Source of the DNA: Bacteroidota bacterium
Lineage (GTDB): Bacteria; Bacteroidota; Bacteroidia; Bacteroidales; JAAUTT01
NCBI GenBank assembly: GCA_030706405.1
Contig: JAUZOO010000001.1
Coordinates: 515,762 to 579,761, forward strand
DNA length: 64,000 bases
Direction of reading: 5' to 3'
Shown here one piece after another: positions 1-64,000 of the stretch. The position numbers and the translations under genes were made by a program. A model generated the notes under the pieces. The model saw only the letters and a program-made list of their open reading frames with translations. It searched no databases and was not told the DNA's origin. Numbering within the stretch: position 1 is the stretch's first letter; every line of letters starts with the position of its first letter.

Positions 1-3000
1 TTACAACCACTGCAACCTCCTGTTCAAATTCTACCGATGGAAAAATAAATGTCACTACTGTAAGCGGGGGATGGCCGGGTTATACATATAATGTTGACGG
101 AGGAACTTTTCAGTCATCTTCGTCTTTTAGCGGTTTAACAGCAGGGTCACATTCTGTAATAGTAAAGGATAGTCAAGGCTGTACGGTTACTGTTCCTGCA
201 ACTATTTCGGCCCCGGCACCTGTAGTACCGTCAGTTAAAATAACTTCTGTAAAATGTAATGGAAATTCAGATGGTAAGATAGATGTTACCGGTGTTTCCG
301 GAGGGACTTCGCCTTATCAATACAAATTGGATAAACCCGGAGTTCCCGGTACTTATGGCTCAGTAACCAGTTTCCCGGGATTAAAGGCTGGGAATTATGT
401 ACTTACAGTAAAAAGTGCTAATGGCTGTTTTTCTGATCCAATGACAATTACAGTAGCTGAGCCTGCAGTTTTGGATTTTACGGTTTCAGTAGTTAAAAAT
501 ATTACTTGTTTTGGATCGAGTGATGGTATTATAAAAGTTGTTCCCCAAGGAGGTACTCCATCTTATAGCTATTTGTGGACAGGCGGGATAACCGTAGATA
601 ACGTTACTGGTGTTGCTTATGGTGATTACTATAATTGTACAGTTACTGATGCCAACGGGTGTAGTTATAATGCTTCGGTAATTTATGATGAGAGTTTGCC
701 TGGAGCTGTAATTCCTTCGCAAATTGTTATTAACCCAGATCCGGCAGCCCATACCGATGCCTGTCAGGGGCAGAATAATGGTACAATATCTGTTGTAGCA
801 TCAGGTGGTACTGCTCCGCTTACCTATTCATTGGGAGCCGGAGGTACCGGAACTTATCAGGCTTCTGGTTCGTTTACAAACCAAGCTCCCGGTACTTATC
901 CGGTTTGGGTAAAGGATTCCCATTCGTGTAAGGTTCAGGGTAAGGATGTTACCATTGCCCAGTTGAGTCTTCCTGTACCTACTATTTCAGGACCTTTAGC
1001 GGCTTGTGTAGCTTCGACCAATAATAAATATGTAACCGAAAGTGGAAATTCAGGTTATCAATGGACTGTAGTGGGTGGTACCATAACTTCAGGAGCTGGA
1101 ACGAACACGATTAATGTTACCTGGAATACGGTAGGAACGCAATCCGTTTCGGTTAATTATACAAATAGTCAGGGGTGTTCTGCTGTTTCTCCGGTTAAAG
1201 TAAATGTTACTGTTAATGCAGCAACCAGTGTTACTACCCAACCGGTTTCGCAAACTTTATGTGCCGGAGCTCCGGCGAATTTTAGTGTAGTTGCGGCTGG
1301 CACGGGTCCTTTTACGTACCAATGGAAAAAGAATGGTACGGATATAGCTGGTGCAACATCTTCTAATTATTCAATACCTTCGGTTAGTAGCGGAGATGTC
1401 GGTAGCTATACCGTGGCTGTAACCGGTACTTGCGGTACTGTAACCAGTAGTGCTGCAACTTTAACAGTAAATGCGGCTACCAGTATTTCCACGCAACCGG
1501 TATCCCAAAGTATATGCCTTAATGGTTCGGTTACGTTTAGTGTAGTTGCAGCCGGCACGGGTCCTTTTACCTATCAATGGAAAAAGAATGGCACGGATAT
1601 TCCGGGTGCTACTTCATCTTCATATACCAAGTCTTCATTAACTGCCGGAGATGCCGGTAGTTATACGGTGGTTGTAACGGGCTCTTGCGGAAATATAACC
1701 AGCAACGTTGCAACACTTACAATCAATGCTGTAACCGGAATTACTACACAGCCCGTAACACAAACGGTTTGTTCCGGTACTTCGGTAAGTTTTACGGTTG
1801 TTGCTAGCGGTACTGCACCATTTACATATCAATGGAAGAAAAATGGCACGGATATTCCAACGGCCACATCATCCACTTATACAATTTCGGCGGTGGCCAG
1901 TAGTGATGCCGGAAGTTATACCGTAGTTGTGACCGGTGCTTGTGGAAATATAACCAGTAATGCCGCAACCCTTACCGTGAATGCTGCAACCAGTATCACC
2001 ACGCAGCCTTTATCACAATCTGTTTGTACGGGAGTGTCGGCTACCTTCAGTGTAGTAGCCGCCGGTACTGCACCATTTACATATCAATGGAAGAAAAATG
2101 GTACGGATATCCCGACAGCCACATCATCCACTTATACAATTCCGGCGGTGATCAGTAGTGATGCCGGAAGTTATACCGTAGTTGTGACCGGTGCTTGTGG
2201 AAATGTAACCAGTTCTTCTGCTACATTGATGGTTAATACACCTCCTTCAATTACCTCTCAACCTGTTAGCCAAACAGCTTGCCCTGGAGGAAGTGCGACA
2301 TTTAATGTTGCAGCTACCGGAACCGGGTTGACGTATAAATGGCAAAAAGGAGGAGTAGATATTCCGGGAGCTACAAATAGTACCTATACGATTAGTCCTG
2401 TAGCAGCTTCCGATGCCGGCAGTTATACTGTTGTTGTTAGTGGAACGTGCGCACCGTCAGTGACGAGTAATGCCGTTACCTTGACCGTTAATGCTGCCAC
2501 CAGTATTACAACCCAACCGGTATCTCAGACTTTATGTTCCGGAGCCTCTGCCACGTTTAGTGTGGTGGCTGGCGGCACCGCTCCTTTTACCTATCAATGG
2601 AAAAAGAATGGTACGGATATTTCCGGAGCCACTTCCTCTTCTTATACTATCCCAACGGTGAGCAGTAGTGATGCCGGCAGTTACACTGTTGCAGTAACTG
2701 GTACTTGTGGAAATGCAACGAGCAGTGTCGCTACCTTAACAGTAAATGCTGCAACCAGTATTTCTACACAGCCATTATCACAAGCGATATGTCTTGGTTC
2801 TCCGGTGAGTTTCAGCGTTACTGCTGGTGGTACAGGACCATTTACTTATCAATGGCAAAAAGGCGGAAGTAATATAATCGGAGCCACATCGTCAACTTAT
2901 ACTATTCCGGCAGTAAATAATGCAGATGCCGGTAGTTATTCGGTGGTTGTCACCGGAGCTTGCGGTAATGCCACCAGTAGTGCGGCAATACTTACGGTTA

Positions 3001-6000
3001 ATGCTATTACCGGGATTACTGCACAACCTTTAAGTCAAACGGTTTGTTTTGGTAGTCCTGTAACTTTTAGCGTAACAGCTTACGGTACAGCACCATTTAC
3101 GTACCAATGGAAGAAGGGCGGCAGTGATATACCCGGGGCCGCGTCGTCAACCTATACTATTCCGGCAGTGAGTGGCAGTGATGCAGGAAACTATACGGTT
3201 GTAATAACTGGTGTTTGTGGAAATGTAACCAGTAATATTGCTACTCTGACTGTGAATCCGGCTACCAGTATTACTACGCAACCTGCATCGCAAACCTTGT
3301 GTTCAGGGGGCTCGGCAACTTTTAGTGTGGTAGCTGGCGGCACCGCTCCTTTTACCTATCAATGGAAAAAGGATGGTACAGATATTTCCGGGGCTACTTC
3401 ATCTTCATATACAATACCGTCAGTAAGTAGTAGTGATGCCGGTGATTATACTGTTAGTGTTTCTGGCCTGTGCGGATCGGTTAACAGTACTTCCGCTAAA
3501 TTAGTTGTAAACCAACCGGTAAGTATTACAACTCAGCCTTTACCACAGACGGTATGTCAGGGAGCCTCTGCCAATTTTAGCGTTGTAGCTGGTGGCACCG
3601 GACCTTATACTTATCAGTGGAGAAAGAATGGCGTAGCTATCTCAGGTGCGACCAGTGCTTCATATAATATTGGTACAACTGCCTTAACAGATAATGGAAA
3701 TTATGATGTTGTAGTTTCCGGGATTTGTGGAACGCCTGTAACGAGTACAGCTGTTGCATTGAAAGTTAATGCTTTGCCTGTACCTTCGATAACCGGACCT
3801 ACCGAGGTCTGTAACGGGGCTTCCGGAAATATATATCAAACTGATGCAGGTATGTCAAATTATGTTTGGACAATTTCATCGGGTGGAACTAAAAATTCAG
3901 GCGGTGGGAATGTTGACGATAATATTGGCGTGACTTGGTCAGGATCATCTTCTCAAACCGTAACCGTAACATATACTGATGTAAATGGGTGTATACCTTT
4001 GCAACCAACGCAATTATCGGTAAATATTACCCAACCACCGTTGGTGAATGCAGGGCCCAATGATACGGTTTGTTACGAATCCCCATATACGGTTCCTAAT
4101 GCTTCTGTTCAGAATTATTCAACTTTCCGTTGGGTTTCATTAGGAGATGGTAAGTTTGAAAATGGCAGCACGACCATTTCCGATGTACTTAAACCAACCT
4201 ATACCAGTGGAGATAATGATAAACTGAAAGGATTTGTAGATTTGGTTCTTGAGGCTACCGGTAATGGCGCGTGTGGATTATATCGTGATACTCTTCGGTT
4301 GATTATACCTGCTAAGCTTCAAGCTGCTATTGGTGCTCCTAAACCGTTTGATATTACCGCTTCAACCAGAATACAAGTCAGTCTGAAGACCTATAAACAC
4401 CGGAATATTCAGGACTTGGGATATTATTTAATTGCTCCTGACGGAACCACTATGGTTACCTTGAAGGCTGCCCCCTTGAAACAAAATATCAATTATAACC
4501 GTGGTTATGATGCCAATCTTACATTTGATAGTCAACACTCTCCGGCAACAGATACTCTTATAATTGGAGGTGTAGCAAAACCTCTGGGACAATATTCATT
4601 ACAGGGGACTTATGCTGCCACAGGTGATTGGAGTGTACTGTATAATAAGTTTAATCCATCCGATGGAGGCTGGACTGTTGCTGTACGGGATAATGATAAT
4701 TTGCTGGGATATTCCCAAGGTAGCATAGTTGATGCCAATATTACTTTTACAAGCTCTGATGGAAAAGTGGTGTCATTTATTTCCGGCGCCGTGGATATTC
4801 CGATAAAGAATCCTACAACAACGCCTTATGTTGTAACGTCATACATTGTTCCACTTGGGTTGCGTACAAAATGTGCCAATTCGTGCGATGCTACGGCAGT
4901 GGTTAATGTTATAGGAGGTATTGCGCCTTATACATATAAATGGAGCGATGTTAAATTGCTGGCTAAAGATAGCGTACAGCTTTGCAAGGGAACCTATTCG
5001 GTTCAGGTTACCGATGCCGTGGGTTGTGTTACAACAGCTTCGGTTAATGTAACCGCACCCGAACCAATTGTGGTGGATAGCATTAAGTATAGCAACGGAA
5101 ACCCGCTCAAATGTCATGGCGATACTACCAGTATTCGGTTTTATGCTAAAGGCGGTACCGGTGCATTAAAGGTATCTTTAGGATCTGTTATTAAAAATGT
5201 TGGGGAGTATTTCCCTCAGTTAAAAGCTGGAGTTGATACTTTCCATATTTTTGATGTTAACGGTTGTACACAGGATGCTATAATTACTATTAGCGAACCG
5301 GAGGCTATTGCCATTACAAGTTATTCCAAAAAAGATATTTCCTGTTATCATGCAACTAATGGAGAAATTCATGTAACTGCCAAAGGCGGAAACCTTATCA
5401 AGTATCAGCTATTCAATAATAGTTCAAAGACCGTAACTGTTGAAAATAAACTTAGTCCGGATTTTCTTGGATTAACTAAAGGTTTTTACAGGGTTATAGC
5501 CAGTGATTCGATTTATGGATGTAAGGCGGATACTTCGGTTGTAATTGAGATTAAAGAGCCTGATACGCTTGTTGTTAAAACAATCAGTACAAATATTTCA
5601 TGTTTTAATTCTATTGATGGAAAGATTTCATTGGTTGTTACCGGAGGAACTTCGCCCTACTATTATAACTATAATGGAATCTGGAATAAAGGAACTTTAA
5701 TTACTAATCTGGATGCCGGTATTTATACTATTCAGGTAAGGGATTCGTTGGGCTGTGTAGCTGTACCTGCTAAGGATACAATTACGAAACCGGAACAGAT
5801 TATTTTAGATCGAAGTAAGTGGTCTAAAGTTGATGCTTTAGATTGTCGAACAAATCCTGGAAAAATTATTGCTGCAGGATCTTATTTAAGTCCTTCATTG
5901 GTAAGTGGTTCATTGCTATACTCAACTGATTTAAAAAATTGGCAGGCTTCGGATACCTTGATCGTATATGGAGGGTTGCGTACGGTTTATGTACGTGATG

Positions 6001-7895
6001 GGCTTGGTAGTATTGGTTGTTATGCAAAAGATACGATTACTGTTGGAGGTCCGCATATTACCATTATTGACCGAAAAGTCACCAACCCGCTTTGCTATGG
6101 AGGATCGGATGGTTCAATTATTCTGAAAGCTGTTGGAAATGGTCCGATAACCTATACCATGAATGGATCGGCTGCTAAGGATACGATGCTTAATCTTCCT
6201 GCAGGGGTGTATAATTATACGCTTAAAGATACGATGTCTTGTATTGCTCTGTTTGATACTACATTGGTAAATCCGGTACCAATTACTTTTGAGATAAGTG
6301 ATAAGGTATATAATTCTGCAACTCGTACAGGTTCATTATCGGTTGTGGTTCATAATACTAATGGAACTTATCAGGTTGCTCTGGCCAAAATTAATGAGTC
6401 GGGTTCGCAGATCTTTACGGAGGACACCAATACTCCTAAGTACGTTTACTCTAACCTGCCTTTTGGTGTGTATAAACTATTGGCCAGCGATAACACCTGT
6501 CACCGGGATACAATGTTCTTTTTTGGAGAAATCGATACCTTAAAAGTTACGAGTGTAACGTTGAAGGATGCAAGCTGTTATGGAACATCCGGTAAGTTTA
6601 TCTATAATGCTCCAACGGCTACACCTCCCGTTACGGTTTGGGCTTATAATAAGGATAATTTTAGTTCATTTTATAAAGCTAATTTAAAGATACAAGATAC
6701 AGTGTCCCTACCCGTTGGCAGGTATCATATCGTTGTTTTTGACAATATTGGCAGAAACTGGATAAGCGATACTATTGTTATCAAGGAACCTTCTCCCGTT
6801 TATTTCCGGGGAATTACGGTTGATCCTAAATGTTTGAATGCGGTTCAGGATGATGATGCGATAGGTTATATTTATCAGAATCCTATAGGGTTGGATAAAG
6901 CCCAGTCTATCAATTATGAGTGGAATAAAAAGTCTTCTTATATCCAATTTAATAAAGAAACGGGTAAACGCGATACTGTTAAGATTGATATTCCGTTGAC
7001 TTTGGTTCGTGATACTGTAAAGAATTCGGTAGGGTTGTATACTCTTAAGATTACTAATGGGGTTTGCGAATATGATACTATTTATAAGCTTAAGCCTAGA
7101 ATAAATTTAAGTGTGACTACATTGGATTCCATCATTGGATGTATAGGTGATTCAGTTCATTTGAGATGTACAGCCTCTTCAAATTCGGGAGATAATACAT
7201 TTATTTATTCCTGGACACCGACGAATTATCTCACTAAGGATAGTACGGCTAGTCCATCTGTAAAAATTACTTATGAGAGTGTTGGCCCTTATTCTGTTAA
7301 AGTGACAAATGCCGGATGTTATGAGTTTGGATACCAAGTACTCGCAGCCCATAAAGTTTATGATTTGCAGATTGGTTATTATAACCTTCCGAGCACTATT
7401 CAGGAATATCCGGATACGGTTAAGACCCGACAGGGAACTGAATTGATCTTTGATACTTATCCTCCGGTGCCTTTTGTTCATTATAGTTGGATACCTAGTG
7501 GAGATACAGTTTCAGCAATTACCTATAGACCTGAACATTCTGATCATTTGATATTGACTGTAGTTACTTCAGACGGTTGTGTCGAAACCGATTCGGTTTA
7601 TATTAAATTTCCAGATAAAGTTATTCCTCCAACGGGTTTTACCCCTAATGGAGACGGTATTAACGATGTGTGGGAGATTGATCATATTGAGGATTATCCG
7701 AATGTTTTGGTAGAAGTCTATAATCGTTGGGGATCCCTCGTATTTAAATCAAAAGGGTACGACAACGTTACTCCCGGAAAAGTATTTGATGGGACTCGAA
7801 ATGGACGCCCTCTGCCTATAGGTACTTACTACTTTATTATCAAATTGAATGATGGGTATGAGTCTCAAAATGGTACTGTTACTATTATGCGATAA
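1..7895 (+). CDS. Giant SprB-like secreted adhesin, T9SS type B cargo (5' end outside window)
   Basis: The reading frame is open from base 3 of the window, so the protein continues upstream; 2630 residues are visible. Order: about four SprB-type repeats (pattern C-x-G-x-x-D/N-G-x-I followed by G-G-T-x-P-Y-x-Y, at roughly 15, 260, 505 and 760), ten Ig-like repeats (1230-3779), a spacer, a module resembling the proprotein-convertase P-domain (about 4308-4790), at least five further SprB-like repeats (about 4860-6250), and a C-terminal gliding-motility-type (CHU_C, type B) sorting domain beginning near 7621 with FTPNGDGINDVWEI and ending at the stop. Such proteins cross the outer membrane through the T9SS and act as surface adhesins; SprB of Flavobacterium is the model. 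The next gene encodes a PorP/SprF protein, the usual partner of type B cargo. Gliding versus simple adhesion cannot be decided here. Start and signal peptide are not visible. Confidence 0.93.
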   Translation, partial: TTTATSCSNSTDGKINVTTVSGGWPGYTYNVDGGTFQSSSSFSGLTAGSHSVIVKDSQGCTVTVPATISAPAPVVPSVKITSVKCNGNSDGKIDVTGVSGGTSPYQYKLDKPGVPGTYGSVTSFPGLKAGNYVLTVKSANGCFSDPMTITVAEPAVLDFTVSVVKNITCFGSSDGIIKVVPQGGTPSYSYLWTGGITVDNVTGVAYGDYYNCTVTDANGCSYNASVIYDESLPGAVIPSQIVINPDPAAHTDACQGQNNGTISVVASGGTAPLTYSLGAGGTGTYQASGSFTNQAPGTYPVWVKDSHSCKVQGKDVTIAQLSLPVPTISGPLAACVASTNNKYVTESGNSGYQWTVVGGTITSGAGTNTINVTWNTVGTQSVSVNYTNSQGCSAVSPVKVNVTVNAATSVTTQPVSQTLCAGAPANFSVVAAGTGPFTYQWKKNGTDIAGATSSNYSIPSVSSGDVGSYTVAVTGTCGTVTSSAATLTVNAATSISTQPVSQSICLNGSVTFSVVAAGTGPFTYQWKKNGTDIPGATSSSYTKSSLTAGDAGSYTVVVTGSCGNITSNVATLTINAVTGITTQPVTQTVCSGTSVSFTVVASGTAPFTYQWKKNGTDIPTATSSTYTISAVASSDAGSYTVVVTGACGNITSNAATLTVNAATSITTQPLSQSVCTGVSATFSVVAAGTAPFTYQWKKNGTDIPTATSSTYTIPAVISSDAGSYTVVVTGACGNVTSSSATLMVNTPPSITSQPVSQTACPGGSATFNVAATGTGLTYKWQKGGVDIPGATNSTYTISPVAASDAGSYTVVVSGTCAPSVTSNAVTLTVNAATSITTQPVSQTLCSGASATFSVVAGGTAPFTYQWKKNGTDISGATSSSYTIPTVSSSDAGSYTVAVTGTCGNATSSVATLTVNAATSISTQPLSQAICLGSPVSFSVTAGGTGPFTYQWQKGGSNIIGATSSTYTIPAVNNADAGSYSVVVTGACGNATSSAAILTVNAITGITAQPLSQTVCFGSPVTFSVTAYGTAPFTYQWKKGGSDIPGAASSTYTIPAVSGSDAGNYTVVITGVCGNVTSNIATLTVNPATSITTQPASQTLCSGGSATFSVVAGGTAPFTYQWKKDGTDISGATSSSYTIPSVSSSDAGDYTVSVSGLCGSVNSTSAKLVVNQPVSITTQPLPQTVCQGASANFSVVAGGTGPYTYQWRKNGVAISGATSASYNIGTTALTDNGNYDVVVSGICGTPVTSTAVALKVNALPVPSITGPTEVCNGASGNIYQTDAGMSNYVWTISSGGTKNSGGGNVDDNIGVTWSGSSSQTVTVTYTDVNGCIPLQPTQLSVNITQPPLVNAGPNDTVCYESPYTVPNASVQNYSTFRWVSLGDGKFENGSTTISDVLKPTYTSGDNDKLKGFVDLVLEATGNGACGLYRDTLRLIIPAKLQAAIGAPKPFDITASTRIQVSLKTYKHRNIQDLGYYLIAPDGTTMVTLKAAPLKQNINYNRGYDANLTFDSQHSPATDTLIIGGVAKPLGQYSLQGTYAATGDWSVLYNKFNPSDGGWTVAVRDNDNLLGYSQGSIVDANITFTSSDGKVVSFISGAVDIPIKNPTTTPYVVTSYIVPLGLRTKCANSCDATAVVNVIGGIAPYTYKWSDVKLLAKDSVQLCKGTYSVQVTDAVGCVTTASVNVTAPEPIVVDSIKYSNGNPLKCHGDTTSIRFYAKGGTGALKVSLGSVIKNVGEYFPQLKAGVDTFHIFDVNGCTQDAIITISEPEAIAITSYSKKDISCYHATNGEIHVTAKGGNLIKYQLFNNSSKTVTVENKLSPDFLGLTKGFYRVIASDSIYGCKADTSVVIEIKEPDTLVVKTISTNISCFNSIDGKISLVVTGGTSPYYYNYNGIWNKGTLITNLDAGIYTIQVRDSLGCVAVPAKDTITKPEQIILDRSKWSKVDALDCRTNPGKIIAAGSYLSPSLVSGSLLYSTDLKNWQASDTLIVYGGLRTVYVRDGLGSIGCYAKDTITVGGPHITIIDRKVTNPLCYGGSDGSIILKAVGNGPITYTMNGSAAKDTMLNLPAGVYNYTLKDTMSCIALFDTTLVNPVPITFEISDKVYNSATRTGSLSVVVHNTNGTYQVALAKINESGSQIFTEDTNTPKYVYSNLPFGVYKLLASDNTCHRDTMFFFGEIDTLKVTSVTLKDASCYGTSGKFIYNAPTATPPVTVWAYNKDNFSSFYKANLKIQDTVSLPVGRYHIVVFDNIGRNWISDTIVIKEPSPVYFRGITVDPKCLNAVQDDDAIGYIYQNPIGLDKAQSINYEWNKKSSYIQFNKETGKRDTVKIDIPLTLVRDTVKNSVGLYTLKITNGVCEYDTIYKLKPRINLSVTTLDSIIGCIGDSVHLRCTASSNSGDNTFIYSWTPTNYLTKDSTASPSVKITYESVGPYSVKVTNAGCYEFGYQVLAAHKVYDLQIGYYNLPSTIQEYPDTVKTRQGTELIFDTYPPVPFVHYSWIPSGDTVSAITYRPEHSDHLILTVVTSDGCVETDSVYIKFPDKVIPPTGFTPNGDGINDVWEIDHIEDYPNVLVEVYNRWGSLVFKSKGYDNVTPGKVFDGTRNGRPLPIGTYYFIIKLNDGYESQNGTVTIMR
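1230..3779 (+). repeat. Ten tandem 255-bp repeats encoding Ig-like domains
   Basis: Ten consecutive units of almost exactly 85 codons lie within the adhesin gene. Each has the order I-T-T-Q-P-x-S-Q, a Cys, FxV, G-T-x-P-F-T-Y-Q-W-K-K, then S-S-Y-T-I-P, D-A-G-S-Y-T-V and a second Cys-G, matching Ig-like folds with one possible disulfide. Unit boundaries fall at 1230, 1485 and every 255 bases or so after that. Units 3 and 4 are nearly identical at DNA level across the second half, which points to recent duplication or gene conversion; the last two units are more diverged. Copy number may vary between strains and may be misassembled from short reads. Confidence 0.93.
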
Positions 7896-7943
7896 CAACG
7901 AAAAATTAAGTGCATGGATTTTCTTTTAAATAAAGGAAAAGGG

Positions 7944-8885
7944 ATGAAGAAGATATTAACTTTTAGCATTCTACTATTGGCATTTTTGAAGCCTCTGTTT
8001 GCACAACAGGAGCCTCAATACACCTTGTATATGCTTAATCCGTTCCTTATTAATCCGGCTATTGCCGGGACTTACGATTATTATCAGATTCGTACCAATC
8101 ACCGGTTTCAGTGGACCGGATTAAAAGATGCTCCTGTCACTAATTCAATCAGTGCTTTTGGACCTCACAGTAAGAAGCCTTTAGGTTTTGGCGGCTCAAT
8201 TTATAACGATATTACCGGACCAACAAGTCAAACAGGGATTAACGGTGTATGTGCGTATAATTATCAGGTTTCAACTGAAATTAAAGTTTCCGGTGGGCTT
8301 CAGTTAGGGCTTATGCAATATAAAGTGGACGGGACTAAAATAACGACTCATGACGAAGTCACTGATCCGGTTTTGGGCAAGGAGGTTTATACTTCTCTTC
8401 TTCCGGATGCATCTTTTGGGGTGTATGCTTATGCCACTTCGTTTTATGGAGGTATTTCGGTTCAGCATTTGTTTTATAATAAGTTTCATCTTAGCAATAC
8501 AGATACTGCCGGAAACCGTTTGCGGCTTCATTACAATTTAATAGGAGGTTATCGTTATGATATTACCGGACGTGGAGAATGGATTCTTGAACCGTGCCTG
8601 ATCCTTAAAAAAGTTGTTTCTACGCCCTATCAGTTTGAGTTAAATGCCAAGCTTATTTATAATGATATGATTTGGGGCGGATTTTCGTATCGTACCCAGG
8701 ATGCATTTTCGATTGTTCTGGGTTATACCTATCAAAAAAGAATATTTGTAGGTTATTCTTACGATTTAAGTATGAATGATTTACGTAAATATTCGATAGG
8801 TTCTCACGAAGTTGTAATCGGCTATAATTTTGATGCTTTAAAGAAAGCGAAGAAAAAATCAGGAAAAAATTCAAAGAAGAGGTAA
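7944..8885 (+). CDS. PorP/SprF family outer-membrane protein (adhesin partner)
   Basis: A 313-residue protein with a clear signal peptide (MKKILTFSILLLAFLKPLFA, then QQ) followed by the family hallmark QYTLYMLNPFLINPAIAG and an amphipathic, aromatic-rich beta-barrel-like body ending in HEVVIGYNF. An in-frame ATG 30 bases upstream at 7914 would put ten extra residues before the signal peptide, so 7944 is preferred; a purine-rich stretch lies just before it. SprF/PorP proteins are needed for secretion or surface attachment of type B cargo such as SprB. It follows the giant adhesin by 48 bases on the same strand, the sprB-sprF order known in Flavobacterium. A second paralogue sits at 35809-36750 in the T9SS core operon. 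Confidence 0.9.
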   Translation: MKKILTFSILLLAFLKPLFAQQEPQYTLYMLNPFLINPAIAGTYDYYQIRTNHRFQWTGLKDAPVTNSISAFGPHSKKPLGFGGSIYNDITGPTSQTGINGVCAYNYQVSTEIKVSGGLQLGLMQYKVDGTKITTHDEVTDPVLGKEVYTSLLPDASFGVYAYATSFYGGISVQHLFYNKFHLSNTDTAGNRLRLHYNLIGGYRYDITGRGEWILEPCLILKKVVSTPYQFELNAKLIYNDMIWGGFSYRTQDAFSIVLGYTYQKRIFVGYSYDLSMNDLRKYSIGSHEVVIGYNFDALKKAKKKSGKNSKKR

Positions 8886-8894
8886 TTTTGCGGG

Positions 8895-9638
8895 ATGAAA
8901 AAATTAGTGTTTGTACTGTTCTTATTAACATCCCTGCTCTCCTGTAAAGATAAGAAAGCCGGAAATATTATACCCCGCGACGTATTTGTGGATATGTTGG
9001 TGGACATTCACCTGGCCGATGCCGACTATTCGATGAATAGTTCGAAGTTTAAATTTCATACCGATTCGGCTAATTTTTATAATGATATATTTGTAAAATA
9101 TGGTTACGATCGTGCCAGTTTTGATACTACAGCCCGTTATTATTCCCGTCATTTAAAAGAATTCGACGATTTGTACGATGATGTTGTCACTGATCTGAAT
9201 AAAATGGATCAGGAAGTGATGCAAATGCGTCCGTATGAAACGGTTCCTTCATCCAATTTATATAAGGGCCGTAAGCAGTGGAGTTTGCCTAAAGACGGTC
9301 CAACCCGGATGATACCTTTTTCGGTTAGAATTAAGGATACTGCAACCTATTACGTGTCAGTTCAACTAAAGTTATTGCCTAAGGATGAAACCAAGAATCC
9401 ACGATTGATGGTTTTCTTTTGGTATAATGATGGCTCAAAGGAAGGCTATCGGGATAAATTTCCAGAGGTAGCTTATAAAAAAACTTCCTGGTCAGTGGTT
9501 TATACTACTTCGTTGAAGCTCAAAAATAAGAAAGTAACCCATATTAAGGGTTTTGTTCTGGATGACGATAATGGGGATAATAAGCATCCGAAGTATGTAG
9601 AAATCAAAAATATAGTTGTTTCATCCTCACGAAATTAA
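8895..9638 (+). CDS. DUF4296 domain lipoprotein
   Basis: 247 residues. The N-terminus is a lipoprotein signal (VLFLLTSLLSC, Cys17), so the product is probably anchored in an envelope membrane. The segment IIPRDVFVDMLVDIHLADA and the following helix matching KYGYDRASFDTTARYY are typical of DUF4296, a Bacteroidota family of unknown function. The second half is beta-rich without a recognised domain. It begins 9 bases after the PorP/SprF gene and is likely cotranscribed with the adhesin cassette, though the same family is often seen beside unrelated housekeeping genes. No catalytic motif is evident. Confidence 0.8.
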   Translation: MKKLVFVLFLLTSLLSCKDKKAGNIIPRDVFVDMLVDIHLADADYSMNSSKFKFHTDSANFYNDIFVKYGYDRASFDTTARYYSRHLKEFDDLYDDVVTDLNKMDQEVMQMRPYETVPSSNLYKGRKQWSLPKDGPTRMIPFSVRIKDTATYYVSVQLKLLPKDETKNPRLMVFFWYNDGSKEGYRDKFPEVAYKKTSWSVVYTTSLKLKNKKVTHIKGFVLDDDNGDNKHPKYVEIKNIVVSSSRN

Positions 9639-9691
9639 GTTAGCACCTTCCTGCGTAAGCTTTCTTGATTTTTTGAATTATCTTCTTTTCG

Positions 9692-10873
9692 ATGATTCGG
9701 AAATTATCTGCCCAATATATTTTCCCTGCTGATGCTCCTCCTCTAAAACGTGGGATTGTTGTTGTTGACGATAAGGATGAAATACTTGATCTTATCGACA
9801 CAAACGGTCATTTTTCCGAAATGGAGCGGCTTGAGTTTTATGATGGCATTATTACACCCGGCTTTGTCAATACGCATACTCATCTGGAACTTTCACATCT
9901 TAAGGGTTGTGTTGACAAGCATACCGGATTACTCGGATTTATCCGGAATATCGGGCGCTTGAGAGGTGTGGCCTCTTCCGAAGAAGATTTTAGAAAAGCC
10001 GACCGGTTGATGCGCCAGAATGGGATTGTCGCAGCTGGCGATATATCTAACTGTGACGATAGTTTTCGGGTTAAAGCTTCAAGCCCCATAAAGTATTTTA
10101 CATTTATCGAATTGTTTGGTGTTCAGAGTGATATTGCAGCAGATAAAATTAGTCAGGGTATGGCTTTGTACAATCAGCTGAGAAATTATGATTTGTCGGC
10201 TGCAGTGTCTCCTCATGCTCCTTATTCCATGTCCGATCGTTTATGGGAATTGCTCGTAAGTTTAGGACGAGAGCAGAATTCAATATGGTCTGTGCACAAT
10301 CAGGAAACTTTTGATGAGAACCGGTTGTTTGTTGATAAATCTGGTGCGTTTGTTGACTTTTTGAATTTTGTTGACCCTCAGTTTCAATCGTGGTTGCCCA
10401 AAGGTTGTACTTCGTTTCAATATTGTAAACAATTCTATAAGGAATTACAAAAGGTATTGCTGGTTCATAATACCTTTACCTCGAAGGAAGATATTACGGC
10501 TTTGGCGGATATAAAAGATAAAATTGTTTTTGTATTGTGCCCTAATGCCAATTTATATATTGAGAATTGCCTGCCTGATATCGATTTGTTGCGCAATTCG
10601 GGTTGTTTGGTTGCTGTGGGAACCGACAGTCTTGCATCGAATACTAACCTTTCGGTGCTGGAAGAGTTGAAAACCCTTCAGCATAATTTTTCGCAGCTTA
10701 CCTTGCAGGAACTTGTTTCCTGGGGAACCATCAATGGTGCAAAAGCGTTAGGTTTTGATAAAGATTTGGGTAGCATCAGTAAAGGTAAAAAACCGGGATT
10801 GAACCTGATTTCGAATATTAACTTCCCGGAAATGAAATTAACTTCGCAAAGCGAGGTAAAAGTATTGGTATAA
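9692..10873 (+). CDS. Amidohydrolase family protein (cytosine/aminofutalosine deaminase-like)
   Basis: 393 residues with the metal-dependent TIM-barrel amidohydrolase pattern: PGFVNTHTHLELSHL (H-x-H after beta-strand 1), SPHAPYSM, a histidine in WSVHNQETFDE, a further one in LLVHNTF, and a late aspartate in GTDSLASN. These are the usual zinc or iron ligands of the deaminase branch (SsnA, TrzN, MtaD and aminodeoxyfutalosine deaminase relatives). The real substrate cannot be told from sequence; a menaquinone role through aminodeoxyfutalosine is possible, but no mqn gene is nearby. The stop codon overlaps the start of the following radical SAM gene by one base, so the two are translationally linked. 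Confidence 0.82.
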   Translation: MIRKLSAQYIFPADAPPLKRGIVVVDDKDEILDLIDTNGHFSEMERLEFYDGIITPGFVNTHTHLELSHLKGCVDKHTGLLGFIRNIGRLRGVASSEEDFRKADRLMRQNGIVAAGDISNCDDSFRVKASSPIKYFTFIELFGVQSDIAADKISQGMALYNQLRNYDLSAAVSPHAPYSMSDRLWELLVSLGREQNSIWSVHNQETFDENRLFVDKSGAFVDFLNFVDPQFQSWLPKGCTSFQYCKQFYKELQKVLLVHNTFTSKEDITALADIKDKIVFVLCPNANLYIENCLPDIDLLRNSGCLVAVGTDSLASNTNLSVLEELKTLQHNFSQLTLQELVSWGTINGAKALGFDKDLGSISKGKKPGLNLISNINFPEMKLTSQSEVKVLV

Positions 10874-11652
10874 TGGCAACTTTTTTATTTGATAAGATAG
10901 TCTTTGGTCCTGTAAAGAGCCGTCGTTTGGGAGTTTCGCTTGGAATAAACCTTTCGCCGGTTGCCGGTAAATGGTGCAACTTCGATTGTGTATATTGCGA
11001 ATGCGGGTTAAATGCCCAAAATCCGGCAGGGAGTAATAAAATTCCTAAACGGGAAGAGGTTTCTGAGGCTTTGGAAATGAAGCTTAAAGAAATGCAGGAA
11101 GAAGGGTCTGTCCCCGATGTTATTACGTTTGCCGGTAATGGCGAACCAACCATGCACCCTCATTTTGCTTCAATTATTGATGATACAATAAAATTGCGCG
11201 ACGCTTATTGTAAGTCGGCAGCTATTTCGGTCTTGTCGAATTCAACCATGCTTCATAAACCTGCGGTAGTAGAAGCGCTTAAAAAGGTGGAGCAGAATAT
11301 TATGAAGCTCGATTCGGGTATTGAAGAAACAATATTGAGGATTAACCAGCCTTCGGGTCGTTATGCGGTAGTTGATGTTATTGAGAATTTAAAGCAGTTC
11401 GATGGTCAGTTGATTCTTCAAACTATGTTCACACGCGGACATGTAAATGGACTTTGGATTGATAATACTACTGAAGCCGATTTAGCTGCCTGGGAAGAGG
11501 CTGTTAGGAAGATTAGGCCCCGACAGGTTATGATATACACGATTGACAGAGATACTCCTTTTGAGGGCTTAAAAAAGGTTCCGGTGCAGGAGCTTCGAAT
11601 TATTGCTGCCCGGATTAAAGATTTGGGTTTTAAAGTGAGTGTTTCCGGTTAA
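10873..11652 (+). CDS. Radical SAM protein
   Basis: 259 residues. Cys35, Cys39 and Cys42 (KWCNFDCVYCECG) form the C-x3-C-x2-C site for a [4Fe-4S] cluster that cleaves S-adenosylmethionine. FAGNGEPTMHP gives the G-x-x-E-P-T segment (motif GGE) that binds the methionine part of SAM. The N-terminal VFGPVKSRRLGVSLGINLSP is typical of the COG0731-like group of Fe-S oxidoreductases, whose substrates are largely unknown. An extra cysteine (Cys44) directly follows the cluster motif. There is no SPASM or other second-cluster domain. It overlaps the amidohydrolase gene by one base and meets a convergent kinase gene after a single base, with no terminator between them. Confidence 0.87.
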   Translation: MATFLFDKIVFGPVKSRRLGVSLGINLSPVAGKWCNFDCVYCECGLNAQNPAGSNKIPKREEVSEALEMKLKEMQEEGSVPDVITFAGNGEPTMHPHFASIIDDTIKLRDAYCKSAAISVLSNSTMLHKPAVVEALKKVEQNIMKLDSGIEETILRINQPSGRYAVVDVIENLKQFDGQLILQTMFTRGHVNGLWIDNTTEADLAAWEEAVRKIRPRQVMIYTIDRDTPFEGLKKVPVQELRIIAARIKDLGFKVSVSG

Positions 11653-11653
11653 C

Positions 11654-12703
11654 TTATTTTTCTTTTGCCTTGTTTAAGGTGAAGGTGAAGGTCGAGCCCT
11701 GTCCTAATTTTGAACGTACACTGATGGTTTGGTTGTGTGCTTCAATGATATGTTTAACAATCGATAATCCCAGACCAGTACCTCCCTGGTCGCGCGAACG
11801 ACTTTTATCGGTGCGGTAAAAGCGTTCGAAAATGCGCTGAATATCTTTTTCTGCAATGCCCATTCCGGTGTCGCTTACTTCAACCATTATCTGTTCCCCA
11901 ATGTCGATGAATGAAATCGTCGTTTTGCTGTTTTTTTGGCTGTATTTGATTGAATTTACTACAAGGTTGTTGACAACCTCAATGATGCGTTTTTTGTCGG
12001 CACAGACGCGAATTGGCTTATCGTAGTTTTTGCTAAAGCTTAATTTTACACCTTGCTTGTTAGCCTGCATTTCGTGCAATTCAAATACATCGTTGAATAA
12101 GCTGACAATGTTAAAGTTTTCGAAATTGAGTTTAAGTTCTCCGGACTCGAGACGGGAAATCGATTCCAGGTCTTCCACGATGCTAATCATCCGGTTAATG
12201 CTTTTTTCGGCGCGTTCGAGGTAAAGGCGGTTTATCGATGGATCTTCCAGTCCGCCGTCGAGCAGGGTCAGGATATAGCCCTGGATATTAAAGATGGGCG
12301 TTTTTAATTCGTGAGATACATTTCCCAGAAACTCCCTCCGGTATTTTTCAAGTTGTTTTAGTTCGTCAATCTCTTCCGTTTTGTGTCGGGCCCAATCGTC
12401 AACTTCATTTTTTACTTCGTTGATGATATCCTTCCCTATCATTGTTTTTTTCAGTTCTTTGCCTGAAATTCTGGTGTCGTGGATAGTCCGGTATATCGGT
12501 TTTATCTTTTCAAAGATGAAATTGTCGATGAAATACGAGGCTAAAAAATACACGGTAACGAAAAGCAGGGCCATTAGCCCTAAAATGGCTATCAGAAGGT
12601 AACCCCCGGACAGGCTTGTTGTTGCCGTAAAAACTAGTACAAATAAAACAGATGGAAGTGCAGCAATATATATAGCAACCTGTTTGGGAGAAATGGCCTT
12701 CAT
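11654..12703 (-). CDS. PhoR-like sensor histidine kinase
   Basis: 349 residues. Two hydrophobic segments (about residues 11-30 and 35-58) with almost no periplasmic loop are followed by a linker, then HisKA with the H-box FLGNVSHELKTP (His131), N-box VVNNLVVNSIKYS, G1 DTGMGIAE, F-box IFERFYR and G2 GGTGLGLSIVKHIIE. All catalytic boxes look intact. Because it lacks a large sensor domain it probably senses something in the membrane or through a partner. It starts 8 bases after riboflavin synthase and is probably cotranscribed with it; no response regulator lies next to it, so its partner is encoded elsewhere. Confidence 0.9.
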   Translation of the reverse strand: MKAISPKQVAIYIAALPSVLFVLVFTATTSLSGGYLLIAILGLMALLFVTVYFLASYFIDNFIFEKIKPIYRTIHDTRISGKELKKTMIGKDIINEVKNEVDDWARHKTEEIDELKQLEKYRREFLGNVSHELKTPIFNIQGYILTLLDGGLEDPSINRLYLERAEKSINRMISIVEDLESISRLESGELKLNFENFNIVSLFNDVFELHEMQANKQGVKLSFSKNYDKPIRVCADKKRIIEVVNNLVVNSIKYSQKNSKTTISFIDIGEQIMVEVSDTGMGIAEKDIQRIFERFYRTDKSRSRDQGGTGLGLSIVKHIIEAHNQTISVRSKLGQGSTFTFTLNKAKEK

Positions 12704-12711
12704 GCAGGGAA

Positions 12712-13302
12712 TTACTTTTGAAGTTCGAGCAAACGGGTTACATACTTACCAATAATATCAAACTCAAGATTGACAATGGTTCCCGATTTAAACTGATGAA
12801 AATTGGTATGTTCGTAAGTGTAAGGAATAATAGCTACCTGAAACGAATTACGTTGCGAATTAACCACCGTTAAACTTACGCCGTTTACGGTTATTGAGCC
12901 TTTTTCGACAGTGATGTTATGTTGGGCAGGGTCGTATTCGAAGGTAAAATACCAGGAGCCGTCGGCTTCTTTAACTTCTTTGCATACTGCAGTTTGGTCA
13001 ACATGTCCCTGAACAATGTGGCCGTCCAGACGGTCGTTCAGTTTCATGCTCCGTTCAAGGTTTACTTTATCGCCGGGTTTGAGTACGCCCAGGTTCGATT
13101 TCAGCAGGGTTTCTTTGATGGCTGTTACGGTATAGGAGTCAGCCTCTTTTTTTACGACAGTGAGGCATACCCCGTTATGGGCCAGACTCTGATCTATTTT
13201 TAGCTCATCGGTAAATGAGCAGTTCATGGTAATATGGAGGTTTTCTTTATCCTGTTCAAGCTTTACTACTTTAGCAGCTTCTTCTACAATTCCTGAGAAC
13301 AT
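12712..13302 (-). CDS. ribE: Riboflavin synthase, alpha chain
   Basis: 196 residues with the two-fold internal repeat of lumazine-binding domains: MFSGIVEE and NGVCLTVV in the first half, LDGHIVQGHVDQ and NGVSLTVV in the second. The enzyme dismutates two molecules of 6,7-dimethyl-8-ribityllumazine into riboflavin and a pyrimidine product. Length matches the family (about 200). No FMN riboswitch is visible upstream and the other rib genes are not here. It forms a likely two-gene unit with the downstream histidine kinase gene. Confidence 0.95.
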   Translation of the reverse strand: MFSGIVEEAAKVVKLEQDKENLHITMNCSFTDELKIDQSLAHNGVCLTVVKKEADSYTVTAIKETLLKSNLGVLKPGDKVNLERSMKLNDRLDGHIVQGHVDQTAVCKEVKEADGSWYFTFEYDPAQHNITVEKGSITVNGVSLTVVNSQRNSFQVAIIPYTYEHTNFHQFKSGTIVNLEFDIIGKYVTRLLELQK

Positions 13303-13411
13303 AGTTTATGGATTAATTGTTAATTGCACGAAATTACGGATATTGCCAGATTATAGCAAAATAAAATTTGGCGGGCGCCGCTATTATCATGGTAAACATG
13401 GTATTAATTTT

Positions 13412-13419
13412 TACTTTTG
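13412..13419 (+). promoter_or_regulatory. Possible -7 box for the YhbP-like gene
   Basis: TACTTTTG fits the Bacteroidota TAnnTTTG consensus, but it leaves only about a 7-base leader before the ATG at 13433 and no clear -33 TTTG is present. The surroundings are AT-rich, so a chance match is possible. Confidence 0.28.
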
Positions 13420-13432
13420 TTTTCTTAAAATT

Positions 13433-13876
13433 ATGGAAAAACCCGATAACAGAATTATAGAATTCATTCGTAAGCATCACGTACTTACTTTGGCAACATC
13501 GCTCAACGGTCAGCCGTGGTGTGCCAATTGTTTTTATGCTTATCTGGATGACGAGAATGTGTTAATATTTACCTCGGATGATGAAACCCGTCACATTTCC
13601 GAAGCAGTTGCAAATCCTAAAGTTGCCGGTTCCATTGTTTTGGAAACGGAAGTAATTGGGAAAATACAAGGGGCTCAGTTTGAGGGTATTTTAATCAGGC
13701 CCGAAAATGAAGCTTTTGGAAAATATAAACTCCGCTATCTGAAACGATTCCCGTATGCCGTTATTAACAATTCGCCTTTATGGGTTTTGGAACTGACACA
13801 TATTAAATTTACCGATAACAGGTTAGGGTTTGGAAAGAAGCTTTTCTGGAAAAAGGAAGAGGTAGATTCATTGTAA
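13433..13876 (+). CDS. YhbP/UPF0306-like FMN-binding split-barrel protein
   Basis: 147 residues from the ATG at 13433; the open frame runs back to 13226, but the longer version overlaps the ribE start and the homologous part begins with MEKPDNRIIEF. The sequence shares with E. coli YhbP the segments PWCANCFYAYLD, DDETRHISEA, a GAQFEGI stretch and a C-terminal FTDNRLGFGKKLFW, and so belongs to the pyridoxamine-phosphate-oxidase-like split-barrel superfamily. Such proteins usually bind FMN or a related flavin as a dimer; the reaction of this family is unknown. It is divergent from ribE and 12 bases upstream of the epimerase gene, which it probably shares a transcript with. Confidence 0.85.
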   Translation: MEKPDNRIIEFIRKHHVLTLATSLNGQPWCANCFYAYLDDENVLIFTSDDETRHISEAVANPKVAGSIVLETEVIGKIQGAQFEGILIRPENEAFGKYKLRYLKRFPYAVINNSPLWVLELTHIKFTDNRLGFGKKLFWKKEEVDSL

Positions 13877-13888
13877 AACCGATAGATT

Positions 13889-14890
13889 ATGATTCTTGTA
13901 ACTGGAGCAACCGGACTTGTGGGCTCACATCTGATTTATGATTTGCTAATTGGCGGATTTCAGGTGAAGGCTTTGGTGCGCGAAACCAGCCGAAGGGATC
14001 TCATTTTGCAGACTTTCCGTTATTATTCTTCCAATGCCGAGGAGCTTTTCGGTCGTATTGTCTGGGCCGAAGGAGATGTTACGGATGTCCTTTCGTTACG
14101 AGAAGCTTTTCGTGATGTGGATAAAGTCTATCATACTGCCGCTTTTGTGTCGTTCGATCCGAAGGATAAACAGAAGGTTTTTACGGTTAACACCGAAGGC
14201 ACTGCCAATGTGGTAAACCTGTGTCTCGAAAATTCAGGGCTTAAACTGTGCTTTGTAAGTTCAATTGCAGCTTTGGGCGAAACCGAAGATGGAGCGCCTG
14301 TTGATGAAAAAGTGCAATGGAAACCAACTAAAGAAGCCTCGGTATATTCCATCAGTAAATTTAAGTCGGAGATGGAGGTATGGAGGGGAGTTTCTGAAGG
14401 GTTGAATGCAGTAATTGTAAATCCTTCGGTAATTCTTGGCCCCGGAGATTGGGAAAAGGGGAGTGGTGCCTTTTTTCAGAAAGCTGCCAACGGATTTCCT
14501 TTTTACACCTTAGGCACTACCGGTTTTGTGGATGTGCGTGATGTTTCAAAAGCAATGATACAATTAATGGAAAGTGACATTTCCGGAGAACGGTTTGTAC
14601 TTTCTTCAGATAATGTCAGTTATAAGGATATATTTTCAACGATAGCATGGGCATTGGATGCTAAAGCTCCATATATTTACGCATCTTCATGGTTGTCGGG
14701 ACTGGCATGGCGACTGTCTGCCTTAAAATCTTTTTTGTTTAGGACCCCCGCCCAGATTACGAGCAGTACAGTACGTTCAGCACATAAAAAATCGCATTAT
14801 TCGTCCGATAAGGTTAAAGGCGTTTTGAAATTTGAGTTTATTCCCATTGAACAGACAATTCAGGATATTGCTCAGTATTATCGGCGGTAG
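13889..14890 (+). CDS. NAD-dependent epimerase/dihydroflavonol-reductase-like protein
   Basis: 333 residues, an extended short-chain dehydrogenase. VTGATGLVGSHL at residues 4-15 is the dinucleotide-binding Gly motif, a GDVTD segment follows strand 3, FVSSIAALG carries the catalytic Ser, and YSISKFKSE supplies the YxxxK pair. NPSVILGPGDW is typical of the dihydroflavonol-4-reductase/3-beta-HSD-like branch common in Bacteroidota. The substrate is unknown. It follows the YhbP-like gene by 12 bases. No terminator is seen after it; the next 250 bases to cheA hold nothing I recognise. Confidence 0.87.
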   Translation: MILVTGATGLVGSHLIYDLLIGGFQVKALVRETSRRDLILQTFRYYSSNAEELFGRIVWAEGDVTDVLSLREAFRDVDKVYHTAAFVSFDPKDKQKVFTVNTEGTANVVNLCLENSGLKLCFVSSIAALGETEDGAPVDEKVQWKPTKEASVYSISKFKSEMEVWRGVSEGLNAVIVNPSVILGPGDWEKGSGAFFQKAANGFPFYTLGTTGFVDVRDVSKAMIQLMESDISGERFVLSSDNVSYKDIFSTIAWALDAKAPYIYASSWLSGLAWRLSALKSFLFRTPAQITSSTVRSAHKKSHYSSDKVKGVLKFEFIPIEQTIQDIAQYYRR

Positions 14891-15143
14891 TTTCTTCTCT
14901 CTCAAATAAATTTTTTACTCGCACATGTGGCATATCACCCTATTGGTATGTTCTTTTATACCTTTTTCCGGTCACTCAAAAATCCCCTTTTTTAGCTACT
15001 TAGATTCACGTTTTGGAGTCAAGGCATAGTTGTCTGAATTTTGAAACTTTGTTAATGTAAACGGCCACTGCACCATCCGAAGGAAATTGAAAACCTTAGT
15101 TAAGGGAAAGGCCCGGTAATTAATTCAGCATTTAACAAAGCAT

Positions 15144-17156
15144 ATGGATATTTCACAATTTAAAGACCGATTCATAGCCGAAGCTTTTGATTTGACCGAA
15201 AATCTTGAGCGAGATCTGCTTGCGCTGGAAACCGATCCTACGAACTCTGAACTTATTGAACAGGTATTTCGGGTAATGCATACGCTTAAAGGCGTAAGCA
15301 GTATGTATGGTTTCGATAAAATCAGCGAGATAACGCATAACCTGGAACATATTTACGACTTGGTTCGCGATGGCAAGATGGCTGTTACAACGCCTGTTCT
15401 CGATCTAACACTGATCACCCGCGACCATATCCGAAACCTGCTCCAGGACGAACGCTTCGAAAATCCTGAAAATATTGAACGTCAGCATAAGCTTCAAAGT
15501 TCAATAGACCAGCTTCTAGTAGGAAATTCCAATGCCCTGAAAATTGAGAAACCTTTACGCAAGAAAAAAGCAAAGGCTCAACAGTTAGCCACTTTTAACA
15601 TTCTTTTTTATCCCAATGAGGAGCTTATTTTCCGTTGTATTAATATTCTTGCTACGTTGCGCGATTTGCTTGCACTTGGTGAATATCATATTGAACAACC
15701 TGCAAGTGACAATAACCATGAAAGCTGGAGCATATTTCTGGTAACATCAAAATCTATAAACGATATTGAAGATGCCATTATGTTCGTAAGCGACAATTTC
15801 AAAGTCAGAAAGATTGCCGATATCAATATTTTTAATACCAAGGAAATTGACGAACGTGAGAAAGAATATGAGGCAGAAGAGTCCCCAGCCGTACAGCCTA
15901 TAATGGTTTCAGACACGGAAATTGAATATTCTTCGGCAAGTTCTGTAAATAATGAAAGTGTCCAGAGCGCTCCCGAATTAAACCGTCTTTCAGTCGATAT
16001 TACAAAACTCGACCGACTGATGTATCTGGTAAGCGAACTGATAACGGCTAATTCGCAGCTAACCCTTGCAACCAAGGAAAAGAGCTACAATCCTATCCGC
16101 AAGTATGTCGAAAAAATAGATAACCTATCGAAACAATTCAGGGCTAATGCTTTCGATATTAGGCTCGTTCCTATTGGGGATATGGTGGTACGTTTTAAAC
16201 GGTTGGTGCGCGACCTCTCTAAACAGCTAAATAAGGAAGTTGATTTTGTTACGCAGGGTACTGATATTGAATTGGATAAAAATACGGTCGATAAATTATC
16301 CGAACCGCTCATCCATATTATCCGGAATTGTATTGACCATGGGATTGAACCCGCCGATGTACGCCTGGAACGAGGCAAGAAACCTGTCGGGAAGTTAAAA
16401 CTTACATCATATAGTTCAGGAAATTATGTGTTTGTAGAAATACAAGATGATGGCAATGGGCTGAATCTGGAAAAGTTACGCAACAAGGCAATTGAAAAAG
16501 GATTGATTGCTGCTGATAAACCTCTATCCGACAAAGAAATTATTGACCTGATATTCGTACCCGGGTTTTCGACAGCAAATAGCCTGAGCGAAATATCAGG
16601 GCGCGGTGTGGGTATGAACATTGTAAAAAAACGTATTGAAGACATGCGTGGTGAAATTGATATTGCCACCGAACCCGGCTTTGGCACCACTTTTACTATA
16701 AAATTACAGCAGAGCGTTGCCATTCTCGATACCATGCTCATTAAAGTTGAAAACCAATATTGCCTGGTACCTCTCGAAGACATTGAAACCTGCTCGCAGA
16801 TGGTTGTTTCTTCGTTGAACGAGCGCTCTTTCAGTCATACCCTGGAATATGACAATGAGCTTATACCGTTTGTTGATCTGCGTAAATTGTTTGATTTACA
16901 AACTGAACATCCTGACAAATTGCGAACCTTAGTTCTGAAAAAGAACGACCAGCGTTTTGCCGTTATTGCCGATGGTATTGTAGGCGAACATCAAGCCGTT
17001 GTAAAACCCATGGGAAAATTGCTTGCCGGGCACCGCTATGCTGCCGGGATGAGCATTCTGGGCGAAGGAAGCCTGGCCATGATTCTCGATACCAATCATC
17101 TTCAACAAATAGCTATCCACAATAAAACTCCCGAATATGGAAACTCAACAATCTAA
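15144..17156 (+). CDS. cheA: Chemotaxis histidine kinase CheA
   Basis: 670 residues. An N-terminal Hpt (P1) domain has the phospho-acceptor His46 in VMHTLKGVSSMYG. A poorly conserved middle region (about 140-280) stands in place of a standard CheY-binding P2. Then follow the P3 dimerisation helices (LNRLSVDITKLDRLMYLVSELI), the P4 ATPase (IRNCIDHGIEPADVR, DDGNGL, GRGVGMNIVKKRIE) and a C-terminal CheW-like P5 domain. All catalytic boxes are present, so the kinase should be active. cheW starts inside its last 20 bases and an MCP gene follows. No cheY, cheB or cheR is in the window. The unusual middle region may mean an unusual receiver partner. Confidence 0.95.
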   Translation: MDISQFKDRFIAEAFDLTENLERDLLALETDPTNSELIEQVFRVMHTLKGVSSMYGFDKISEITHNLEHIYDLVRDGKMAVTTPVLDLTLITRDHIRNLLQDERFENPENIERQHKLQSSIDQLLVGNSNALKIEKPLRKKKAKAQQLATFNILFYPNEELIFRCINILATLRDLLALGEYHIEQPASDNNHESWSIFLVTSKSINDIEDAIMFVSDNFKVRKIADINIFNTKEIDEREKEYEAEESPAVQPIMVSDTEIEYSSASSVNNESVQSAPELNRLSVDITKLDRLMYLVSELITANSQLTLATKEKSYNPIRKYVEKIDNLSKQFRANAFDIRLVPIGDMVVRFKRLVRDLSKQLNKEVDFVTQGTDIELDKNTVDKLSEPLIHIIRNCIDHGIEPADVRLERGKKPVGKLKLTSYSSGNYVFVEIQDDGNGLNLEKLRNKAIEKGLIAADKPLSDKEIIDLIFVPGFSTANSLSEISGRGVGMNIVKKRIEDMRGEIDIATEPGFGTTFTIKLQQSVAILDTMLIKVENQYCLVPLEDIETCSQMVVSSLNERSFSHTLEYDNELIPFVDLRKLFDLQTEHPDKLRTLVLKKNDQRFAVIADGIVGEHQAVVKPMGKLLAGHRYAAGMSILGEGSLAMILDTNHLQQIAIHNKTPEYGNSTI

Positions 17157-17619
17157 AGAAGCTTATCTGTCATTTCGGCTAGGCAACGAATTATTTGCCG
17201 TATCCGTTCATAAAGTATTGGAAGTTCTTCAAAAACAAGTGGTAACCGAAGTCCCTGAAACACCCGACTTTATTGCAGGTGTAATTAATTTTAGAGGCGA
17301 AATCGTGCCCGTGGCCGAAACCCACATTAAATTTCACATGCCCACGCGTAGTCAGGAAGAAAAATCGGTAATCGTAGTACTTGAATTACAATCCGGTACC
17401 GACAACCTTCTCATAAGCATGACTGCCGATGCGGTTAAGGACGTGTTTGAAATCAGCGATTCCGAGATTAAACCCGTTCCCCCGATGGGTAACAGCATTA
17501 GTTCCGAATTTATTTCGGGGATGGTGCAGAAAAACGGCAAATTCATTATGCTCCTTAATATTGATAAGGTATTCTCGACCGAAGAAGTCGGCCAGCTTGC
17601 CTCGTCAACACTTGTTTAA
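17137..17619 (+). CDS. cheW: Chemotaxis coupling protein CheW
   Basis: 160 residues, a single CheW domain that bridges CheA and chemoreceptors at the inner membrane. Recognisable segments are LSFRLGNELFAVSVHKVLEVL, IAGVINFRGEIVPV (the core receptor/CheA-interface loop) and a final KNGKFIMLLNIDKVFS. The start lies 20 bases inside cheA in another frame, which suggests translational coupling and matched dosage of the two proteins. The MCP gene starts 40 bases after the stop. Confidence 0.94.
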   Translation: METQQSKEAYLSFRLGNELFAVSVHKVLEVLQKQVVTEVPETPDFIAGVINFRGEIVPVAETHIKFHMPTRSQEEKSVIVVLELQSGTDNLLISMTADAVKDVFEISDSEIKPVPPMGNSISSEFISGMVQKNGKFIMLLNIDKVFSTEEVGQLASSTLV

Positions 17620-17659
17620 TCCGAATATTTAAATTATTGATGAACTAAATCCTTTCGCC

Positions 17660-19705
17660 ATGTTAAAAAATTTAAAGATCAGAACAAAATTAATGCTTGG
17701 TTTCTTTACCATTGCAACCTTAGCCGGAGCTATTGCGCTTATCAGCATAAACCGGATGAATCTTATGTCGGCCAACGACACTAAAATGTCTGAAGAAGTT
17801 GTATTGCCACTCGAACAATTGGGCACTATTTCAACCTATTTTGAAAAAGCCCGGTTAGTAGTTGATGAATACATTCGTGAAAACGATCCGCAACAAATCC
17901 GCCAACTTATTGAAAAACGGAAAGAAGTATCGGCTGTAATATCCAAGAATGCCGAGGCGTTTGAGAAGTCGATTCGTACCGACAAGGAAAAGGATTTATA
18001 CGCAGTGTTAAAAGACGCTCGTACCGAATTTGTTGCCCATCTTGAAAAACTGGAAAAGTTATCGTTGGAGAATAAGGATGAAGAAGCTTACAGCCTGCTT
18101 AATAACGAAGCCCGGGTTACTTGTGAAAACGAAGAAAAAGCTATCGACAATTTAGTAGCCTACAAAGTAGCTTACGGGGCAGAACTTGCCAAAAACAACC
18201 AAACATCGGCAGACAATGCTCTTAAACTGATGCTTGCATTGTTGGTAATAAGTGTTGTATCGGCTGTAGCTTTGGGATATGCCATTGCATTTAACATTCA
18301 GGGTATTGTAAAATCGGTGAACACACAGATTAAACAATTATCAGATGCCGCAATTAATGGTCAGCTTTCGGTTCGTTCAAACCCCGAAGATATTGATGCC
18401 GAATTTCGTCAAATATCGATCGGTATCAACGCCACGCTCGATGCGGTAGTTACCCCGCTTAATATGGCAGCCGGTTATGTTGATGCCATTGCCAAAGGCG
18501 ATATTCCAAACAAAATTACCGATACCTATAATGGAGATTTTAATCTCATTAAGAATAATATTAATCAGCTGATAGACACGATGAACGAAATCGTGAAAAA
18601 AGTACAGGTGTTATCGATCGGCGACCTTAACGTAGAATTTGTTGAGCGTTCAGCCAACGACCAGTTGATCCGTTCGCTTAACGACCTTATCCGGGTACAA
18701 CAGGAAATTGCCGACAATGCAAAAATTATTGCCAAGGGCGACCTTACTATTAAGCTCACCAAACGCTCCGACAAGGACGAATTGATACAAGCCCTCTCCG
18801 ACATGGTAAAAGCCATCAGTAATGTCATTTCGGAGGTGAAAGGTGCTGTTGAAAATGTTACCTCAAGCAGTGAGACTCTCACATCGACCACTGAAAACCT
18901 TACGCAAAACTCAAGCGAACAGGCCAGTGCCGTTGAAGAAGTATCGTCGAGCATGGAAGAGATGGTTGCTAACATCAACCAAAACAAAGATAATGCCCAA
19001 CAAACTGAACACATTGCCTTAAAAGCGTCCACAGATATAACTGAAGGCAGCAATGCCGTTGAAAATACTGTTGAGGCTATGCGTAATATCGTTGAAAAGA
19101 TTGGGATTATTAGTGAGATTGCCGAGAAAACTGATATTCTGGCCATTAATGCAGCCATTGAAGCTGCCAGGGCTGGGGATTATGGTAAAGGGTTTGCCGT
19201 AGTAGCTGCAGAAGTCCGCAAATTGGCCGAACAGAGCCAGATGGCAGCGCGAGAAATCAATGAAGTATCAGCATCGAGTCTTAAAATTGCCGAGAAATCG
19301 GGTAAGTTGCTTAACGAAATCGTTCCCGATATTCAGAAGACATCGTTACTTGTACAAGAAATCAGTTCCGGAAGTATTGAACAAAACGAAGGCGCTTTGC
19401 AGATTAACAATGCCATCCAGCAACTTAACCAGACTACCCAGCAAAATGCAGCAGCAGCCGAAGAGATTGCTGCCAGTGCCGAGGAACTCAGCAACCAGGC
19501 GATAACCCTTAACGAAGTTGTGGCATTCTTTAGAACCAACGATGAATACCATATGCGGAGTTATGAGCGTCAAGTTAAACCATCTTATTCGAAACGTGCA
19601 CAGCAAGGTTATTCTTATTCAAAGGCCGACAGGTTAAACAAAGGCACTCTGCTGTCGCTGGGTGGAAATGACGATAAATTGGATAGCGAATATGAACGTC
19701 TTTGA
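17660..19705 (+). CDS. Methyl-accepting chemotaxis protein (transmembrane receptor)
   Basis: 681 residues. TM1 is at about 10-32, a four-helix-bundle-like periplasmic domain follows, TM2 is [20 protein letters not shown] (about 192-211), then HAMP-like repeats including the [11 protein letters not shown]...[12 protein letters not shown] and [13 protein letters not shown] segments, and the signalling coiled coil (about 400-640). The hairpin tip [18 protein letters not shown] and [18 protein letters not shown] is almost canonical, so it should bind CheA/CheW. Gln/Glu-rich adaptation-site-like stretches are present ([19 protein letters not shown]), but there is no CheR/CheB-binding pentapeptide at the C-terminus. 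It is the last gene before a strong terminator. Confidence 0.95.
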
Positions 19706-19746
19706 TATTGGTTTACAGTAGTATAGATTATTAAGGTAATTTGTTA

Positions 19747-19788
19747 AATCCCGGCAGATAATAAAATGTTTGCCGGGATTATTTTTTT
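19747..19788 (+). terminator. Rho-independent terminator after the che cluster
   Basis: A perfect 10-bp stem (AATCCCGGCA at 19747-19756 with TGCCGGGATT at 19771-19780), a 14-base loop and an A-T7 tail. It closes the cheA-cheW-MCP unit. Confidence 0.88.
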
Positions 19789-19921
19789 AAAATTTACTGA
19801 CCTAAGTTTTCTAACTTTATGTCGTTTTTTTTAAATCATTTATTATAAAATAGCCTGATTTTCTTTTAATTACAAAGTGATTGTGCTGTTGAAATTTAAT
19901 TTATAAAGCTTATTTAATTTT

Positions 19922-21382
19922 ATGAAACGAGTTCTTATTTTATTAGCAGCCATACTGGGAGGACAAAGTTTGCTGTTTCCGGCATTTGGCGAAGAAACCG
20001 CAGCGTCGGGCGTTGTTTCTGACCAATTTGTTCTGAACGGAGCTGCATTGTCGCCTTTGTGGGCATTGCCATTTTTGGGAATCATTTTGTCTATAGCCTT
20101 GTTTCCACTACTTCTTTCTGATTTTTGGGGAAAGCATTTCGGAAAAATTGCCTTGGCTTGGGCCGTTATCGCTTTGTTAGGCATTGGAGTTGCCCAGGGA
20201 TTTGGAGTTAGCCTGCATAGTCTGATTCTGGTTATGTTCGAACAATTTTTGCCTTTTATTTGTCTGTTGCTGGCCTTGTTTACCATCACCGGGGGGATTA
20301 AAATGCACGGACAACTGGTTGGAACTCCGTTGCTCAACACCACTATTCTGCTGATTGGAGCAATCCTTTCAAGTTGGTTGGGGACAACGGGTGCGGCAGT
20401 ACTGCTTATCCGTCCACTGATCAATGCCAACATCTGGAGAAAATACAAAGAACACACCGTGATCTTCTTCATCTTTATTGTGGGAAATATTGGGGGGAGC
20501 CTTACCCCGGTTGGTAATCCCCCGCTTCTGATGGGCTTTATCAGTAAAGTGCCGTTTTTCTGGCCACTTACTAAATTATTAGGACCAACGGCTTTTGCTA
20601 CGGGTATATTGCTGGTACTTTATTTCATTATGGATTCCTATTTTATGAAGAAGGAAAACTCGAAACCTTCATCTCAGGAAAAGGGTTCGATTTCTATTGA
20701 AGGTGGATGGAATTTTGCTTTGTTGGTAGCTGTAATTGGTGTGGTAATGGTTTCCAGTATGGATATGGGCGATGCTTTTACGCTTTATCACGTACCTATG
20801 CCATTAAGCGAATTGATTGAAATAATTGCACTTTTGGCTATCGCCTTTATTTCTGTAAAAATTACCCGTAAGGAAACCCGTGAGGCAAATAATTTTACCT
20901 GGCATCCAATCCTTGAAGTTGGAAAAATATTTGCCGCCATATTTGTATGCATGGCTCCGCTTATTGCTATGCTTCGTGCCGGTGCTAGCGGGCCAATGAG
21001 TTTTATTATCAATAGCCTTACTTTGGCCGATGGGCATCCGGCAAATGGTATGTATTATTGGCTATCTGGCGGACTTTCTGCATTTTTGGATAGTGCCCCG
21101 GCATATCTTGTTTTCTTTAATACTGCCGCCGCTCCTGCCGCTGCCGCGGGTATGGCGCCCCACTTGTTTATGACTCAGGTACTACCGGCTACGCTTATCG
21201 CGATAACCGCCGGAGCTTCATTTATGGGTGCTATAACTTACATCGGAAATGCCCCCAATATGATGGTGAAGGCCATTGCTGAGGAAAACGGAATTAAAAT
21301 GCCGACTTTTTTTGGATATATGTCATGGTCTTTATTGATTTTGGTACCGTTGTTCCTGTTGGTTCAGTTTATCTTTATTTAA
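19922..21382 (+). CDS. Putative Na+/H+ antiporter or citrate-type carrier (CitMHS_2-like)
   Basis: 486 residues with about twelve hydrophobic segments and a short cleavable-looking N-terminus (MKRVLILLAAILGGQSLLFPAFG). Internally related halves carry re-entrant-loop-like motifs, GNIGGSLTPVGNPPLLMGF in the first and ITYIGNAPNMMVKAIAEENG in the second, both with the G-N-x-P signature of the ion transporter/ArsB-CitM superfamily. Bacteroidota homologues are usually annotated as sodium:proton antiporters; the actual ion or substrate cannot be fixed from sequence. It stands alone between two terminators. Confidence 0.82.
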   Translation: MKRVLILLAAILGGQSLLFPAFGEETAASGVVSDQFVLNGAALSPLWALPFLGIILSIALFPLLLSDFWGKHFGKIALAWAVIALLGIGVAQGFGVSLHSLILVMFEQFLPFICLLLALFTITGGIKMHGQLVGTPLLNTTILLIGAILSSWLGTTGAAVLLIRPLINANIWRKYKEHTVIFFIFIVGNIGGSLTPVGNPPLLMGFISKVPFFWPLTKLLGPTAFATGILLVLYFIMDSYFMKKENSKPSSQEKGSISIEGGWNFALLVAVIGVVMVSSMDMGDAFTLYHVPMPLSELIEIIALLAIAFISVKITRKETREANNFTWHPILEVGKIFAAIFVCMAPLIAMLRAGASGPMSFIINSLTLADGHPANGMYYWLSGGLSAFLDSAPAYLVFFNTAAAPAAAAGMAPHLFMTQVLPATLIAITAGASFMGAITYIGNAPNMMVKAIAEENGIKMPTFFGYMSWSLLILVPLFLLVQFIFI

Positions 21383-21397
21383 AAATATTCAGGCAAT

Positions 21398-21428
21398 AAA
21401 AAACCCGGGCGTTGAACCCGGGTTTTTT
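21398..21428. terminator. Bidirectional terminator between the antiporter gene and glmS
   Basis: A 12-bp perfect stem (AAAAAACCCGGG at 21398-21409 with CCCGGGTTTTTT at 21417-21428) and a 7-base loop. A-runs on one side and T-runs on the other let it work for both convergent genes. Confidence 0.9.
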
Positions 21429-21448
21429 CGTTATATGAAAATTGTGTT

Positions 21449-23287
21449 TTATTCTACTGTTACCGATTTGGCAAGGTTTCGAGGTTGATCCACGTTACAT
21501 CCGCGCATTACAGCAATATGGTATGACAGTAATTGGAGTGGAACGATAGTTACCAGGGGAGCTACGGCAAAGTCTGTTTCGGGGATTTCCAATACATAAT
21601 CGGCCATCTTGCCAATTACTTTGTCGCCTTTATTAACTACGGCAATCACAATACCACTACGGGCCTTCACTTCCTGAATATTGCTTACGATCTTTTCGTA
21701 CGTATGGTCGTGAGTTGTAGCCAAAACAACCACCGGCATTTTATTGTCGATGAGAGCAATAGGGCCGTGTTTCATTTCAGCTGCCGGATAGCCTTCAGCA
21801 TGGATATAGGAGATTTCTTTAAGTTTTAAAGCTCCTTCGAGAGCAACCGGGAACAAATATCCCCGACCAAGGTAAAGGAAGTTTGTTGCATCTTTAAACA
21901 AGTTGGCAATTTCTTTATACTTAGAATCATTCGCCAATGCCTGTTCGATCTTATCCGGAACAAGCATCAATTCTGAAATCATCTGCTGACCCTGTTCTTT
22001 TGATACAAAACCACGGGTCATTCCTAACGATATAGCCATCATAGTAAGCACTGTAACCTGAGCTGTAAATGCTTTGGTTGAAGCTACGCCAATTTCAGGA
22101 CCGGCATGGGTATAGACACCGGCATGAGTTTCGCGCGGAATGCTTGAACCTACCACATTACAAATTCCTAAAACTAATGCACCAGCTTCTTTGGCTTGTT
22201 TAATAGCTGCCAGGGTATCAGCAGTTTCTCCACTCTGGCTGATGGCAATCACTACGTCATCTTTGTAAATAACAGGATTGCGGTAACGGAACTCCGAAGC
22301 ATATTCAACTTCAACCGGGATGCGGGCAAATTCTTCAATAAGGTATTCGCCAACCAAACCTGCATGCCATGAGGTTCCGCAGCCAATAATGACAATTCTG
22401 CGTGCCTGAACCAGTCGGGGCATTACTTCGTAGAGCCCGCCCAGATGGATTTCAGAATGGTCGGTAGCCACTCTTCCCCGGAAGGTATCATGGATAGAGC
22501 GGGGCTGTTCGAAAATTTCTTTGAGCATGAAATGATCGAATCCGTTCTTCTCGATTTCGCCAATTTCGAGGTTAAGTGTGTGTATTATTGGTGTTTGTTT
22601 GTCGTTGCGGATGGTTTTAAGGGATAATTCGCCATCCTGGATGATGGCTACGTCGTCATCGTTAAGATAAATTACACTATTGGTGTATTCAACGATAGGC
22701 GTAGCATCCGAGGCAATGAAGTATTCGCCCTGGCCAACACCGATAACGAGCGGGCTTCCCCGGCGGGCTGCAATTACCTTATTCGGTTCGTCACGGCAAA
22801 TGATAGCCAGACCAAAAGCGCCATCGACTTTAAGCAAGGCAAGGCGAACGGCCATTTCGGCAGTGACATTTCCTTTAAGGTAGATGTATTCGATAAGGTT
22901 TACCAATACTTCGGTATCGGTTTCGCTTTTAAAAGTATAGTCACGGCTTTGAAGTTTTTTCTTTAAGGTGCTGTAGTTTTCGATAATGCCGTTATGAATC
23001 AGCGTAAAATGTCCATGCATGGAAGTGTGTGGGTGCGCATTAACGTCGTTTGGCTCTCCGTGGGTTGCCCAACGAGTGTGCCCGATGCCGATACATCCCT
23101 GAATGTCTTTCCCTTTAACGAATTCTTCCAGGTCGCTAACTTTCCCTTTTCGTTTATAGGTTTTTACCTCCTTGTCAAAAATGGAAATTCCTGACGAATC
23201 GTATCCTCTGTATTCAAGTCTTTTTAATCCGTTAATTAAAATCGGATAAGCTTGTTTGTGGCCTATATATCCAACTATTCCACACAT
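21449..23287 (-). CDS. glmS: Glutamine-fructose-6-phosphate aminotransferase (isomerizing)
   Basis: 612 residues. The N-terminal class II glutaminase begins MCGIVGYIG, with Cys2 becoming the catalytic N-terminal nucleophile after Met removal, and carries GHTRWATHGEP and HNGIIENY. Two SIS sugar-isomerase domains follow, with GCGTSWHAG, ISQSGETADTLAA and the C-terminal PRNLAKSVTVE signature. It makes glucosamine-6-phosphate, the first committed step for peptidoglycan and LPS amino sugars. It is a single gene; no GlmS-ribozyme-like element is expected or seen in this phylum. Confidence 0.97.
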   Translation of the reverse strand: MCGIVGYIGHKQAYPILINGLKRLEYRGYDSSGISIFDKEVKTYKRKGKVSDLEEFVKGKDIQGCIGIGHTRWATHGEPNDVNAHPHTSMHGHFTLIHNGIIENYSTLKKKLQSRDYTFKSETDTEVLVNLIEYIYLKGNVTAEMAVRLALLKVDGAFGLAIICRDEPNKVIAARRGSPLVIGVGQGEYFIASDATPIVEYTNSVIYLNDDDVAIIQDGELSLKTIRNDKQTPIIHTLNLEIGEIEKNGFDHFMLKEIFEQPRSIHDTFRGRVATDHSEIHLGGLYEVMPRLVQARRIVIIGCGTSWHAGLVGEYLIEEFARIPVEVEYASEFRYRNPVIYKDDVVIAISQSGETADTLAAIKQAKEAGALVLGICNVVGSSIPRETHAGVYTHAGPEIGVASTKAFTAQVTVLTMMAISLGMTRGFVSKEQGQQMISELMLVPDKIEQALANDSKYKEIANLFKDATNFLYLGRGYLFPVALEGALKLKEISYIHAEGYPAAEMKHGPIALIDNKMPVVVLATTHDHTYEKIVSNIQEVKARSGIVIAVVNKGDKVIGKMADYVLEIPETDFAVAPLVTIVPLQLLSYHIAVMRGCNVDQPRNLAKSVTVE

Positions 23288-23544
23288 AATGTATTATTAT
23301 TCAAATTGTTTAAATACTCAAAAGTTAATTTTTTGTGCTTGAAATTCAGTTTACAAATATGAGTTTTTATTTATTACGTTCTTATTTGAAAAGAAAGATT
23401 TAACTTTTATTAGAAATCATAATTTCCGGCAGGTAATATCCGCTTTTTTGTAAAAGCTAAAGGCTATTCCGGAATGAATCCATGTATAAATTTCTCAGAT
23501 AATCAAGCTGTAGATGTTATTGCCAATAAATGTAGTAGTGATAA

Positions 23545-23581
23545 AAAGGAAACGATTAGCATTGCTAACCGCTATTCCTTT
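23545..23581 (-). terminator. Possible terminator overlapping the end of the GT5-like gene
   Basis: Outer arms AAAGGAA (23545-23551) and TTCCTTT (23575-23581) with an inner stem around GATTAGC-ATT-GCTAACC. Read on the minus strand it ends in a short T-run. It overlaps the last codons of the gene, and the tail is weak. Confidence 0.4.
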
Positions 23582-24384
23582 GCTAAAATCTGCTCGTAAA
23601 ATTGAGCGTATTCATCAATGTAATTGTCTAATCCATTAAAAGGAAGGAAAGGCTTTCCGGAAGCGGTTACATGTTCTTTAACCGTCGGGTCTACATTTTC
23701 GTTGGCAAGGATAATGCCATCGGAATATTGAATAGCCAATTTTGAAAGGGATGTAAAATCGGGGTTGTCCATAATGCTGATGTCCTTTTTGGTAACCCCA
23801 TCGACCAATGCCTTGTTTTTAAACCCTTTATTAAAAGGAGTTGCGAAGCCATCGTTATAAACTGAGTAAACAACTTTGGAATGATGAAACAAAGGATCTT
23901 CTTTAAAGGCCTTTTTAATCATCAGGGGAACAAGCCCGGTAAACCAACCATGACAGTGAATAATATCAGGCGACCAACGAAGCTTGCGCACTGTTTCCAA
24001 TACCCCGCGAGAAAAAAATATAGTACGTTCGTCGTTGTCCGGGAAAGGTTCTCCTTCTGTGTCCAGAAGGGTTGCTTTACGACTGAAATAATCATCGTTA
24101 TCGATAAAATAAACCTGCATCCTGGCGCTTTGTATCGAAGCCACTTTAATAATAAGCGGATGGTCGGTATCGTTTATTATCAGGTTCATTCCCGAGAGCC
24201 GAATCACTTCATGCAACTGGTTACGACGTTCATTGATACACCCAAACCTGGGCATGAAGGTCCTGATCTCTTTTCCACGTTCCTGTATGCCCTGTGGAAG
24301 GTTCCGACAGATTACCGACATTTCAGTTTCGGGAAGATAAGGCGTAATTTCCTGAGAAATAAACAAAACCTTTGTGCTTTCCAT
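23572..24384 (-). CDS. Glycogen-synthase-like protein, N-terminal GT5 half only
   Basis: 270 residues, about half the length of GlgA. It keeps the fold-specific parts of the N-terminal domain of glycogen/starch synthase (KVLFISQEITPYL, then ...FMPRFGCINERRNQLHEVIR, DIIHCHGWFTGLVPL and VYSVYNDGF) but has no C-terminal GT-B domain. In place of the ADP-glucose-binding K-x-G-G-L-x-D-V loop near the N-terminus it has PYLPETEMSVICRNLP. Catalysis as a normal synthase is therefore unlikely. Short proteins of this kind, divergent from panC, recur in Bacteroidales, so this is a conserved gene rather than a fresh truncation. Function unknown; a regulatory or sugar-binding role is a guess. Confidence 0.8.
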   Translation of the reverse strand: MESTKVLFISQEITPYLPETEMSVICRNLPQGIQERGKEIRTFMPRFGCINERRNQLHEVIRLSGMNLIINDTDHPLIIKVASIQSARMQVYFIDNDDYFSRKATLLDTEGEPFPDNDERTIFFSRGVLETVRKLRWSPDIIHCHGWFTGLVPLMIKKAFKEDPLFHHSKVVYSVYNDGFATPFNKGFKNKALVDGVTKKDISIMDNPDFTSLSKLAIQYSDGIILANENVDPTVKEHVTASGKPFLPFNGLDNYIDEYAQFYEQILAKE

Positions 24385-24412
24385 GTAACAAATCTATTTG
24401 CAAATTAATGCG

Positions 24413-24420
24413 CAAATTTA
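24413..24420 (-). promoter_or_regulatory. Possible -7 box for the GT5-like gene
   Basis: On the minus strand this reads TAAATTTG (TAnnTTTG), placing a start about 22 bases before the ATG. A second match (TAGATTTG, 24389-24396) lies too close to the ATG unless the transcript is nearly leaderless. No good -33 box is seen. Confidence 0.3.
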
Positions 24421-24511
24421 GTAAATATTTATTGAAAATCCTTAATTTTCTGCCCTTTTAAACCATTCTGAAGATTATAAGATTTTATATACCTACTTTT
24501 TAGTTAATCGT

Positions 24512-24519
24512 TATCTTTG
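24512..24519 (+). promoter_or_regulatory. -7 box of the panC-panD promoter
   Basis: TATCTTTG matches TAnnTTTG exactly, 22 bases before the panC ATG. A -33 element is not convincing (a T-rich stretch lies at 24495-24501). Confidence 0.45.
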
Positions 24520-24541
24520 CCGCATCTTTATTTTTGGTGAA

Positions 24542-25387
24542 ATGCAGGTAATTAACTATATCTCAGAATTAAAATCTATTGTTGGAGAATACCGGAAACA
24601 AAACAAAACAATTGGTTTTGTTCCAACGATGGGAGCCCTTCACGAAGGCCATCTTTCTTTAGTATCTTTCTCAAAAGAAAATACCGATATTACTGTGGTA
24701 AGTATTTTTGTTAATCCTACACAGTTTAACGATAAAAACGATTTAAAAAATTACCCGCGTACGCTGGATGCCGACCTCGAAAAATTAGCATCGAAAGCGG
24801 TGGATATTGTTTTTGCCCCAAGCGAATCGGAGATGTATCCAGAGCCGGATACTCGTATTTTTGACTTCGGAAATCTCGATAAAGTGATGGAAGGTGCTCA
24901 TCGTCCCGGTCATTTTAATGGGGTGGCACAGGTTGTAAGTAAACTTTTTAGTGCTGTAGAACCCGATAAAGCCTTTTTTGGCGACAAAGATTTTCAACAG
25001 GTTGCGGTAATTAAACAAATGGTACGCCAGTTAAACCTTCCGGTAGCGATTGTTCCCTGCCCCATTGTTCGCGAGGCTGACGGATTAGCTATGAGTTCCC
25101 GGAATACGCTGCTCTCACCTGTTCAACGACAACATGCCGTTTTAATCTCAAAAACGCTTTTTGAAAGTCGCGAAATGGCTAAAACCATGGATGTCAAAGA
25201 GCTTAAGGCTTGGGTTGTTGCAAACATCAATAAGGATCCAGAGCTCGAAGTTGAGTATTTCGAAATTGTTGACGACACCGATTTAATATCTGCAAAATCG
25301 TGGAGCGAACCTAATAAAAAGGTTGGCTGTATTACGGTGAAGGTCGGAAACGTTAGACTTATCGACAATATCCGGTATAATTCGTAA
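24542..25387 (+). CDS. panC: Pantothenate synthetase
   Basis: 281 residues. [13 protein letters not shown] holds the class I nucleotidyltransferase HxGH (His34, His37), with FVNPTQF, a pantoate-binding FGDKDFQQ, and the KMSKS-like [10 protein letters not shown]. It joins pantoate and beta-alanine using ATP to give pantothenate for CoA. The product of the next gene, panD, supplies beta-alanine, so substrate supply and use are in one operon. It is divergent from the GT5-like gene. Confidence 0.97.
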
Positions 25388-25459
25388 ATTTGCAGTATAA
25401 TTATAAGTAGGTATCTTTCGGATTAAAATCCTGATAAAGATAATTTTAAACATCAACGA

Positions 25460-25810
25460 ATGAATATTGAAATTTTAAAATCAAAGATTCACAGGGTCAC
25501 CGTTACCGAGGCAAACCTAAACTACGTTGGCAGTATCACCATCGACGAAGACCTTATGGATGCCGCTAATATTATTGAGTTTGAAAAGGTACAGGTGGTC
25601 ATCATCAATAACGGTGAGCGTTTGGAAACTTATGTCATTAAAGGAGAAAGAGGTTCGGGCGTTATTTGTTTGAATGGTCCGGCTGCCCGTAAAGTTGTAG
25701 CCGGCGACTTGGCGATTATTATGTCATACGCTTCCATCGATTTTGAAGAAGCCAAAAGCTTTAAACCAACCGTCATTTTTCCCGACTCGGGCACCAACCG
25801 TCTAATCTGA
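25460..25810 (+). CDS. panD: Aspartate 1-decarboxylase proenzyme
   Basis: 116 residues. The self-processing site is Gly24-Ser25 ([10 protein letters not shown]); cleavage turns Ser25 into the pyruvoyl cofactor that decarboxylates aspartate to beta-alanine. [10 protein letters not shown] and the [12 protein letters not shown] loop are also conserved. Length is normal for the family (about 116-126). It follows panC by 72 bases and is closed by a hairpin. Confidence 0.97.
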
Positions 25811-25834
25811 TTTATTCATCAGCTTATACCTCTG

Positions 25835-25886
25835 AAAGGTTTGAATATTACGGAACGGTAACATTCAAACCTTTTAACTTTTTACA
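25835..25886 (+). terminator. Hairpin terminator after panD
   Basis: A perfect 12-bp stem (AAAGGTTTGAAT at 25835-25846 with ATTCAAACCTTT at 25863-25874), a 16-base loop, then a T-rich but interrupted tail. Confidence 0.65.
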
Positions 25887-25920
25887 AAATATCGTATATT
25901 GACAAAAAAATTTAAACGCT

Positions 25921-26412
25921 ATGGATTATTTAAATTTTATTCAGTCAAAGATTGTGTTCGACCGTTCTGAACTTGATAATATGTTAGCCATCTGGAGGTT
26001 TAAAGACCAGAAAATTGTTTTTACCAACGGATGTTTTGATATTATCCACCGCGGACATGTAGAGTACCTGGCTCAGGCAGCTTCGTTGGGAACTCAGTTG
26101 ATTATCGGCTTAAATACCGATGCTTCGGTAAAACGTCTTAAAGGAACTGCTCGCCCTGTACAGGACGAAAACACGCGTGCTATGGTGCTGGCTGCTTTCG
26201 GATTTGTATCGAGAGTGGTACTGTTTGAAGAGGACACCCCGCTGGAACTCATAAAGCAGGTTCAGCCTGACATCCTTGTTAAAGGAGGGGATTACCAGAC
26301 GGAAGACATCGTTGGATACGATATTGTAAAAGCCAAAGGAGGCGAAATCGTTACTATTGATTTGGTAAAAGGCTATTCGACCACCAACATCATCAATAAA
26401 ATGAGCCTGTAA
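25921..26412 (+). CDS. rfaE2: D-glycero-beta-D-manno-heptose 1-phosphate adenylyltransferase
   Basis: 163 residues, a single cytidylyltransferase-fold domain: VFTNGCFDIIHRGHVEYL carries the HxGH motif, with LNTDASVKRLKG and a C-terminal KGYSTTNIINKM that corresponds to the ISTTKIIxK signature. It equals the C-terminal half of E. coli HldE and makes ADP-heptose for LPS inner core; the separate kinase half (RfaE1) is not in the window. radA begins 4 bases downstream, so the pair is likely an operon. Confidence 0.92.
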   Translation: MDYLNFIQSKIVFDRSELDNMLAIWRFKDQKIVFTNGCFDIIHRGHVEYLAQAASLGTQLIIGLNTDASVKRLKGTARPVQDENTRAMVLAAFGFVSRVVLFEEDTPLELIKQVQPDILVKGGDYQTEDIVGYDIVKAKGGEIVTIDLVKGYSTTNIINKMSL

Positions 26413-26416
26413 GCTC

Positions 26417-27775
26417 ATGGTCAAAGAAAAAACAGTATATACCTGTCAGAACTGTGGGGCCGAATCGGCCAAATGGCTTGGGCGTTGTCCGTCCTGCGGT
26501 TCGTGGAATACGTTTGTAGAAGAAATCGTCCGAAATACTTCGAACAAATCCATATTACCCACTCCCAAAGGGCTTGCCAAGCCCGTAAGCCTCAGGGAAG
26601 TGTCTTCTTCCAAAGACCACCGGATTGACACCCGGATTGGAGAGTTAAACCGCGTACTCGGCGGTGGGTTGGTAAAAGGCTCGTTGATACTTCTAGGCGG
26701 AGAACCCGGTATTGGAAAATCAACACTTGCCCTGCAGTTTGCCCTTCACCTTACCGAATCTAAAGTCCTTTATATCTCTGGAGAAGAAAGCCTTCAGCAG
26801 ATAAAACTTCGTGCCGAACGCATTAATCCCGGAATGGGCAACTGCCTTTTCGCCAACGAAACATCGCTCGAAAATATCCTTAGCCATCTACAAAGCATTC
26901 AGCCCGACGTGGTGGTTATTGATTCCATACAGACCATTGCTGCCGAAAGTCTTGAATCTGCAACCGGCAGTGTATCGCAAGTCCGTGAGTGTACCTCGGC
27001 TTTGCTGAAATACGCTAAAAGCTCCCAAACCACCATCATTCTGATCGGACATATTACTAAAGAAGGATACCTTGCCGGTCCCAAAGCTTTGGAACATATT
27101 GTTGATGTGGTTTTACAGTTTGAAGGAGACAACAATCATATATATCGTATTTTACGCTCAAACAAAAATCGTTTCGGTTCTACTTCAGAAATCGGAATTT
27201 TTGAGATGCGCAACGAAGGTTTGCGGGAAATCACCAACCCGTCCGAAATACTTATCTCTTCGAACGAAGAGCAATTGAGCGGCATCAGCATTGCAGCCAC
27301 GCTCGATGGTATTCGTCCTTTTCTTATTGAAGTGCAGTCGCTTGTAAGCTCGGCAGCATACGGTACCCCACAACGGTCGTCGACCGGGTTTGATACGCGG
27401 CGGTTAAACATGCTTCTGGCTGTGCTCGAAAAACGGGCCGGATTTAAACTTGCAACCAAGGATGTATTTTTAAACATTACCGGAGGAATTAAAATAGATG
27501 ATCCTGCTATTGACCTGGCAGTCATCACGTCCATTCTTTCGTCGAACCTCGATATGTACATCAATCATCAATGCAGCTTTGCCGGTGAAGTTGGCCTCTC
27601 TGGCGAAATAAGACCAGTGAGCCGTATTGAGCAACGTATTAAAGAAGCCGAGAAACTTGGTTTCAAAAAGATATACATCGCCAAAGGAAATACCGTAGGA
27701 CTTTCTTCTAAATTTAAAATAGAAATAGCCCCCATCGGAAAAGTCGAACACCTTTTTAACAGCTTATTTAGATAA
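26417..27775 (+). CDS. radA: DNA repair protein RadA
   Basis: 452 residues. An N-terminal C4 zinc finger uses Cys10, Cys13, Cys24 and Cys27 (TCQNCG...GRCPSCGSW). A RecA-like ATPase follows with Walker A GGEPGIGKST near residue 95, the RadA-specific KNRFGS (NKNRFGSTSEIG), and a C-terminal Lon-protease-like domain (LNITGGIKIDDPAIDLAV, GEVGLSGEIRPV). It acts as a branch-migration helicase in homologous recombination. All diagnostic motifs are intact. It follows rfaE2 by 4 bases; the rest of the neighbourhood is unrelated. Confidence 0.97.
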   Translation: MVKEKTVYTCQNCGAESAKWLGRCPSCGSWNTFVEEIVRNTSNKSILPTPKGLAKPVSLREVSSSKDHRIDTRIGELNRVLGGGLVKGSLILLGGEPGIGKSTLALQFALHLTESKVLYISGEESLQQIKLRAERINPGMGNCLFANETSLENILSHLQSIQPDVVVIDSIQTIAAESLESATGSVSQVRECTSALLKYAKSSQTTIILIGHITKEGYLAGPKALEHIVDVVLQFEGDNNHIYRILRSNKNRFGSTSEIGIFEMRNEGLREITNPSEILISSNEEQLSGISIAATLDGIRPFLIEVQSLVSSAAYGTPQRSSTGFDTRRLNMLLAVLEKRAGFKLATKDVFLNITGGIKIDDPAIDLAVITSILSSNLDMYINHQCSFAGEVGLSGEIRPVSRIEQRIKEAEKLGFKKIYIAKGNTVGLSSKFKIEIAPIGKVEHLFNSLFR

Positions 27776-27859
27776 CAAGAATGCGGTAATTAGCTAAAGT
27801 GTCAATATCGCAATTGAAAAATTGGCACACTGTCACATTCTTTAATTGACAAATTGACC

Positions 27860-29530
27860 ATGCTCCTTGAGATTCAAAACCTCCATATCGACGTTAATCA
27901 AAACGATAAACCGTTAAGCCTTTGCCGTAACCTGAACTTCAGCGTTGGTGAAGGCGAAACCGTTGGAATATTGGGAGAATCGGGCTCGGGAAAATCACTC
28001 ACGGCACTTTCGATACTCCGGCTGCTTGCCCCTTCCATTAGTCTATCCGGCGGCAGTATCAAATTTACACGTAATGATGGTTCAACGGTTGATTTGGTCA
28101 ACGTTTCCTTAAAAACACTGCAATCCATTCGGGGCAAAGAAATATCCATGGTTTTTCAGGAACCGATGAGTTCGCTCAATCCCGTATTTACTTGTGGCGA
28201 ACAGGTTTTGGAGGCCATCCGCAAACATAAGAACAATTCTTATAAAGAAGCTTATAATGAAGTTATTACTCTTTTTAAAAAAGTAAAGCTTCCCGATCCC
28301 GGCCGCATTTTTCAGAGTTATCCACATCAACTCTCCGGAGGGCAGAAGCAGCGTGTTATGATTGCCATTGCTATATCGTGCAACCCGCGTCTGCTCATTG
28401 CCGACGAGCCTACTACTGCACTCGACGTAACCGTGCAAAAGTCTATCCTCGACCTGTTAAAAGAACTTCAGGCAGAAATGGGCATGAGCATTATGTTTAT
28501 TACGCACGACCTGAGCGTTATAGCCGAAATATCGCAACGGATACTGGTTTTCTACAGAGGCGAAATTGTGGAGCAAGGCGACGTAAAACAACTGCTCAGC
28601 AACGCCCAACATCCCTATACGCAAGGACTTCTCGGATGCAGGTCGTCTCTTCATACTAAAGGGGAACGGCTAAAGACTTTAGATGATTTTTTTGAAGGAG
28701 AGACCTTTCTGCCCAAACCTATTCACCAGAATGAGCAAATCTATTATTTACAAAAAGAGGTACTTGTCAATGAGAATATTCTGACAATTCGTGACTTGTG
28801 CGTTGCTTTCGGCAAAAAGCAAATTCTGCATAACATCAACTTCGATGTTTTTAAAGGCGAAACATTGGGATTGGTGGGCGAATCCGGTTCCGGCAAAACA
28901 ACGATAGGCCGTACCATCATGAAGTTGATTGATACCTTGTCGGGAAATATTAAATTCCACGGAAATTCTATTAATAATATATCATCCAAGGAATTAAAAA
29001 ACTTTCGAAAAAACGTACAGATTATCTTTCAAGATCCATATTCATCCCTAAACCCTAAGATTACGGTCGGCGAAACGATTGCTGAGCCACTTATTGTGCA
29101 TAATCTTTATAAAAATGCACGGGAACGAAAACAAAGAGTTTTGGAACTGTTGCGACAAGTAAATCTGAAAGACGAACATTATAACCGCTACCCGCACCAG
29201 TTTTCGGGAGGACAGCGCCAGCGTATTGGTATTGCACGCGCCCTGGCAGTTGAGCCCGAAGTCATCATCCTCGACGAATCGGTATCGGCTCTCGATGTAT
29301 CCATCCAGGCCCAAATATTAAACCTGCTAAACGATTTAAAGCAAATCTATAATCTTACCTATATCTTTATTTCGCACGACCTTAATACGGTTCGTTACAT
29401 GGCCGACCGGGTAATTGTTCTTAAAGATGGAGTGGTTGTGGAAGAAGGAGTTCCTGAGGAGTTGTTTGAATCTCCCCGGAGTCCATACACCGCTAATCTG
29501 ATAGCCTCGATCCCGGGGAAATTCTTATAA
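27860..29530 (+). CDS. Dual-ATPase ABC protein, oligopeptide/YejF-like
   Basis: 556 residues from the ATG at 27860 (a TTG two codons earlier is also in frame). Two complete ABC ATPase units are fused. The first has GESGSGKSLTAL, LSGGQKQRVMIA and LLIADEPTTALDVT; the second has GESGSGKTTIGR, FSGGQRQRIGIA and VIILDESVSALDVS. Each ends with the oligopeptide-type HPYTQGLL or SPYTANLI segment. This layout is that of YejF/GsiA importers. Unusually no permease or binding-protein gene is adjacent, so its membrane partners must be encoded elsewhere. The substrate is probably a peptide, which is inference. Confidence 0.9.
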   Translation: MLLEIQNLHIDVNQNDKPLSLCRNLNFSVGEGETVGILGESGSGKSLTALSILRLLAPSISLSGGSIKFTRNDGSTVDLVNVSLKTLQSIRGKEISMVFQEPMSSLNPVFTCGEQVLEAIRKHKNNSYKEAYNEVITLFKKVKLPDPGRIFQSYPHQLSGGQKQRVMIAIAISCNPRLLIADEPTTALDVTVQKSILDLLKELQAEMGMSIMFITHDLSVIAEISQRILVFYRGEIVEQGDVKQLLSNAQHPYTQGLLGCRSSLHTKGERLKTLDDFFEGETFLPKPIHQNEQIYYLQKEVLVNENILTIRDLCVAFGKKQILHNINFDVFKGETLGLVGESGSGKTTIGRTIMKLIDTLSGNIKFHGNSINNISSKELKNFRKNVQIIFQDPYSSLNPKITVGETIAEPLIVHNLYKNARERKQRVLELLRQVNLKDEHYNRYPHQFSGGQRQRIGIARALAVEPEVIILDESVSALDVSIQAQILNLLNDLKQIYNLTYIFISHDLNTVRYMADRVIVLKDGVVVEEGVPEELFESPRSPYTANLIASIPGKFL

Positions 29531-29539
29531 GTTTGATGT

Positions 29540-29564
29540 GGATTTCTTATGAATTAAGGAATCC
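29540..29564. repeat. Inverted repeat between convergent genes
   Basis: A 10-bp stem with one G-T pair (29540-29549 with 29555-29564) and a 5-base loop lies between the ABC gene and the PBP gene. There is no T-run on either side, so a terminator role is doubtful. Confidence 0.35.
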
Positions 29565-29586
29565 GGTCTGCGCCGAAAAAAGAAGA

Positions 29587-31950
29587 TTACCACGCATCTT
29601 TGGTAACGCCTTCTTGTGTAGCCGCTCCTCCATCGCCTACGGGACAACTGAAATCGACACTATAACCTGAAGGTCGGTCAAAAACATCTTTGCTCATATT
29701 GGCAAATTTCGGGTCGGCATAAACCTTCTGCATAAACATCGCAAAGATAGGCAGAGCTACGGCCGCACCTTCCCCGCTGCTTCCGCGGTTAAAGTGGATA
29801 CCTTGTTCTTCGCCGCCTACCCAGCCACCAGCCACCAAGTTTGGTGTAACTCCCACAAACCAACCGTCGGAGTTATCATTGGTAGTACCGGTCTTTCCAC
29901 CGATTTCGTTACGTAAGTTAAATTTATACCCCAAACGGGCAGCGGTTCCGCCCTGAACAACCCTGCGAAGCATATTCACCATCGTAAAGGCTGTTTGCTC
30001 ACTCATGGCGTCCGACTTCTGTGGCTGAACATTAGTGAGCACATTGCTGTTTTTGTCCTCTATATGGGTAACCAGGATAGGCTGTGTATAAACCCCTTTA
30101 TTGGGAAAAACCGTATAAGCGCCAACCAATTCGTACAACGATAAAGTTGAAGTCCCTACACATAAGGAAGGAACCGGAGGAATATCACTTTTAACCCCGA
30201 CTTTCCGCATCAGTTCGACAAGCGGCTGGGGTTTAATTTGCTGCATCAAAAAGGCAGAAATATAATTTACCGAATTGGCTAATCCCCACCACAAAGGAAC
30301 CATTTCTCCATCATGTTTGGTAGAGGTGGCGTTTTTGGGCGACCATACGCTTGAATCCTGCCCACGGAATGTTACCGGTGTATTGGGCACCATACTGCAA
30401 GGAGTAAAGCCCTGTTGCATAGCAAGCGAATAAAGGAAAGGCTTGATGGTAGAGCCTACCTGACGTTTTTGATCCATCACTCCGTCGTATTGGAAGTAGC
30501 GGTAATCGGGCCCGCCAACATAAGCTTTGATGTAACCGGTATGCGGGTCAACGGCCATAAAGCTGGCACGAAGATAAAATTTATAATAGCGGATGGAATC
30601 CCAGGGCGTCATCGTCGTGTCGATGTCTCTTTTCCACGAGAAAACCCGCATATCGACCGGCTCTTTAAAATTTCGGAAAATTTCGTCTTCTGACAAGCCG
30701 GCCCGTTTAAGGTTCCGGTACCGTGAGGTTTGATGCATGGCTGCAATCATTCGGTTTTCAATCTGATCATCGGAAAATTCGTTGGTAAACGGAGCTTTTT
30801 TCATGCCCTTCTTTTCGCTGAAAAAGCCGGGCTGAACAGTGGTTGCCAAATGCGAGCGCAAGGCTTGTTCGGCATAGTCCTGCATCCGCGAATTAATAGT
30901 GGTATAAATCTTTAATCCGTCGCGATACAAATTATATTTAGAACCATCGGATTTGAAATTTTTGTTAAGCCAACCATAAAGCGGGTCGCTGCTCCAGCGC
31001 AGCGAATCCTGGCGGTAATCCTTAGCATTCGAATAATTCCCGCGTTTTGGTTTGTTGGCATTCATTATCTTGCGGATATACTCTCGCAGATACGTAGCTA
31101 ACCCGCTGTCGTGGCCTTGCGGTGTATATTTTAACGAACGTTCGATGGGAATTTGTTTTAACGAATCGAGTTGTTCTTTGGTGATAAATTCTTCATCGCA
31201 CATTTTTTCCATAACGTCATTACGACGGAGCATGGCTCGTTCCGGGTTTCGAACAGGACTGTATCGCGAAGTTCCTTTTAGCATACCAACCAGCAGGGCA
31301 GCTTCCTCAATTTTTAATGAATCCGCCGATTTGTTAAAATATTCCCGGGCAGCAGCTTTTACGCCATAAGCATCGCTTCCGAACGATACCGTATTAAAAT
31401 ACATGGTAACAATCTCTTCTTTGGAATAGTTGCGTTCGAGTTTCACCGCAATAACCCATTCTCTAAATTTCGAAAGAGCCAAAACAGTTTTTTTGATGAT
31501 TCCAAGTCCATAGTCGGTAGAGTCGCGCTGATAAAGGTTTTTGGCTAACTGTTGGGTAATAGTACTTCCCCCGCCCTGACTGGAATTTCCCAACAAAATT
31601 GTTTTGCCGATAACACGGAACAATCCTACTTCGTCAATCCCGGAATGTTTTTGAAAACGGTGGTCTTCGCGGGCAATGAGAGCCTGTACCAGGTAAGGCG
31701 ACAAATCTTTATAGGTGATATTATTTCGGTTTTCTTCGAGATAATAGGTTCCAAGAACGTGCCCGTCTTCCGAATAAACTTCAGAAGCAAGGTTACGATT
31801 AGGATTTTCCAAATCCTCGAATGAAGGCATGTAGCCCAACCATCCCATGGCAATGGCAAAAAATAATATAAACAGAAATGCTATAGGTGAAAGAATAATT
31901 ATCCAAAAATTTTTGAGGTATTTTTTCTGCTTAATGCTTAGATTTTCCAT
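29587..31950 (-). CDS. Penicillin-binding protein 1A (bifunctional class A PBP)
   Basis: 787 residues. A single N-terminal TM (about 15-38) is followed by a GT51 glycosyltransferase with catalytic Glu95 in IAREDHRFQKHSG and GGSTITQQLAKNL, then a transpeptidase with the SxxK nucleophile in GSTIKPFLY, the SxN in NSVNYISAF, and KTGTTND. It polymerises lipid II and crosslinks peptidoglycan in the periplasm. All active-site motifs are intact. It is divergent from topA. No terminator is clear at its 3' end. Confidence 0.96.
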   Translation of the reverse strand: MENLSIKQKKYLKNFWIIILSPIAFLFILFFAIAMGWLGYMPSFEDLENPNRNLASEVYSEDGHVLGTYYLEENRNNITYKDLSPYLVQALIAREDHRFQKHSGIDEVGLFRVIGKTILLGNSSQGGGSTITQQLAKNLYQRDSTDYGLGIIKKTVLALSKFREWVIAVKLERNYSKEEIVTMYFNTVSFGSDAYGVKAAAREYFNKSADSLKIEEAALLVGMLKGTSRYSPVRNPERAMLRRNDVMEKMCDEEFITKEQLDSLKQIPIERSLKYTPQGHDSGLATYLREYIRKIMNANKPKRGNYSNAKDYRQDSLRWSSDPLYGWLNKNFKSDGSKYNLYRDGLKIYTTINSRMQDYAEQALRSHLATTVQPGFFSEKKGMKKAPFTNEFSDDQIENRMIAAMHQTSRYRNLKRAGLSEDEIFRNFKEPVDMRVFSWKRDIDTTMTPWDSIRYYKFYLRASFMAVDPHTGYIKAYVGGPDYRYFQYDGVMDQKRQVGSTIKPFLYSLAMQQGFTPCSMVPNTPVTFRGQDSSVWSPKNATSTKHDGEMVPLWWGLANSVNYISAFLMQQIKPQPLVELMRKVGVKSDIPPVPSLCVGTSTLSLYELVGAYTVFPNKGVYTQPILVTHIEDKNSNVLTNVQPQKSDAMSEQTAFTMVNMLRRVVQGGTAARLGYKFNLRNEIGGKTGTTNDNSDGWFVGVTPNLVAGGWVGGEEQGIHFNRGSSGEGAAVALPIFAMFMQKVYADPKFANMSKDVFDRPSGYSVDFSCPVGDGGAATQEGVTKDAW

Positions 31951-32066
31951 GAGTTTGGTAGAATTTGCGCGGTAAAATTAGCAAATAATATTTAATTTAA
32001 AATTTTGAGATTAGCAAGGTATTTTTTTTACTTTGTGAAGTTTTTAAAAAACCGACTCGGTGTGTT

Positions 32067-34421
32067 ATGGTTGAAAATCTGGTTATTGTTGAGTCCCCCG
32101 CAAAAGCTTCCACAATAGAGAAGTTTTTGGGAAAGAATTATCTGGTTAAATCAAGCTTTGGTCATATCAGGGATCTTGAAAAAAAGAACCTTGGAATTGA
32201 CGTAAAGAACGATTATACGCCTCAGTACATTGTTCCTGAGGATAAAAAAAAATTAGTTGCCGAATTAAAGAAGCTCGCCAAGGACGCTCAGACGGTCTGG
32301 CTCGCTTCCGATGAAGACCGCGAAGGAGAAGCAATTTCTTGGCATTTATTCGAAGTACTCGGGCTTAAACCTGAAAAAACGAAACGTATCGTTTTTAACG
32401 AAATTACCAAGGAAGCAATCCTGCGGGCAATCGAAAATCCCCGTACCATTGATAATAACCTGGTAAACGCCCAACAGGCGCGCCGGGTTCTTGATCGTCT
32501 GGTAGGTTTCGAAATATCTCCCATCCTCTGGAGAAAAGTTAAACCGGCATTATCTGCCGGACGTGTACAATCCGTTGCAGTGCGGCTCATCGTGGAACGC
32601 GAGCGCGAAATACATGCTTTTAAAACATCTTCGGCTTTTAAGGTAACTGCAAACTTTCAGCTTACCGATCCGAAAAAGGCAACCTTGTATGCTGAGTTGG
32701 ACAATAAGATTAACAACCGCGACAACACGCTCGAATTTCTGAAGAAATGTCAAAATGCGGAGTTTCGTGTAGCCGATGTGGTTACCAAACCGTCTAAAAA
32801 ATCGCCGGCCCCACCATTTACAACGTCTACACTTCAGCAGGAAGCCAGCCGGAAACTGGGATTCTCGGTATCCCAAACTATGACCCTCGCTCAAAAGTTG
32901 TACGAAGCCGGACGTATCACCTATATGCGTACCGACTCTGTGAATCTTTCAGAAACGGCCATTAACATGGCTAAAGAAGTTATTACAAAAGATTACGGAG
33001 AAAAATATTCTAATCCGCGACAATACAAGACCAAGTCGAAAGGCGCGCAGGAAGCGCATGAGGCCATCCGTCCTTCCTATCTCGACCAAATTGATATTCC
33101 AGGGTCAACAGCAGAAAAAAGGCTTTACGACCTTATCCGTAAGCGCACCATTGCGTCGCAAATGAGCGATGCAGCCCTCGAAAAAACAACGGCAACTATT
33201 GACATTTCTACTACTTCTGAAAAATTTATGGCCTCGGGCGAAGTATTGAAATTCGAAGGCTTTCTGAAAGTTTATATCGAATCAACCGACGATGAAAACG
33301 AAGAAAACTCCGAACGTCTTCTTCCTCCTTTAAATAAAGGACAAGTTTTAGCTCTCGATTTCATTAAGGCTACCGAACGTTTTACACACCATGCGCCGCG
33401 TTATACGGAAGCCAGCTTGGTTAAAAAGCTCGAAGAATTAGGCATTGGTCGTCCGTCAACCTATGCACCAACTATTTCAACTATTCAGCAACGCGGATAT
33501 GTTGTGAAGGAAGACCGCGAAGGTGACGAGCGTCAATATTTAGGAATTACCCTGAAAAACAAACAGATATCTGAACAAACGCTAAAAGAGATAACCGGAG
33601 CCGAAAAGGCAAAACTTTTTCCCAGTGACATCGGAACTATTGTTAACGACTTTTTAATCAATCATTTTAACGATATTCTCGATTTTAATTTTACGGCTAA
33701 TGTCGAAAAGGAATTCGACGAGATTGCTACAGGTCACCTCGGCTGGACAAAGATGATCGATAAGTTTTATAGCCCGTTTCATAAAAAGGTTGAAATTACT
33801 ACCGAGACTTCCGAGCGTAGTATAGGAGAGAAAATTTTAGGCACCGATCCCGCGTCAGGTAAGCCCATCATGGTGAAAATAGGACGATTTGGTCCTATGG
33901 CACAGATTGGAGAAGCCACTGATGAAGAAAAGCCACGTTTTGCAGGCCTTTTGAAAGGACAATCCATCGAAACCATTACGCTTGAACAAGCACTCGACCT
34001 GTTTAAACTTCCCCGATTAGTTGGTTCATTTGAAGATAAAGAGGTAACTGCAGGAGTTGGCCGGTTTGGCCCGTACCTCAAACATGATGCGAAATTTTAT
34101 TCGCTCCGTCCCAAAGAAGACGATGCTCTTAGCATCAATATTGATCGAGCCATCGAAGTAATTACGATCAAAAGGATAGAACAGCAAAATAAAGTTTTAA
34201 AAACTTTTGCTGAAGATTCAGAACTACAAATTCTCAATGGTCGTTGGGGGGCGTATATCGTTTATAAAAAAGAAAATTATAAAATACCTAAAGGACAAAC
34301 TGCCGAAACGTTAACTTTTCAGGATTGCCAGGAAATAATAAAAAATGGCCCTGCAAAAGCCAAGGCAAAGCCTAAGGCTAAAGCTCCTGTCAAATCTGCA
34401 GCTAAAGGGAAAAAGAAATAA
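32067..34421 (+). CDS. topA: DNA topoisomerase I
   Basis: 784 residues. Toprim domain (VESPAKASTIEKFLG, ASDEDREGEAISWHL), the catalytic tyrosine in GRITYMRTDSVNLS, and LGIGRPSTYAPTISTI. In place of C-terminal zinc ribbons it has three Toprim_C-type repeats (GRFGPMAQIG, GRFGPYLKHD, GRWGAYIVYK) and a Lys/Ala/Pro-rich basic tail. The lack of Cys4 fingers fits Bacteroidota TopA. It relaxes negative supercoils. It lies 64 bases upstream of the arginase-fold gene and the T9SS operon, an order found in other Bacteroidota as far as I recall. Confidence 0.97.
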   Translation: MVENLVIVESPAKASTIEKFLGKNYLVKSSFGHIRDLEKKNLGIDVKNDYTPQYIVPEDKKKLVAELKKLAKDAQTVWLASDEDREGEAISWHLFEVLGLKPEKTKRIVFNEITKEAILRAIENPRTIDNNLVNAQQARRVLDRLVGFEISPILWRKVKPALSAGRVQSVAVRLIVEREREIHAFKTSSAFKVTANFQLTDPKKATLYAELDNKINNRDNTLEFLKKCQNAEFRVADVVTKPSKKSPAPPFTTSTLQQEASRKLGFSVSQTMTLAQKLYEAGRITYMRTDSVNLSETAINMAKEVITKDYGEKYSNPRQYKTKSKGAQEAHEAIRPSYLDQIDIPGSTAEKRLYDLIRKRTIASQMSDAALEKTTATIDISTTSEKFMASGEVLKFEGFLKVYIESTDDENEENSERLLPPLNKGQVLALDFIKATERFTHHAPRYTEASLVKKLEELGIGRPSTYAPTISTIQQRGYVVKEDREGDERQYLGITLKNKQISEQTLKEITGAEKAKLFPSDIGTIVNDFLINHFNDILDFNFTANVEKEFDEIATGHLGWTKMIDKFYSPFHKKVEITTETSERSIGEKILGTDPASGKPIMVKIGRFGPMAQIGEATDEEKPRFAGLLKGQSIETITLEQALDLFKLPRLVGSFEDKEVTAGVGRFGPYLKHDAKFYSLRPKEDDALSINIDRAIEVITIKRIEQQNKVLKTFAEDSELQILNGRWGAYIVYKKENYKIPKGQTAETLTFQDCQEIIKNGPAKAKAKPKAKAPVKSAAKGKKK

Positions 34422-34485
34422 TTACTTAGCCGGATGCTTTTAGTTAGGTGTCCGGCACTTTAAATCTCCAACATAGGCCTTATCA

Positions 34486-35619
34486 ATGAATATTCACGAC
34501 TATTTGGAATCATTCGAAAAAAAGAACCCGTTTTCGGATAACCAATTCTTATCCAGACATATTTCTTTTTTACAGAAAGGGCAGGGAATTCCTAAAGATT
34601 CTTCTTTTAAGGTAGCGATTATAGGCGTGCCCGACGATAAGGAAGTGCATACCTTTGAATCTGCCCGGCAAATCCGTGAGAACCTTTACAATCTGGCCGC
34701 TTTAACTGCAAAGCTTACTATCATCGATCTGGGGAATATTAAAACCGGAAATTCATTTACAGATACCTGCTTTGCCCTGTGCGAAATTATTACGACTCTC
34801 AATGCTGACGGAACTCTTGTAGTTTTACTTGGAAGTTCGTCGGCCTTTAATATTGGTAACATTATGGCCTACAGGCAATCAGACTCTCTGATAAACATGG
34901 CCGTAATTGATTCTACGATAAGCAAAGAAGAAATTCCGCCGTTTGTTCTTACGAAAGACAATCTATTTCCCGGTACGGAAACTTTTAAGTTATTCAATTA
35001 TATTAATATAGCCTATCAGAGCTATTTTGTAGAACGAGAGACGCTTGATTTTATCGAAGACTCAAATTATGAAGCATATAGGGTAGGGTATGTCAGAGCC
35101 AATATTAAAGAAATGGAACCCGTTCTCCGGGATGCCGATCTGGTTTCGTTTAGCTTGAATTCACTTAAACATTCCGATGCTCCCGGAGTAAATCGAAGTT
35201 CACCCAATGGGTTGTCGAGCGAAGAAGCCTGTCAGCTTGCCTTTTATGCAGGACATAGCAACCGTGTGAAATCTTTTAATGTTTGGGATTTAGCTCCTGA
35301 TAAAGATATTCACCAAACCACCTCCAAACTTGCGGCTCAAATAATATGGTATTTTTTCGAAGGGTTGTCAAACGCTATACCCGAAGAACCTCAATCTAAT
35401 ACCGAGCACTTTATAAAATATCTTATTCATCTCAACCAAACCGACCAGGACATTGCCTTTTTCAAAAGCAACCTTACCAACCGATGGTGGATGGAGATAA
35501 CCTTGGCACAGTCCAACCAAAATATTACCTTATCTTGCTCTCCAAACGACTATGAACTAGCCTGTCAACAAGATATTCCCGATCGTTGGTGGCGCACCTT
35601 TCAACGCTTTTCTCATTGA
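34486..35619 (+). CDS. Arginase/formimidoylglutamase-fold protein, probably non-catalytic
   Basis: 377 residues. The layout follows ureohydrolases of the HutG-like type (VAIIGVPDDKEVHTFESARQIR, LVVLLGSSSAFNIGN, NMAVIDSTIS, VSFSLNSLKHSDAPG, then SPNGLSSEEACQLAFYAG). The metal ligands expected in active enzymes are missing: GGDH-S is replaced by GSSSAF, the D-A-H-x-D strand by DSTIS, and the late D-x-D by SFSLNS. It is therefore probably a pseudoenzyme. It sits between topA and porP-gldKLMN on the same strand. Bacteroidota homologues are often labelled formimidoylglutamase; no other histidine-degradation gene is here. A role linked to T9SS is inference from position only. Confidence 0.78.
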   Translation: MNIHDYLESFEKKNPFSDNQFLSRHISFLQKGQGIPKDSSFKVAIIGVPDDKEVHTFESARQIRENLYNLAALTAKLTIIDLGNIKTGNSFTDTCFALCEIITTLNADGTLVVLLGSSSAFNIGNIMAYRQSDSLINMAVIDSTISKEEIPPFVLTKDNLFPGTETFKLFNYINIAYQSYFVERETLDFIEDSNYEAYRVGYVRANIKEMEPVLRDADLVSFSLNSLKHSDAPGVNRSSPNGLSSEEACQLAFYAGHSNRVKSFNVWDLAPDKDIHQTTSKLAAQIIWYFFEGLSNAIPEEPQSNTEHFIKYLIHLNQTDQDIAFFKSNLTNRWWMEITLAQSNQNITLSCSPNDYELACQQDIPDRWWRTFQRFSH

Positions 35620-35715
35620 ATCAATAAATTTTGATAAATTGGGTGACGTCGGATAAAATAATTTTGAATATATACAGTTAAAGACTAAACACATATTACG
35701 TATAATAGGAGAGGT

Positions 35716-35745
35716 ATTGATAACAACAAAAAAATAATACATTTG
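35716..35745 (+). promoter_or_regulatory. Probable promoter of the porP-gldKLMN operon
   Basis: TACATTTG at 35738-35745 fits TAnnTTTG, and ATTG at 35716-35719 lies 18 bases upstream as a -33 element. The leader to the porP ATG is about 56 bases. This suggests porP-gldKLMN can be transcribed apart from topA and the arginase-fold gene. Confidence 0.5.
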
Positions 35746-35808
35746 TAGTGTAATTTTATTTTTGTTTACTTTACTACTCCATTGAATAAATGAGGTTGAG
35801 AATTAATT

Positions 35809-36750
35809 ATGATTAGGCTTTTTCTAATTGTTCCCTTTGCAATGTTATTTGGTTCTGTTCTTGCCCAGCAAGACCCGATATGCAGCCAATATATGTTTAA
35901 CAACATGGCTATTAATCCGGGTTATGCAGGAAGTAAGGATCAAATAGCTATTTCCGCTATTCACCGGTTACAATGGGTTGGACAAGCCGGGGCTCCCACA
36001 ACTTCAACATTCTCAATTCATACCCCGTTTAAAATAGGCAAGGTCAATAATGGGATAGGTCTTACTTTTGTTAATGACAAGTACGCATTCGACAATAATA
36101 TAGGTATTAGCTTAGCATATGCATACCGAATGGACGTTAACGACGGGGCCGGAAAATTAGGTATTGGCGTTAGTGGAGGGTTTATTAATAACTCGTTAAA
36201 TGCTACATGGATTACAACGGGAAATGCAACGCCTGCGGCTAACGACCCAACAATTCCAAATCAAACTGAATCCACAACAACGCTAAATTTTGATTTAGGC
36301 CTATATTACCAAACCGACAAATTATACTTTGGTATTTCTTCAACCAACCTTACCCAGCCTAAAAAAAATTATTCTAAAGGAAGCCCTTTAATTAATCGTC
36401 ATTATTATCTTACGTCGGGGTACAATTTACCTTTAGCAAATCCCGCGTTTGAGATTCAGCCATCTGTATTTCTGGCTACTGATGGTGCTTCGTCTTCGCT
36501 AGATCTAAATACTGTAGTTACCTACAATAAACGTGTCTGGGGCGGTTTTTCGTACAGGCTGTCGGCTGCTGTTGTAGGAATGGTAGGGTTGGAACTGATA
36601 AACGGATTGCGGATAGGTTATGCCTATGATTTTTCGACAACAAACTTAAACAAATACAATAATGGTACCCATGAAATCATGATGGGGTATAATTTTAGCA
36701 TCGTAAAACCCAAAGTACCACATAGGTATAAAAGTGTTCGATTTTTATAA
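35809..36750 (+). CDS. porP: Type IX secretion outer-membrane protein PorP/SprF family
   Basis: 313 residues with a signal peptide (MIRLFLIVPFAMLFGSVLA) and the family start QQDPICSQYMFNNMAINPGYAGS. The body is barrel-like and it ends with HEIMMGYNFSIVKPK. Placement directly upstream of gldK-gldL-gldM-gldN matches the porP-porK-porL-porM-porN order of Porphyromonas, so it is the core PorP rather than a cargo-specific SprF. It is related to, but clearly different from, the paralogue at 7944-8885. It is needed for T9SS function at the outer membrane; PorP binding to the cell surface through PorE is known in Porphyromonas, and no PorE gene is seen here. Confidence 0.92.
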   Translation: MIRLFLIVPFAMLFGSVLAQQDPICSQYMFNNMAINPGYAGSKDQIAISAIHRLQWVGQAGAPTTSTFSIHTPFKIGKVNNGIGLTFVNDKYAFDNNIGISLAYAYRMDVNDGAGKLGIGVSGGFINNSLNATWITTGNATPAANDPTIPNQTESTTTLNFDLGLYYQTDKLYFGISSTNLTQPKKNYSKGSPLINRHYYLTSGYNLPLANPAFEIQPSVFLATDGASSSLDLNTVVTYNKRVWGGFSYRLSAAVVGMVGLELINGLRIGYAYDFSTTNLNKYNNGTHEIMMGYNFSIVKPKVPHRYKSVRFL

Positions 36751-36832
36751 GAAATTATTTAAACCTTATTGAAAAGATTTACGTATTTAACCAAATGAAT
36801 AGTAACCATACAAAAATAAACACCTCACTGTT

Positions 36833-38173
36833 ATGAAAAAAATACTGGTAATTGGTATTGTATTCGCCCTTCTTACCGGAAGTTGCGGAAAAACCAGTAA
36901 CGGAGAATTGACCGGTGTCCCCGGCAGACCGAGTTATACTGAACCAGACCCGTATGGAATGGTTTTTATCCCGCAGGGAAGCTTTACGATGGGGCCAACA
37001 GATCAGGATGCATCCTGGGCACAAAACAATGCGGCAAAAACCGTCTCTTTGGAGCCATTTTGGATGGATGATACTGAAATCACCAATAATGAATACCGCC
37101 AGTTCGTCTACTGGGTTCGGGATTCTCTTGTAAGAAGAAAATTGGGAGAACAGGATCCTGACACTTATCTGATAACCGAGGATGAAAATAACAATCCTAT
37201 AGATCCACCTGCAATTAACTGGGGAGCTAAGATTGATACCAGAGACCCGGATGTTGAGCAGAGCTTGGAAGATTTCTATCTTAAAAAGGAAGAGCGCTTC
37301 TTTGGAAGAAAAGAATTTGATACTCGTAAACTTAAATATGAATATTTTTGGGTAGACCTGCAACAAGCTGCAAAAAAATCAAACCGATACCAGTTTGATA
37401 AACAACGATATGAAGGGTTGGTTACCAATAGCGATGGAGAACAGGTTACTATTAAAGACAGAAGCTCATTTATATTGAATGATAATGTTTATGTTTATCC
37501 CGATACTCTTTGTTGGGTAGCTGACTTTACTTATTCGTATAACGAACCAATGACCAATTTATATTTCTGGCATCCCGGCTATGATAACTATCCGGTTGTA
37601 GGTGTGAACTGGAAACAGGCTACTGCATTTTGTATATGGAGAACTCAATTGTTAAACTCTTTTCTTTCGAGATACGGAGAGCCTTCCGTTCAGGATTATC
37701 AGTTACCTACTGAAGCTCAGTGGGAATATGCAGCTCGTGGAGGTTTAGCACATGCAATGTATCCTTGGGGTGGGGTTTATACAACTAATAAGTCGGGTTG
37801 TTATTTAGCTAATTTTAAACCATTAAGGGGTAACTATGCAGCCGATGGAGGTATTAAGGTCTTAAAAGTGGCTTCTTACGAGCCTAATGAGTGGGGGCTG
37901 TATGATATGGCTGGTAACGTTGCCGAATGGTGTTCCAGTGCATTCGATGAGTCTTCAGGTTTTTTTACTCATGATTTGGATCCGGACTATAAATATAATG
38001 CTCACAAGAATGATCAGGCAGCGATGAAACGGAAAGTTGTCAAAGGTGGATCTTGGAAAGATATTGCCTATTACTTACAGGCTGGTACCCGTACTTATGA
38101 ATATCAGGATACAGCCAGATCGTATATCGGATTCCGTTGTATTCGTCCTTATGTAGGTAACTATACTAAATAA
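36833..38173 (+). CDS. gldK: T9SS ring lipoprotein GldK/PorK
   Basis: 446 residues. Lipoprotein signal (LLTGSCGK) followed by a formylglycine-generating-enzyme-like fold: GMVFIPQGSFTMGPTD, MDDTEITNNEYRQF, GVNWKQATAFCIWR, LPTEAQWEYAARGG, GNVAEWCSSAFD and FRCIRPY. Active FGE cysteines are not expected in this family; GldK is structural and with GldN forms the periplasmic ring under the outer membrane. It opens the tight gldK-L-M-N series, 82 bases after porP. Confidence 0.96.
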   Translation: MKKILVIGIVFALLTGSCGKTSNGELTGVPGRPSYTEPDPYGMVFIPQGSFTMGPTDQDASWAQNNAAKTVSLEPFWMDDTEITNNEYRQFVYWVRDSLVRRKLGEQDPDTYLITEDENNNPIDPPAINWGAKIDTRDPDVEQSLEDFYLKKEERFFGRKEFDTRKLKYEYFWVDLQQAAKKSNRYQFDKQRYEGLVTNSDGEQVTIKDRSSFILNDNVYVYPDTLCWVADFTYSYNEPMTNLYFWHPGYDNYPVVGVNWKQATAFCIWRTQLLNSFLSRYGEPSVQDYQLPTEAQWEYAARGGLAHAMYPWGGVYTTNKSGCYLANFKPLRGNYAADGGIKVLKVASYEPNEWGLYDMAGNVAEWCSSAFDESSGFFTHDLDPDYKYNAHKNDQAAMKRKVVKGGSWKDIAYYLQAGTRTYEYQDTARSYIGFRCIRPYVGNYTK

Positions 38174-38196
38174 TTAGTTATTAAAATTTTTATATC

Positions 38197-39072
38197 ATGA
38201 ACCTTAGTGAAATAGTTCAAAGTTCTCGTTGGAAAAACTTCATGGCCAAATTGTATGGTTGGGGAGCTTCGTTGGTGATTTTAGGAGCTTTGTTTAAAAT
38301 TAACCACTATAAAGGTGCTGGAACGATGCTTTTAGTGGGTATGGGAACAGAAGCTATTATCTTTTTCTTTTCTGCTTTTGAACCTTTGCATGAAGAACTT
38401 GACTGGACGTTGGTTTACCCTGAATTGGCTGGAATGGCTGACCCTGACGAATTGGGAACTGCTAAAGATGCTGACCGAAAAAGTCATGGTTCACTGGATA
38501 AATTTGATGGTTTGGCAAAAGAAGCAGATCTTAGTCCTGAAGTCTTCAAAAAATTAGAAGAATCATTACAAAAGTTGAGTACGACGACGTCTAATCTGTC
38601 TGATATTACTGATGCAACCGTAGCGACTAATCAATATACAGCTAACATTAAAAATGCTGCGGCATCGGCAGGTTCTTTGTCCAATACCTTTAACCAATCT
38701 GCAGCATCATTGCAGGATTCGGTAAATACTTTAACAGTTTCTTACGCCAGTCTTAGTGAAACTGTTAAAAATGAACTTCCTGTCATTTCAGAAGGAGCTA
38801 AAAATTACAATGCCCAATTAGAGGGCATGAACAAGAACCTTAATGCCTTAAATGCTGTATATGAATTGCAATTACGTGATTCATCGGTACATCTGAAAGA
38901 ATCTCAGGCTCTTTATGGTGGGTTAAATAACCTCATAGAAAACTTGAAAAATTCAGCTGAGGAAACTCAAAAATACAAAGACGAAATTTCTCAATTAAGT
39001 AAAAATCTTTCATCGCTTAACAACATATATGGTAATATGTTATCTGCAATGAATGGCTCTGTTAAAAAATAG
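38197..39072 (+). CDS. gldL: T9SS motor protein GldL/PorL
   Basis: 291 residues. Two closely spaced TM helices (about 22-36 and 43-60) sit at the N-terminus and the rest is cytoplasmic coiled coil. Glu52 in GMGTEAIIFFFSAFEP corresponds by alignment with what I recall of Flavobacterium GldL to the membrane Glu49 essential for proton-driven rotation. EELDWTLVYPELAG is a family signature. GldL pentamers surround two GldM helices in the inner membrane. Confidence 0.96.
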   Translation: MNLSEIVQSSRWKNFMAKLYGWGASLVILGALFKINHYKGAGTMLLVGMGTEAIIFFFSAFEPLHEELDWTLVYPELAGMADPDELGTAKDADRKSHGSLDKFDGLAKEADLSPEVFKKLEESLQKLSTTTSNLSDITDATVATNQYTANIKNAAASAGSLSNTFNQSAASLQDSVNTLTVSYASLSETVKNELPVISEGAKNYNAQLEGMNKNLNALNAVYELQLRDSSVHLKESQALYGGLNNLIENLKNSAEETQKYKDEISQLSKNLSSLNNIYGNMLSAMNGSVKK

Positions 39073-39084
39073 TAACCTGTAGTT

Positions 39085-40704
39085 ATGGCTCACGGAAAAG
39101 AGACACCAAGGCAAAAAATGATTGGGATGATGTATTTGGTGCTTACAGCAATGTTGGCGCTGAATGTATCAAAGGATATTCTGGATGCCTTTGTGCTTGT
39201 AGATGATGGCTTAACAAAGACAACCGAGAATTTTAGCGCGAAAAATCAGTTGATATATAATGAATTCGGAAAACTTGCAGTTACTAATCCTCAAAAGGTA
39301 AAAGAATGGAAGGATAAGGCCGATAAAGTTCAACATAAAGCCAATGAACTTTATGATTATATACAGTCTCTGAAAGTCAGGATAATTAAAGAGGCTGATG
39401 ACAAAACTGAAGCTCTTTCAAAAAACAAGATTGACGCAAAAAAAATTCAGACGAAGGATGACACAAATATTCCGGCACGAATAATGGTCGGGGCTGATAA
39501 TAATCAGGAAGGGAAAAAATTACACAAAAAAATTAATGAATACAGAGAACTCTTATTGTCATTGGTAGATAAAAGAGAAGACGGGATCATTAATTCTGTT
39601 AAAAAGACTTTGGATACATCTGATCCTCCTCTGAAAGAAGGAGGCGAGAAGGCAACCTGGGAATCTGAGAATTTTGAACATCTCCCTTTAATTGCGGTTA
39701 CAACACTGATGTCGAAAATGCAAAGTGATGTTAGAAATGCCGAGGCTGATGTTATTCAATATTTATATAATAAAATAGAAGGCAGTTCGTTCAAATTTAA
39801 CAAATTAGAAGCAACTGTAACTGTAAATTCAAATTATATACTAAAGGGAGGGGAATATAGCGCCGAAGTATTTATTGCGGCTACTGATACCACCCAGAGA
39901 CCCGATGTATATATTGGGAACTGTCAGGCATTTCGTACTGCCGACGGGAAGACCGATTATAAAATAGTTGGAGCATCTCAAAAATTACCCATTGGGCCTA
40001 ACGGAAAAAGTATTTTTAAACGGACGGGAACAGCTGTAGGAAATTTTCCATGGAGTGGAATGATTGAGTTAAAACAGACAGATGGAACCATGGTTAGAAA
40101 ACCATTTAAGATGGAATACCAAGTAGGAGAAGCGACTGCAGTTGTATCGCCTACTAAAATGAATGTATTTTATGTTGGGGTTGACAATCCGGTGTCTATT
40201 TCTGTAGCAGGGGTTCCTTCAGAAAAAATAAAAGCAGACATTTCCAACGGAGAAATCAAGAAAGTTGGCAATGGTTATATAGTAAGACCGCGTAGCCCGG
40301 GTAATGCTCTGATAACTGTCAGAGCCGAAATTGAGGGCAAAGTCAAGGAAATGGGGATTATGGAATTCCGTGTAAAAAATTTGCCTGATCCTGTAGCCAA
40401 GGTTGCTGCAAGAAAGGGTGGATATATTGACAAAAATACGTTAATAGCGCAGGCTATTGTTCAGGCTGATCTTGAAAATTTTGAGTTTGATGCAAGATAC
40501 ACTGTTACTGAATTTAGCGTATCTGCAGTAATTAAAGGATTTGCCCAGGAAGAGGCTTCTAAATCAAGTCAGATAACTTCTGCACAGAAGGATATTATCA
40601 GGACTTTATCTAAGGGAAATCGAGTTACTTTTCAGGATATTAAAGCCGTTGGTCCGGATGGAAAGACTCGGGAATTAAATCCTGTCCAATTTAAAATACA
40701 ATAA
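39085..40704 (+). CDS. gldM: T9SS motor shaft protein GldM/PorM
   Basis: 539 residues. A short cytoplasmic start carries Arg9 (GKETPRQKMIG), the residue that pairs with the GldL glutamate in the known motor structure; one TM follows (MYLVLTAMLALNVS) and then a long periplasmic rod of four domains. It transmits torque from the inner-membrane motor to the GldK/GldN ring. The start is 12 bases after gldL. Length agrees with family members (about 510-540). Confidence 0.96.
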   Translation: MAHGKETPRQKMIGMMYLVLTAMLALNVSKDILDAFVLVDDGLTKTTENFSAKNQLIYNEFGKLAVTNPQKVKEWKDKADKVQHKANELYDYIQSLKVRIIKEADDKTEALSKNKIDAKKIQTKDDTNIPARIMVGADNNQEGKKLHKKINEYRELLLSLVDKREDGIINSVKKTLDTSDPPLKEGGEKATWESENFEHLPLIAVTTLMSKMQSDVRNAEADVIQYLYNKIEGSSFKFNKLEATVTVNSNYILKGGEYSAEVFIAATDTTQRPDVYIGNCQAFRTADGKTDYKIVGASQKLPIGPNGKSIFKRTGTAVGNFPWSGMIELKQTDGTMVRKPFKMEYQVGEATAVVSPTKMNVFYVGVDNPVSISVAGVPSEKIKADISNGEIKKVGNGYIVRPRSPGNALITVRAEIEGKVKEMGIMEFRVKNLPDPVAKVAARKGGYIDKNTLIAQAIVQADLENFEFDARYTVTEFSVSAVIKGFAQEEASKSSQITSAQKDIIRTLSKGNRVTFQDIKAVGPDGKTRELNPVQFKIQ

Positions 40705-40724
40705 CATTAATAAAGATATCAGCT

Positions 40725-41612
40725 ATGCGAACCTATTCTTCAATAACGATTGCTTTGTTTATAGTTGTTTTTTCGTTTAGCGGAACAACTTTTGCTCAAA
40801 CAGATTCAATTAGAGATTCTAAAGAAGAAGTATATAAGAAGATTCATATACCGGATAAAAAACCTATTCCTTATCCATATACCCGCGAAGCCGATGTAAT
40901 GTGGTCTAAAATAGTTTGGAGAATGGTTGATCTTAGAGAAAAAATGAACTTTCCTCTTTATTTTCCGACTAGGCCTATCGGGGATCGTATGAATCTTATT
41001 CAGCTTATTTTTAAAGGAATTGACGAAGGCAAAATTCAGGTGTATAATCCTGACAAAGGGGATGATGAATTTAAGTTCCCTATGACTAAAGAGGGGCTTG
41101 ACCGGAAAATGGGGAATGTCCCTCATGCAGTGCCTGTTCCTCAGGCCGATGGAACCGTTAAGATGGATACTGTGCCTGGAGAGAGACGTTACACAGAGAT
41201 TAAAAAAGTCCTTCTTAAAGAAAAATGGTTTTTTGACAGCCGCTATTCCAAAATGGAAGTCCGTATTCTTGGTATATGTCCAATCAGGCTTGCTCCTAAA
41301 GAGATTAAAGGAACGATAGCCACTGGGGATAGTGCAGAAATTGAGCAAAGAAAAGTATGTTGGGTTTACTATCCGGAATCAAGGGACTTATTCTCAACAC
41401 ATCCTATTTATAATGCGCGAAACGATGCGCAACAGACATCATTTGATGATTTCTTTATGCAACGTCGTTTCAATAGCTATATTTATGCTACATCCAACGT
41501 TTATAATAATCGTACAATCGATGAATATACAACAGGTATGGAAAGCCTATTGGAAGCTGATCGTATCAAAAATTCTCTAGTTAACGACGAACAGGATTTT
41601 TGGGAATATTAA
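40725..41612 (+). CDS. gldN: T9SS ring protein GldN/PorN
   Basis: 295 residues with a signal peptide (ITIALFIVVFSFSGTTFAQ) and the conserved segments IWRMVDLREKMNFPLYFP, MNLIQLIFKGIDEGKIQVY and a C-terminal QDFWEY. It binds GldK to form the periplasmic ring and contacts the distal end of GldM. It is the last gene of the operon, 20 bases after gldM, and a strong terminator follows. Confidence 0.95.
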   Translation: MRTYSSITIALFIVVFSFSGTTFAQTDSIRDSKEEVYKKIHIPDKKPIPYPYTREADVMWSKIVWRMVDLREKMNFPLYFPTRPIGDRMNLIQLIFKGIDEGKIQVYNPDKGDDEFKFPMTKEGLDRKMGNVPHAVPVPQADGTVKMDTVPGERRYTEIKKVLLKEKWFFDSRYSKMEVRILGICPIRLAPKEIKGTIATGDSAEIEQRKVCWVYYPESRDLFSTHPIYNARNDAQQTSFDDFFMQRRFNSYIYATSNVYNNRTIDEYTTGMESLLEADRIKNSLVNDEQDFWEY

Positions 41613-41657
41613 TTCCAAAGATATGAGGCTATCTTAAAAGATGATAGTTTTATTAAG

Positions 41658-41692
41658 AAAAAAGCCAGTAAGGCACCCTTACTGGCTTTTTT
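41658..41692 (+). terminator. Rho-independent terminator of the T9SS operon
   Basis: A 16-bp A/T-flanked stem built on GCCAGTAAGG (41664-41673) and CCTTACTGGC (41677-41686), a 3-base loop and a T6 tail. It cleanly ends porP-gldKLMN. The next 190 bases to 41883 hold nothing I recognise. Confidence 0.92.
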
Positions 41693-41883
41693 GTGTATAA
41701 ATTGAATATTTTAGTTCCAAACCCCGACATTTTTTTAAATTAGTTCTAAATGGATTTCTTTAGAAGAGCAAAATGGCATTTTGAAGCCTTGGCAAAGGTT
41801 TTATTCATTAAGTAAACAGGAAACTTATCCAAAGGGTGAAGATGGAAACTGAGAGCTATAATATGATGTATTTTTAGCTTTGG

Positions 41884-42525
41884 TTAAAGTTCTACTAGTT
41901 TATTTTTTATCGAGTACATTACCAGACTTGCAGTGTTTTTGGTACTGGTTTTTTCGAGGATGTGACTGCGATGGCTTTTTATAGTTTCGGGGCTAAGATG
42001 AAGTGATTCCGCAATTTCTTCGTTGGTGAGCCCTTGGCAAATAAGCTTAAGAACCTCTACCTCGCGTTTGGAAAGGTCTTCGCTTTTTTTGGTTTTAACG
42101 CCGGTGCCAAGGTTGACCACAATTCGCCGGAGTATTTCATTTGAAAAATAACTTTCACCGTCGGCAATATCGTTAATAGCTCGTTCGAATTCGATTATGC
42201 CGGCATTTTTCATTACAAAACCTTTTACACCGGTTTCGATCATTTTGTAGTAATACTCTTCGTCGCCAAATGACGAAAGGGTTAGTATTTTAAGGTCAGG
42301 ATTACGTTCAAGGGCTATTCTGGCTGCTTCTACACCGTCCATAACGGGCATGGCAATATCCATGACTACAACGTCGGGAATTTGCTTTTCCAGTAGTTCC
42401 AGAAATTCTTTTCCATTAGAGGCTTCTCCAATAACAGTTGCTATTTCCTGAATAGTTATCAGCGATTTTAGTCCCTCACGGAACATTTTATGGTCGTCGA
42501 CTAATATTAATTTTAACGTATTCAT
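41884..42525 (-). CDS. NarL/LuxR-type response regulator
   Basis: 213 residues. The receiver domain has the acidic pair DD at 10-11, phospho-acceptor Asp56 (VVVMDIAMP), Ser in LTLSSFG and Lys in GFVMKNAG. A LuxR-type helix-turn-helix follows (LSKREVEVLKLICQGLTNEEIAESLHLS). It follows the multi-PAS HisKA_3 kinase by 54 bases on the same strand and HisKA_3 kinases usually pair with NarL regulators, so the two form a likely two-component pair. Target genes are unknown. Confidence 0.93.
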   Translation of the reverse strand: MNTLKLILVDDHKMFREGLKSLITIQEIATVIGEASNGKEFLELLEKQIPDVVVMDIAMPVMDGVEAARIALERNPDLKILTLSSFGDEEYYYKMIETGVKGFVMKNAGIIEFERAINDIADGESYFSNEILRRIVVNLGTGVKTKKSEDLSKREVEVLKLICQGLTNEEIAESLHLSPETIKSHRSHILEKTSTKNTASLVMYSIKNKLVEL

Positions 42526-42579
42526 TGATTATATATGTTAAAAATTTAAAGATCGTCAAAAAAAACCATTTATCTATTG

Positions 42580-44997
42580 TTAAATTACGAATTCGTAATT
42601 TGTATGGGGATTTGAACTGACTTCTACTGTTAGTCTGCAACCTTCGTTCTTTTTGCTTTCAATCCGCATGTTTCCTCCAACTGATCGTATCCGACTTTGC
42701 ATATTAATGAGGCCCATTCCATTTTTTGAAGCTAAAGTTTTCTCAACATCAAAGCCGATGCCGTCATCTTCGTAAATAAGCAGTATCTGGTAACCAGTGT
42801 GTTTTAACGAGAGGTTTATTTTGTGTGCCGATGCGTATTTTATAGTATTGTTAATGGCTTCGGTAATTATACGGTAAAGTATGGTTTCGATGATATCGGG
42901 AATGCGTTGTTCGAGATTCGTTGAGAAGGTAATGGGAACAGGATATAGTTCTCCGATGCGGTCGATGAATGTTTTTAAGGCCGATACCAGCCCGAAATTT
43001 TGCAGTATGTGTGGATTTAGGTTAAACGATATTTCGCGGACAGTTTTGTGGGCAATATCTACCGTTTCTTCTGTTTTACGGATGAGCTCGGGTAGCGGCA
43101 TGCGAAGGTTGGGCAACGTCATCCATTGCAAATAAAGTTTTATGGTGGAGAGGATAGGGCCTATTCCGTCGTGAAGTTCCTGGGCAAAATGCTCGCGACG
43201 TTTTTCTTCGGCTTCAACAATCGCTTTAATCATTTGCTGCTCGGCTTGTTTTCGGTAAGTGATATCGCGGAATACTCCCAACACGTATTTATTGTGGTTA
43301 ATGGTGAGTTGGCTTACGCTACATTCTACAGGCATGCTCCCTCGCGGGGTTTTTAACATTGCTTCGTGTACCAATTTTTCACCTAATTTAACCCGGTACA
43401 GCAATGTGTTTAAGGTGTCGTACCTGTCGGGATAGGCTATGATGTTGACATCCTGACCAATTAACGACTGTTTGTCGATACCGATAAACTTACACATTGC
43501 ATCGTTCACATCAACAATTCGGTCGTTGAAGTCGGCAATTCCAATAGCATCAAGTGTGCTGTTAAAAATAGTCCGGAAGTTTTCCTCGCTTTCGATGATG
43601 GCTAGTTCTGCTTCTTTGCGGTTAGTGATGTCGTCGAGTATAATTAAAAGATAATCATGTATGTTTAATTGGTAAGGCACGGTCGAAACCAGAAAGAACC
43701 GCTCGGATATTGTTTTATCAATCAGTATTTTCAGCTTAATCTCAGCTTTTTCAATTTTTACATGGTCGATAAATGTCTTTTTTATAATTGAGTTTAGCGG
43801 ACACATGGTGCATGCCGGACCGACCCCACATGTGCGATAATTTATGGCATTTACGCAACAAAGAACGTCGCCGGGACCCAAGTATTCGGGTTTGTTATAG
43901 TTATGACGTGTTAGAAAGGCTGCTGCCGGATTGGTGTTAACGACGATAAGATTATTGTCCAAAACCATTGCCGGAAGGGGAATATGATCGTAGATGGCCT
44001 CCAGTTTTTTTTGACTTTCTTCAAGCGATAGTTGGGCGCGTTTTTGGGCATCTATGTTTTCGATGATGCTGATTGAAAATATAGTGGTATCATCAGAAAG
44101 TATTGAAGTGACATTGTTTCTTCCCCAAATAATATCGCCATTTTTCCGTACATATCGTTTTTCAAGCGTATACTCATTCAAGAGTTTGGTGTTTAACCGA
44201 TGGTATGAAAGTAATTCGTTCCCTAAATCTTCGGTAAACGTAATGCTTTCGAAGTGGATTCCCCTGAGCTCATCGGGAGGATAACCAATAAAATCGACAA
44301 AGGCGGGGTTAAATTGTATGATTTCTCCCTGAGGATTGTACAGAACAATGCCTACGGATGCGGAGTCAAAGATGGTTTGCATCAGTGATTCGCTGTTTTT
44401 AAGAGCCATTGTTTTTTCCTGAAGCTGGTCGATAGTTTCGTTTAACGTGCGATTGTTGACGATCAGGGTTTGTGTTAAGCCTCGTAGCTGCTGGTTTCTT
44501 AAGCGTAGTTCTTCGTTAGCTTCGCTAAGCTGAATAGTGCTTTGTTTTACTTTTTCTTCCAGTTCGGCTTGCGAGGCTTTTAATTCATCCTGGGCCTTTT
44601 TTAGTTTGAGGTAAACTTCTATTCGGGTTATTAGGGATTTCGGATCAACTGGCTTATGGATAAAGTCGTATGCCCCGGCTTCGTATGCCTTGATTTTTTC
44701 GGAATGTTCTGATATTGCAGAAAGAAACAGGATGGGGATTTCGCGTGTTTTTTCTTTCTTTCGCAAATGCTGACATGTTTCATAACCGTTCATTTCCGGC
44801 ATCAGAATATCAAGCAGCACTAAGTCGGGAGTTATTTCCTCGATTTTTTCCAAGGCTTCAGCTCCCGACGTTACAATGTGAACGTTGTAGTTACCTGTCC
44901 GCGATAAGATTTCATACAGAAGCTCGGCAACTTCCGGGTTGTCGTCTATTGCCAGAATTGTCGGCTTTTTCTCAGGAATAGTTGTATTGTTAGGCAT
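42580..44997 (-). CDS. Hybrid sensor kinase: receiver, three PAS, HisKA_3, HATPase
   Basis: 805 residues from the ATG at 44997; an in-frame TTG two codons upstream is less likely. An N-terminal receiver has Asp63 (LVLLDILMPEMNG). A coiled coil (about 140-210) leads to PAS1 (about 217-340), PAS2 (about 345-470) and PAS3 (about 475-590). HisKA_3 follows with the phospho-acceptor His in FAQELHDGIGPI, then a NarX-type ATPase with EDDGIGFDV and GMGLINMQSRI. PAS2 contains Cys380, 381, 390, 396 and 399, a possible metal or Fe-S site. No TM segment is seen, so it is cytoplasmic. The output is probably the NarL regulator downstream; the N-terminal receiver suggests input from another kinase. Confidence 0.92.
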   Translation of the reverse strand: MPNNTTIPEKKPTILAIDDNPEVAELLYEILSRTGNYNVHIVTSGAEALEKIEEITPDLVLLDILMPEMNGYETCQHLRKKEKTREIPILFLSAISEHSEKIKAYEAGAYDFIHKPVDPKSLITRIEVYLKLKKAQDELKASQAELEEKVKQSTIQLSEANEELRLRNQQLRGLTQTLIVNNRTLNETIDQLQEKTMALKNSESLMQTIFDSASVGIVLYNPQGEIIQFNPAFVDFIGYPPDELRGIHFESITFTEDLGNELLSYHRLNTKLLNEYTLEKRYVRKNGDIIWGRNNVTSILSDDTTIFSISIIENIDAQKRAQLSLEESQKKLEAIYDHIPLPAMVLDNNLIVVNTNPAAAFLTRHNYNKPEYLGPGDVLCCVNAINYRTCGVGPACTMCPLNSIIKKTFIDHVKIEKAEIKLKILIDKTISERFFLVSTVPYQLNIHDYLLIILDDITNRKEAELAIIESEENFRTIFNSTLDAIGIADFNDRIVDVNDAMCKFIGIDKQSLIGQDVNIIAYPDRYDTLNTLLYRVKLGEKLVHEAMLKTPRGSMPVECSVSQLTINHNKYVLGVFRDITYRKQAEQQMIKAIVEAEEKRREHFAQELHDGIGPILSTIKLYLQWMTLPNLRMPLPELIRKTEETVDIAHKTVREISFNLNPHILQNFGLVSALKTFIDRIGELYPVPITFSTNLEQRIPDIIETILYRIITEAINNTIKYASAHKINLSLKHTGYQILLIYEDDGIGFDVEKTLASKNGMGLINMQSRIRSVGGNMRIESKKNEGCRLTVEVSSNPHTNYEFVI

Positions 44998-45017
44998 AAC
45001 CAAAAATGGTTAATAGT

Positions 45018-47048
45018 TTATCTTATCATAGCTCCATTATCTGTTTTCTTTTCTGGTACTACAAATATTAATTTACCGGTGAAATCTTCGGCCAGCAAAA
45101 TCATTCCCTGCGATTCGATGCCCTTAATCTTGCGGGGTTCGAGGTTTACCAGTACGCTAACCTGTTTGCCGGGAAGTTCTTCGGCCGAGAAATGTTCGGC
45201 AATGCCCGAAACGATGGTACGTTTGTCGATGCCAGTATCCACCAGAAGTTTCATGAGCTTGGTGGTTTTAGCCACTTTCTCGGCTTCGAGGATGGAGCCT
45301 ATGCGGATGTCCATCTTGGTAAAATCGTCGAAACTAACGTTGGGCTTCTGTGGCTCGGCTTTGGCGTTTTTGCGTTCGTTTTCGATCTTGATTTGTTTGA
45401 GACGTTCCAGTTGCTTATCAATGGTTGTATCTTCAATTTTTTCGAAAAGCAGCGAAGGCTGGTTTACTTTGTGGCCTTCGGGTAAAAGGCTGGTACCAAT
45501 CAGTTCCCAGTCGATAGCTTCGATGTTTAACATTTTGCAGAGGGCTTCGGTAGTCTTGGGAAGGAATGGCTCCATTAAAATGGCAAGGTTGGCCGTAATC
45601 TGGAGAGCCACATTTAAGATGGTTTTAACCCTTTCTTCGTCAGTTTTTATGATTTTCCAAGGTTCGGTATCAGCCAAGTATTTATTGCCCAAACGAGCCA
45701 GATTCATAGCTTCTTTTAAAGCTTCGCGAAAGCGGAATGTTTCGAGCGATTCTTCAACATTTTTTTTGATGTTGGCAATTTCGGCCAGCACTTCTTTGTC
45801 GTAGTCGGTCAGTTCTCCGGCTTTGGGAACGACACCTCTGAAGTAGTTTTGAGTCAGTACCAAAGCGCGGTTTACAAAATTGCCAAAGATGGCTACCAAC
45901 TCGCTATTGTTGCGGGTTTGGAAATCTTTCCAGGTGAAGTCGTTGTCCTTGGTTTCGGGGGCGTTGGCGCAAAGTACGTAGCGAAGCGCATCTTCCTTAC
46001 CCGGAAAATCTTCGAGGTATTCGTGCAACCATACGGCCCAGTTGCGCGAAGTAGAGATTTTGTCGCCTTCGAGGTTGAGGAATTCGTTGGCCGGAACGTT
46101 CGTGGGTAAAATGAATGAACCTTCGGCTTTTAACATAGCCGGGAAGATGATGCAGTGGAAAACGATGTTGTCTTTACCGATGAAATGCACCATGCAGGTT
46201 TCCTTGTCTTTCCAGTATTTTTCCCAGTCGGGGGTTAGGTCTTTGGTGGCCGAAATGTAGCCGATGGGGGCATCGAACCAAACATAAAGAACTTTGCCTG
46301 TGGCACCGTCAACCGGCACGGGAATTCCCCAGTCGAGGTCGCGACTTACGGCACGGGGCTGTAAACCTTGGTCGAGCCACGATTTACATTGACCGTAAAC
46401 ATTGGTTTTCCAGTCTTTGTTTTCTTTCAGAATCCAGTTGCGCAGGAATGCTTCGTGCTTGTCAAGCGGGAGGTACCAGTGGCTGGTGCTTCTTAGTACA
46501 GGAGTGTTTCCGCTGAGCGTTGACCGCGGGTTGATAAGGTCGGTGGCATTGAGCGAAGTTCCGCATTTTTCGCATTGGTCGCCATAAGCATTTTCGTTGC
46601 CGCAGTGCGGACAGGTTCCGGTGATGTAGCGGTCGGCGAGGAACTGGCTGGCTTCCTCGTCATAATATTGTTCGGAGGTTTTTTCGATGAATTCGCCTTT
46701 GTCGTAAAGGGTACGGAAAAAGCCGGATGCGGTGTCGCGATGGGTTGGAGAAGTCGTACGGGAATAAATGTCGAACGAAATTCCGAATTTCTCAAATGAA
46801 GTTTTGATGATATTATGATACCTGTCCACCACGTCCTGCGGAGTGATACCTTCCTGCTTTGCCTTGATGGTGATGGGCACGCCATGTTCGTCGGAACCAC
46901 CAATGAATGCTACATCGCGTTTCTTTAAACGGAGGTAACGAACGTAAATATCGGCAGGAACATAAACACCGGCTAAGTGTCCGATGTGAACGGGTCCATT
47001 GGCATAAGGGAGGGCAGAGGTAACCAAATATCTTTTGTAATTCTTCAT
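45018..47048 (-). CDS. metG: Methionyl-tRNA synthetase
   Basis: 676 residues from the ATG at 47048. Class I HIGH motif in [12 protein letters not shown], zinc knuckle [18 protein letters not shown], the KMSKS-equivalent [10 protein letters not shown], an anticodon-binding helical region, and a C-terminal EMAP-II-type tRNA-binding domain ([33 protein letters not shown]). An earlier ATG at 47081 lies inside a -7 promoter box and adds residues unlike family N-termini, so 47048 is preferred. The gene charges tRNA-Met. The hybrid kinase gene follows after 20 bases, so it may share the metG transcript. Confidence 0.97.
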
Positions 47049-47059
47049 AGCGGAATATC

Positions 47060-47067
47060 TATCTTTG
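47060..47067 (+). promoter_or_regulatory. -7 box for the LD-carboxypeptidase gene
   Basis: TATCTTTG matches TAnnTTTG; TTTG at 47034-47037 could be the -33 element (22-base spacing). Predicted leader about 25 bases. It faces the metG promoter. Confidence 0.5.
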
Positions 47068-47078
47068 TGTGAGAAACG

Positions 47079-47086
47079 CAAAGATA
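47079..47086 (-). promoter_or_regulatory. -7 box for metG
   Basis: The minus strand reads TATCTTTG, placing a transcription start near 47072, about 24 bases before the ATG at 47048. It lies 11 bases from an identical box on the other strand. No clear -33 element is seen. Confidence 0.5.
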
Positions 47087-47098
47087 AATTAAATTTCT

Positions 47099-47998
47099 AT
47101 GATTGCACCTTTACCGCTTCGCGCGGGCGACAAAATAGGCATTATAGCCCCTTCGCGCAAAGTTACTTCCGAAGATCTGGATGGTTCCGTTAAGTTTTTA
47201 GAGAATTTGGGGTTTCGTATCGAATTTGGAAAAAATCTGTTTGCTTCCGAGAACCAGTTTGCCGGTACCGATGCCGAGCGTGCCGAAGATTTTATGGAGA
47301 TGATCCGCAACCCAGAGATAAAAGCCATTATGTGTGCCCGCGGCGGCTACGGAACGGCCCGTATTCTCGATTATCTCGACGATGTGGTAATCCGAAACAA
47401 TCCCAAATGGGTGATTGGTTACAGCGATATCACCGTGCTGCACTCTTATCTTTCCGAAATTGTTGGAATGCAGAGTTTACATGCTACTATGCCGGTGAAT
47501 TTTAAGCCGGAATTGGCCGGAACTGATACCTGGCAGAAATTGAACGAAGTTTTAACCGGAGGATTGCCTGAATATAGAGTCGAAGCAAATCCGTTTAACC
47601 GCGTTGGAACAGCCTCCGGACTACTCACCGGCGGAAACCTTTCGGTGCTTTACAGCCTCAGCGGTACGTGGTGCGATATGGATACCGACGGCAAAATCCT
47701 TTTCATCGAAGATCTCGACGAATACCTCTACCACATCGATCGCATGATGATGAACCTTCGTCTTTCAGGAAAACTGGCCTGTCTGCGCGGCCTTATCGTG
47801 GGCGGGATGACCGATATGCACGACAATACCATACCTTTTGGCCGCGAAGCCTGTCAAATCGTTGCCGATGCCGTTGCCGACTATAACTTTCCGGTGATGT
47901 TTGGCTTCCCTTCAGGGCATTGCGAGCCTAACCTTCCGTTGGTAATGGGCCGTGAAATGACGTTAGAGGTTGGTACTGATGGGGGAGTGTTGAGGTGA
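47099..47998 (+). CDS. LD-carboxypeptidase (peptidase family S66)
   Basis: 299 residues. Catalytic Ser109 in VIGYSDIT, the Glu in FIEDLDEYLYHIDR and the His in GFPSGHCEPNLPLVMG form the Ser-Glu-His triad of MccF/LdcA proteins; GDKIGIIAPSR and CARGGYGTARIL are family signatures. No signal peptide, so it is cytoplasmic and probably removes the terminal D-Ala from recycled muropeptide tetrapeptides. Family members can also give resistance to microcin C-like compounds, which remains a possibility. Divergent from metG. Confidence 0.92.
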   Translation: MIAPLPLRAGDKIGIIAPSRKVTSEDLDGSVKFLENLGFRIEFGKNLFASENQFAGTDAERAEDFMEMIRNPEIKAIMCARGGYGTARILDYLDDVVIRNNPKWVIGYSDITVLHSYLSEIVGMQSLHATMPVNFKPELAGTDTWQKLNEVLTGGLPEYRVEANPFNRVGTASGLLTGGNLSVLYSLSGTWCDMDTDGKILFIEDLDEYLYHIDRMMMNLRLSGKLACLRGLIVGGMTDMHDNTIPFGREACQIVADAVADYNFPVMFGFPSGHCEPNLPLVMGREMTLEVGTDGGVLR

Positions 47999-48090
47999 GC
48001 CCTCCCCGAAAGGGAGAAAAGAAGAATTGCCTTTGATTTAATATGCGGCAACTTATTGGGTGCTTTTAGCAAAAAGCCCGATATGCCTCG

Positions 48091-48189
48091 TCCTTGCAAG
48101 TTTTTACCCTTCCTTGCAAACTTTTCATCGTCCTTGCAAAGAATTTCTCTTTCCTTGCAAGTTTTTTGGCGTCCTTGCTGCAAGGACGC
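48091..48189. repeat. Five phased TCCTTGCAA repeats ending in a 21-bp palindrome
   Basis: TCCTTGCAA or close variants start at 48091, 48111, 48131, 48152 and 48172, spaced 20, 20, 21 and 20 bases, about two helical turns. The last unit fuses with an inverted copy to give a perfect odd palindrome (48169-48189, GCGTCCTTGC-T-GCAAGGACGC). The spacing is not a multiple of three, so this is a DNA- or RNA-level signal rather than a coding repeat. It lies in the 296-base gap before the YraN gene, the longest gap without a gene in the window apart from this array; nothing else is recognised there. Confidence 0.8.
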
Positions 48190-48294
48190 ACCATTTCAAT
48201 TTCGCATGCCCTTCAAAGTATTCATCACTTGCTTCTTTTGCTTAATTAACATATTTTTAGTTGAAAATTATTCATCCTTCAACTTTCCCGAATT

Positions 48295-48660
48295 ATGATG
48301 ACCTCGCGCGAAAAAGGCAATGGTGCCGAAGACCTGGCCGCAAACTTTCTCGAACAAAACGGATATGAAATTCTCGACCGGAATTGGTATTCGCAGCATT
48401 ACGAAATCGACATCATAGCCCGCAAAAACGGCGTGGTAGCTATTGTTGAAGTTAAGAGCCTTGCCTCAAACTATTTTCGTGAACCTTATGAATCGGTTAA
48501 CCGGAATAAACAACGCATGATAATTTCGGCCGCGAATGCGTATATTCGCAGGCAAAATATCAACGACGACATCCGTTTCGACATTATCTCCATTGTGATA
48601 AACAAGAACGGGGAAAAGATCGAACATATCGAAAATGCGTTTTATCCAACGGTACGATGA
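48295..48660 (+). CDS. YraN/UPF0102 family protein
   Basis: 121 residues with the nuclease-like core EIDIIARKNGVVAIVEVKS (D-x-x-x-x then E-x-K), as in Holliday-junction-resolvase-like YraN proteins, preceded by REKGNGAEDLAANFLEQNGYEILDRNW. The biochemical role of the family is unproven. A second ATG three bases later (48298) is an equal alternative. Its stop overlaps the next ATG by four bases (ATGA), showing coupling to the YjbR gene. Confidence 0.9.
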   Translation: MMTSREKGNGAEDLAANFLEQNGYEILDRNWYSQHYEIDIIARKNGVVAIVEVKSLASNYFREPYESVNRNKQRMIISAANAYIRRQNINDDIRFDIISIVINKNGEKIEHIENAFYPTVR

Positions 48661-49010
48661 ATATTGAAGATTTTCGCCAGTATTGTATCTCCAAAAAAGG
48701 AGTTACCGAGGAATTTCCTTTTGATGAAACAACTTTGGTGTTTAAAGTGATGGGTAAAATGTTTTCACTAACCGATCTGGAGGGCGATTTTACCATTAAC
48801 CTTAAATGCGATCCGGAGCTGGCCATTGAATTGCGTGAGCGGTATCCGGCAGTCCTTCCCGGTTATCACATGAACAAACGATTATGGAATACTGTGGTTA
48901 TCGACGGCAGTATTCCCGATAAATTGATTTATGAATGGGTTGACCATTCGTATAGCCAGGTTGTTGATAAACTCCCTAAAAAATTAAAGAACGAACTTGA
49001 TACATTATGA
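48657..49010 (+). CDS. MmcQ/YjbR family protein
   Basis: 117 residues. The pattern MNIEDFRQYCISKKGVTEEFPF near the N-terminus, KMFSLTDL and PGYHMNKRLWNTVVID are typical of YjbR-like proteins, which have a CyaY-like fold and are sometimes called DNA-binding. The function is not established. It overlaps the genes on both sides by four bases (ATGA), so yraN-yjbR-DUF502 is a translationally coupled operon. Confidence 0.9.
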   Translation: MNIEDFRQYCISKKGVTEEFPFDETTLVFKVMGKMFSLTDLEGDFTINLKCDPELAIELRERYPAVLPGYHMNKRLWNTVVIDGSIPDKLIYEWVDHSYSQVVDKLPKKLKNELDTL

Positions 49011-49612
49011 GACAGCGAATATATGTCTGGTTAAATTATTTCATCACCAAGAAGATGTTAAGCTTCTTTCTTCAGGGGCTGATGTACGTTGCACCGTTAG
49101 GCATAACCATCTATGTTATTTACATGGCCTTCGATTTTATCGATGGCATCCTGAAACCGGTTCTCAAAAGTCATCTAGGGATTAAGATACCAGGTATAGG
49201 GCTTTTGATGATGGTTTTTATGATTACCGTATTGGGGTATGTTGGTCAAACCATTGTTGCGCAGCCTATCAAAGTGCTTATTGAGCGCTTGATGGTAAAA
49301 GCTCCGATTTTGAATATGGTTTATACTTCCATACGCGATTTTATGGAAGCTTTTGTAGGGAAAGAAAAGAAATTTAACCAACCGGTGCGTGTGTTGGTTA
49401 ATCGCGACCCGGAAATAGAGCGGTTTGGATTTATTACTCAGAACGATCTGTCGGAACTTAATATCAAAGGGAAAGTTGCCGTTTATTTTCCGTTTTCCTA
49501 CGGGTTTAACGGTGAGTTGTTTGTAATTTCAGTAGAAAATGTTAAACCGGTTGATATTCCTGCCGGCGAAATGATGAAGTTTATCGTTTCGGGCGGGGTA
49601 ACAAGGGTGTAA
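49007..49612 (+). CDS. DUF502 family membrane protein
   Basis: 201 residues with two strong hydrophobic segments (about 19-45 and 63-85) and the family core LGITIYVIYMAFDFIDGIL, IPGIGLLMMVFMITVLGYV and LMVKAPILNMVYTSIRDFMEAF. The C-terminal half is soluble beta-rich. Function is unknown. It overlaps the YjbR gene by four bases. Confidence 0.9.
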   Translation: MRQRIYVWLNYFITKKMLSFFLQGLMYVAPLGITIYVIYMAFDFIDGILKPVLKSHLGIKIPGIGLLMMVFMITVLGYVGQTIVAQPIKVLIERLMVKAPILNMVYTSIRDFMEAFVGKEKKFNQPVRVLVNRDPEIERFGFITQNDLSELNIKGKVAVYFPFSYGFNGELFVISVENVKPVDIPAGEMMKFIVSGGVTRV

Positions 49613-49663
49613 TTGTGGTAGTTTAAGAGTTTACAGTTAATTATAAATTTAATCAGATTGAGA

Positions 49664-50131
49664 ATGAACAGAAAATTATTGATGTTTTTTATGCTTTTTG
49701 CATTTGTTGCGATGGAAGCATGTACTAAGGATGATGGCACTGAAAACGCTGTAAAAATGAGTGCATCGATTGATGGAGTACAATGGGATGCCAGTTTTTT
49801 GGCACCTACCACTTTAAGAAATCATAAATTTATCATTACCGGTACTAATTTAGCCGGAGGGGCAATTCTTCTTTCCACAAGTGCAGATACAGTAGGGACT
49901 TATCTGCTTTACATGCCTTTAATATATCAGTTTAACGGCACCTATAAAGTAACAACGCTATCTCCTACAGCAAAAGATATTTTTGAAGGATTAAGTGGCA
50001 CTTTAAAATTAACAAAAGTCGATACTGTTGCGAAAGTAGTATCTGGCTCTTATGAGTTTAAGGGTATAAATTCTTCTTTAGATTCGGCGCGGGTAACAAA
50101 GGGTATTTTTATGAATGTACCTTATTTGTAG
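49664..50131 (+). CDS. Small lipoprotein, DUF6252-like
   Basis: 155 residues from the ATG at 49664 (a TTG two codons upstream is in frame). The signal MFFMLFAFVAMEACTKDD has a lipobox-like ending at Cys20. KMSASIDGVQWDA followed by a beta-rich body and KVVSGSYEFKG is the layout of DUF6252-type Bacteroidota lipoproteins. No enzymatic motif. It stands alone before a bidirectional terminator; base use looks like that of the neighbours. Confidence 0.72.
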   Translation: MNRKLLMFFMLFAFVAMEACTKDDGTENAVKMSASIDGVQWDASFLAPTTLRNHKFIITGTNLAGGAILLSTSADTVGTYLLYMPLIYQFNGTYKVTTLSPTAKDIFEGLSGTLKLTKVDTVAKVVSGSYEFKGINSSLDSARVTKGIFMNVPYL

Positions 50132-50148
50132 TTATTTATTCACTTATG

Positions 50149-50185
50149 AAAATCCCCGGCAAATTTTTATTTGCCGGGGATTTTT
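50149..50185. terminator. Bidirectional terminator between the lipoprotein gene and porW
   Basis: A 15-bp stem (50149-50163 with 50170-50184, core ATCCCCGGCAAA and TTTGCCGGGGAT), a 6-base loop and A/T flanks on both sides. It overlaps the porW stop codon by one or two bases. Confidence 0.88.
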
Positions 50186-52856
50186 ATTTGAAATTTAGTT
50201 TAAAGAATTCGAGATAACTGTCGGCATTTTCCTGTTTGGTAAGTACCGGGTAGTTGAATAGCGATATTACAAATACATGCTTAGTATTGCCTTTAATGCT
50301 TTTTAAGGTTGTAGGTTTGGCCATTAGTACTTTGTAATATGCCTGAGCCTTATCTTTATTAGCAAAACCGCGGATGGTAACCATTTTAAAGTTTTTGCCA
50401 AGTGCATCTTTGGAAACCTCGAGCTTATCGCTTGAAAAATTGTCGAGGTTGAAATTGATGATGTCGAAAACCAACTGGTTAATGTCGTCGCTTTTGTCGA
50501 AAACTATCGATACAAAGAATGGCGTTGTTTCAATGGTCGAATAAATTGTCTTTGCAACTTGAACGTCTTCAGCCTTTTTAGTCTCGGGCTGGTAGTTGTT
50601 CATGTAGTCTAATGCTTCCTTGGCGTATTTGCCCACTTCGTTGTCGGGATATTTTGCCACCAGTTTGTTGAGCTCCGAACGGTAGGTTAGCTTATCGGTG
50701 GTTTTGCCCACAGTCATTGCTTTTAGCAGTTCAAACTTAGGGATGAGCTTGTCGTTTTTGTATTGCAACTGGGCTTTTTCAATATTGGCCAAAACCTGTT
50801 GGTAATTGCCCGAACTATACAGGCTATATGTTTGCTGGTAAAAGTTGTCCGCTTCTTTGTTCTTATCCTGAATCTGCTTGTAATAATTAGGGTCGATAAG
50901 GATTTTGGCATATACGCTTTCCGGAAATTTACTGATAATCTGGTCGCGGTAATAAGCGGCTTTCGATTCATTTTTAAGTTCAACTTCCATGCTATATAGC
51001 TGGTAGTAAACGGCAGTATTGTATTTGTTACCCGGGTAGCGGCTGACCATTTGTTCGTAAAGGGCTATAGCCTGAGGAAGATCATTAAGTTCGTTGCGGT
51101 AAACCATTCCTCCGTAGTAATAACCATCGAGAAGTTTTTGCTGTGAAGCTTTCATCATCGAATCGTTTGCAGGAATGTTTTGGAGATAGAATTCGCGCGA
51201 TTTATTATCGAGTTTTTTCTTGCCCTGTACTTCTTCTTGTTTTTGGGAGGATGCCACGGACTCTGCGGTTTCGGCTCCAAACATGGAGGCGTTTTTATTA
51301 CGGCGGCGCCAGTTGTCTTCGAGTTTACGTTTGCCCCATTTCATTTGAAACTCTTTCATTCCCTGTGTTACCGATACCGGGTTATAGAAATACCATTTGG
51401 CAGCCGTAGTTTTGTCCTGCGCCATAACGCTCTGCCGCGACAGGCTGTTGTAATAATCCTGTAAACGCTGGTCTTCGGCCTGTTTGGCTTCGGCTTCTTT
51501 CTGGCGGATATTATTGATGATGTTATCTACCAGCCGAGATTGTTCGGCTTTCGATAGTTTGGCCACCCGTTGAAGACTATCTTCGAGGGTAATTGCGTTA
51601 AGGTTTTTTACCAGGTTAGTAAGACTTCGGGCTTTAGCCTTGATGTCGATAATGCCGGGATATTTATCGGTGATGTATAGCAGCGTGCTGTCGTAATATG
51701 CCTGCGCCGGGATATAGTTCTTGTCAGCATAAAAGATATTGGCGAGTGTGAGGCACGAGAGGCCTTTCTGAGCGTTGTTCTGGGTGCTTACGCTAACCGA
51801 TTTTTTGTAATATTCGATGCCTGATGATTTATTCCCGTCTTTAATTTCGAGGTTTCCGAGTGCATAATAAATCTGGTCCTGAAAGTCGCGGTTTTTATCA
51901 TTGCGAAGGAGTTTGAGCATTTTCTCCCGTACCGCATGGCTGTTTTTAGAACCTGTTTCTACCGATCCGGCTAGATTAATGTTGGCATTAAAAGTCATCT
52001 CGTAAGGTGGATTTTTTTTGATGACAGCCAGGTACATGTCTGAGGCTTTATCTAGTTGTCCGGTTTGCTGGTATAACTGGGCAAGGATGAACATATACCG
52101 TAGTTTGAGTTTTTTCCGGTGGGTAAGGTCCAATGCTTTTTCGAGCGCTTTTATGGCTGCCGGGTAATGATTCTGCTTCAGCTCATAATCGGCCTGTGTT
52201 GTATAGAGGTCGGGCTTTAAATTTTTAGGAAAACGCCAGTCTCCTTCTACGTTTTTTAAAAGAAGGTCGGCCTCTTTAAATTCGGAAGTTTCGTTATATA
52301 CGCGTGCCAGCCAGATGTTGGCTTCGTATTTCGATTCTTCCTTGGGGAATTCCCGGTTCATAAACGTGAACGTTTCGGCGGCCTTGGTAAAATCGTGTTT
52401 ATAAAAATGAGATTTGCCAATTAGCAGATAAGCATCGTCTACCCAGCGGTTGTATTCATTTTTATTAAAGAATTCGCGTTGAGCAGGCGTTGGCCGTTCT
52501 CCTTTTTTAAGTTCGGGTTTGACTTTGATGGAGTGAAGGGCAATGACTTTTGCCCCTTTCTTTATGGAAACATCCATATCCGACGAAACGGACTTGGCAA
52601 GTTCGTCGTTTCCGTAGGTGAAAACCGGCAGTATCCGGGAATAATCGTCTTTGTAATTATCGTCGATGCGTTGCAAGCCTTTTTTAAAGCTCTCGTCGCC
52701 ATTGAAAAGGATATTGTAATGAGCGGTAAGGTTATGGTAAGAGCGTGAAATAAACGTGTTTTTCCGGGTTGAACATGACAACAGAAAAGCTGTAGCAATT
52801 ACGGCTATGATATAAGTTGGGGCAGATTTTCGGATCACCTGGTTTTTTATTGGCAC
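50184..52856 (-). CDS. porW: T9SS-associated TPR lipoprotein PorW/SprE
   Basis: 890 residues. The start codon is GTG (52856); another in-frame GTG at 52838 would begin just before the signal. Lipoprotein signal ends FLLSCSTRK. Then come SRSYHNLTAHYNILFNGDESFKKGL, a family hallmark, and a chain of TPR repeats (for example YLLIGKSHFYKHDFTKAAETF, then YELKQNHYPAAIKALEKALDL). SprE/PorW is needed for T9SS secretion and is thought to link the GldKLMN complex with the SprA/Sov translocon. It lies 8.5 kb from the core operon, alone on its transcript. Confidence 0.92.
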   Translation of the reverse strand: MPIKNQVIRKSAPTYIIAVIATAFLLSCSTRKNTFISRSYHNLTAHYNILFNGDESFKKGLQRIDDNYKDDYSRILPVFTYGNDELAKSVSSDMDVSIKKGAKVIALHSIKVKPELKKGERPTPAQREFFNKNEYNRWVDDAYLLIGKSHFYKHDFTKAAETFTFMNREFPKEESKYEANIWLARVYNETSEFKEADLLLKNVEGDWRFPKNLKPDLYTTQADYELKQNHYPAAIKALEKALDLTHRKKLKLRYMFILAQLYQQTGQLDKASDMYLAVIKKNPPYEMTFNANINLAGSVETGSKNSHAVREKMLKLLRNDKNRDFQDQIYYALGNLEIKDGNKSSGIEYYKKSVSVSTQNNAQKGLSCLTLANIFYADKNYIPAQAYYDSTLLYITDKYPGIIDIKAKARSLTNLVKNLNAITLEDSLQRVAKLSKAEQSRLVDNIINNIRQKEAEAKQAEDQRLQDYYNSLSRQSVMAQDKTTAAKWYFYNPVSVTQGMKEFQMKWGKRKLEDNWRRRNKNASMFGAETAESVASSQKQEEVQGKKKLDNKSREFYLQNIPANDSMMKASQQKLLDGYYYGGMVYRNELNDLPQAIALYEQMVSRYPGNKYNTAVYYQLYSMEVELKNESKAAYYRDQIISKFPESVYAKILIDPNYYKQIQDKNKEADNFYQQTYSLYSSGNYQQVLANIEKAQLQYKNDKLIPKFELLKAMTVGKTTDKLTYRSELNKLVAKYPDNEVGKYAKEALDYMNNYQPETKKAEDVQVAKTIYSTIETTPFFVSIVFDKSDDINQLVFDIINFNLDNFSSDKLEVSKDALGKNFKMVTIRGFANKDKAQAYYKVLMAKPTTLKSIKGNTKHVFVISLFNYPVLTKQENADSYLEFFKLNFK

Positions 52857-52975
52857 AAATGAATAACTTAAAATCGGAGACTTTATTTTGCGAGGATAAA
52901 ATTATTTAATCTGAGCTGATTTCAAAAATATTATGGGAATTAAGCCTCTGATGCGTCTGGAAATAACATGAAAAT

Positions 52976-53043
52976 GCCACAAATTGCACAAATCTACACG
53001 GATAAGTTGCCCTATCTTCGTGATAATTTATGTAATCCGTGGC
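52976..53043. repeat. Imperfect inverted repeat (REP-like) upstream of porW
   Basis: Arms 52976-52993 (GCCACAAATTGCACAAAT) and 53026-53043 (ATTTATGTAATCCGTGGC) pair at 14 of 18 positions plus wobbles, with a 32-base loop; a second CCGTGTA copy follows at 53046. Similar GTGGC/CACGAAT elements occur between genes in Bacteroidota as far as I recall. No T-tail and no ORF. Confidence 0.5.
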
Positions 53044-53096
53044 ATCCGTGTATTTTATTTCAGAACTGAATACGCGGCACTTTTTAACTTTCCGGA

Positions 53097-53342
53097 TTAC
53101 TCAACGGCAATAACTTCCTTAATTTCAGGAATATCTTTACGGAGGGTTTGTTCCACCCCGCCTTTGAGTGTTTGAAAACTAAACGGGCAATTGGTGCACG
53201 AGCCTAATAATCGCACTTTAACAACCATTTCTTCGGTAACCTCGAGTACTTCGATATCGCCACCGTCTGCCTGAAGGAAAGGCCGTAAATGGGCTATTGA
53301 AGCATTAATCCGGTTTATCAGTTCTGGAGATGTATGGGGCAT
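53097..53342 (-). CDS. NifU C-terminal domain (Nfu-type) Fe-S scaffold
   Basis: 81 residues, a single Nfu domain. RPFLQADGGDIEVLEVTE and LLGSCTNCPFSFQTLKGGVEQTL give the C-x-x-C ligand pair that carries a [4Fe-4S] cluster in a dimer. It delivers clusters to target proteins. The Mrp-type ATPase gene lies 27 bases upstream on the same strand, a common Bacteroidota pairing that supports a joint role in Fe-S assembly. Confidence 0.93.
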   Translation of the reverse strand: MPHTSPELINRINASIAHLRPFLQADGGDIEVLEVTEEMVVKVRLLGSCTNCPFSFQTLKGGVEQTLRKDIPEIKEVIAVE

Positions 53343-53369
53343 TTTGATGTATGGTTTAAGAGTGAAAAA

Positions 53370-54473
53370 TTATTTCTTTTTGATGATTTCCACGCGACGG
53401 GTAGGGTCGAGTACTGCATTACGTTTGGTAACTTCAACCACGGTACTCTCGGCCAAGTTTTTAAAGGCTTTGCCAACAATCGATTCCTGGTCGAGTGCCG
53501 AAGGTTTTCCTTGGTCGCCACCTTCGCAGATACTTTGAACAATAGGGATTTGACCTAACAGTGGAATTTCAAGTTCTTCGGCAAGCTGTTTGCAGCCTTC
53601 TTTACCGAAGAGGTAGTATTTGTTCTCCGGAAGTTCGGCTGGTGTAAACCAAGCCATGTTTTCGACAAGCCCGAGTACCGGCACATTGATTTTTTCGCCG
53701 CGAAACATGTTAATACCTTTGATAGCATCGGCCAGGGCCACTTTTTGAGGGGTACTCACAATGATTACGCCGGTTATGGCCAATTCCTGAACAATGGTTA
53801 AGTGTACATCGCCGGTTCCGGGAGGAAGGTCGAGCATGAGGAAGTCAAGTTCGCCCCAGTTTCCCTGATGGATGAGTTGTTTCAGCGCGTTGGATGCCAT
53901 TGGGCCTCGCCATACCAGCGGATCTTTAGGATCGACAAAGAATCCAACCGAAAGTAATTTTATTCCGTAGTTTTCAACCGGGGTAATCAGTTCATGACCA
54001 TCAACTGTTTTAACGTCCGGATGGGCATCTTCTACATTGAACATCTTGGGTACCGACGGGCCGTAAACATCGGCGTCGATAAGCCCGACTTTATAACCTA
54101 ATTTGGCTAGTGCCACGGCAAGGTTCGACGATACGGTTGATTTCCCAACACCACCTTTGCCTGAGGCCACGGCAATAATATTCTTCACCTTGGTGAGGGT
54201 GCTGTATTTTGGTTCAACCTTATGTAGACTGTCAATTTTAATCTCGCCAATCTGAATTTCGTCTCCAATTTGTGCCTGTAAAGCAACCTTGCAGGCTTTT
54301 TGAATGGAATTGATAAGCGGGTCGTTGGATCGCTGAAAAGTAAGGGTGAAGGAAATGACGTTATCGTGAATAATAATGTCGCTCAGCATGTTGAGCGATA
54401 CAATATCGTTACTGTAAGCGGGGTGGGTAACCTGCATTAAAGCCTTGGTAACCTGGTCAATGGTGTAACTCAT
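53370..54473 (-). CDS. Mrp/ApbC-type P-loop ATPase
   Basis: 367 residues. An N-terminal MIP18-like (DUF59) domain covers about residues 1-85, followed by a MinD-type ATPase with the deviant Walker A VASGKGGVGKST (105-113), GLIDADVYGPSVPKMF and LDLPPGTGDVHLT. In typical Mrp/ApbC a C-x-x-C that bridges Fe-S in the dimer follows VENM; here that segment reads VENMAWFTPAELPENKYYLFGKEG without the pair. It probably handles Fe-S clusters, with the missing ligands taken over by the Nfu partner or another site, which is inference. Confidence 0.9.
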   Translation of the reverse strand: MSYTIDQVTKALMQVTHPAYSNDIVSLNMLSDIIIHDNVISFTLTFQRSNDPLINSIQKACKVALQAQIGDEIQIGEIKIDSLHKVEPKYSTLTKVKNIIAVASGKGGVGKSTVSSNLAVALAKLGYKVGLIDADVYGPSVPKMFNVEDAHPDVKTVDGHELITPVENYGIKLLSVGFFVDPKDPLVWRGPMASNALKQLIHQGNWGELDFLMLDLPPGTGDVHLTIVQELAITGVIIVSTPQKVALADAIKGINMFRGEKINVPVLGLVENMAWFTPAELPENKYYLFGKEGCKQLAEELEIPLLGQIPIVQSICEGGDQGKPSALDQESIVGKAFKNLAESTVVEVTKRNAVLDPTRRVEIIKKK

Positions 54474-54603
54474 AATAATTAAGACTAAATATAAACTGGA
54501 TGCAAAGATAAAAACTATTTGCAGTCCAGAATGTTCAATTATTTTGACTTCTTCAGAAAGAATTGTTGATTTCGGACTTTGATCCAGTTTTAATTATTGG
54601 ATT

Positions 54604-55263
54604 TTAGTTTTGAAAGATGTCCGAAATGGTTTCGTCGGAAAGATGATAGGCGAGGAGGCCAGCTTTGCGCGCGCCTTCAATATTTGCGGCGAGGTCGTCG
54701 ATAAACAGCGTTTCGGAAGCTTTCAGTCCAGCGTCGTTCAAAACAAATTCGTAAGCCGAAACGTTGGGTTTACGTTCGCCGATGTCGTGCGAGTAGTAGG
54801 TATGCTCGAACATTAGCGGTAATGGGTTGGCGCCAAACGATTGCTTCAGGTAATTTTGAAAATAGTTGATATGAATAGCGTTGGTATTGCTCAGCAAAAA
54901 CGTGCGGTATTTTTTTCGAATACGCATCAATAACGGTATGTGTTCGGCAGGCATAGACCCAATCATTGCATTCCAGGCCTGGTCGATCTGTTCGTCGGAA
55001 ATCGAAAGGTTGTATTTCCGAAGTTCGTCGCGGAATATCTGGGGGGCTATTTTACCGGTTTCGAGTAAGTCGAACAAATGCGTTTGTTTGAGCTGGGTAT
55101 AGATGCCTTCAAAGTCGGTAAAGCCCATTTGTTTGAATAGTTCGATGCTTGCCTGGTAATGAATATTGATGATAACCCCGCCGAGGTCGAAGATTATGTT
55201 TTTTACTTGGAGTAAATTGTCCTCATTAACATTCAGTTGCCGCGCAATGTCTGGATTTAACAT
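54604..55263 (-). CDS. HAD-superfamily phosphatase (YihX-like, subfamily IA)
   Basis: 219 residues. Motif I is IIFDLGGVI, motif II LLSNTNAIH, motif III GERKPNVSAYEF (Lys) and motif IV LFIDDLAANIEGA; the four-helix cap lies between I and II. The D-L-G-G form of motif I lacks the second Asp that is usual in other HADs, as in YihX and related sugar-phosphate phosphatases. The substrate is unknown. About 20 residues precede the usual HAD start; a start nearer the domain is possible but no better ATG is seen. Confidence 0.87.
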   Translation of the reverse strand: MLNPDIARQLNVNEDNLLQVKNIIFDLGGVIINIHYQASIELFKQMGFTDFEGIYTQLKQTHLFDLLETGKIAPQIFRDELRKYNLSISDEQIDQAWNAMIGSMPAEHIPLLMRIRKKYRTFLLSNTNAIHINYFQNYLKQSFGANPLPLMFEHTYYSHDIGERKPNVSAYEFVLNDAGLKASETLFIDDLAANIEGARKAGLLAYHLSDETISDIFQN

Positions 55264-55369
55264 AAAAATTTTACGTGAGTGTTGAATAATTAGAGTTTAT
55301 TGCTTAATATTGCAGTCCCAAAAATAACGGTTTTTGTGAAAACAATCACTAAAATTGGGTAAGTAAAAA

Positions 55370-55446
<77 letters not shown>

Positions 55447-55451
55447 TCATT

Positions 55452-55496
55452 AACAGCCACTTGCAAGATAAAACTTGTAGGTGGCTGTTTTGTTTG
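55452..55496 (+). terminator. Terminator after the tRNA gene
   Basis: A 16-bp stem with two G-T pairs (55452-55467 with 55474-55489), a 6-base loop and a T-rich tail (TTTTGTTT). Confidence 0.82.
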
Positions 55497-55556
55497 ATAC
55501 ACTTTTTATCGGAACAAATAATTATTTCTATCTTTAAAATTGAAATAACGTAAATT

Positions 55557-56171
55557 ATGCACATCGCAATTGCAGGAAATATCGGCTCCGGAAAGACTAC
55601 ACTTACCGGCCTTTTGGCAAAACAGTATAACTGGCAGCCTCATTATGAAACCGTTGATGAAAATCCTTATCTGAATGATTTTTATGACGATATGCAACGA
55701 TGGGCGTTTAATCTTCAGGTTTATTTCTTAAAAAACCGGTTAAATCAAATTGTGAACATCCGTAACTCCGGAAAGACCGTTATCCAGGACCGGACTATTT
55801 ATGAAGATGCTTATATTTTTGCGGCTAACCTTCACTCCATGGGTTTAATGTCAACCCGTGATTATGAGACGTATACTTCGCTTTTTGAACAAACTTCGTC
55901 GTTGATACAGCCGCCCGACCTTATTATTTACCTCAGGGCATCGGTGCCAACACTTGTTAATCAAATTCAAAAACGGGGGAGAAAATACGAAAACAGCATC
56001 CGTTTAGATTACCTGCACAGGCTGAACGAACGTTATGAAGCCTGGATTTCGTCGTATAAACTTGGGAAGGTATTAATAGAAGACGTCGATTCTGTTAATT
56101 TTTCCGAGAATCCTGAGGACCTTCGGAATGTAATTAACAAAATCGACGCCAAATTATACGGCTTATTTTAA
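55557..56171 (+). CDS. Deoxynucleoside kinase
   Basis: 204 residues. P-loop AGNIGSGKTTLTG at residues 6-18, the VDENPYLNDFYDD substrate segment, the D-R-T/S motif in IQDRTIYEDAYIF, and the lid-like QKRGRKYE with conserved arginines. It phosphorylates deoxyribonucleosides for dNTP salvage; deoxyadenosine/deoxyguanosine is usual for this Bacteroidota-type family, but specificity is not certain. Its TAA stop shares bases with the stop of the convergent adenosine-type kinase. Confidence 0.92.
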   Translation: MHIAIAGNIGSGKTTLTGLLAKQYNWQPHYETVDENPYLNDFYDDMQRWAFNLQVYFLKNRLNQIVNIRNSGKTVIQDRTIYEDAYIFAANLHSMGLMSTRDYETYTSLFEQTSSLIQPPDLIIYLRASVPTLVNQIQKRGRKYENSIRLDYLHRLNERYEAWISSYKLGKVLIEDVDSVNFSENPEDLRNVINKIDAKLYGLF

Positions 56172-57151
56172 GCGGCTTCGATCCGCTTTACCTGTTCTTT
56201 TATTGCCGACCAGACTTCGTTGTCAATCTTGGCACCTATTACCTCAATGACTTTCCCTGCCAGTAACGCGCCAATATGGGCACAGCGGTCAATTCCGAAA
56301 CCTTTAACCATCCCGTAAAGAAAACCTGCGGCATATAAATCGCCTGCACCGGTGGTGTCTATTACGTTCGAAGGGATTGCCCCAACGCGGTATTCGTCAT
56401 TTCCTTGTTTAATCAGTGATCCGTTTTTTCCGATTTTAACCACGGCAATGCTGCACATAGAGGCTATTTCGTGGAGAGCTTCTTCCGGTTCTTTTCCTGT
56501 AAATGCTTTAGCTTCGTCTTCGTTCGCAAAAATAATATCCACGTATTTACGGGTGATGTTGCGAAGAAATTCCAGATGGGCTTCAACAACATTAAAGCTG
56601 GCTAAGTCGAGTGAAACGATCATGTTTCTGGCCTTTGCCAGTTTAAGGGCTGTTTCGACCAATTCGGTATTAAGCACCAGGTAGCCTTCGAGATGAAAAA
56701 ACTGGTAACCTGCAAAGAGGTTTTCGTCGAGGTCTTGAGCGTTTACTTCAACGGCGGCGCCAAGATAGGTTCCAAAAGTACGTTCCGAATCGGGCGAGAT
56801 AAGTGCCAAGGCAACGCCTGTGCTTGTTTCGCTGTGTTTAAGAAAAGGTTTTATTTTGCTGTTTTTCAAGTCTTCTGCAAAAAAATCGCCCAGTTCGTCG
56901 TTCCCGACTTTGCCAATATAGGCCGTTTCTACCCCAAGCGAGGCCAGGCCGTGAATGGTGTTTGCAGATGAACCTCCAGATGCCTGAGTCTTATTTAACT
57001 GTTGGGTTTTTGAAAAAACCTGGTCCTGAAAATCACGGTCAACAAGTTGCATGCTCCCTTTTTGGAGCTTTAATTCATTTAATAAATCATCCTCTTTAAG
57101 CCTTATTAGAATATCTACCAAGGCATTACCAATCCCCAAAACTTTACTCAT
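56168..57151 (-). CDS. PfkB-family carbohydrate/nucleoside kinase, adenosine-kinase-like
   Basis: 327 residues. N-terminal VLGIGNALVDILIRL, the GGSSANTIHGLASLG segment and the C-terminal PfkB signature VIDTTGAGDLYAAGFLYG with the catalytic Asp. Substrate-binding segments resemble adenosine kinases of Bacteroidota, but ribose or other sugars cannot be excluded. A nucleoside role fits the convergent deoxynucleoside kinase gene next to it. The upstream membrane protein gene (57174) is on the same strand 22 bases away. Confidence 0.88.
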   Translation of the reverse strand: MSKVLGIGNALVDILIRLKEDDLLNELKLQKGSMQLVDRDFQDQVFSKTQQLNKTQASGGSSANTIHGLASLGVETAYIGKVGNDELGDFFAEDLKNSKIKPFLKHSETSTGVALALISPDSERTFGTYLGAAVEVNAQDLDENLFAGYQFFHLEGYLVLNTELVETALKLAKARNMIVSLDLASFNVVEAHLEFLRNITRKYVDIIFANEDEAKAFTGKEPEEALHEIASMCSIAVVKIGKNGSLIKQGNDEYRVGAIPSNVIDTTGAGDLYAAGFLYGMVKGFGIDRCAHIGALLAGKVIEVIGAKIDNEVWSAIKEQVKRIEAA

Positions 57152-57173
57152 ATAGATGTTAATGAAATTCGAT

Positions 57174-59660
57174 TTATGATTTTAATAAACGGATAATTTC
57201 TCGGGCTACTACGCCTAAAATCATCATTACAATCAAGATTGAACTTGCTAACGAAATATTCTCGCCATAGATAAACGATTTAGGTTCGAAACGGAATTCA
57301 ATGGTATGATCTCCGGCCGGAACCAGCATCGATCGTAGAATATAGTCGGCTCGGAAATGTGGTGTCAGCTTTCCGTCGACATAAGCGTTCCATCCTTTTT
57401 CGTAATATATTTCGGAGAAAACAGCCAGTTGTTCATTCTTAGCTTTTGTTTTATAAACTAAATGATTTGGCCCATATTCGGCGAGTTTTATAGAAGCTGT
57501 AGTATCGGGTTGAATCGCGAAGTTATTTACGCTGCTTTTAAACCGTTGATCAATAATTGCTTCTTTGCCAGGATCGATGGTTCCCAAAGTTTTGATTTCC
57601 TCATCTGCATTTTTAACCCATTGATAGGATTGTACAAACCAAGCATTGCCCAGCGCATGTTTATTCACCAATGGGAGAGCTTCGGCGCTATAAATCATGT
57701 ATTTGGTGTTGAGCATATTGATGGTCCTCAATCCGGCAAAAACGCTGTCGAGTTTTTCGGGGGTGGGCTTGGAGTTAAAGGCGTTGTAAACTTTTTGCAA
57801 TTCACCCCCCATTTGATAGTCAATAACTTCTTGGTAGCGTTTTAGTTTCGCTCCGTGATAACCGCCAATGGATTTATGGAAATACGAAGTACTTGCATCG
57901 TTAAAGGTGCTTACCATTAAATTGGCAACCCTGTAATCGAGCGATTTATCGGCCAGAATTGCCTGGTCGGCCGGCGAAGGTTTAAAGGGTTCGCGCGTTT
58001 CCATCTTGCTCTTAAAGTTAGAGCTGTTGAGGTAGCGTTTTCCAACCCAGCCCAAGTCGGCAAGGATAAGGATGCTAAATGCCACACAAGCGATTTTGGT
58101 TGTAACCTTGTTTTTAAGATATGCCCAGATCACTCCGGCCGAAAGGAGTACAAAGACCAACGAACGAAAAGCATCGGCTTGCAGGAGCGATTTGCGGTCC
58201 TGACATAAGGCTGCGATGAGTTGCTCTGGCCAGCCGCTTTGTTTTAACTGGCTATCGCTGGAAGAGCTAAAATCAAAGAACATACCGGGTAGTAATACGA
58301 AGAATAGGGCTATACCACCTGCAATGGCTGCGGCATTTCTTAAGGCTTTGAGTTTTTCTTCGGGCTTGAGTTCGTTGGTGAACATTTTCCAGAGGCCGAG
58401 AATACCGAGCAAAGGAATAGTTAGTTCGGCAATTACGAGGATCATGGAAACAGTTCGGAATTTATTGTATCCCGGGAAATAATCGATAAACAGGTTGGAG
58501 AAGAATTCGAAGTTTCGTCCCCATGCCAATAAAATAGATAGGATTGTGGCCGAAACCAACCACCATTTTATCGATCCCCGAACGACAAAGAGCCCTAATA
58601 TAAACAGGAAGATTACTACAGCCCCAATATAGACGGGACCTGACGTAAACCGCTGGTCGCCCCAGTAAAGGGGTATTTGTTTGATAATCCCTTCTGCATT
58701 AGCTATATTCTGACTTTTTAGGAATTGATATACATTCGATTTGGTATCGAGCTCTCCCGACGAGGCCCCTCCCATGAAATTAGGGATAAACAAATCGGCG
58801 GTTTCGGCTATGCCATAGCTGTAATCGTTAAGGATGTAGCTTTTGTCCAATCCGCTGGTTTGGTCGGCAGAGTTTGAGGTGAGTTCCGATTTACCACGGG
58901 TGGAGTATTTCCCATATTCGGAAGTAAGCCAAAGGTTGGTGAAGTTACAGCCTACGGCCAGAGTTGCGGCAACAAGCAACACACCCATTGACTTCATGAA
59001 ATTTGGAATGGTATGATTCTTAATGGCCATTGTAAGCTCTACAATTCCTAAGATAAGAATAATCAGAAAGGTATAATAGGTAATTTGTAAGTGATTGGCA
59101 TTTAGTTGAAGGGCCAGAAATAATGCCGTAAGCACCCCTCCCAATAAATGCTTACCTCTGAATGAAAGCAGAATTCCCGCAATTACCGGAGCCATCAAGG
59201 CCATGGAATGGGCTTTGGAGTTATGACCCGCCGCTTCAATGATGAAGAAGTAACTGGAAAAACCAAATGCCAAAGCTCCTGCAAAACTTATCCAGGGATC
59301 GAGTTTGAAAGCCAAAAGCAGGATATAGAAACCTACGAGGCTTAAAAATAGGTAACGCGCAGGAACATCAAGCTTTAAGCTAAAAAAATCATTGGCATAT
59401 TTGGCAATATTATTCTTGTACACAACAGAAATCTGGTATGCCGGCATCCCTCCAAACATACTGTTGGTCCAAAGGGCTTCCTTACCGTTTTGATCACGAT
59501 AATCGTTAACCTCTTTAGCCATCCCGCGGTACATCTGTATATCATGCTGCTGCATGACTTTTCCTTCGAACAGAGGCGTAAAATTTGCCAGGCTTATTAC
59601 AATAAATAACACTACCGCAATAACATGCGGCAATAAAGGTTTTAGTTTGTCTAAAATCAT
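57174..59660 (-). CDS. YfhO-family membrane protein
   Basis: 828 residues with about 12-14 TM helices and a periplasmic C-terminal domain (ENISLASSILIVMMILGVVAREI closes the last TM). The start ILDKLKPLLPHVIAVVLFIV and FSEIYYEKGWNAYVDGKLTPHFRADYILRSMLVPAG near the end are typical of YfhO, a GT-C-like family; lipoteichoic-acid glycosylation is known for the Bacillus member. In this phylum the substrate is unknown and a glycan of the envelope is inference. Alone with the adenosine-type kinase and DUF4834 genes on the minus strand. Confidence 0.88.
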   Translation of the reverse strand: MILDKLKPLLPHVIAVVLFIVISLANFTPLFEGKVMQQHDIQMYRGMAKEVNDYRDQNGKEALWTNSMFGGMPAYQISVVYKNNIAKYANDFFSLKLDVPARYLFLSLVGFYILLLAFKLDPWISFAGALAFGFSSYFFIIEAAGHNSKAHSMALMAPVIAGILLSFRGKHLLGGVLTALFLALQLNANHLQITYYTFLIILILGIVELTMAIKNHTIPNFMKSMGVLLVAATLAVGCNFTNLWLTSEYGKYSTRGKSELTSNSADQTSGLDKSYILNDYSYGIAETADLFIPNFMGGASSGELDTKSNVYQFLKSQNIANAEGIIKQIPLYWGDQRFTSGPVYIGAVVIFLFILGLFVVRGSIKWWLVSATILSILLAWGRNFEFFSNLFIDYFPGYNKFRTVSMILVIAELTIPLLGILGLWKMFTNELKPEEKLKALRNAAAIAGGIALFFVLLPGMFFDFSSSSDSQLKQSGWPEQLIAALCQDRKSLLQADAFRSLVFVLLSAGVIWAYLKNKVTTKIACVAFSILILADLGWVGKRYLNSSNFKSKMETREPFKPSPADQAILADKSLDYRVANLMVSTFNDASTSYFHKSIGGYHGAKLKRYQEVIDYQMGGELQKVYNAFNSKPTPEKLDSVFAGLRTINMLNTKYMIYSAEALPLVNKHALGNAWFVQSYQWVKNADEEIKTLGTIDPGKEAIIDQRFKSSVNNFAIQPDTTASIKLAEYGPNHLVYKTKAKNEQLAVFSEIYYEKGWNAYVDGKLTPHFRADYILRSMLVPAGDHTIEFRFEPKSFIYGENISLASSILIVMMILGVVAREIIRLLKS

Positions 59661-59683
59661 GATAATTAAATGTTAGGGCTGTA

Positions 59684-59938
59684 TTATTTTACTTCTTCAT
59701 AATCGACGTATTCGCCGGAGTCTCGGTTATAATGTTTTTTGTTTTCGGGCTGGTATTCGATGGTTACTTCCCCTTCGCGTTTGTTAGGCTGTTGGTAAGA
59801 CTGCTGATTTTGCTGCATTTCCGACACTTTTTTTGAAACCCATGACTTGAGCAGAAAAGGAATTACGTACCGCCCGATATAGCGGAATATCATTAATATC
59901 AAAAAGATGAATATTAATGTATCTAGTAACTTAAACAT
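59684..59938 (-). CDS. DUF4834 family small membrane protein
   Basis: 84 residues: one TM segment (about 5-27) and a hydrophilic tail rich in Gln, Glu and Tyr ending NRDSGEYVDYEEVK, the DUF4834 pattern found upstream of yfhO in other Bacteroidota as far as I recall. Function unknown. It is 23 bases before yfhO on the same strand. Confidence 0.82.
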   Translation of the reverse strand: MFKLLDTLIFIFLILMIFRYIGRYVIPFLLKSWVSKKVSEMQQNQQSYQQPNKREGEVTIEYQPENKKHYNRDSGEYVDYEEVK

Positions 59939-60085
59939 ACGCTTAAAAATTTGCGCTAAGTTATTAGATTTTTAGAAATAATGCGAATTAAGCGTTGATG
60001 GTTCTGGTAGCTAAGAAATCTTCTGAATTATCTGAACGAAACATTTGTAAATCAACTCTTAATTCGCACTATATGGTGTTCGTTT

Positions 60086-61564
60086 TTAGGGTTCAACCAG
60101 AGGTTTATCTTTATTGGCTTTCTTACTATTGTGGTTATAACCAAATACTAAGTTCATGCCGGTACGGATATTCACGTTTTTGGCATAGGGTGGGATAGCA
60201 TAGCCCTTATTAGCTACAGGTTTATAATAAAGAGGGATGCGATCGCTTATCAGGTACCATTGTAATGGCCCAAGTTTAAGCGACAAACCCGCGCCAAGAT
60301 TGCTGTAAACCTTGTCGGCAACGGTATAGCTTAGTGTGAAGTTGAACACGTTGCCCGGATGCATATTGAGCGAAAGGGTATATTGAGGGTCTACCCTTTT
60401 GTCGATAAATTGTAACCGGGTAAGGAATCCAACGCCAAACCATTTAACAAGGTCGTATTCTGCTCCCAGGTATATCTTTGTTGAAAGACTGGTTGTATAT
60501 GAATTGGTATTCTTCTTGAAAGTAAACCTGCTTTTGAGGGTGTCGAGTAAGTCATTGCCAACATCAGCTGTATCGGACAAATTAAGGTTTACCCCTTTAA
60601 AATCGTACGAAGCGTCCTGCGTAAAGTTCTGTGTATTATTCTTCCATTTAATATATCCAAAATCAAGCACGCTGGCTGATAATGAAAGTTTTTCCATAGG
60701 CTTATAAATTACCCCCATGTCGAGTGCCAAGCCTTTGTTTTGTGTCGACATCAGAATACTACGGGCTTCGTGGCCATTCTCAATACTCTCGAATTTAACA
60801 CTATCGATTGTACCATCAGGTTTCAGCTTTGTTTTAAGATGTGGAACCGAAGTATTTATCTCTGTTAGCGACCGAAGTGTCCATTGCTGGTAACCGGTAT
60901 TCTGAAAGCCCACGTTACTGGTATTGGTATTGACGTTTGCAATCCCGAATAACAACTTTGCACGAAGTCCTACCGTAAGTTTATCGCTAAACTGATGAGA
61001 TGCACCTACCGAAAATTCACGATAGTAGGTAGATTTTACCCCCATACCGCTCAGGTCGAATGTTTCCGTAGCATTTGTCCCAATGGAATTTTGGTTCATT
61101 CGTATGGCCAGCCGGGCTAAATCGTAGGGGATGCTTGTCCTGGCTTCGGCCCTGTCGCCGATAAGAAATGAAAGGTATGTTTTCTTAACCCTGAACCCGA
61201 ACGAGATAAGATCGATACGAGTTTCTGCGTAAGCAGAATTAAGCTTCCGAAGCTTACTTAGAAAATTATCCTGCATTTGCTGATCATGCAAAAACCAAAC
61301 AAGAGAATCGAGCTTGGCATCATATTTCAGAATGTCGTCAAAAGCCTCAGATGTATTTCCGGCATTAATTTCAACCGACGAGAATCCGGGCATTCCCAGG
61401 TAAAAGGTACACCTCGGCTGGGTCGCAGGGTTGAGTTGGTTCGACTGGGGAATAACGGTCATATAATAGAGCGAATTACTCTGTTGGGCCGAAACGGAAA
61501 AGACCGAAAGGCAAAGAATAAAAGCAACAGCAAAGCTTTGAATATGTTGGTTAAGTAACTTCAT
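60086..61564 (-). CDS. DUF5723-like outer-membrane beta-barrel protein
   Basis: 492 residues with a signal peptide (FILCLSVFSVSAQQ) and the early motif NSLYYMTVIPQSNQLNPATQP, after which alternating aromatic beta-strands suggest an outer-membrane barrel related to PorV/FadL-like folds. The N-terminal LNPA segment and overall layout fit DUF5723. Function unknown. It begins 12 bases after the large lipoprotein gene and may be its partner. Confidence 0.75.
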   Translation of the reverse strand: MKLLNQHIQSFAVAFILCLSVFSVSAQQSNSLYYMTVIPQSNQLNPATQPRCTFYLGMPGFSSVEINAGNTSEAFDDILKYDAKLDSLVWFLHDQQMQDNFLSKLRKLNSAYAETRIDLISFGFRVKKTYLSFLIGDRAEARTSIPYDLARLAIRMNQNSIGTNATETFDLSGMGVKSTYYREFSVGASHQFSDKLTVGLRAKLLFGIANVNTNTSNVGFQNTGYQQWTLRSLTEINTSVPHLKTKLKPDGTIDSVKFESIENGHEARSILMSTQNKGLALDMGVIYKPMEKLSLSASVLDFGYIKWKNNTQNFTQDASYDFKGVNLNLSDTADVGNDLLDTLKSRFTFKKNTNSYTTSLSTKIYLGAEYDLVKWFGVGFLTRLQFIDKRVDPQYTLSLNMHPGNVFNFTLSYTVADKVYSNLGAGLSLKLGPLQWYLISDRIPLYYKPVANKGYAIPPYAKNVNIRTGMNLVFGYNHNSKKANKDKPLVEP

Positions 61565-61576
61565 AGTCGTTGCAAA

Positions 61577-63205
61577 TTATAATTGGTTTAACGATTTGAT
61601 TTTAAGCTTGGCCTGAATCTGAAAGGCTACATCGAGGCGGAGAGCAGACGTCAGCTTTACGTATGTTTGCCCGCCGTTCCAGGTTGCAACCGTGGCTTTT
61701 ATAAAGGCGTATTTTACTTTCTGAAGATTTTTTGCCCGTGTAGCATTAAATATCACTTTAGTCGTTTGGTTTGCTTTAGCTCCGGTATTGGGATTTCCGG
61801 CATCAATAATTGTTGTGTTGTCCGGATAAAGCGTATCTACAATGTTTTTATTGTTGTCTGCTAAATAAATCTGCAGTTTAAGAGAGAATGGGATGGAATT
61901 GGCGAATGTATTGTAAAGGATAATTGTATCAATAATGCTGAAGTCATTCAGGGTTGAGCCTAAATCCATTGCTGTGGTGTCCCAAAGGGTGAGGTTCTGA
62001 GCTTTCAGGTCAAACGGAAGTTTGCATTCGACATCAACGTTAAACTTGCTGTTATCGAGTACGAAATTAGGCGTAGGAGGCGTTGTGCCAGTATATCCTG
62101 AGGTTGCAGAAACCTTGTACGATAGTTTTTTAGGCGTAGTTACCATAGCATCCCGAAGGTTACTGTTGATGGTATCCAGTTTAATAGTTGTCTGGGCAAA
62201 ACTTCCGATCACATTAAGAGCTGGAGGAGTAATTGAGAATGGGTTTCCGGTGAGTGTAAGATTAGTAAAATTGGTATTATCCGAGTAAATGCGTGTATTG
62301 CTAAGGCTAAGCTGTGCGGGAATTCCAAACGAGTTATTGATATAAAAATACAATTGCGGATTTTTGAATTTTACACCCGAGAAGGTAGCGTTTTGGAAAA
62401 GCTTAAGCTCCAATTCTCCACTGTTGTCAAGTAGAGAGGTATTGCTCATGTTGCCGTAAATAGCCTTATATGCAGGATTGTTAATCTGAATGCTGGTTTG
62501 AATATATTGCCCGGAGAGAAGATTGGATATGTTAGAAAAATTAACGGTAATAACATAAGGAAGACGGTTTGCAATATTTTTCTTCTTTATGAGGCCAATA
62601 GTATATCCCGTCAGCCCTTTGGTTCCGGAAGAACTAAAACTACCGGTTCCTGTAAAATTTACACTATACGTAAAGGCGGTTTTATTTTGCAACACTGTGG
62701 GGAAGGTAATAGTTATCGTTCCCGGATCTTTAAACTGGGACGATATCGTAAAACTCATAATCCCACTCTTTATTAGCGCCGAATCGAGTTGCACTCCATT
62801 TTGAATGGTAAAATTTAAGGTATCCTTCATTTGAAGGGTAGTACCTGTATTGGGCGGAATCGGATAGCCAACCGTCCCAAGTGTTATACTTTTCGAAAAA
62901 GACACAGATGGGATGCCCGGAAATAAACTTGCCGCCGATTGTGATAATATCTGCTGGCGGTAACTTAGCGTAAGTAACCCGTTTTGATCTGCCTGTATAT
63001 AACCTCCGGTATCTACCGCATCAACCAGATCCTTTAACGACAAGCTTCCATAAGCAACAGGAGCCCCAAATTGAGGATTGAGGCTCACCGAGTTCGAAAT
63101 TTTATCGAGGTTTATTTCGTCTTTCATACACGAAGGGAGAGATAGGACCAACATAAAGCTTAGGCCGATGACCCAATTTAGGTTGAAGCTTCGTATTTTT
63201 TTCAT
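61577..63205 (-). CDS. Large beta-rich lipoprotein, function unknown
   Basis: 542 residues. Lipoprotein signal LMLVLSLPSCMKDEINL (Cys27), then an all-beta, Ser/Thr/Asn-rich body with no recognised domain, in which many segments follow the T-x-T-I-x-F-P pattern of stacked strands. No catalytic motif. Typical of surface-exposed Bacteroidota lipoproteins. It is cotranscribed with the DUF5723-like barrel gene downstream and follows the propeller-like gene by 20 bases, so the three may act as one envelope complex, which is inference. Confidence 0.68.
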   Translation of the reverse strand: MKKIRSFNLNWVIGLSFMLVLSLPSCMKDEINLDKISNSVSLNPQFGAPVAYGSLSLKDLVDAVDTGGYIQADQNGLLTLSYRQQILSQSAASLFPGIPSVSFSKSITLGTVGYPIPPNTGTTLQMKDTLNFTIQNGVQLDSALIKSGIMSFTISSQFKDPGTITITFPTVLQNKTAFTYSVNFTGTGSFSSSGTKGLTGYTIGLIKKKNIANRLPYVITVNFSNISNLLSGQYIQTSIQINNPAYKAIYGNMSNTSLLDNSGELELKLFQNATFSGVKFKNPQLYFYINNSFGIPAQLSLSNTRIYSDNTNFTNLTLTGNPFSITPPALNVIGSFAQTTIKLDTINSNLRDAMVTTPKKLSYKVSATSGYTGTTPPTPNFVLDNSKFNVDVECKLPFDLKAQNLTLWDTTAMDLGSTLNDFSIIDTIILYNTFANSIPFSLKLQIYLADNNKNIVDTLYPDNTTIIDAGNPNTGAKANQTTKVIFNATRAKNLQKVKYAFIKATVATWNGGQTYVKLTSALRLDVAFQIQAKLKIKSLNQL

Positions 63206-63225
63206 CTTAGGTTATTTAAGGTTTA

Positions 63226-64000
63226 TTATTGTACAGGATATTCGTTTAAAAAATTCTTATCACAACCGGTTACCAGTTTAAATCCGGATTCGCCACCATT
63301 TACGGTATTTATCGAAAAAGGGGTCGATCCGTTTAATGGAAAACCTTTTTTCAATTCGCCGGAAGGTTCGTACAACAGTATTTTTTCATCGGTGGTAACC
63401 AGCCCGATTTTAAATTTGTTGGCCTTTACTTCATAAAATGCCGGACGATATTTTAATTTCGCCGGTGTTTTCAAAGATAATAATTCCTTGTTTTTCTGCG
63501 ACATTACTTTCAAGTTTGTGCCCCAAGAAAATATCAGTTCTTTAACGCCGTCGCCGTTGAGGTCATAAACATCAAACCAATGGCTGTCGGGATATTTGCC
63601 AAAATTATCTTCTTTAATATTACCGTCCAAACCGATAAAATAAACTTTTCCTTTGGTTGCGGAAACTACAAAACGGGCATCTTTGAGCGATCGTCCGTTT
63701 ATCAGTCCGGCTTTATTCGACGACAACGAAAGTGGCTTGGAAAGCTTAATTACCGGTTTCCCTTTCCGGTCTAGAATATATAGTCGGGTTTTGTCGTTAA
63801 AGACGAGGAAATCTTTTCCTTCGATGCGGAAATATTGCACCGGTTGGGTTACTTTACTATCAGTTTTGGGCGGTTCCCAACCTTTCAGAAGTGCGCCGTC
63901 CTTATTAAATGCCTGTATTTTACGATCCTCGCCTGCTATAAAAATGCGGTAATCGAGTTTTTTATCATAATCGAATACCGCCAAACCGTTTGTTGCCGGA
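63226..64000 (-). CDS. Propeller-like repeat protein (5' end outside window)
   Basis: The frame is open to the window edge at 64000, so at least 258 C-terminal residues are seen. Repeats of the type Y-x-F-x-G-x-D-G-x-I-K/L-x-G appear (FNKDGALLKGWE, GLDGNIKEDNFG, YDLNGDGVKELIFSWG, YEPSGELKKGFPL), as in beta-propellers and FG-GAP-like proteins. DLNGDGVKE could bind Ca2+. The C-terminal parts of some Bacteroidales DUF3352 proteins look alike, but the N-terminus is needed to decide. It appears to start the minus-strand set 64000-60086. Confidence 0.6.
   Translation of the reverse strand, partial: PATNGLAVFDYDKKLDYRIFIAGEDRKIQAFNKDGALLKGWEPPKTDSKVTQPVQYFRIEGKDFLVFNDKTRLYILDRKGKPVIKLSKPLSLSSNKAGLINGRSLKDARFVVSATKGKVYFIGLDGNIKEDNFGKYPDSHWFDVYDLNGDGVKELIFSWGTNLKVMSQKNKELLSLKTPAKLKYRPAFYEVKANKFKIGLVTTDEKILLYEPSGELKKGFPLNGSTPFSINTVNGGESGFKLVTGCDKNFLNEYPVQ

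Follow-up and report, generated by a model that had tools for sequence, protein, structure and literature searches.

Ureohydrolase-fold proteins without a complete metal centre have been described. MetCb is a metal-free pseudoenzyme subunit of metformin hydrolase and the partner of the active MetCa, and the same paper also mentions other non-canonical arginases that lack a binuclear centre and whose function is elusive (PMC11271267). On the side of the T9SS, PorX is a cytoplasmic regulator that binds the cytoplasmic domain of GldL (PMC10951265).

Here we report on pArg, a ureohydrolase-fold pseudoenzyme encoded in a 64,000-nucleotide stretch of DNA (the window; positions without a locus prefix refer to it). 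Formiminoglutamases and the agmatine ureohydrolase 3pzl are among its closest solved relatives by sequence. The likeness to formiminoglutamase (HutG) is one of fold over pArg residues 18-298 (Z 32.3 for 4myl, Z 30.8 for the B. subtilis structure 3m1r); unlike HutG, pArg has no full binuclear site, carries an extra C-terminal domain, lies on a separate side of the family tree and comes from a genome without HutH. With MetCb (PMC11271267) it would share a ureohydrolase fold that holds no metal and serves for binding, and the metformin hydrolase chains share their fold with the pArg model. Unlike MetCb, pArg has a C-terminal domain of its own, a class-wide distribution and no active partner candidate in the window genome; a heteromer of the MetCb type with an active ureohydrolase was rejected because pArg is the only PF00491 match (E ≤ 0.1) in that genome. 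The non-canonical arginases mentioned in the same source resemble pArg by description only, as arginase folds without a binuclear centre. PorX, whose CheY-like, HBD and PglZ domains (PMC10951265) are unrelated to the architecture of pArg, would be a fitting comparison only if pArg likewise worked on the T9SS motor from the cytoplasm.

The pArg gene is followed by a set of T9SS genes on the same strand:

32067..34421, + strand, topA, DNA topoisomerase I, the tightest conserved neighbour of pArg (TIGR01051, 688.9 bits)
34486..35619, + strand, pArg, ureohydrolase-fold pseudoenzyme, ATG start, 377 aa plus stop, full length
35809..36750, + strand, porP/sprF-family T9SS membrane protein (TIGR03519, 271.9 bits)
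36833..38173, + strand, gldK/porK (TIGR03525, 585.8 bits)
38197..39072, + strand, gldL/porL (TIGR03513, 205.4 bits)
39085..40704, + strand, gldM/porM (TIGR03517, 405 bits)
40725..41612, + strand, gldN/porN (TIGR03523, 204.3 bits)

The first-pass annotation of this DNA had described a full-length gene between topA and porP-gldKLMN with a clear arginase-family fold, and the 377-aa ORF, the family models for its neighbours and the structural comparisons bear this out. The strand opposite the ORF contains many stops in the single frame translated. PF00491 (Arginase) was the sole Pfam family on pArg (E = 1.5e-12). An AlphaFold model made with a 95-sequence family alignment (pLDDT 91.7, pTM 0.92) had the T. 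cruzi formiminoglutamase 4myl as its top solved structure in VIA-align (rmsd 2.0, 259 aligned residues, 21% identity). By the Pfam match and the predicted model, pArg has the arginase fold of the ureohydrolase (arginase) superfamily. Plasmid and PHROGs searches gave no match. Neither a signal peptide nor a membrane segment was evident by eye or from hydropathy (peak 1.55, with an N-terminus that is not signal-like), which makes the cytoplasm the probable location of the protein. Within the gene we distinguish the following parts:

34606..35379, + strand, ureohydrolase-like core, residues 41-298, from VIA-align to 4myl
34828..34851, + strand, degenerate metal motif 1, LGSSSAFN (GG[SG][QH]D in the family, GGGHD in active enzymes)
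34909..34923, + strand, degenerate metal motif 2, DSTIS (DAHxD in active enzymes), with the first Asp alone kept
35146..35163, + strand, degenerate metal motif 3, SFSLNS (SxDxD in active enzymes)
35380..35616, + strand, family-private C-terminal domain, residues 299-377 (~80 aa), four strands and two helices

Ligand positions were assigned by aligning the family profile with solved structures, using rat arginase numbering and an MnA/MnB assignment that we take to be correct. The equivalents in the window protein are S119 for H101, D142 for D124, T144 for H126, S146 for D128, S223 for D232 and N225 for D234. Five of the six first-shell ligands of the binuclear site are thus replaced, among them two of the three MnA-side Asp residues, and D142 is the sole survivor; the earlier claim that the ligands had been replaced was right except at this position. 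Intact ligands at shifted positions were rejected, since profile alignment to the solved formiminoglutamases leads to the motifs GSSSAF, DSTIS and SFSLNS. The first ligand position is Asn in the solved formiminoglutamase-family structures 2a0m/4mxr and 3m1r, so His is not obligatory at that position alone.

Motifs were tabulated for 140 rows, the window and 139 other loci (134 distinct sequences, not thinned), with 14 further pArg copies outside the table. The second Asp of SxDxD (D234 equivalent) was present in none of the 140 rows and the His of DxHxD (H126 equivalent) in six. The MnA-side Asp trio was present in 138 (D124 equivalent), 131 (D128 equivalent) and 135 (D232 equivalent) rows, and these column counts together indicate that the site has lost its MnB half and largely retained its MnA half. 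Such retention of the trio suggests that the pocket may still be functional, perhaps in chemistry. D120 of GG.QD was found in 137 rows, and the first ligand was Gln in 118, His in 17, Asn in 4 and Ser in 1. Counted by row, four of the six ligands were kept in 21 cases, three in 109, two in 7, one in 2 and none in 1; four was also the highest count among the 14 further copies. By the aligned sequences, loss of metal ligands is a trait of the whole pArg family, and it is uneven among members.

Same-genus relative L142 (52% identity) has the identical five losses and keeps one ligand, and L143 (39% identity), of the same genus, keeps two (D142 and H144). The f5 and f7 copies, like those of the window's genus, have lost more of the pocket. 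In the Sphingobacteriaceae-like copies L144-L146 the one ligand kept is an Asp at the D234 column, where the 140 rows have none; truncated L147 has Asp at the D232 and D234 columns and lacks the first two motifs, so that all four copies with an Asp at D234 hold at most two of the six ligands. Chitinophagaceae-like copies L147:4954-5784, L148:4652-5656 and L149:4996-5829 (277, 335 and 278 aa, convergent with MurF-GldJ) have the first two metal motifs empty and the C-terminal domain kept. These two family labels, and the label Flavobacteriaceae-like, were given by inference. At the 52 most conserved positions of the family, window pArg differs at seven: 52, 195 and 265, and a further four (117, 120, 126 and 223) that belong to the metal motifs or adjoin them. 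Against residues present in at least 85% of rows there are 15 departures, five in or near the motifs and ten elsewhere.

The C-terminal domain is well conserved. F325, W334, C351 and A359 are invariant, W335, Y356 and P365 are nearly so, and window pArg is unchanged at all ten of the most conserved positions of the domain, which is present once in its own genome. Among 19 genomes without pArg there was no credible match to the domain (two weak ones, E 0.03-0.06). The core was matched in 44 genomes of other classes; in all of these except G009, where it reached residue 332, the alignment went no further than residue 311, and the domain was absent from the six other-class core-matching proteins that were read. 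Pfam searches with four sequences of the domain reached E = 0.0089 at best, below the cut-off, and a profile search of the PDB reached E = 0.057. The best Foldseek match was an AP2 DNA-binding repeat (6sy0, E = 0.42) and the best in VIA-align was 2aca (Z 5.0, rmsd 3.2, 63 aligned), with Z 3.9-4.1 for integrase arm-binding domains. The domain thus has no secure fold match, the sheet-helix similarities to AP2, to integrase arm-binding domains and to the 2aca-like fold of a putative adenylate cyclase being weak and below significance.

A quick, unrooted tree of the core in 68 chosen rows, made without bootstrap, placed 62 pArg rows and six HutG-like rows on opposite sides of one branch (SH-aLRT 99); L148, L150 and L151 are on long branches in this tree and the placement of L144-L146 is unsupported. 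The median dN/dS in close family pairs was 0.056 and the highest value 0.128 (41 pairs with dS 0.1-2, none of which includes window pArg, whose dS is saturated). Judged by these codon comparisons, the pArg family is under purifying selection.

Matches to the pArg profile were found in 279 of 296 Bacteroidia genomes that were at least 95% complete, and matches to GldM in 289 (the class, order and phylum samples share genomes). The initial description of a conserved dead enzyme therefore fits, with ligand loss family-wide, and pArg is a class-wide pseudoenzyme family in Bacteroidia with its own domain. All but five of the class matches (274 of 279) were below 1e-40; four of the weaker ones (G037, G064, G158 and G162) include the C-terminal domain, and the fifth, G532, scored 6.6e-22. 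Cross-counting the class gave 277 genomes with both proteins, 12 with GldM and no pArg match, two with pArg and no GldM match, and five with neither. In the order sample GldM was present in 200 of 218 genomes. There were 165 pArg matches in this sample, 152 of them clear copies (E < 1e-40) and 13 weaker; 150 of the clear copies were in GldM-positive genomes, leaving 50 of the 200 GldM-positive genomes without one. GldD and SprA are both present in the two genomes with a clear copy and no GldM match (G308 and G424), which makes an incomplete assembly the probable reason for the missing GldM.

Fourteen genomes of the order have neither GldM nor GldD; none has a clear pArg and one (G351) has a weak match. 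These are not clear independent co-losses, because the GldM-positive members of their families either have no clear pArg or are unsampled. G381, without GldM and pArg, is the exception to that family pattern; the two genes are present and linked in its congener G268, so the absence is probably an assembly gap. No clear independent co-loss of pArg and GldM was found in the class and order samples. Co-occurrence was significant by Fisher's test in values uncorrected for kinship (p = 6.6e-6 for the class, 1.1e-7 for the order). Given the lack of a clear independent co-loss and the presence of two counter-examples, we set plain co-occurrence aside as proof of a T9SS function. One counter-example, G634 (99% complete, ~30 contigs), keeps an intact 394-aa pArg (locus L192) with neither GldM nor SprA matched; the other, G506 (95% complete), has a pArg match and no GldM or SprA match, and its congeners are GldM-positive. 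Thus pArg does not behave as a component present with the T9SS and absent without it: 12 of 289 GldM-positive genomes have no match and two of seven GldM-negative genomes have one. GldD, present in 184 of the 218 order genomes, was tried as a gliding marker and rejected, as it did not separate the groups and also occurs in pArg-negative, GldM-positive genomes (among them G248, G305 and G350).

Several genomes in these samples are of interest in their own right. G002, a congener of G634, has GldM; the pair points to an apparent recent loss of the T9SS, and their comparison should be useful for finding T9SS-dependent genes. Three genomes of family f12 (G190, G653 and G694; 6.4-7.2 Mb) have GldM and SprA and no match to pArg or to its C-terminal domain, and pArg was apparently lost there in a T9SS-positive lineage. 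G508 (95% complete, ~300 contigs) has SprA and no GldM or pArg match, which would mean either an incomplete T9SS or a gap in the assembly. Two to five GldM matches per genome were obtained for many members of the class, and GldM-like genes are tandem or duplicated in G518 (contig C10:12135-13625 and 15618-17120) and G678 (contig C67:20597-22231 and 25293-26870).

In the window, topA and pArg are separated by 64 bp and pArg and porP by 189 bp. The median gap between adjacent same-strand topA and pArg genes was 24 bp (n = 59; 30 bp or less in 33) compared to 155.5 bp between pArg and porP or gldK (n = 34; 30 bp or less in none), values that may be underestimates since each ORF was extended to its furthest upstream start codon. 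With short gaps to topA and long gaps to the T9SS genes, pArg seems to stand second in a unit with topA, and in some lineages it looks as if a topA-pArg unit precedes the T9SS operon. The gene had been placed at the head of that operon; it does precede porP-gldKLMN, but, being nearer topA, it is not clearly the head. Of 94 loci with wider flanks, 61 had topA adjacent to pArg or close by, and in each of these the two genes shared a strand. In 60 further loci (flanks of ~1.5 kb), topA was found in 46 and gldK or porP in 30, and in the 30 of these that belong to the order, in 23 and 6, respectively; such counts are biased to close relatives because the loci are the best matches of similarity searches. 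topA was absent from the f3, f4, f10 and f11 loci inspected.

Linkage of pArg to gldM (one strand, within 10 kb) was found in 29 of the 58 genomes of the phylum sample that have both genes. All 26 f6 genomes were linked, as was one each in f1, f8 and f9, against none of 29 in f3, f4, f5, f7, f10 and f11. The expectation that such a gene lies near gldK in several Bacteroidota is therefore supported, with linked genomes in four of the ten families of this sample and none in the other six. On gene order and spacing, the adjacency to topA is tighter than that to the gld genes and, within the order, also wider. A different arrangement was seen in five loci (L037, L092 and L147-L149), where pArg is convergent with MurF-GldJ; a PorP/SprF gene is beside pArg in four of them and a sulfatase gene is interposed in L092. 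The GldJ of L147 scores 410 bits, below the cut-off of 458 and well above its GldK score of 237, and the call in the other four loci rests on clustering with the L147 member. These loci are possibly a second T9SS or gliding neighbourhood and an extra tie to the T9SS.

Two matches to a -33/-7 consensus, which we take to be that of Bacteroidota promoters, lie in the gap between pArg and porP:

35639..35666, + strand, candidate Bacteroidota -33/-7 promoter, a consensus match only
35717..35745, + strand, second candidate -33/-7 promoter, a consensus match only

Over the whole window the consensus gave 13 matches on the + strand and three on the - strand. In relatives it was found in two of 34 pArg-T9SS gaps and three of 59 topA-pArg gaps, and since it is rare in the gaps of other loci such matches decide nothing in general. 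Sigma-70-like sites in the window were at chance level (27 found, 29.7 expected). Terminator-like sites numbered 15 (9.3 expected); the + strand of the pArg-porP gap has none.

Our results bear directly on the name HutG. Window pArg scored 64.6 bits with the NCBIfam hutG model TIGR01227, for which the curated cut-off is 229.15, and no HutH was found in its genome at E ≤ 1e-10, so that this mark of a hut pathway is absent; on these two grounds a HutG identity was rejected for the window protein. HutH is present in 52 of the 58 pArg-positive genomes. In two f6 genomes (G130 and G182) a four-gene run led by hutH (L204:1493-7361 and L205:1414-7258) closes with a protein whose six ligands are complete (GGGHD; DAH.D; TIDLDG), and pArg lies by gldM. 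The six-ligand proteins, called HutG-like from place and motif in the two of 52 HutH-positive genomes whose runs were read, are useful active comparators. In HutH-positive G107, G118 and G049 the family profile has a single match, so that pArg may be the sole ureohydrolase-fold protein there.

Our preferred explanation, which we give a probability of about 0.55, is that pArg is a cytoplasmic, non-hydrolytic binding protein encoded in a topA-pArg unit. A formiminoglutamase-like ureohydrolase ancestor would have given rise to an old pArg of Bacteroidia, with loss of binuclear-metal hydrolysis and gain of the C-terminal sheet-helix domain. The protein would act by binding, as a scaffold or sensor, and its main contact surface would be the C-terminal domain, in which a Phe, a Trp, a Cys and an Ala are invariant. 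The old pocket, with three Asp in most members, may hold a small ligand or a single cation and would be dispensable in the window's genus. Expression would probably be shared with topA. The position before porP-gldKLMN would reflect an old conserved gene block, in which a T9SS role is possible and not obligatory. We infer the binding role from the loss of ligands, the constraint elsewhere and a C-terminal domain that outlives the first two motifs; the location and the co-expression with topA are inferred in the same way, from the hydropathy and the gene spacing given above.

The first-pass annotation had raised the possibility of an assembly or regulatory factor beside the secretion motor. A factor of this kind dedicated to the T9SS, for example a cytoplasmic scaffold on the GldL cytoplasmic domain that tunes assembly or rotation of the motor, is possible but less likely than our preferred explanation. 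The topA-pArg-(porP)-gldKLMN block, the gldM link seen in 29 of 58 genomes (26 of 26 in f6) and the GldJ-MurF neighbourhood in five loci give pArg more T9SS company than is expected of a neutral gene; a pArg match accompanies GldM in 277 of 289 class genomes, against two of seven without GldM, and PorX acting on the GldL cytoplasmic domain (PMC10951265) is a precedent. The other half of the 58 genomes is unlinked, however, topA is the tighter neighbour, a clear copy is missing in 50 of 200 GldM-positive genomes of the order and any match in 12 of 289 of the class, and G634 and G506 keep pArg without GldM or SprA. Neither has a clear independent co-loss been found, and the GldJ-side loci may go back to one relocation and are convergent, not co-operonic. 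The annotation had also held that such a gene has no known T9SS role. This agrees with a search of mainly open-access journal papers, in which we found no published link of an arginase-family protein to gldK or the T9SS; the words arginase, formimidoylglutamase and formiminoglutamase do not occur among the entries listed for T9SS papers, and no paper was found under Fjoh_1852 (a presumed locus tag). A bolder proposal, doubtful in our judgement, makes pArg a class-wide regulator in which the former formiminoglutamase pocket (three Asp and Gln) is a ligand sensor and the C-terminal domain signals to the T9SS or gliding motor or to the DNA beside topA.

An enzyme of altered chemistry, with the Asp trio and Gln or His of most members holding one metal (MnA-like) or none and with the window genus secondarily dead, is unlikely: retention of the D124, D128 and D232 equivalents (138, 131 and 135 of 140) and of D120 (137 of 140), and the Asn at the first ligand of 2a0m/4mxr and 3m1r, agree with it, but the two MnB-side ligands are essentially gone (0 and 6 of 140), and the window genus, f5 and f7 have shed more of the pocket while close pairs elsewhere in the family are constrained. 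It is very improbable that pArg is merely a divergent HutG of histidine degradation. Formiminoglutamases are among its best solved relatives, HutH accompanies it in 52 of 58 genomes and it may be the only ureohydrolase-fold protein in some of them; yet the hutG score of 64.6 bits against 229 and the lack of HutH in its own genome go with a degenerate metal site, and the hut runs of G130 and G182 end in a separate six-ligand protein. That the gene is a decaying pseudogene or an annotation artefact is scarcely credible, extreme as the ligand loss in the window copy is, for two relatives of the same genus (at 52% and 39% identity) have kept the ORF at full length, dN/dS in close pairs is ~0.06 and matches are present in 279 of 296 class genomes.

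To name pArg after its homologues, as HutG for instance, would probably be misleading. If the regulator proposal were true, metabolic state would set secretion or chromosome behaviour, and the window's genus would have retained the output domain while losing much of the sensor. A class-wide, constrained protein with a private domain, for which we found no published function, leaves a considerable gap in our picture of Bacteroidia, a major bacterial class. The family also offers a pseudoenzyme in natural stages of decay, from copies that keep the Asp trio, through those in which the pocket is mostly gone, to those without the first two motifs.
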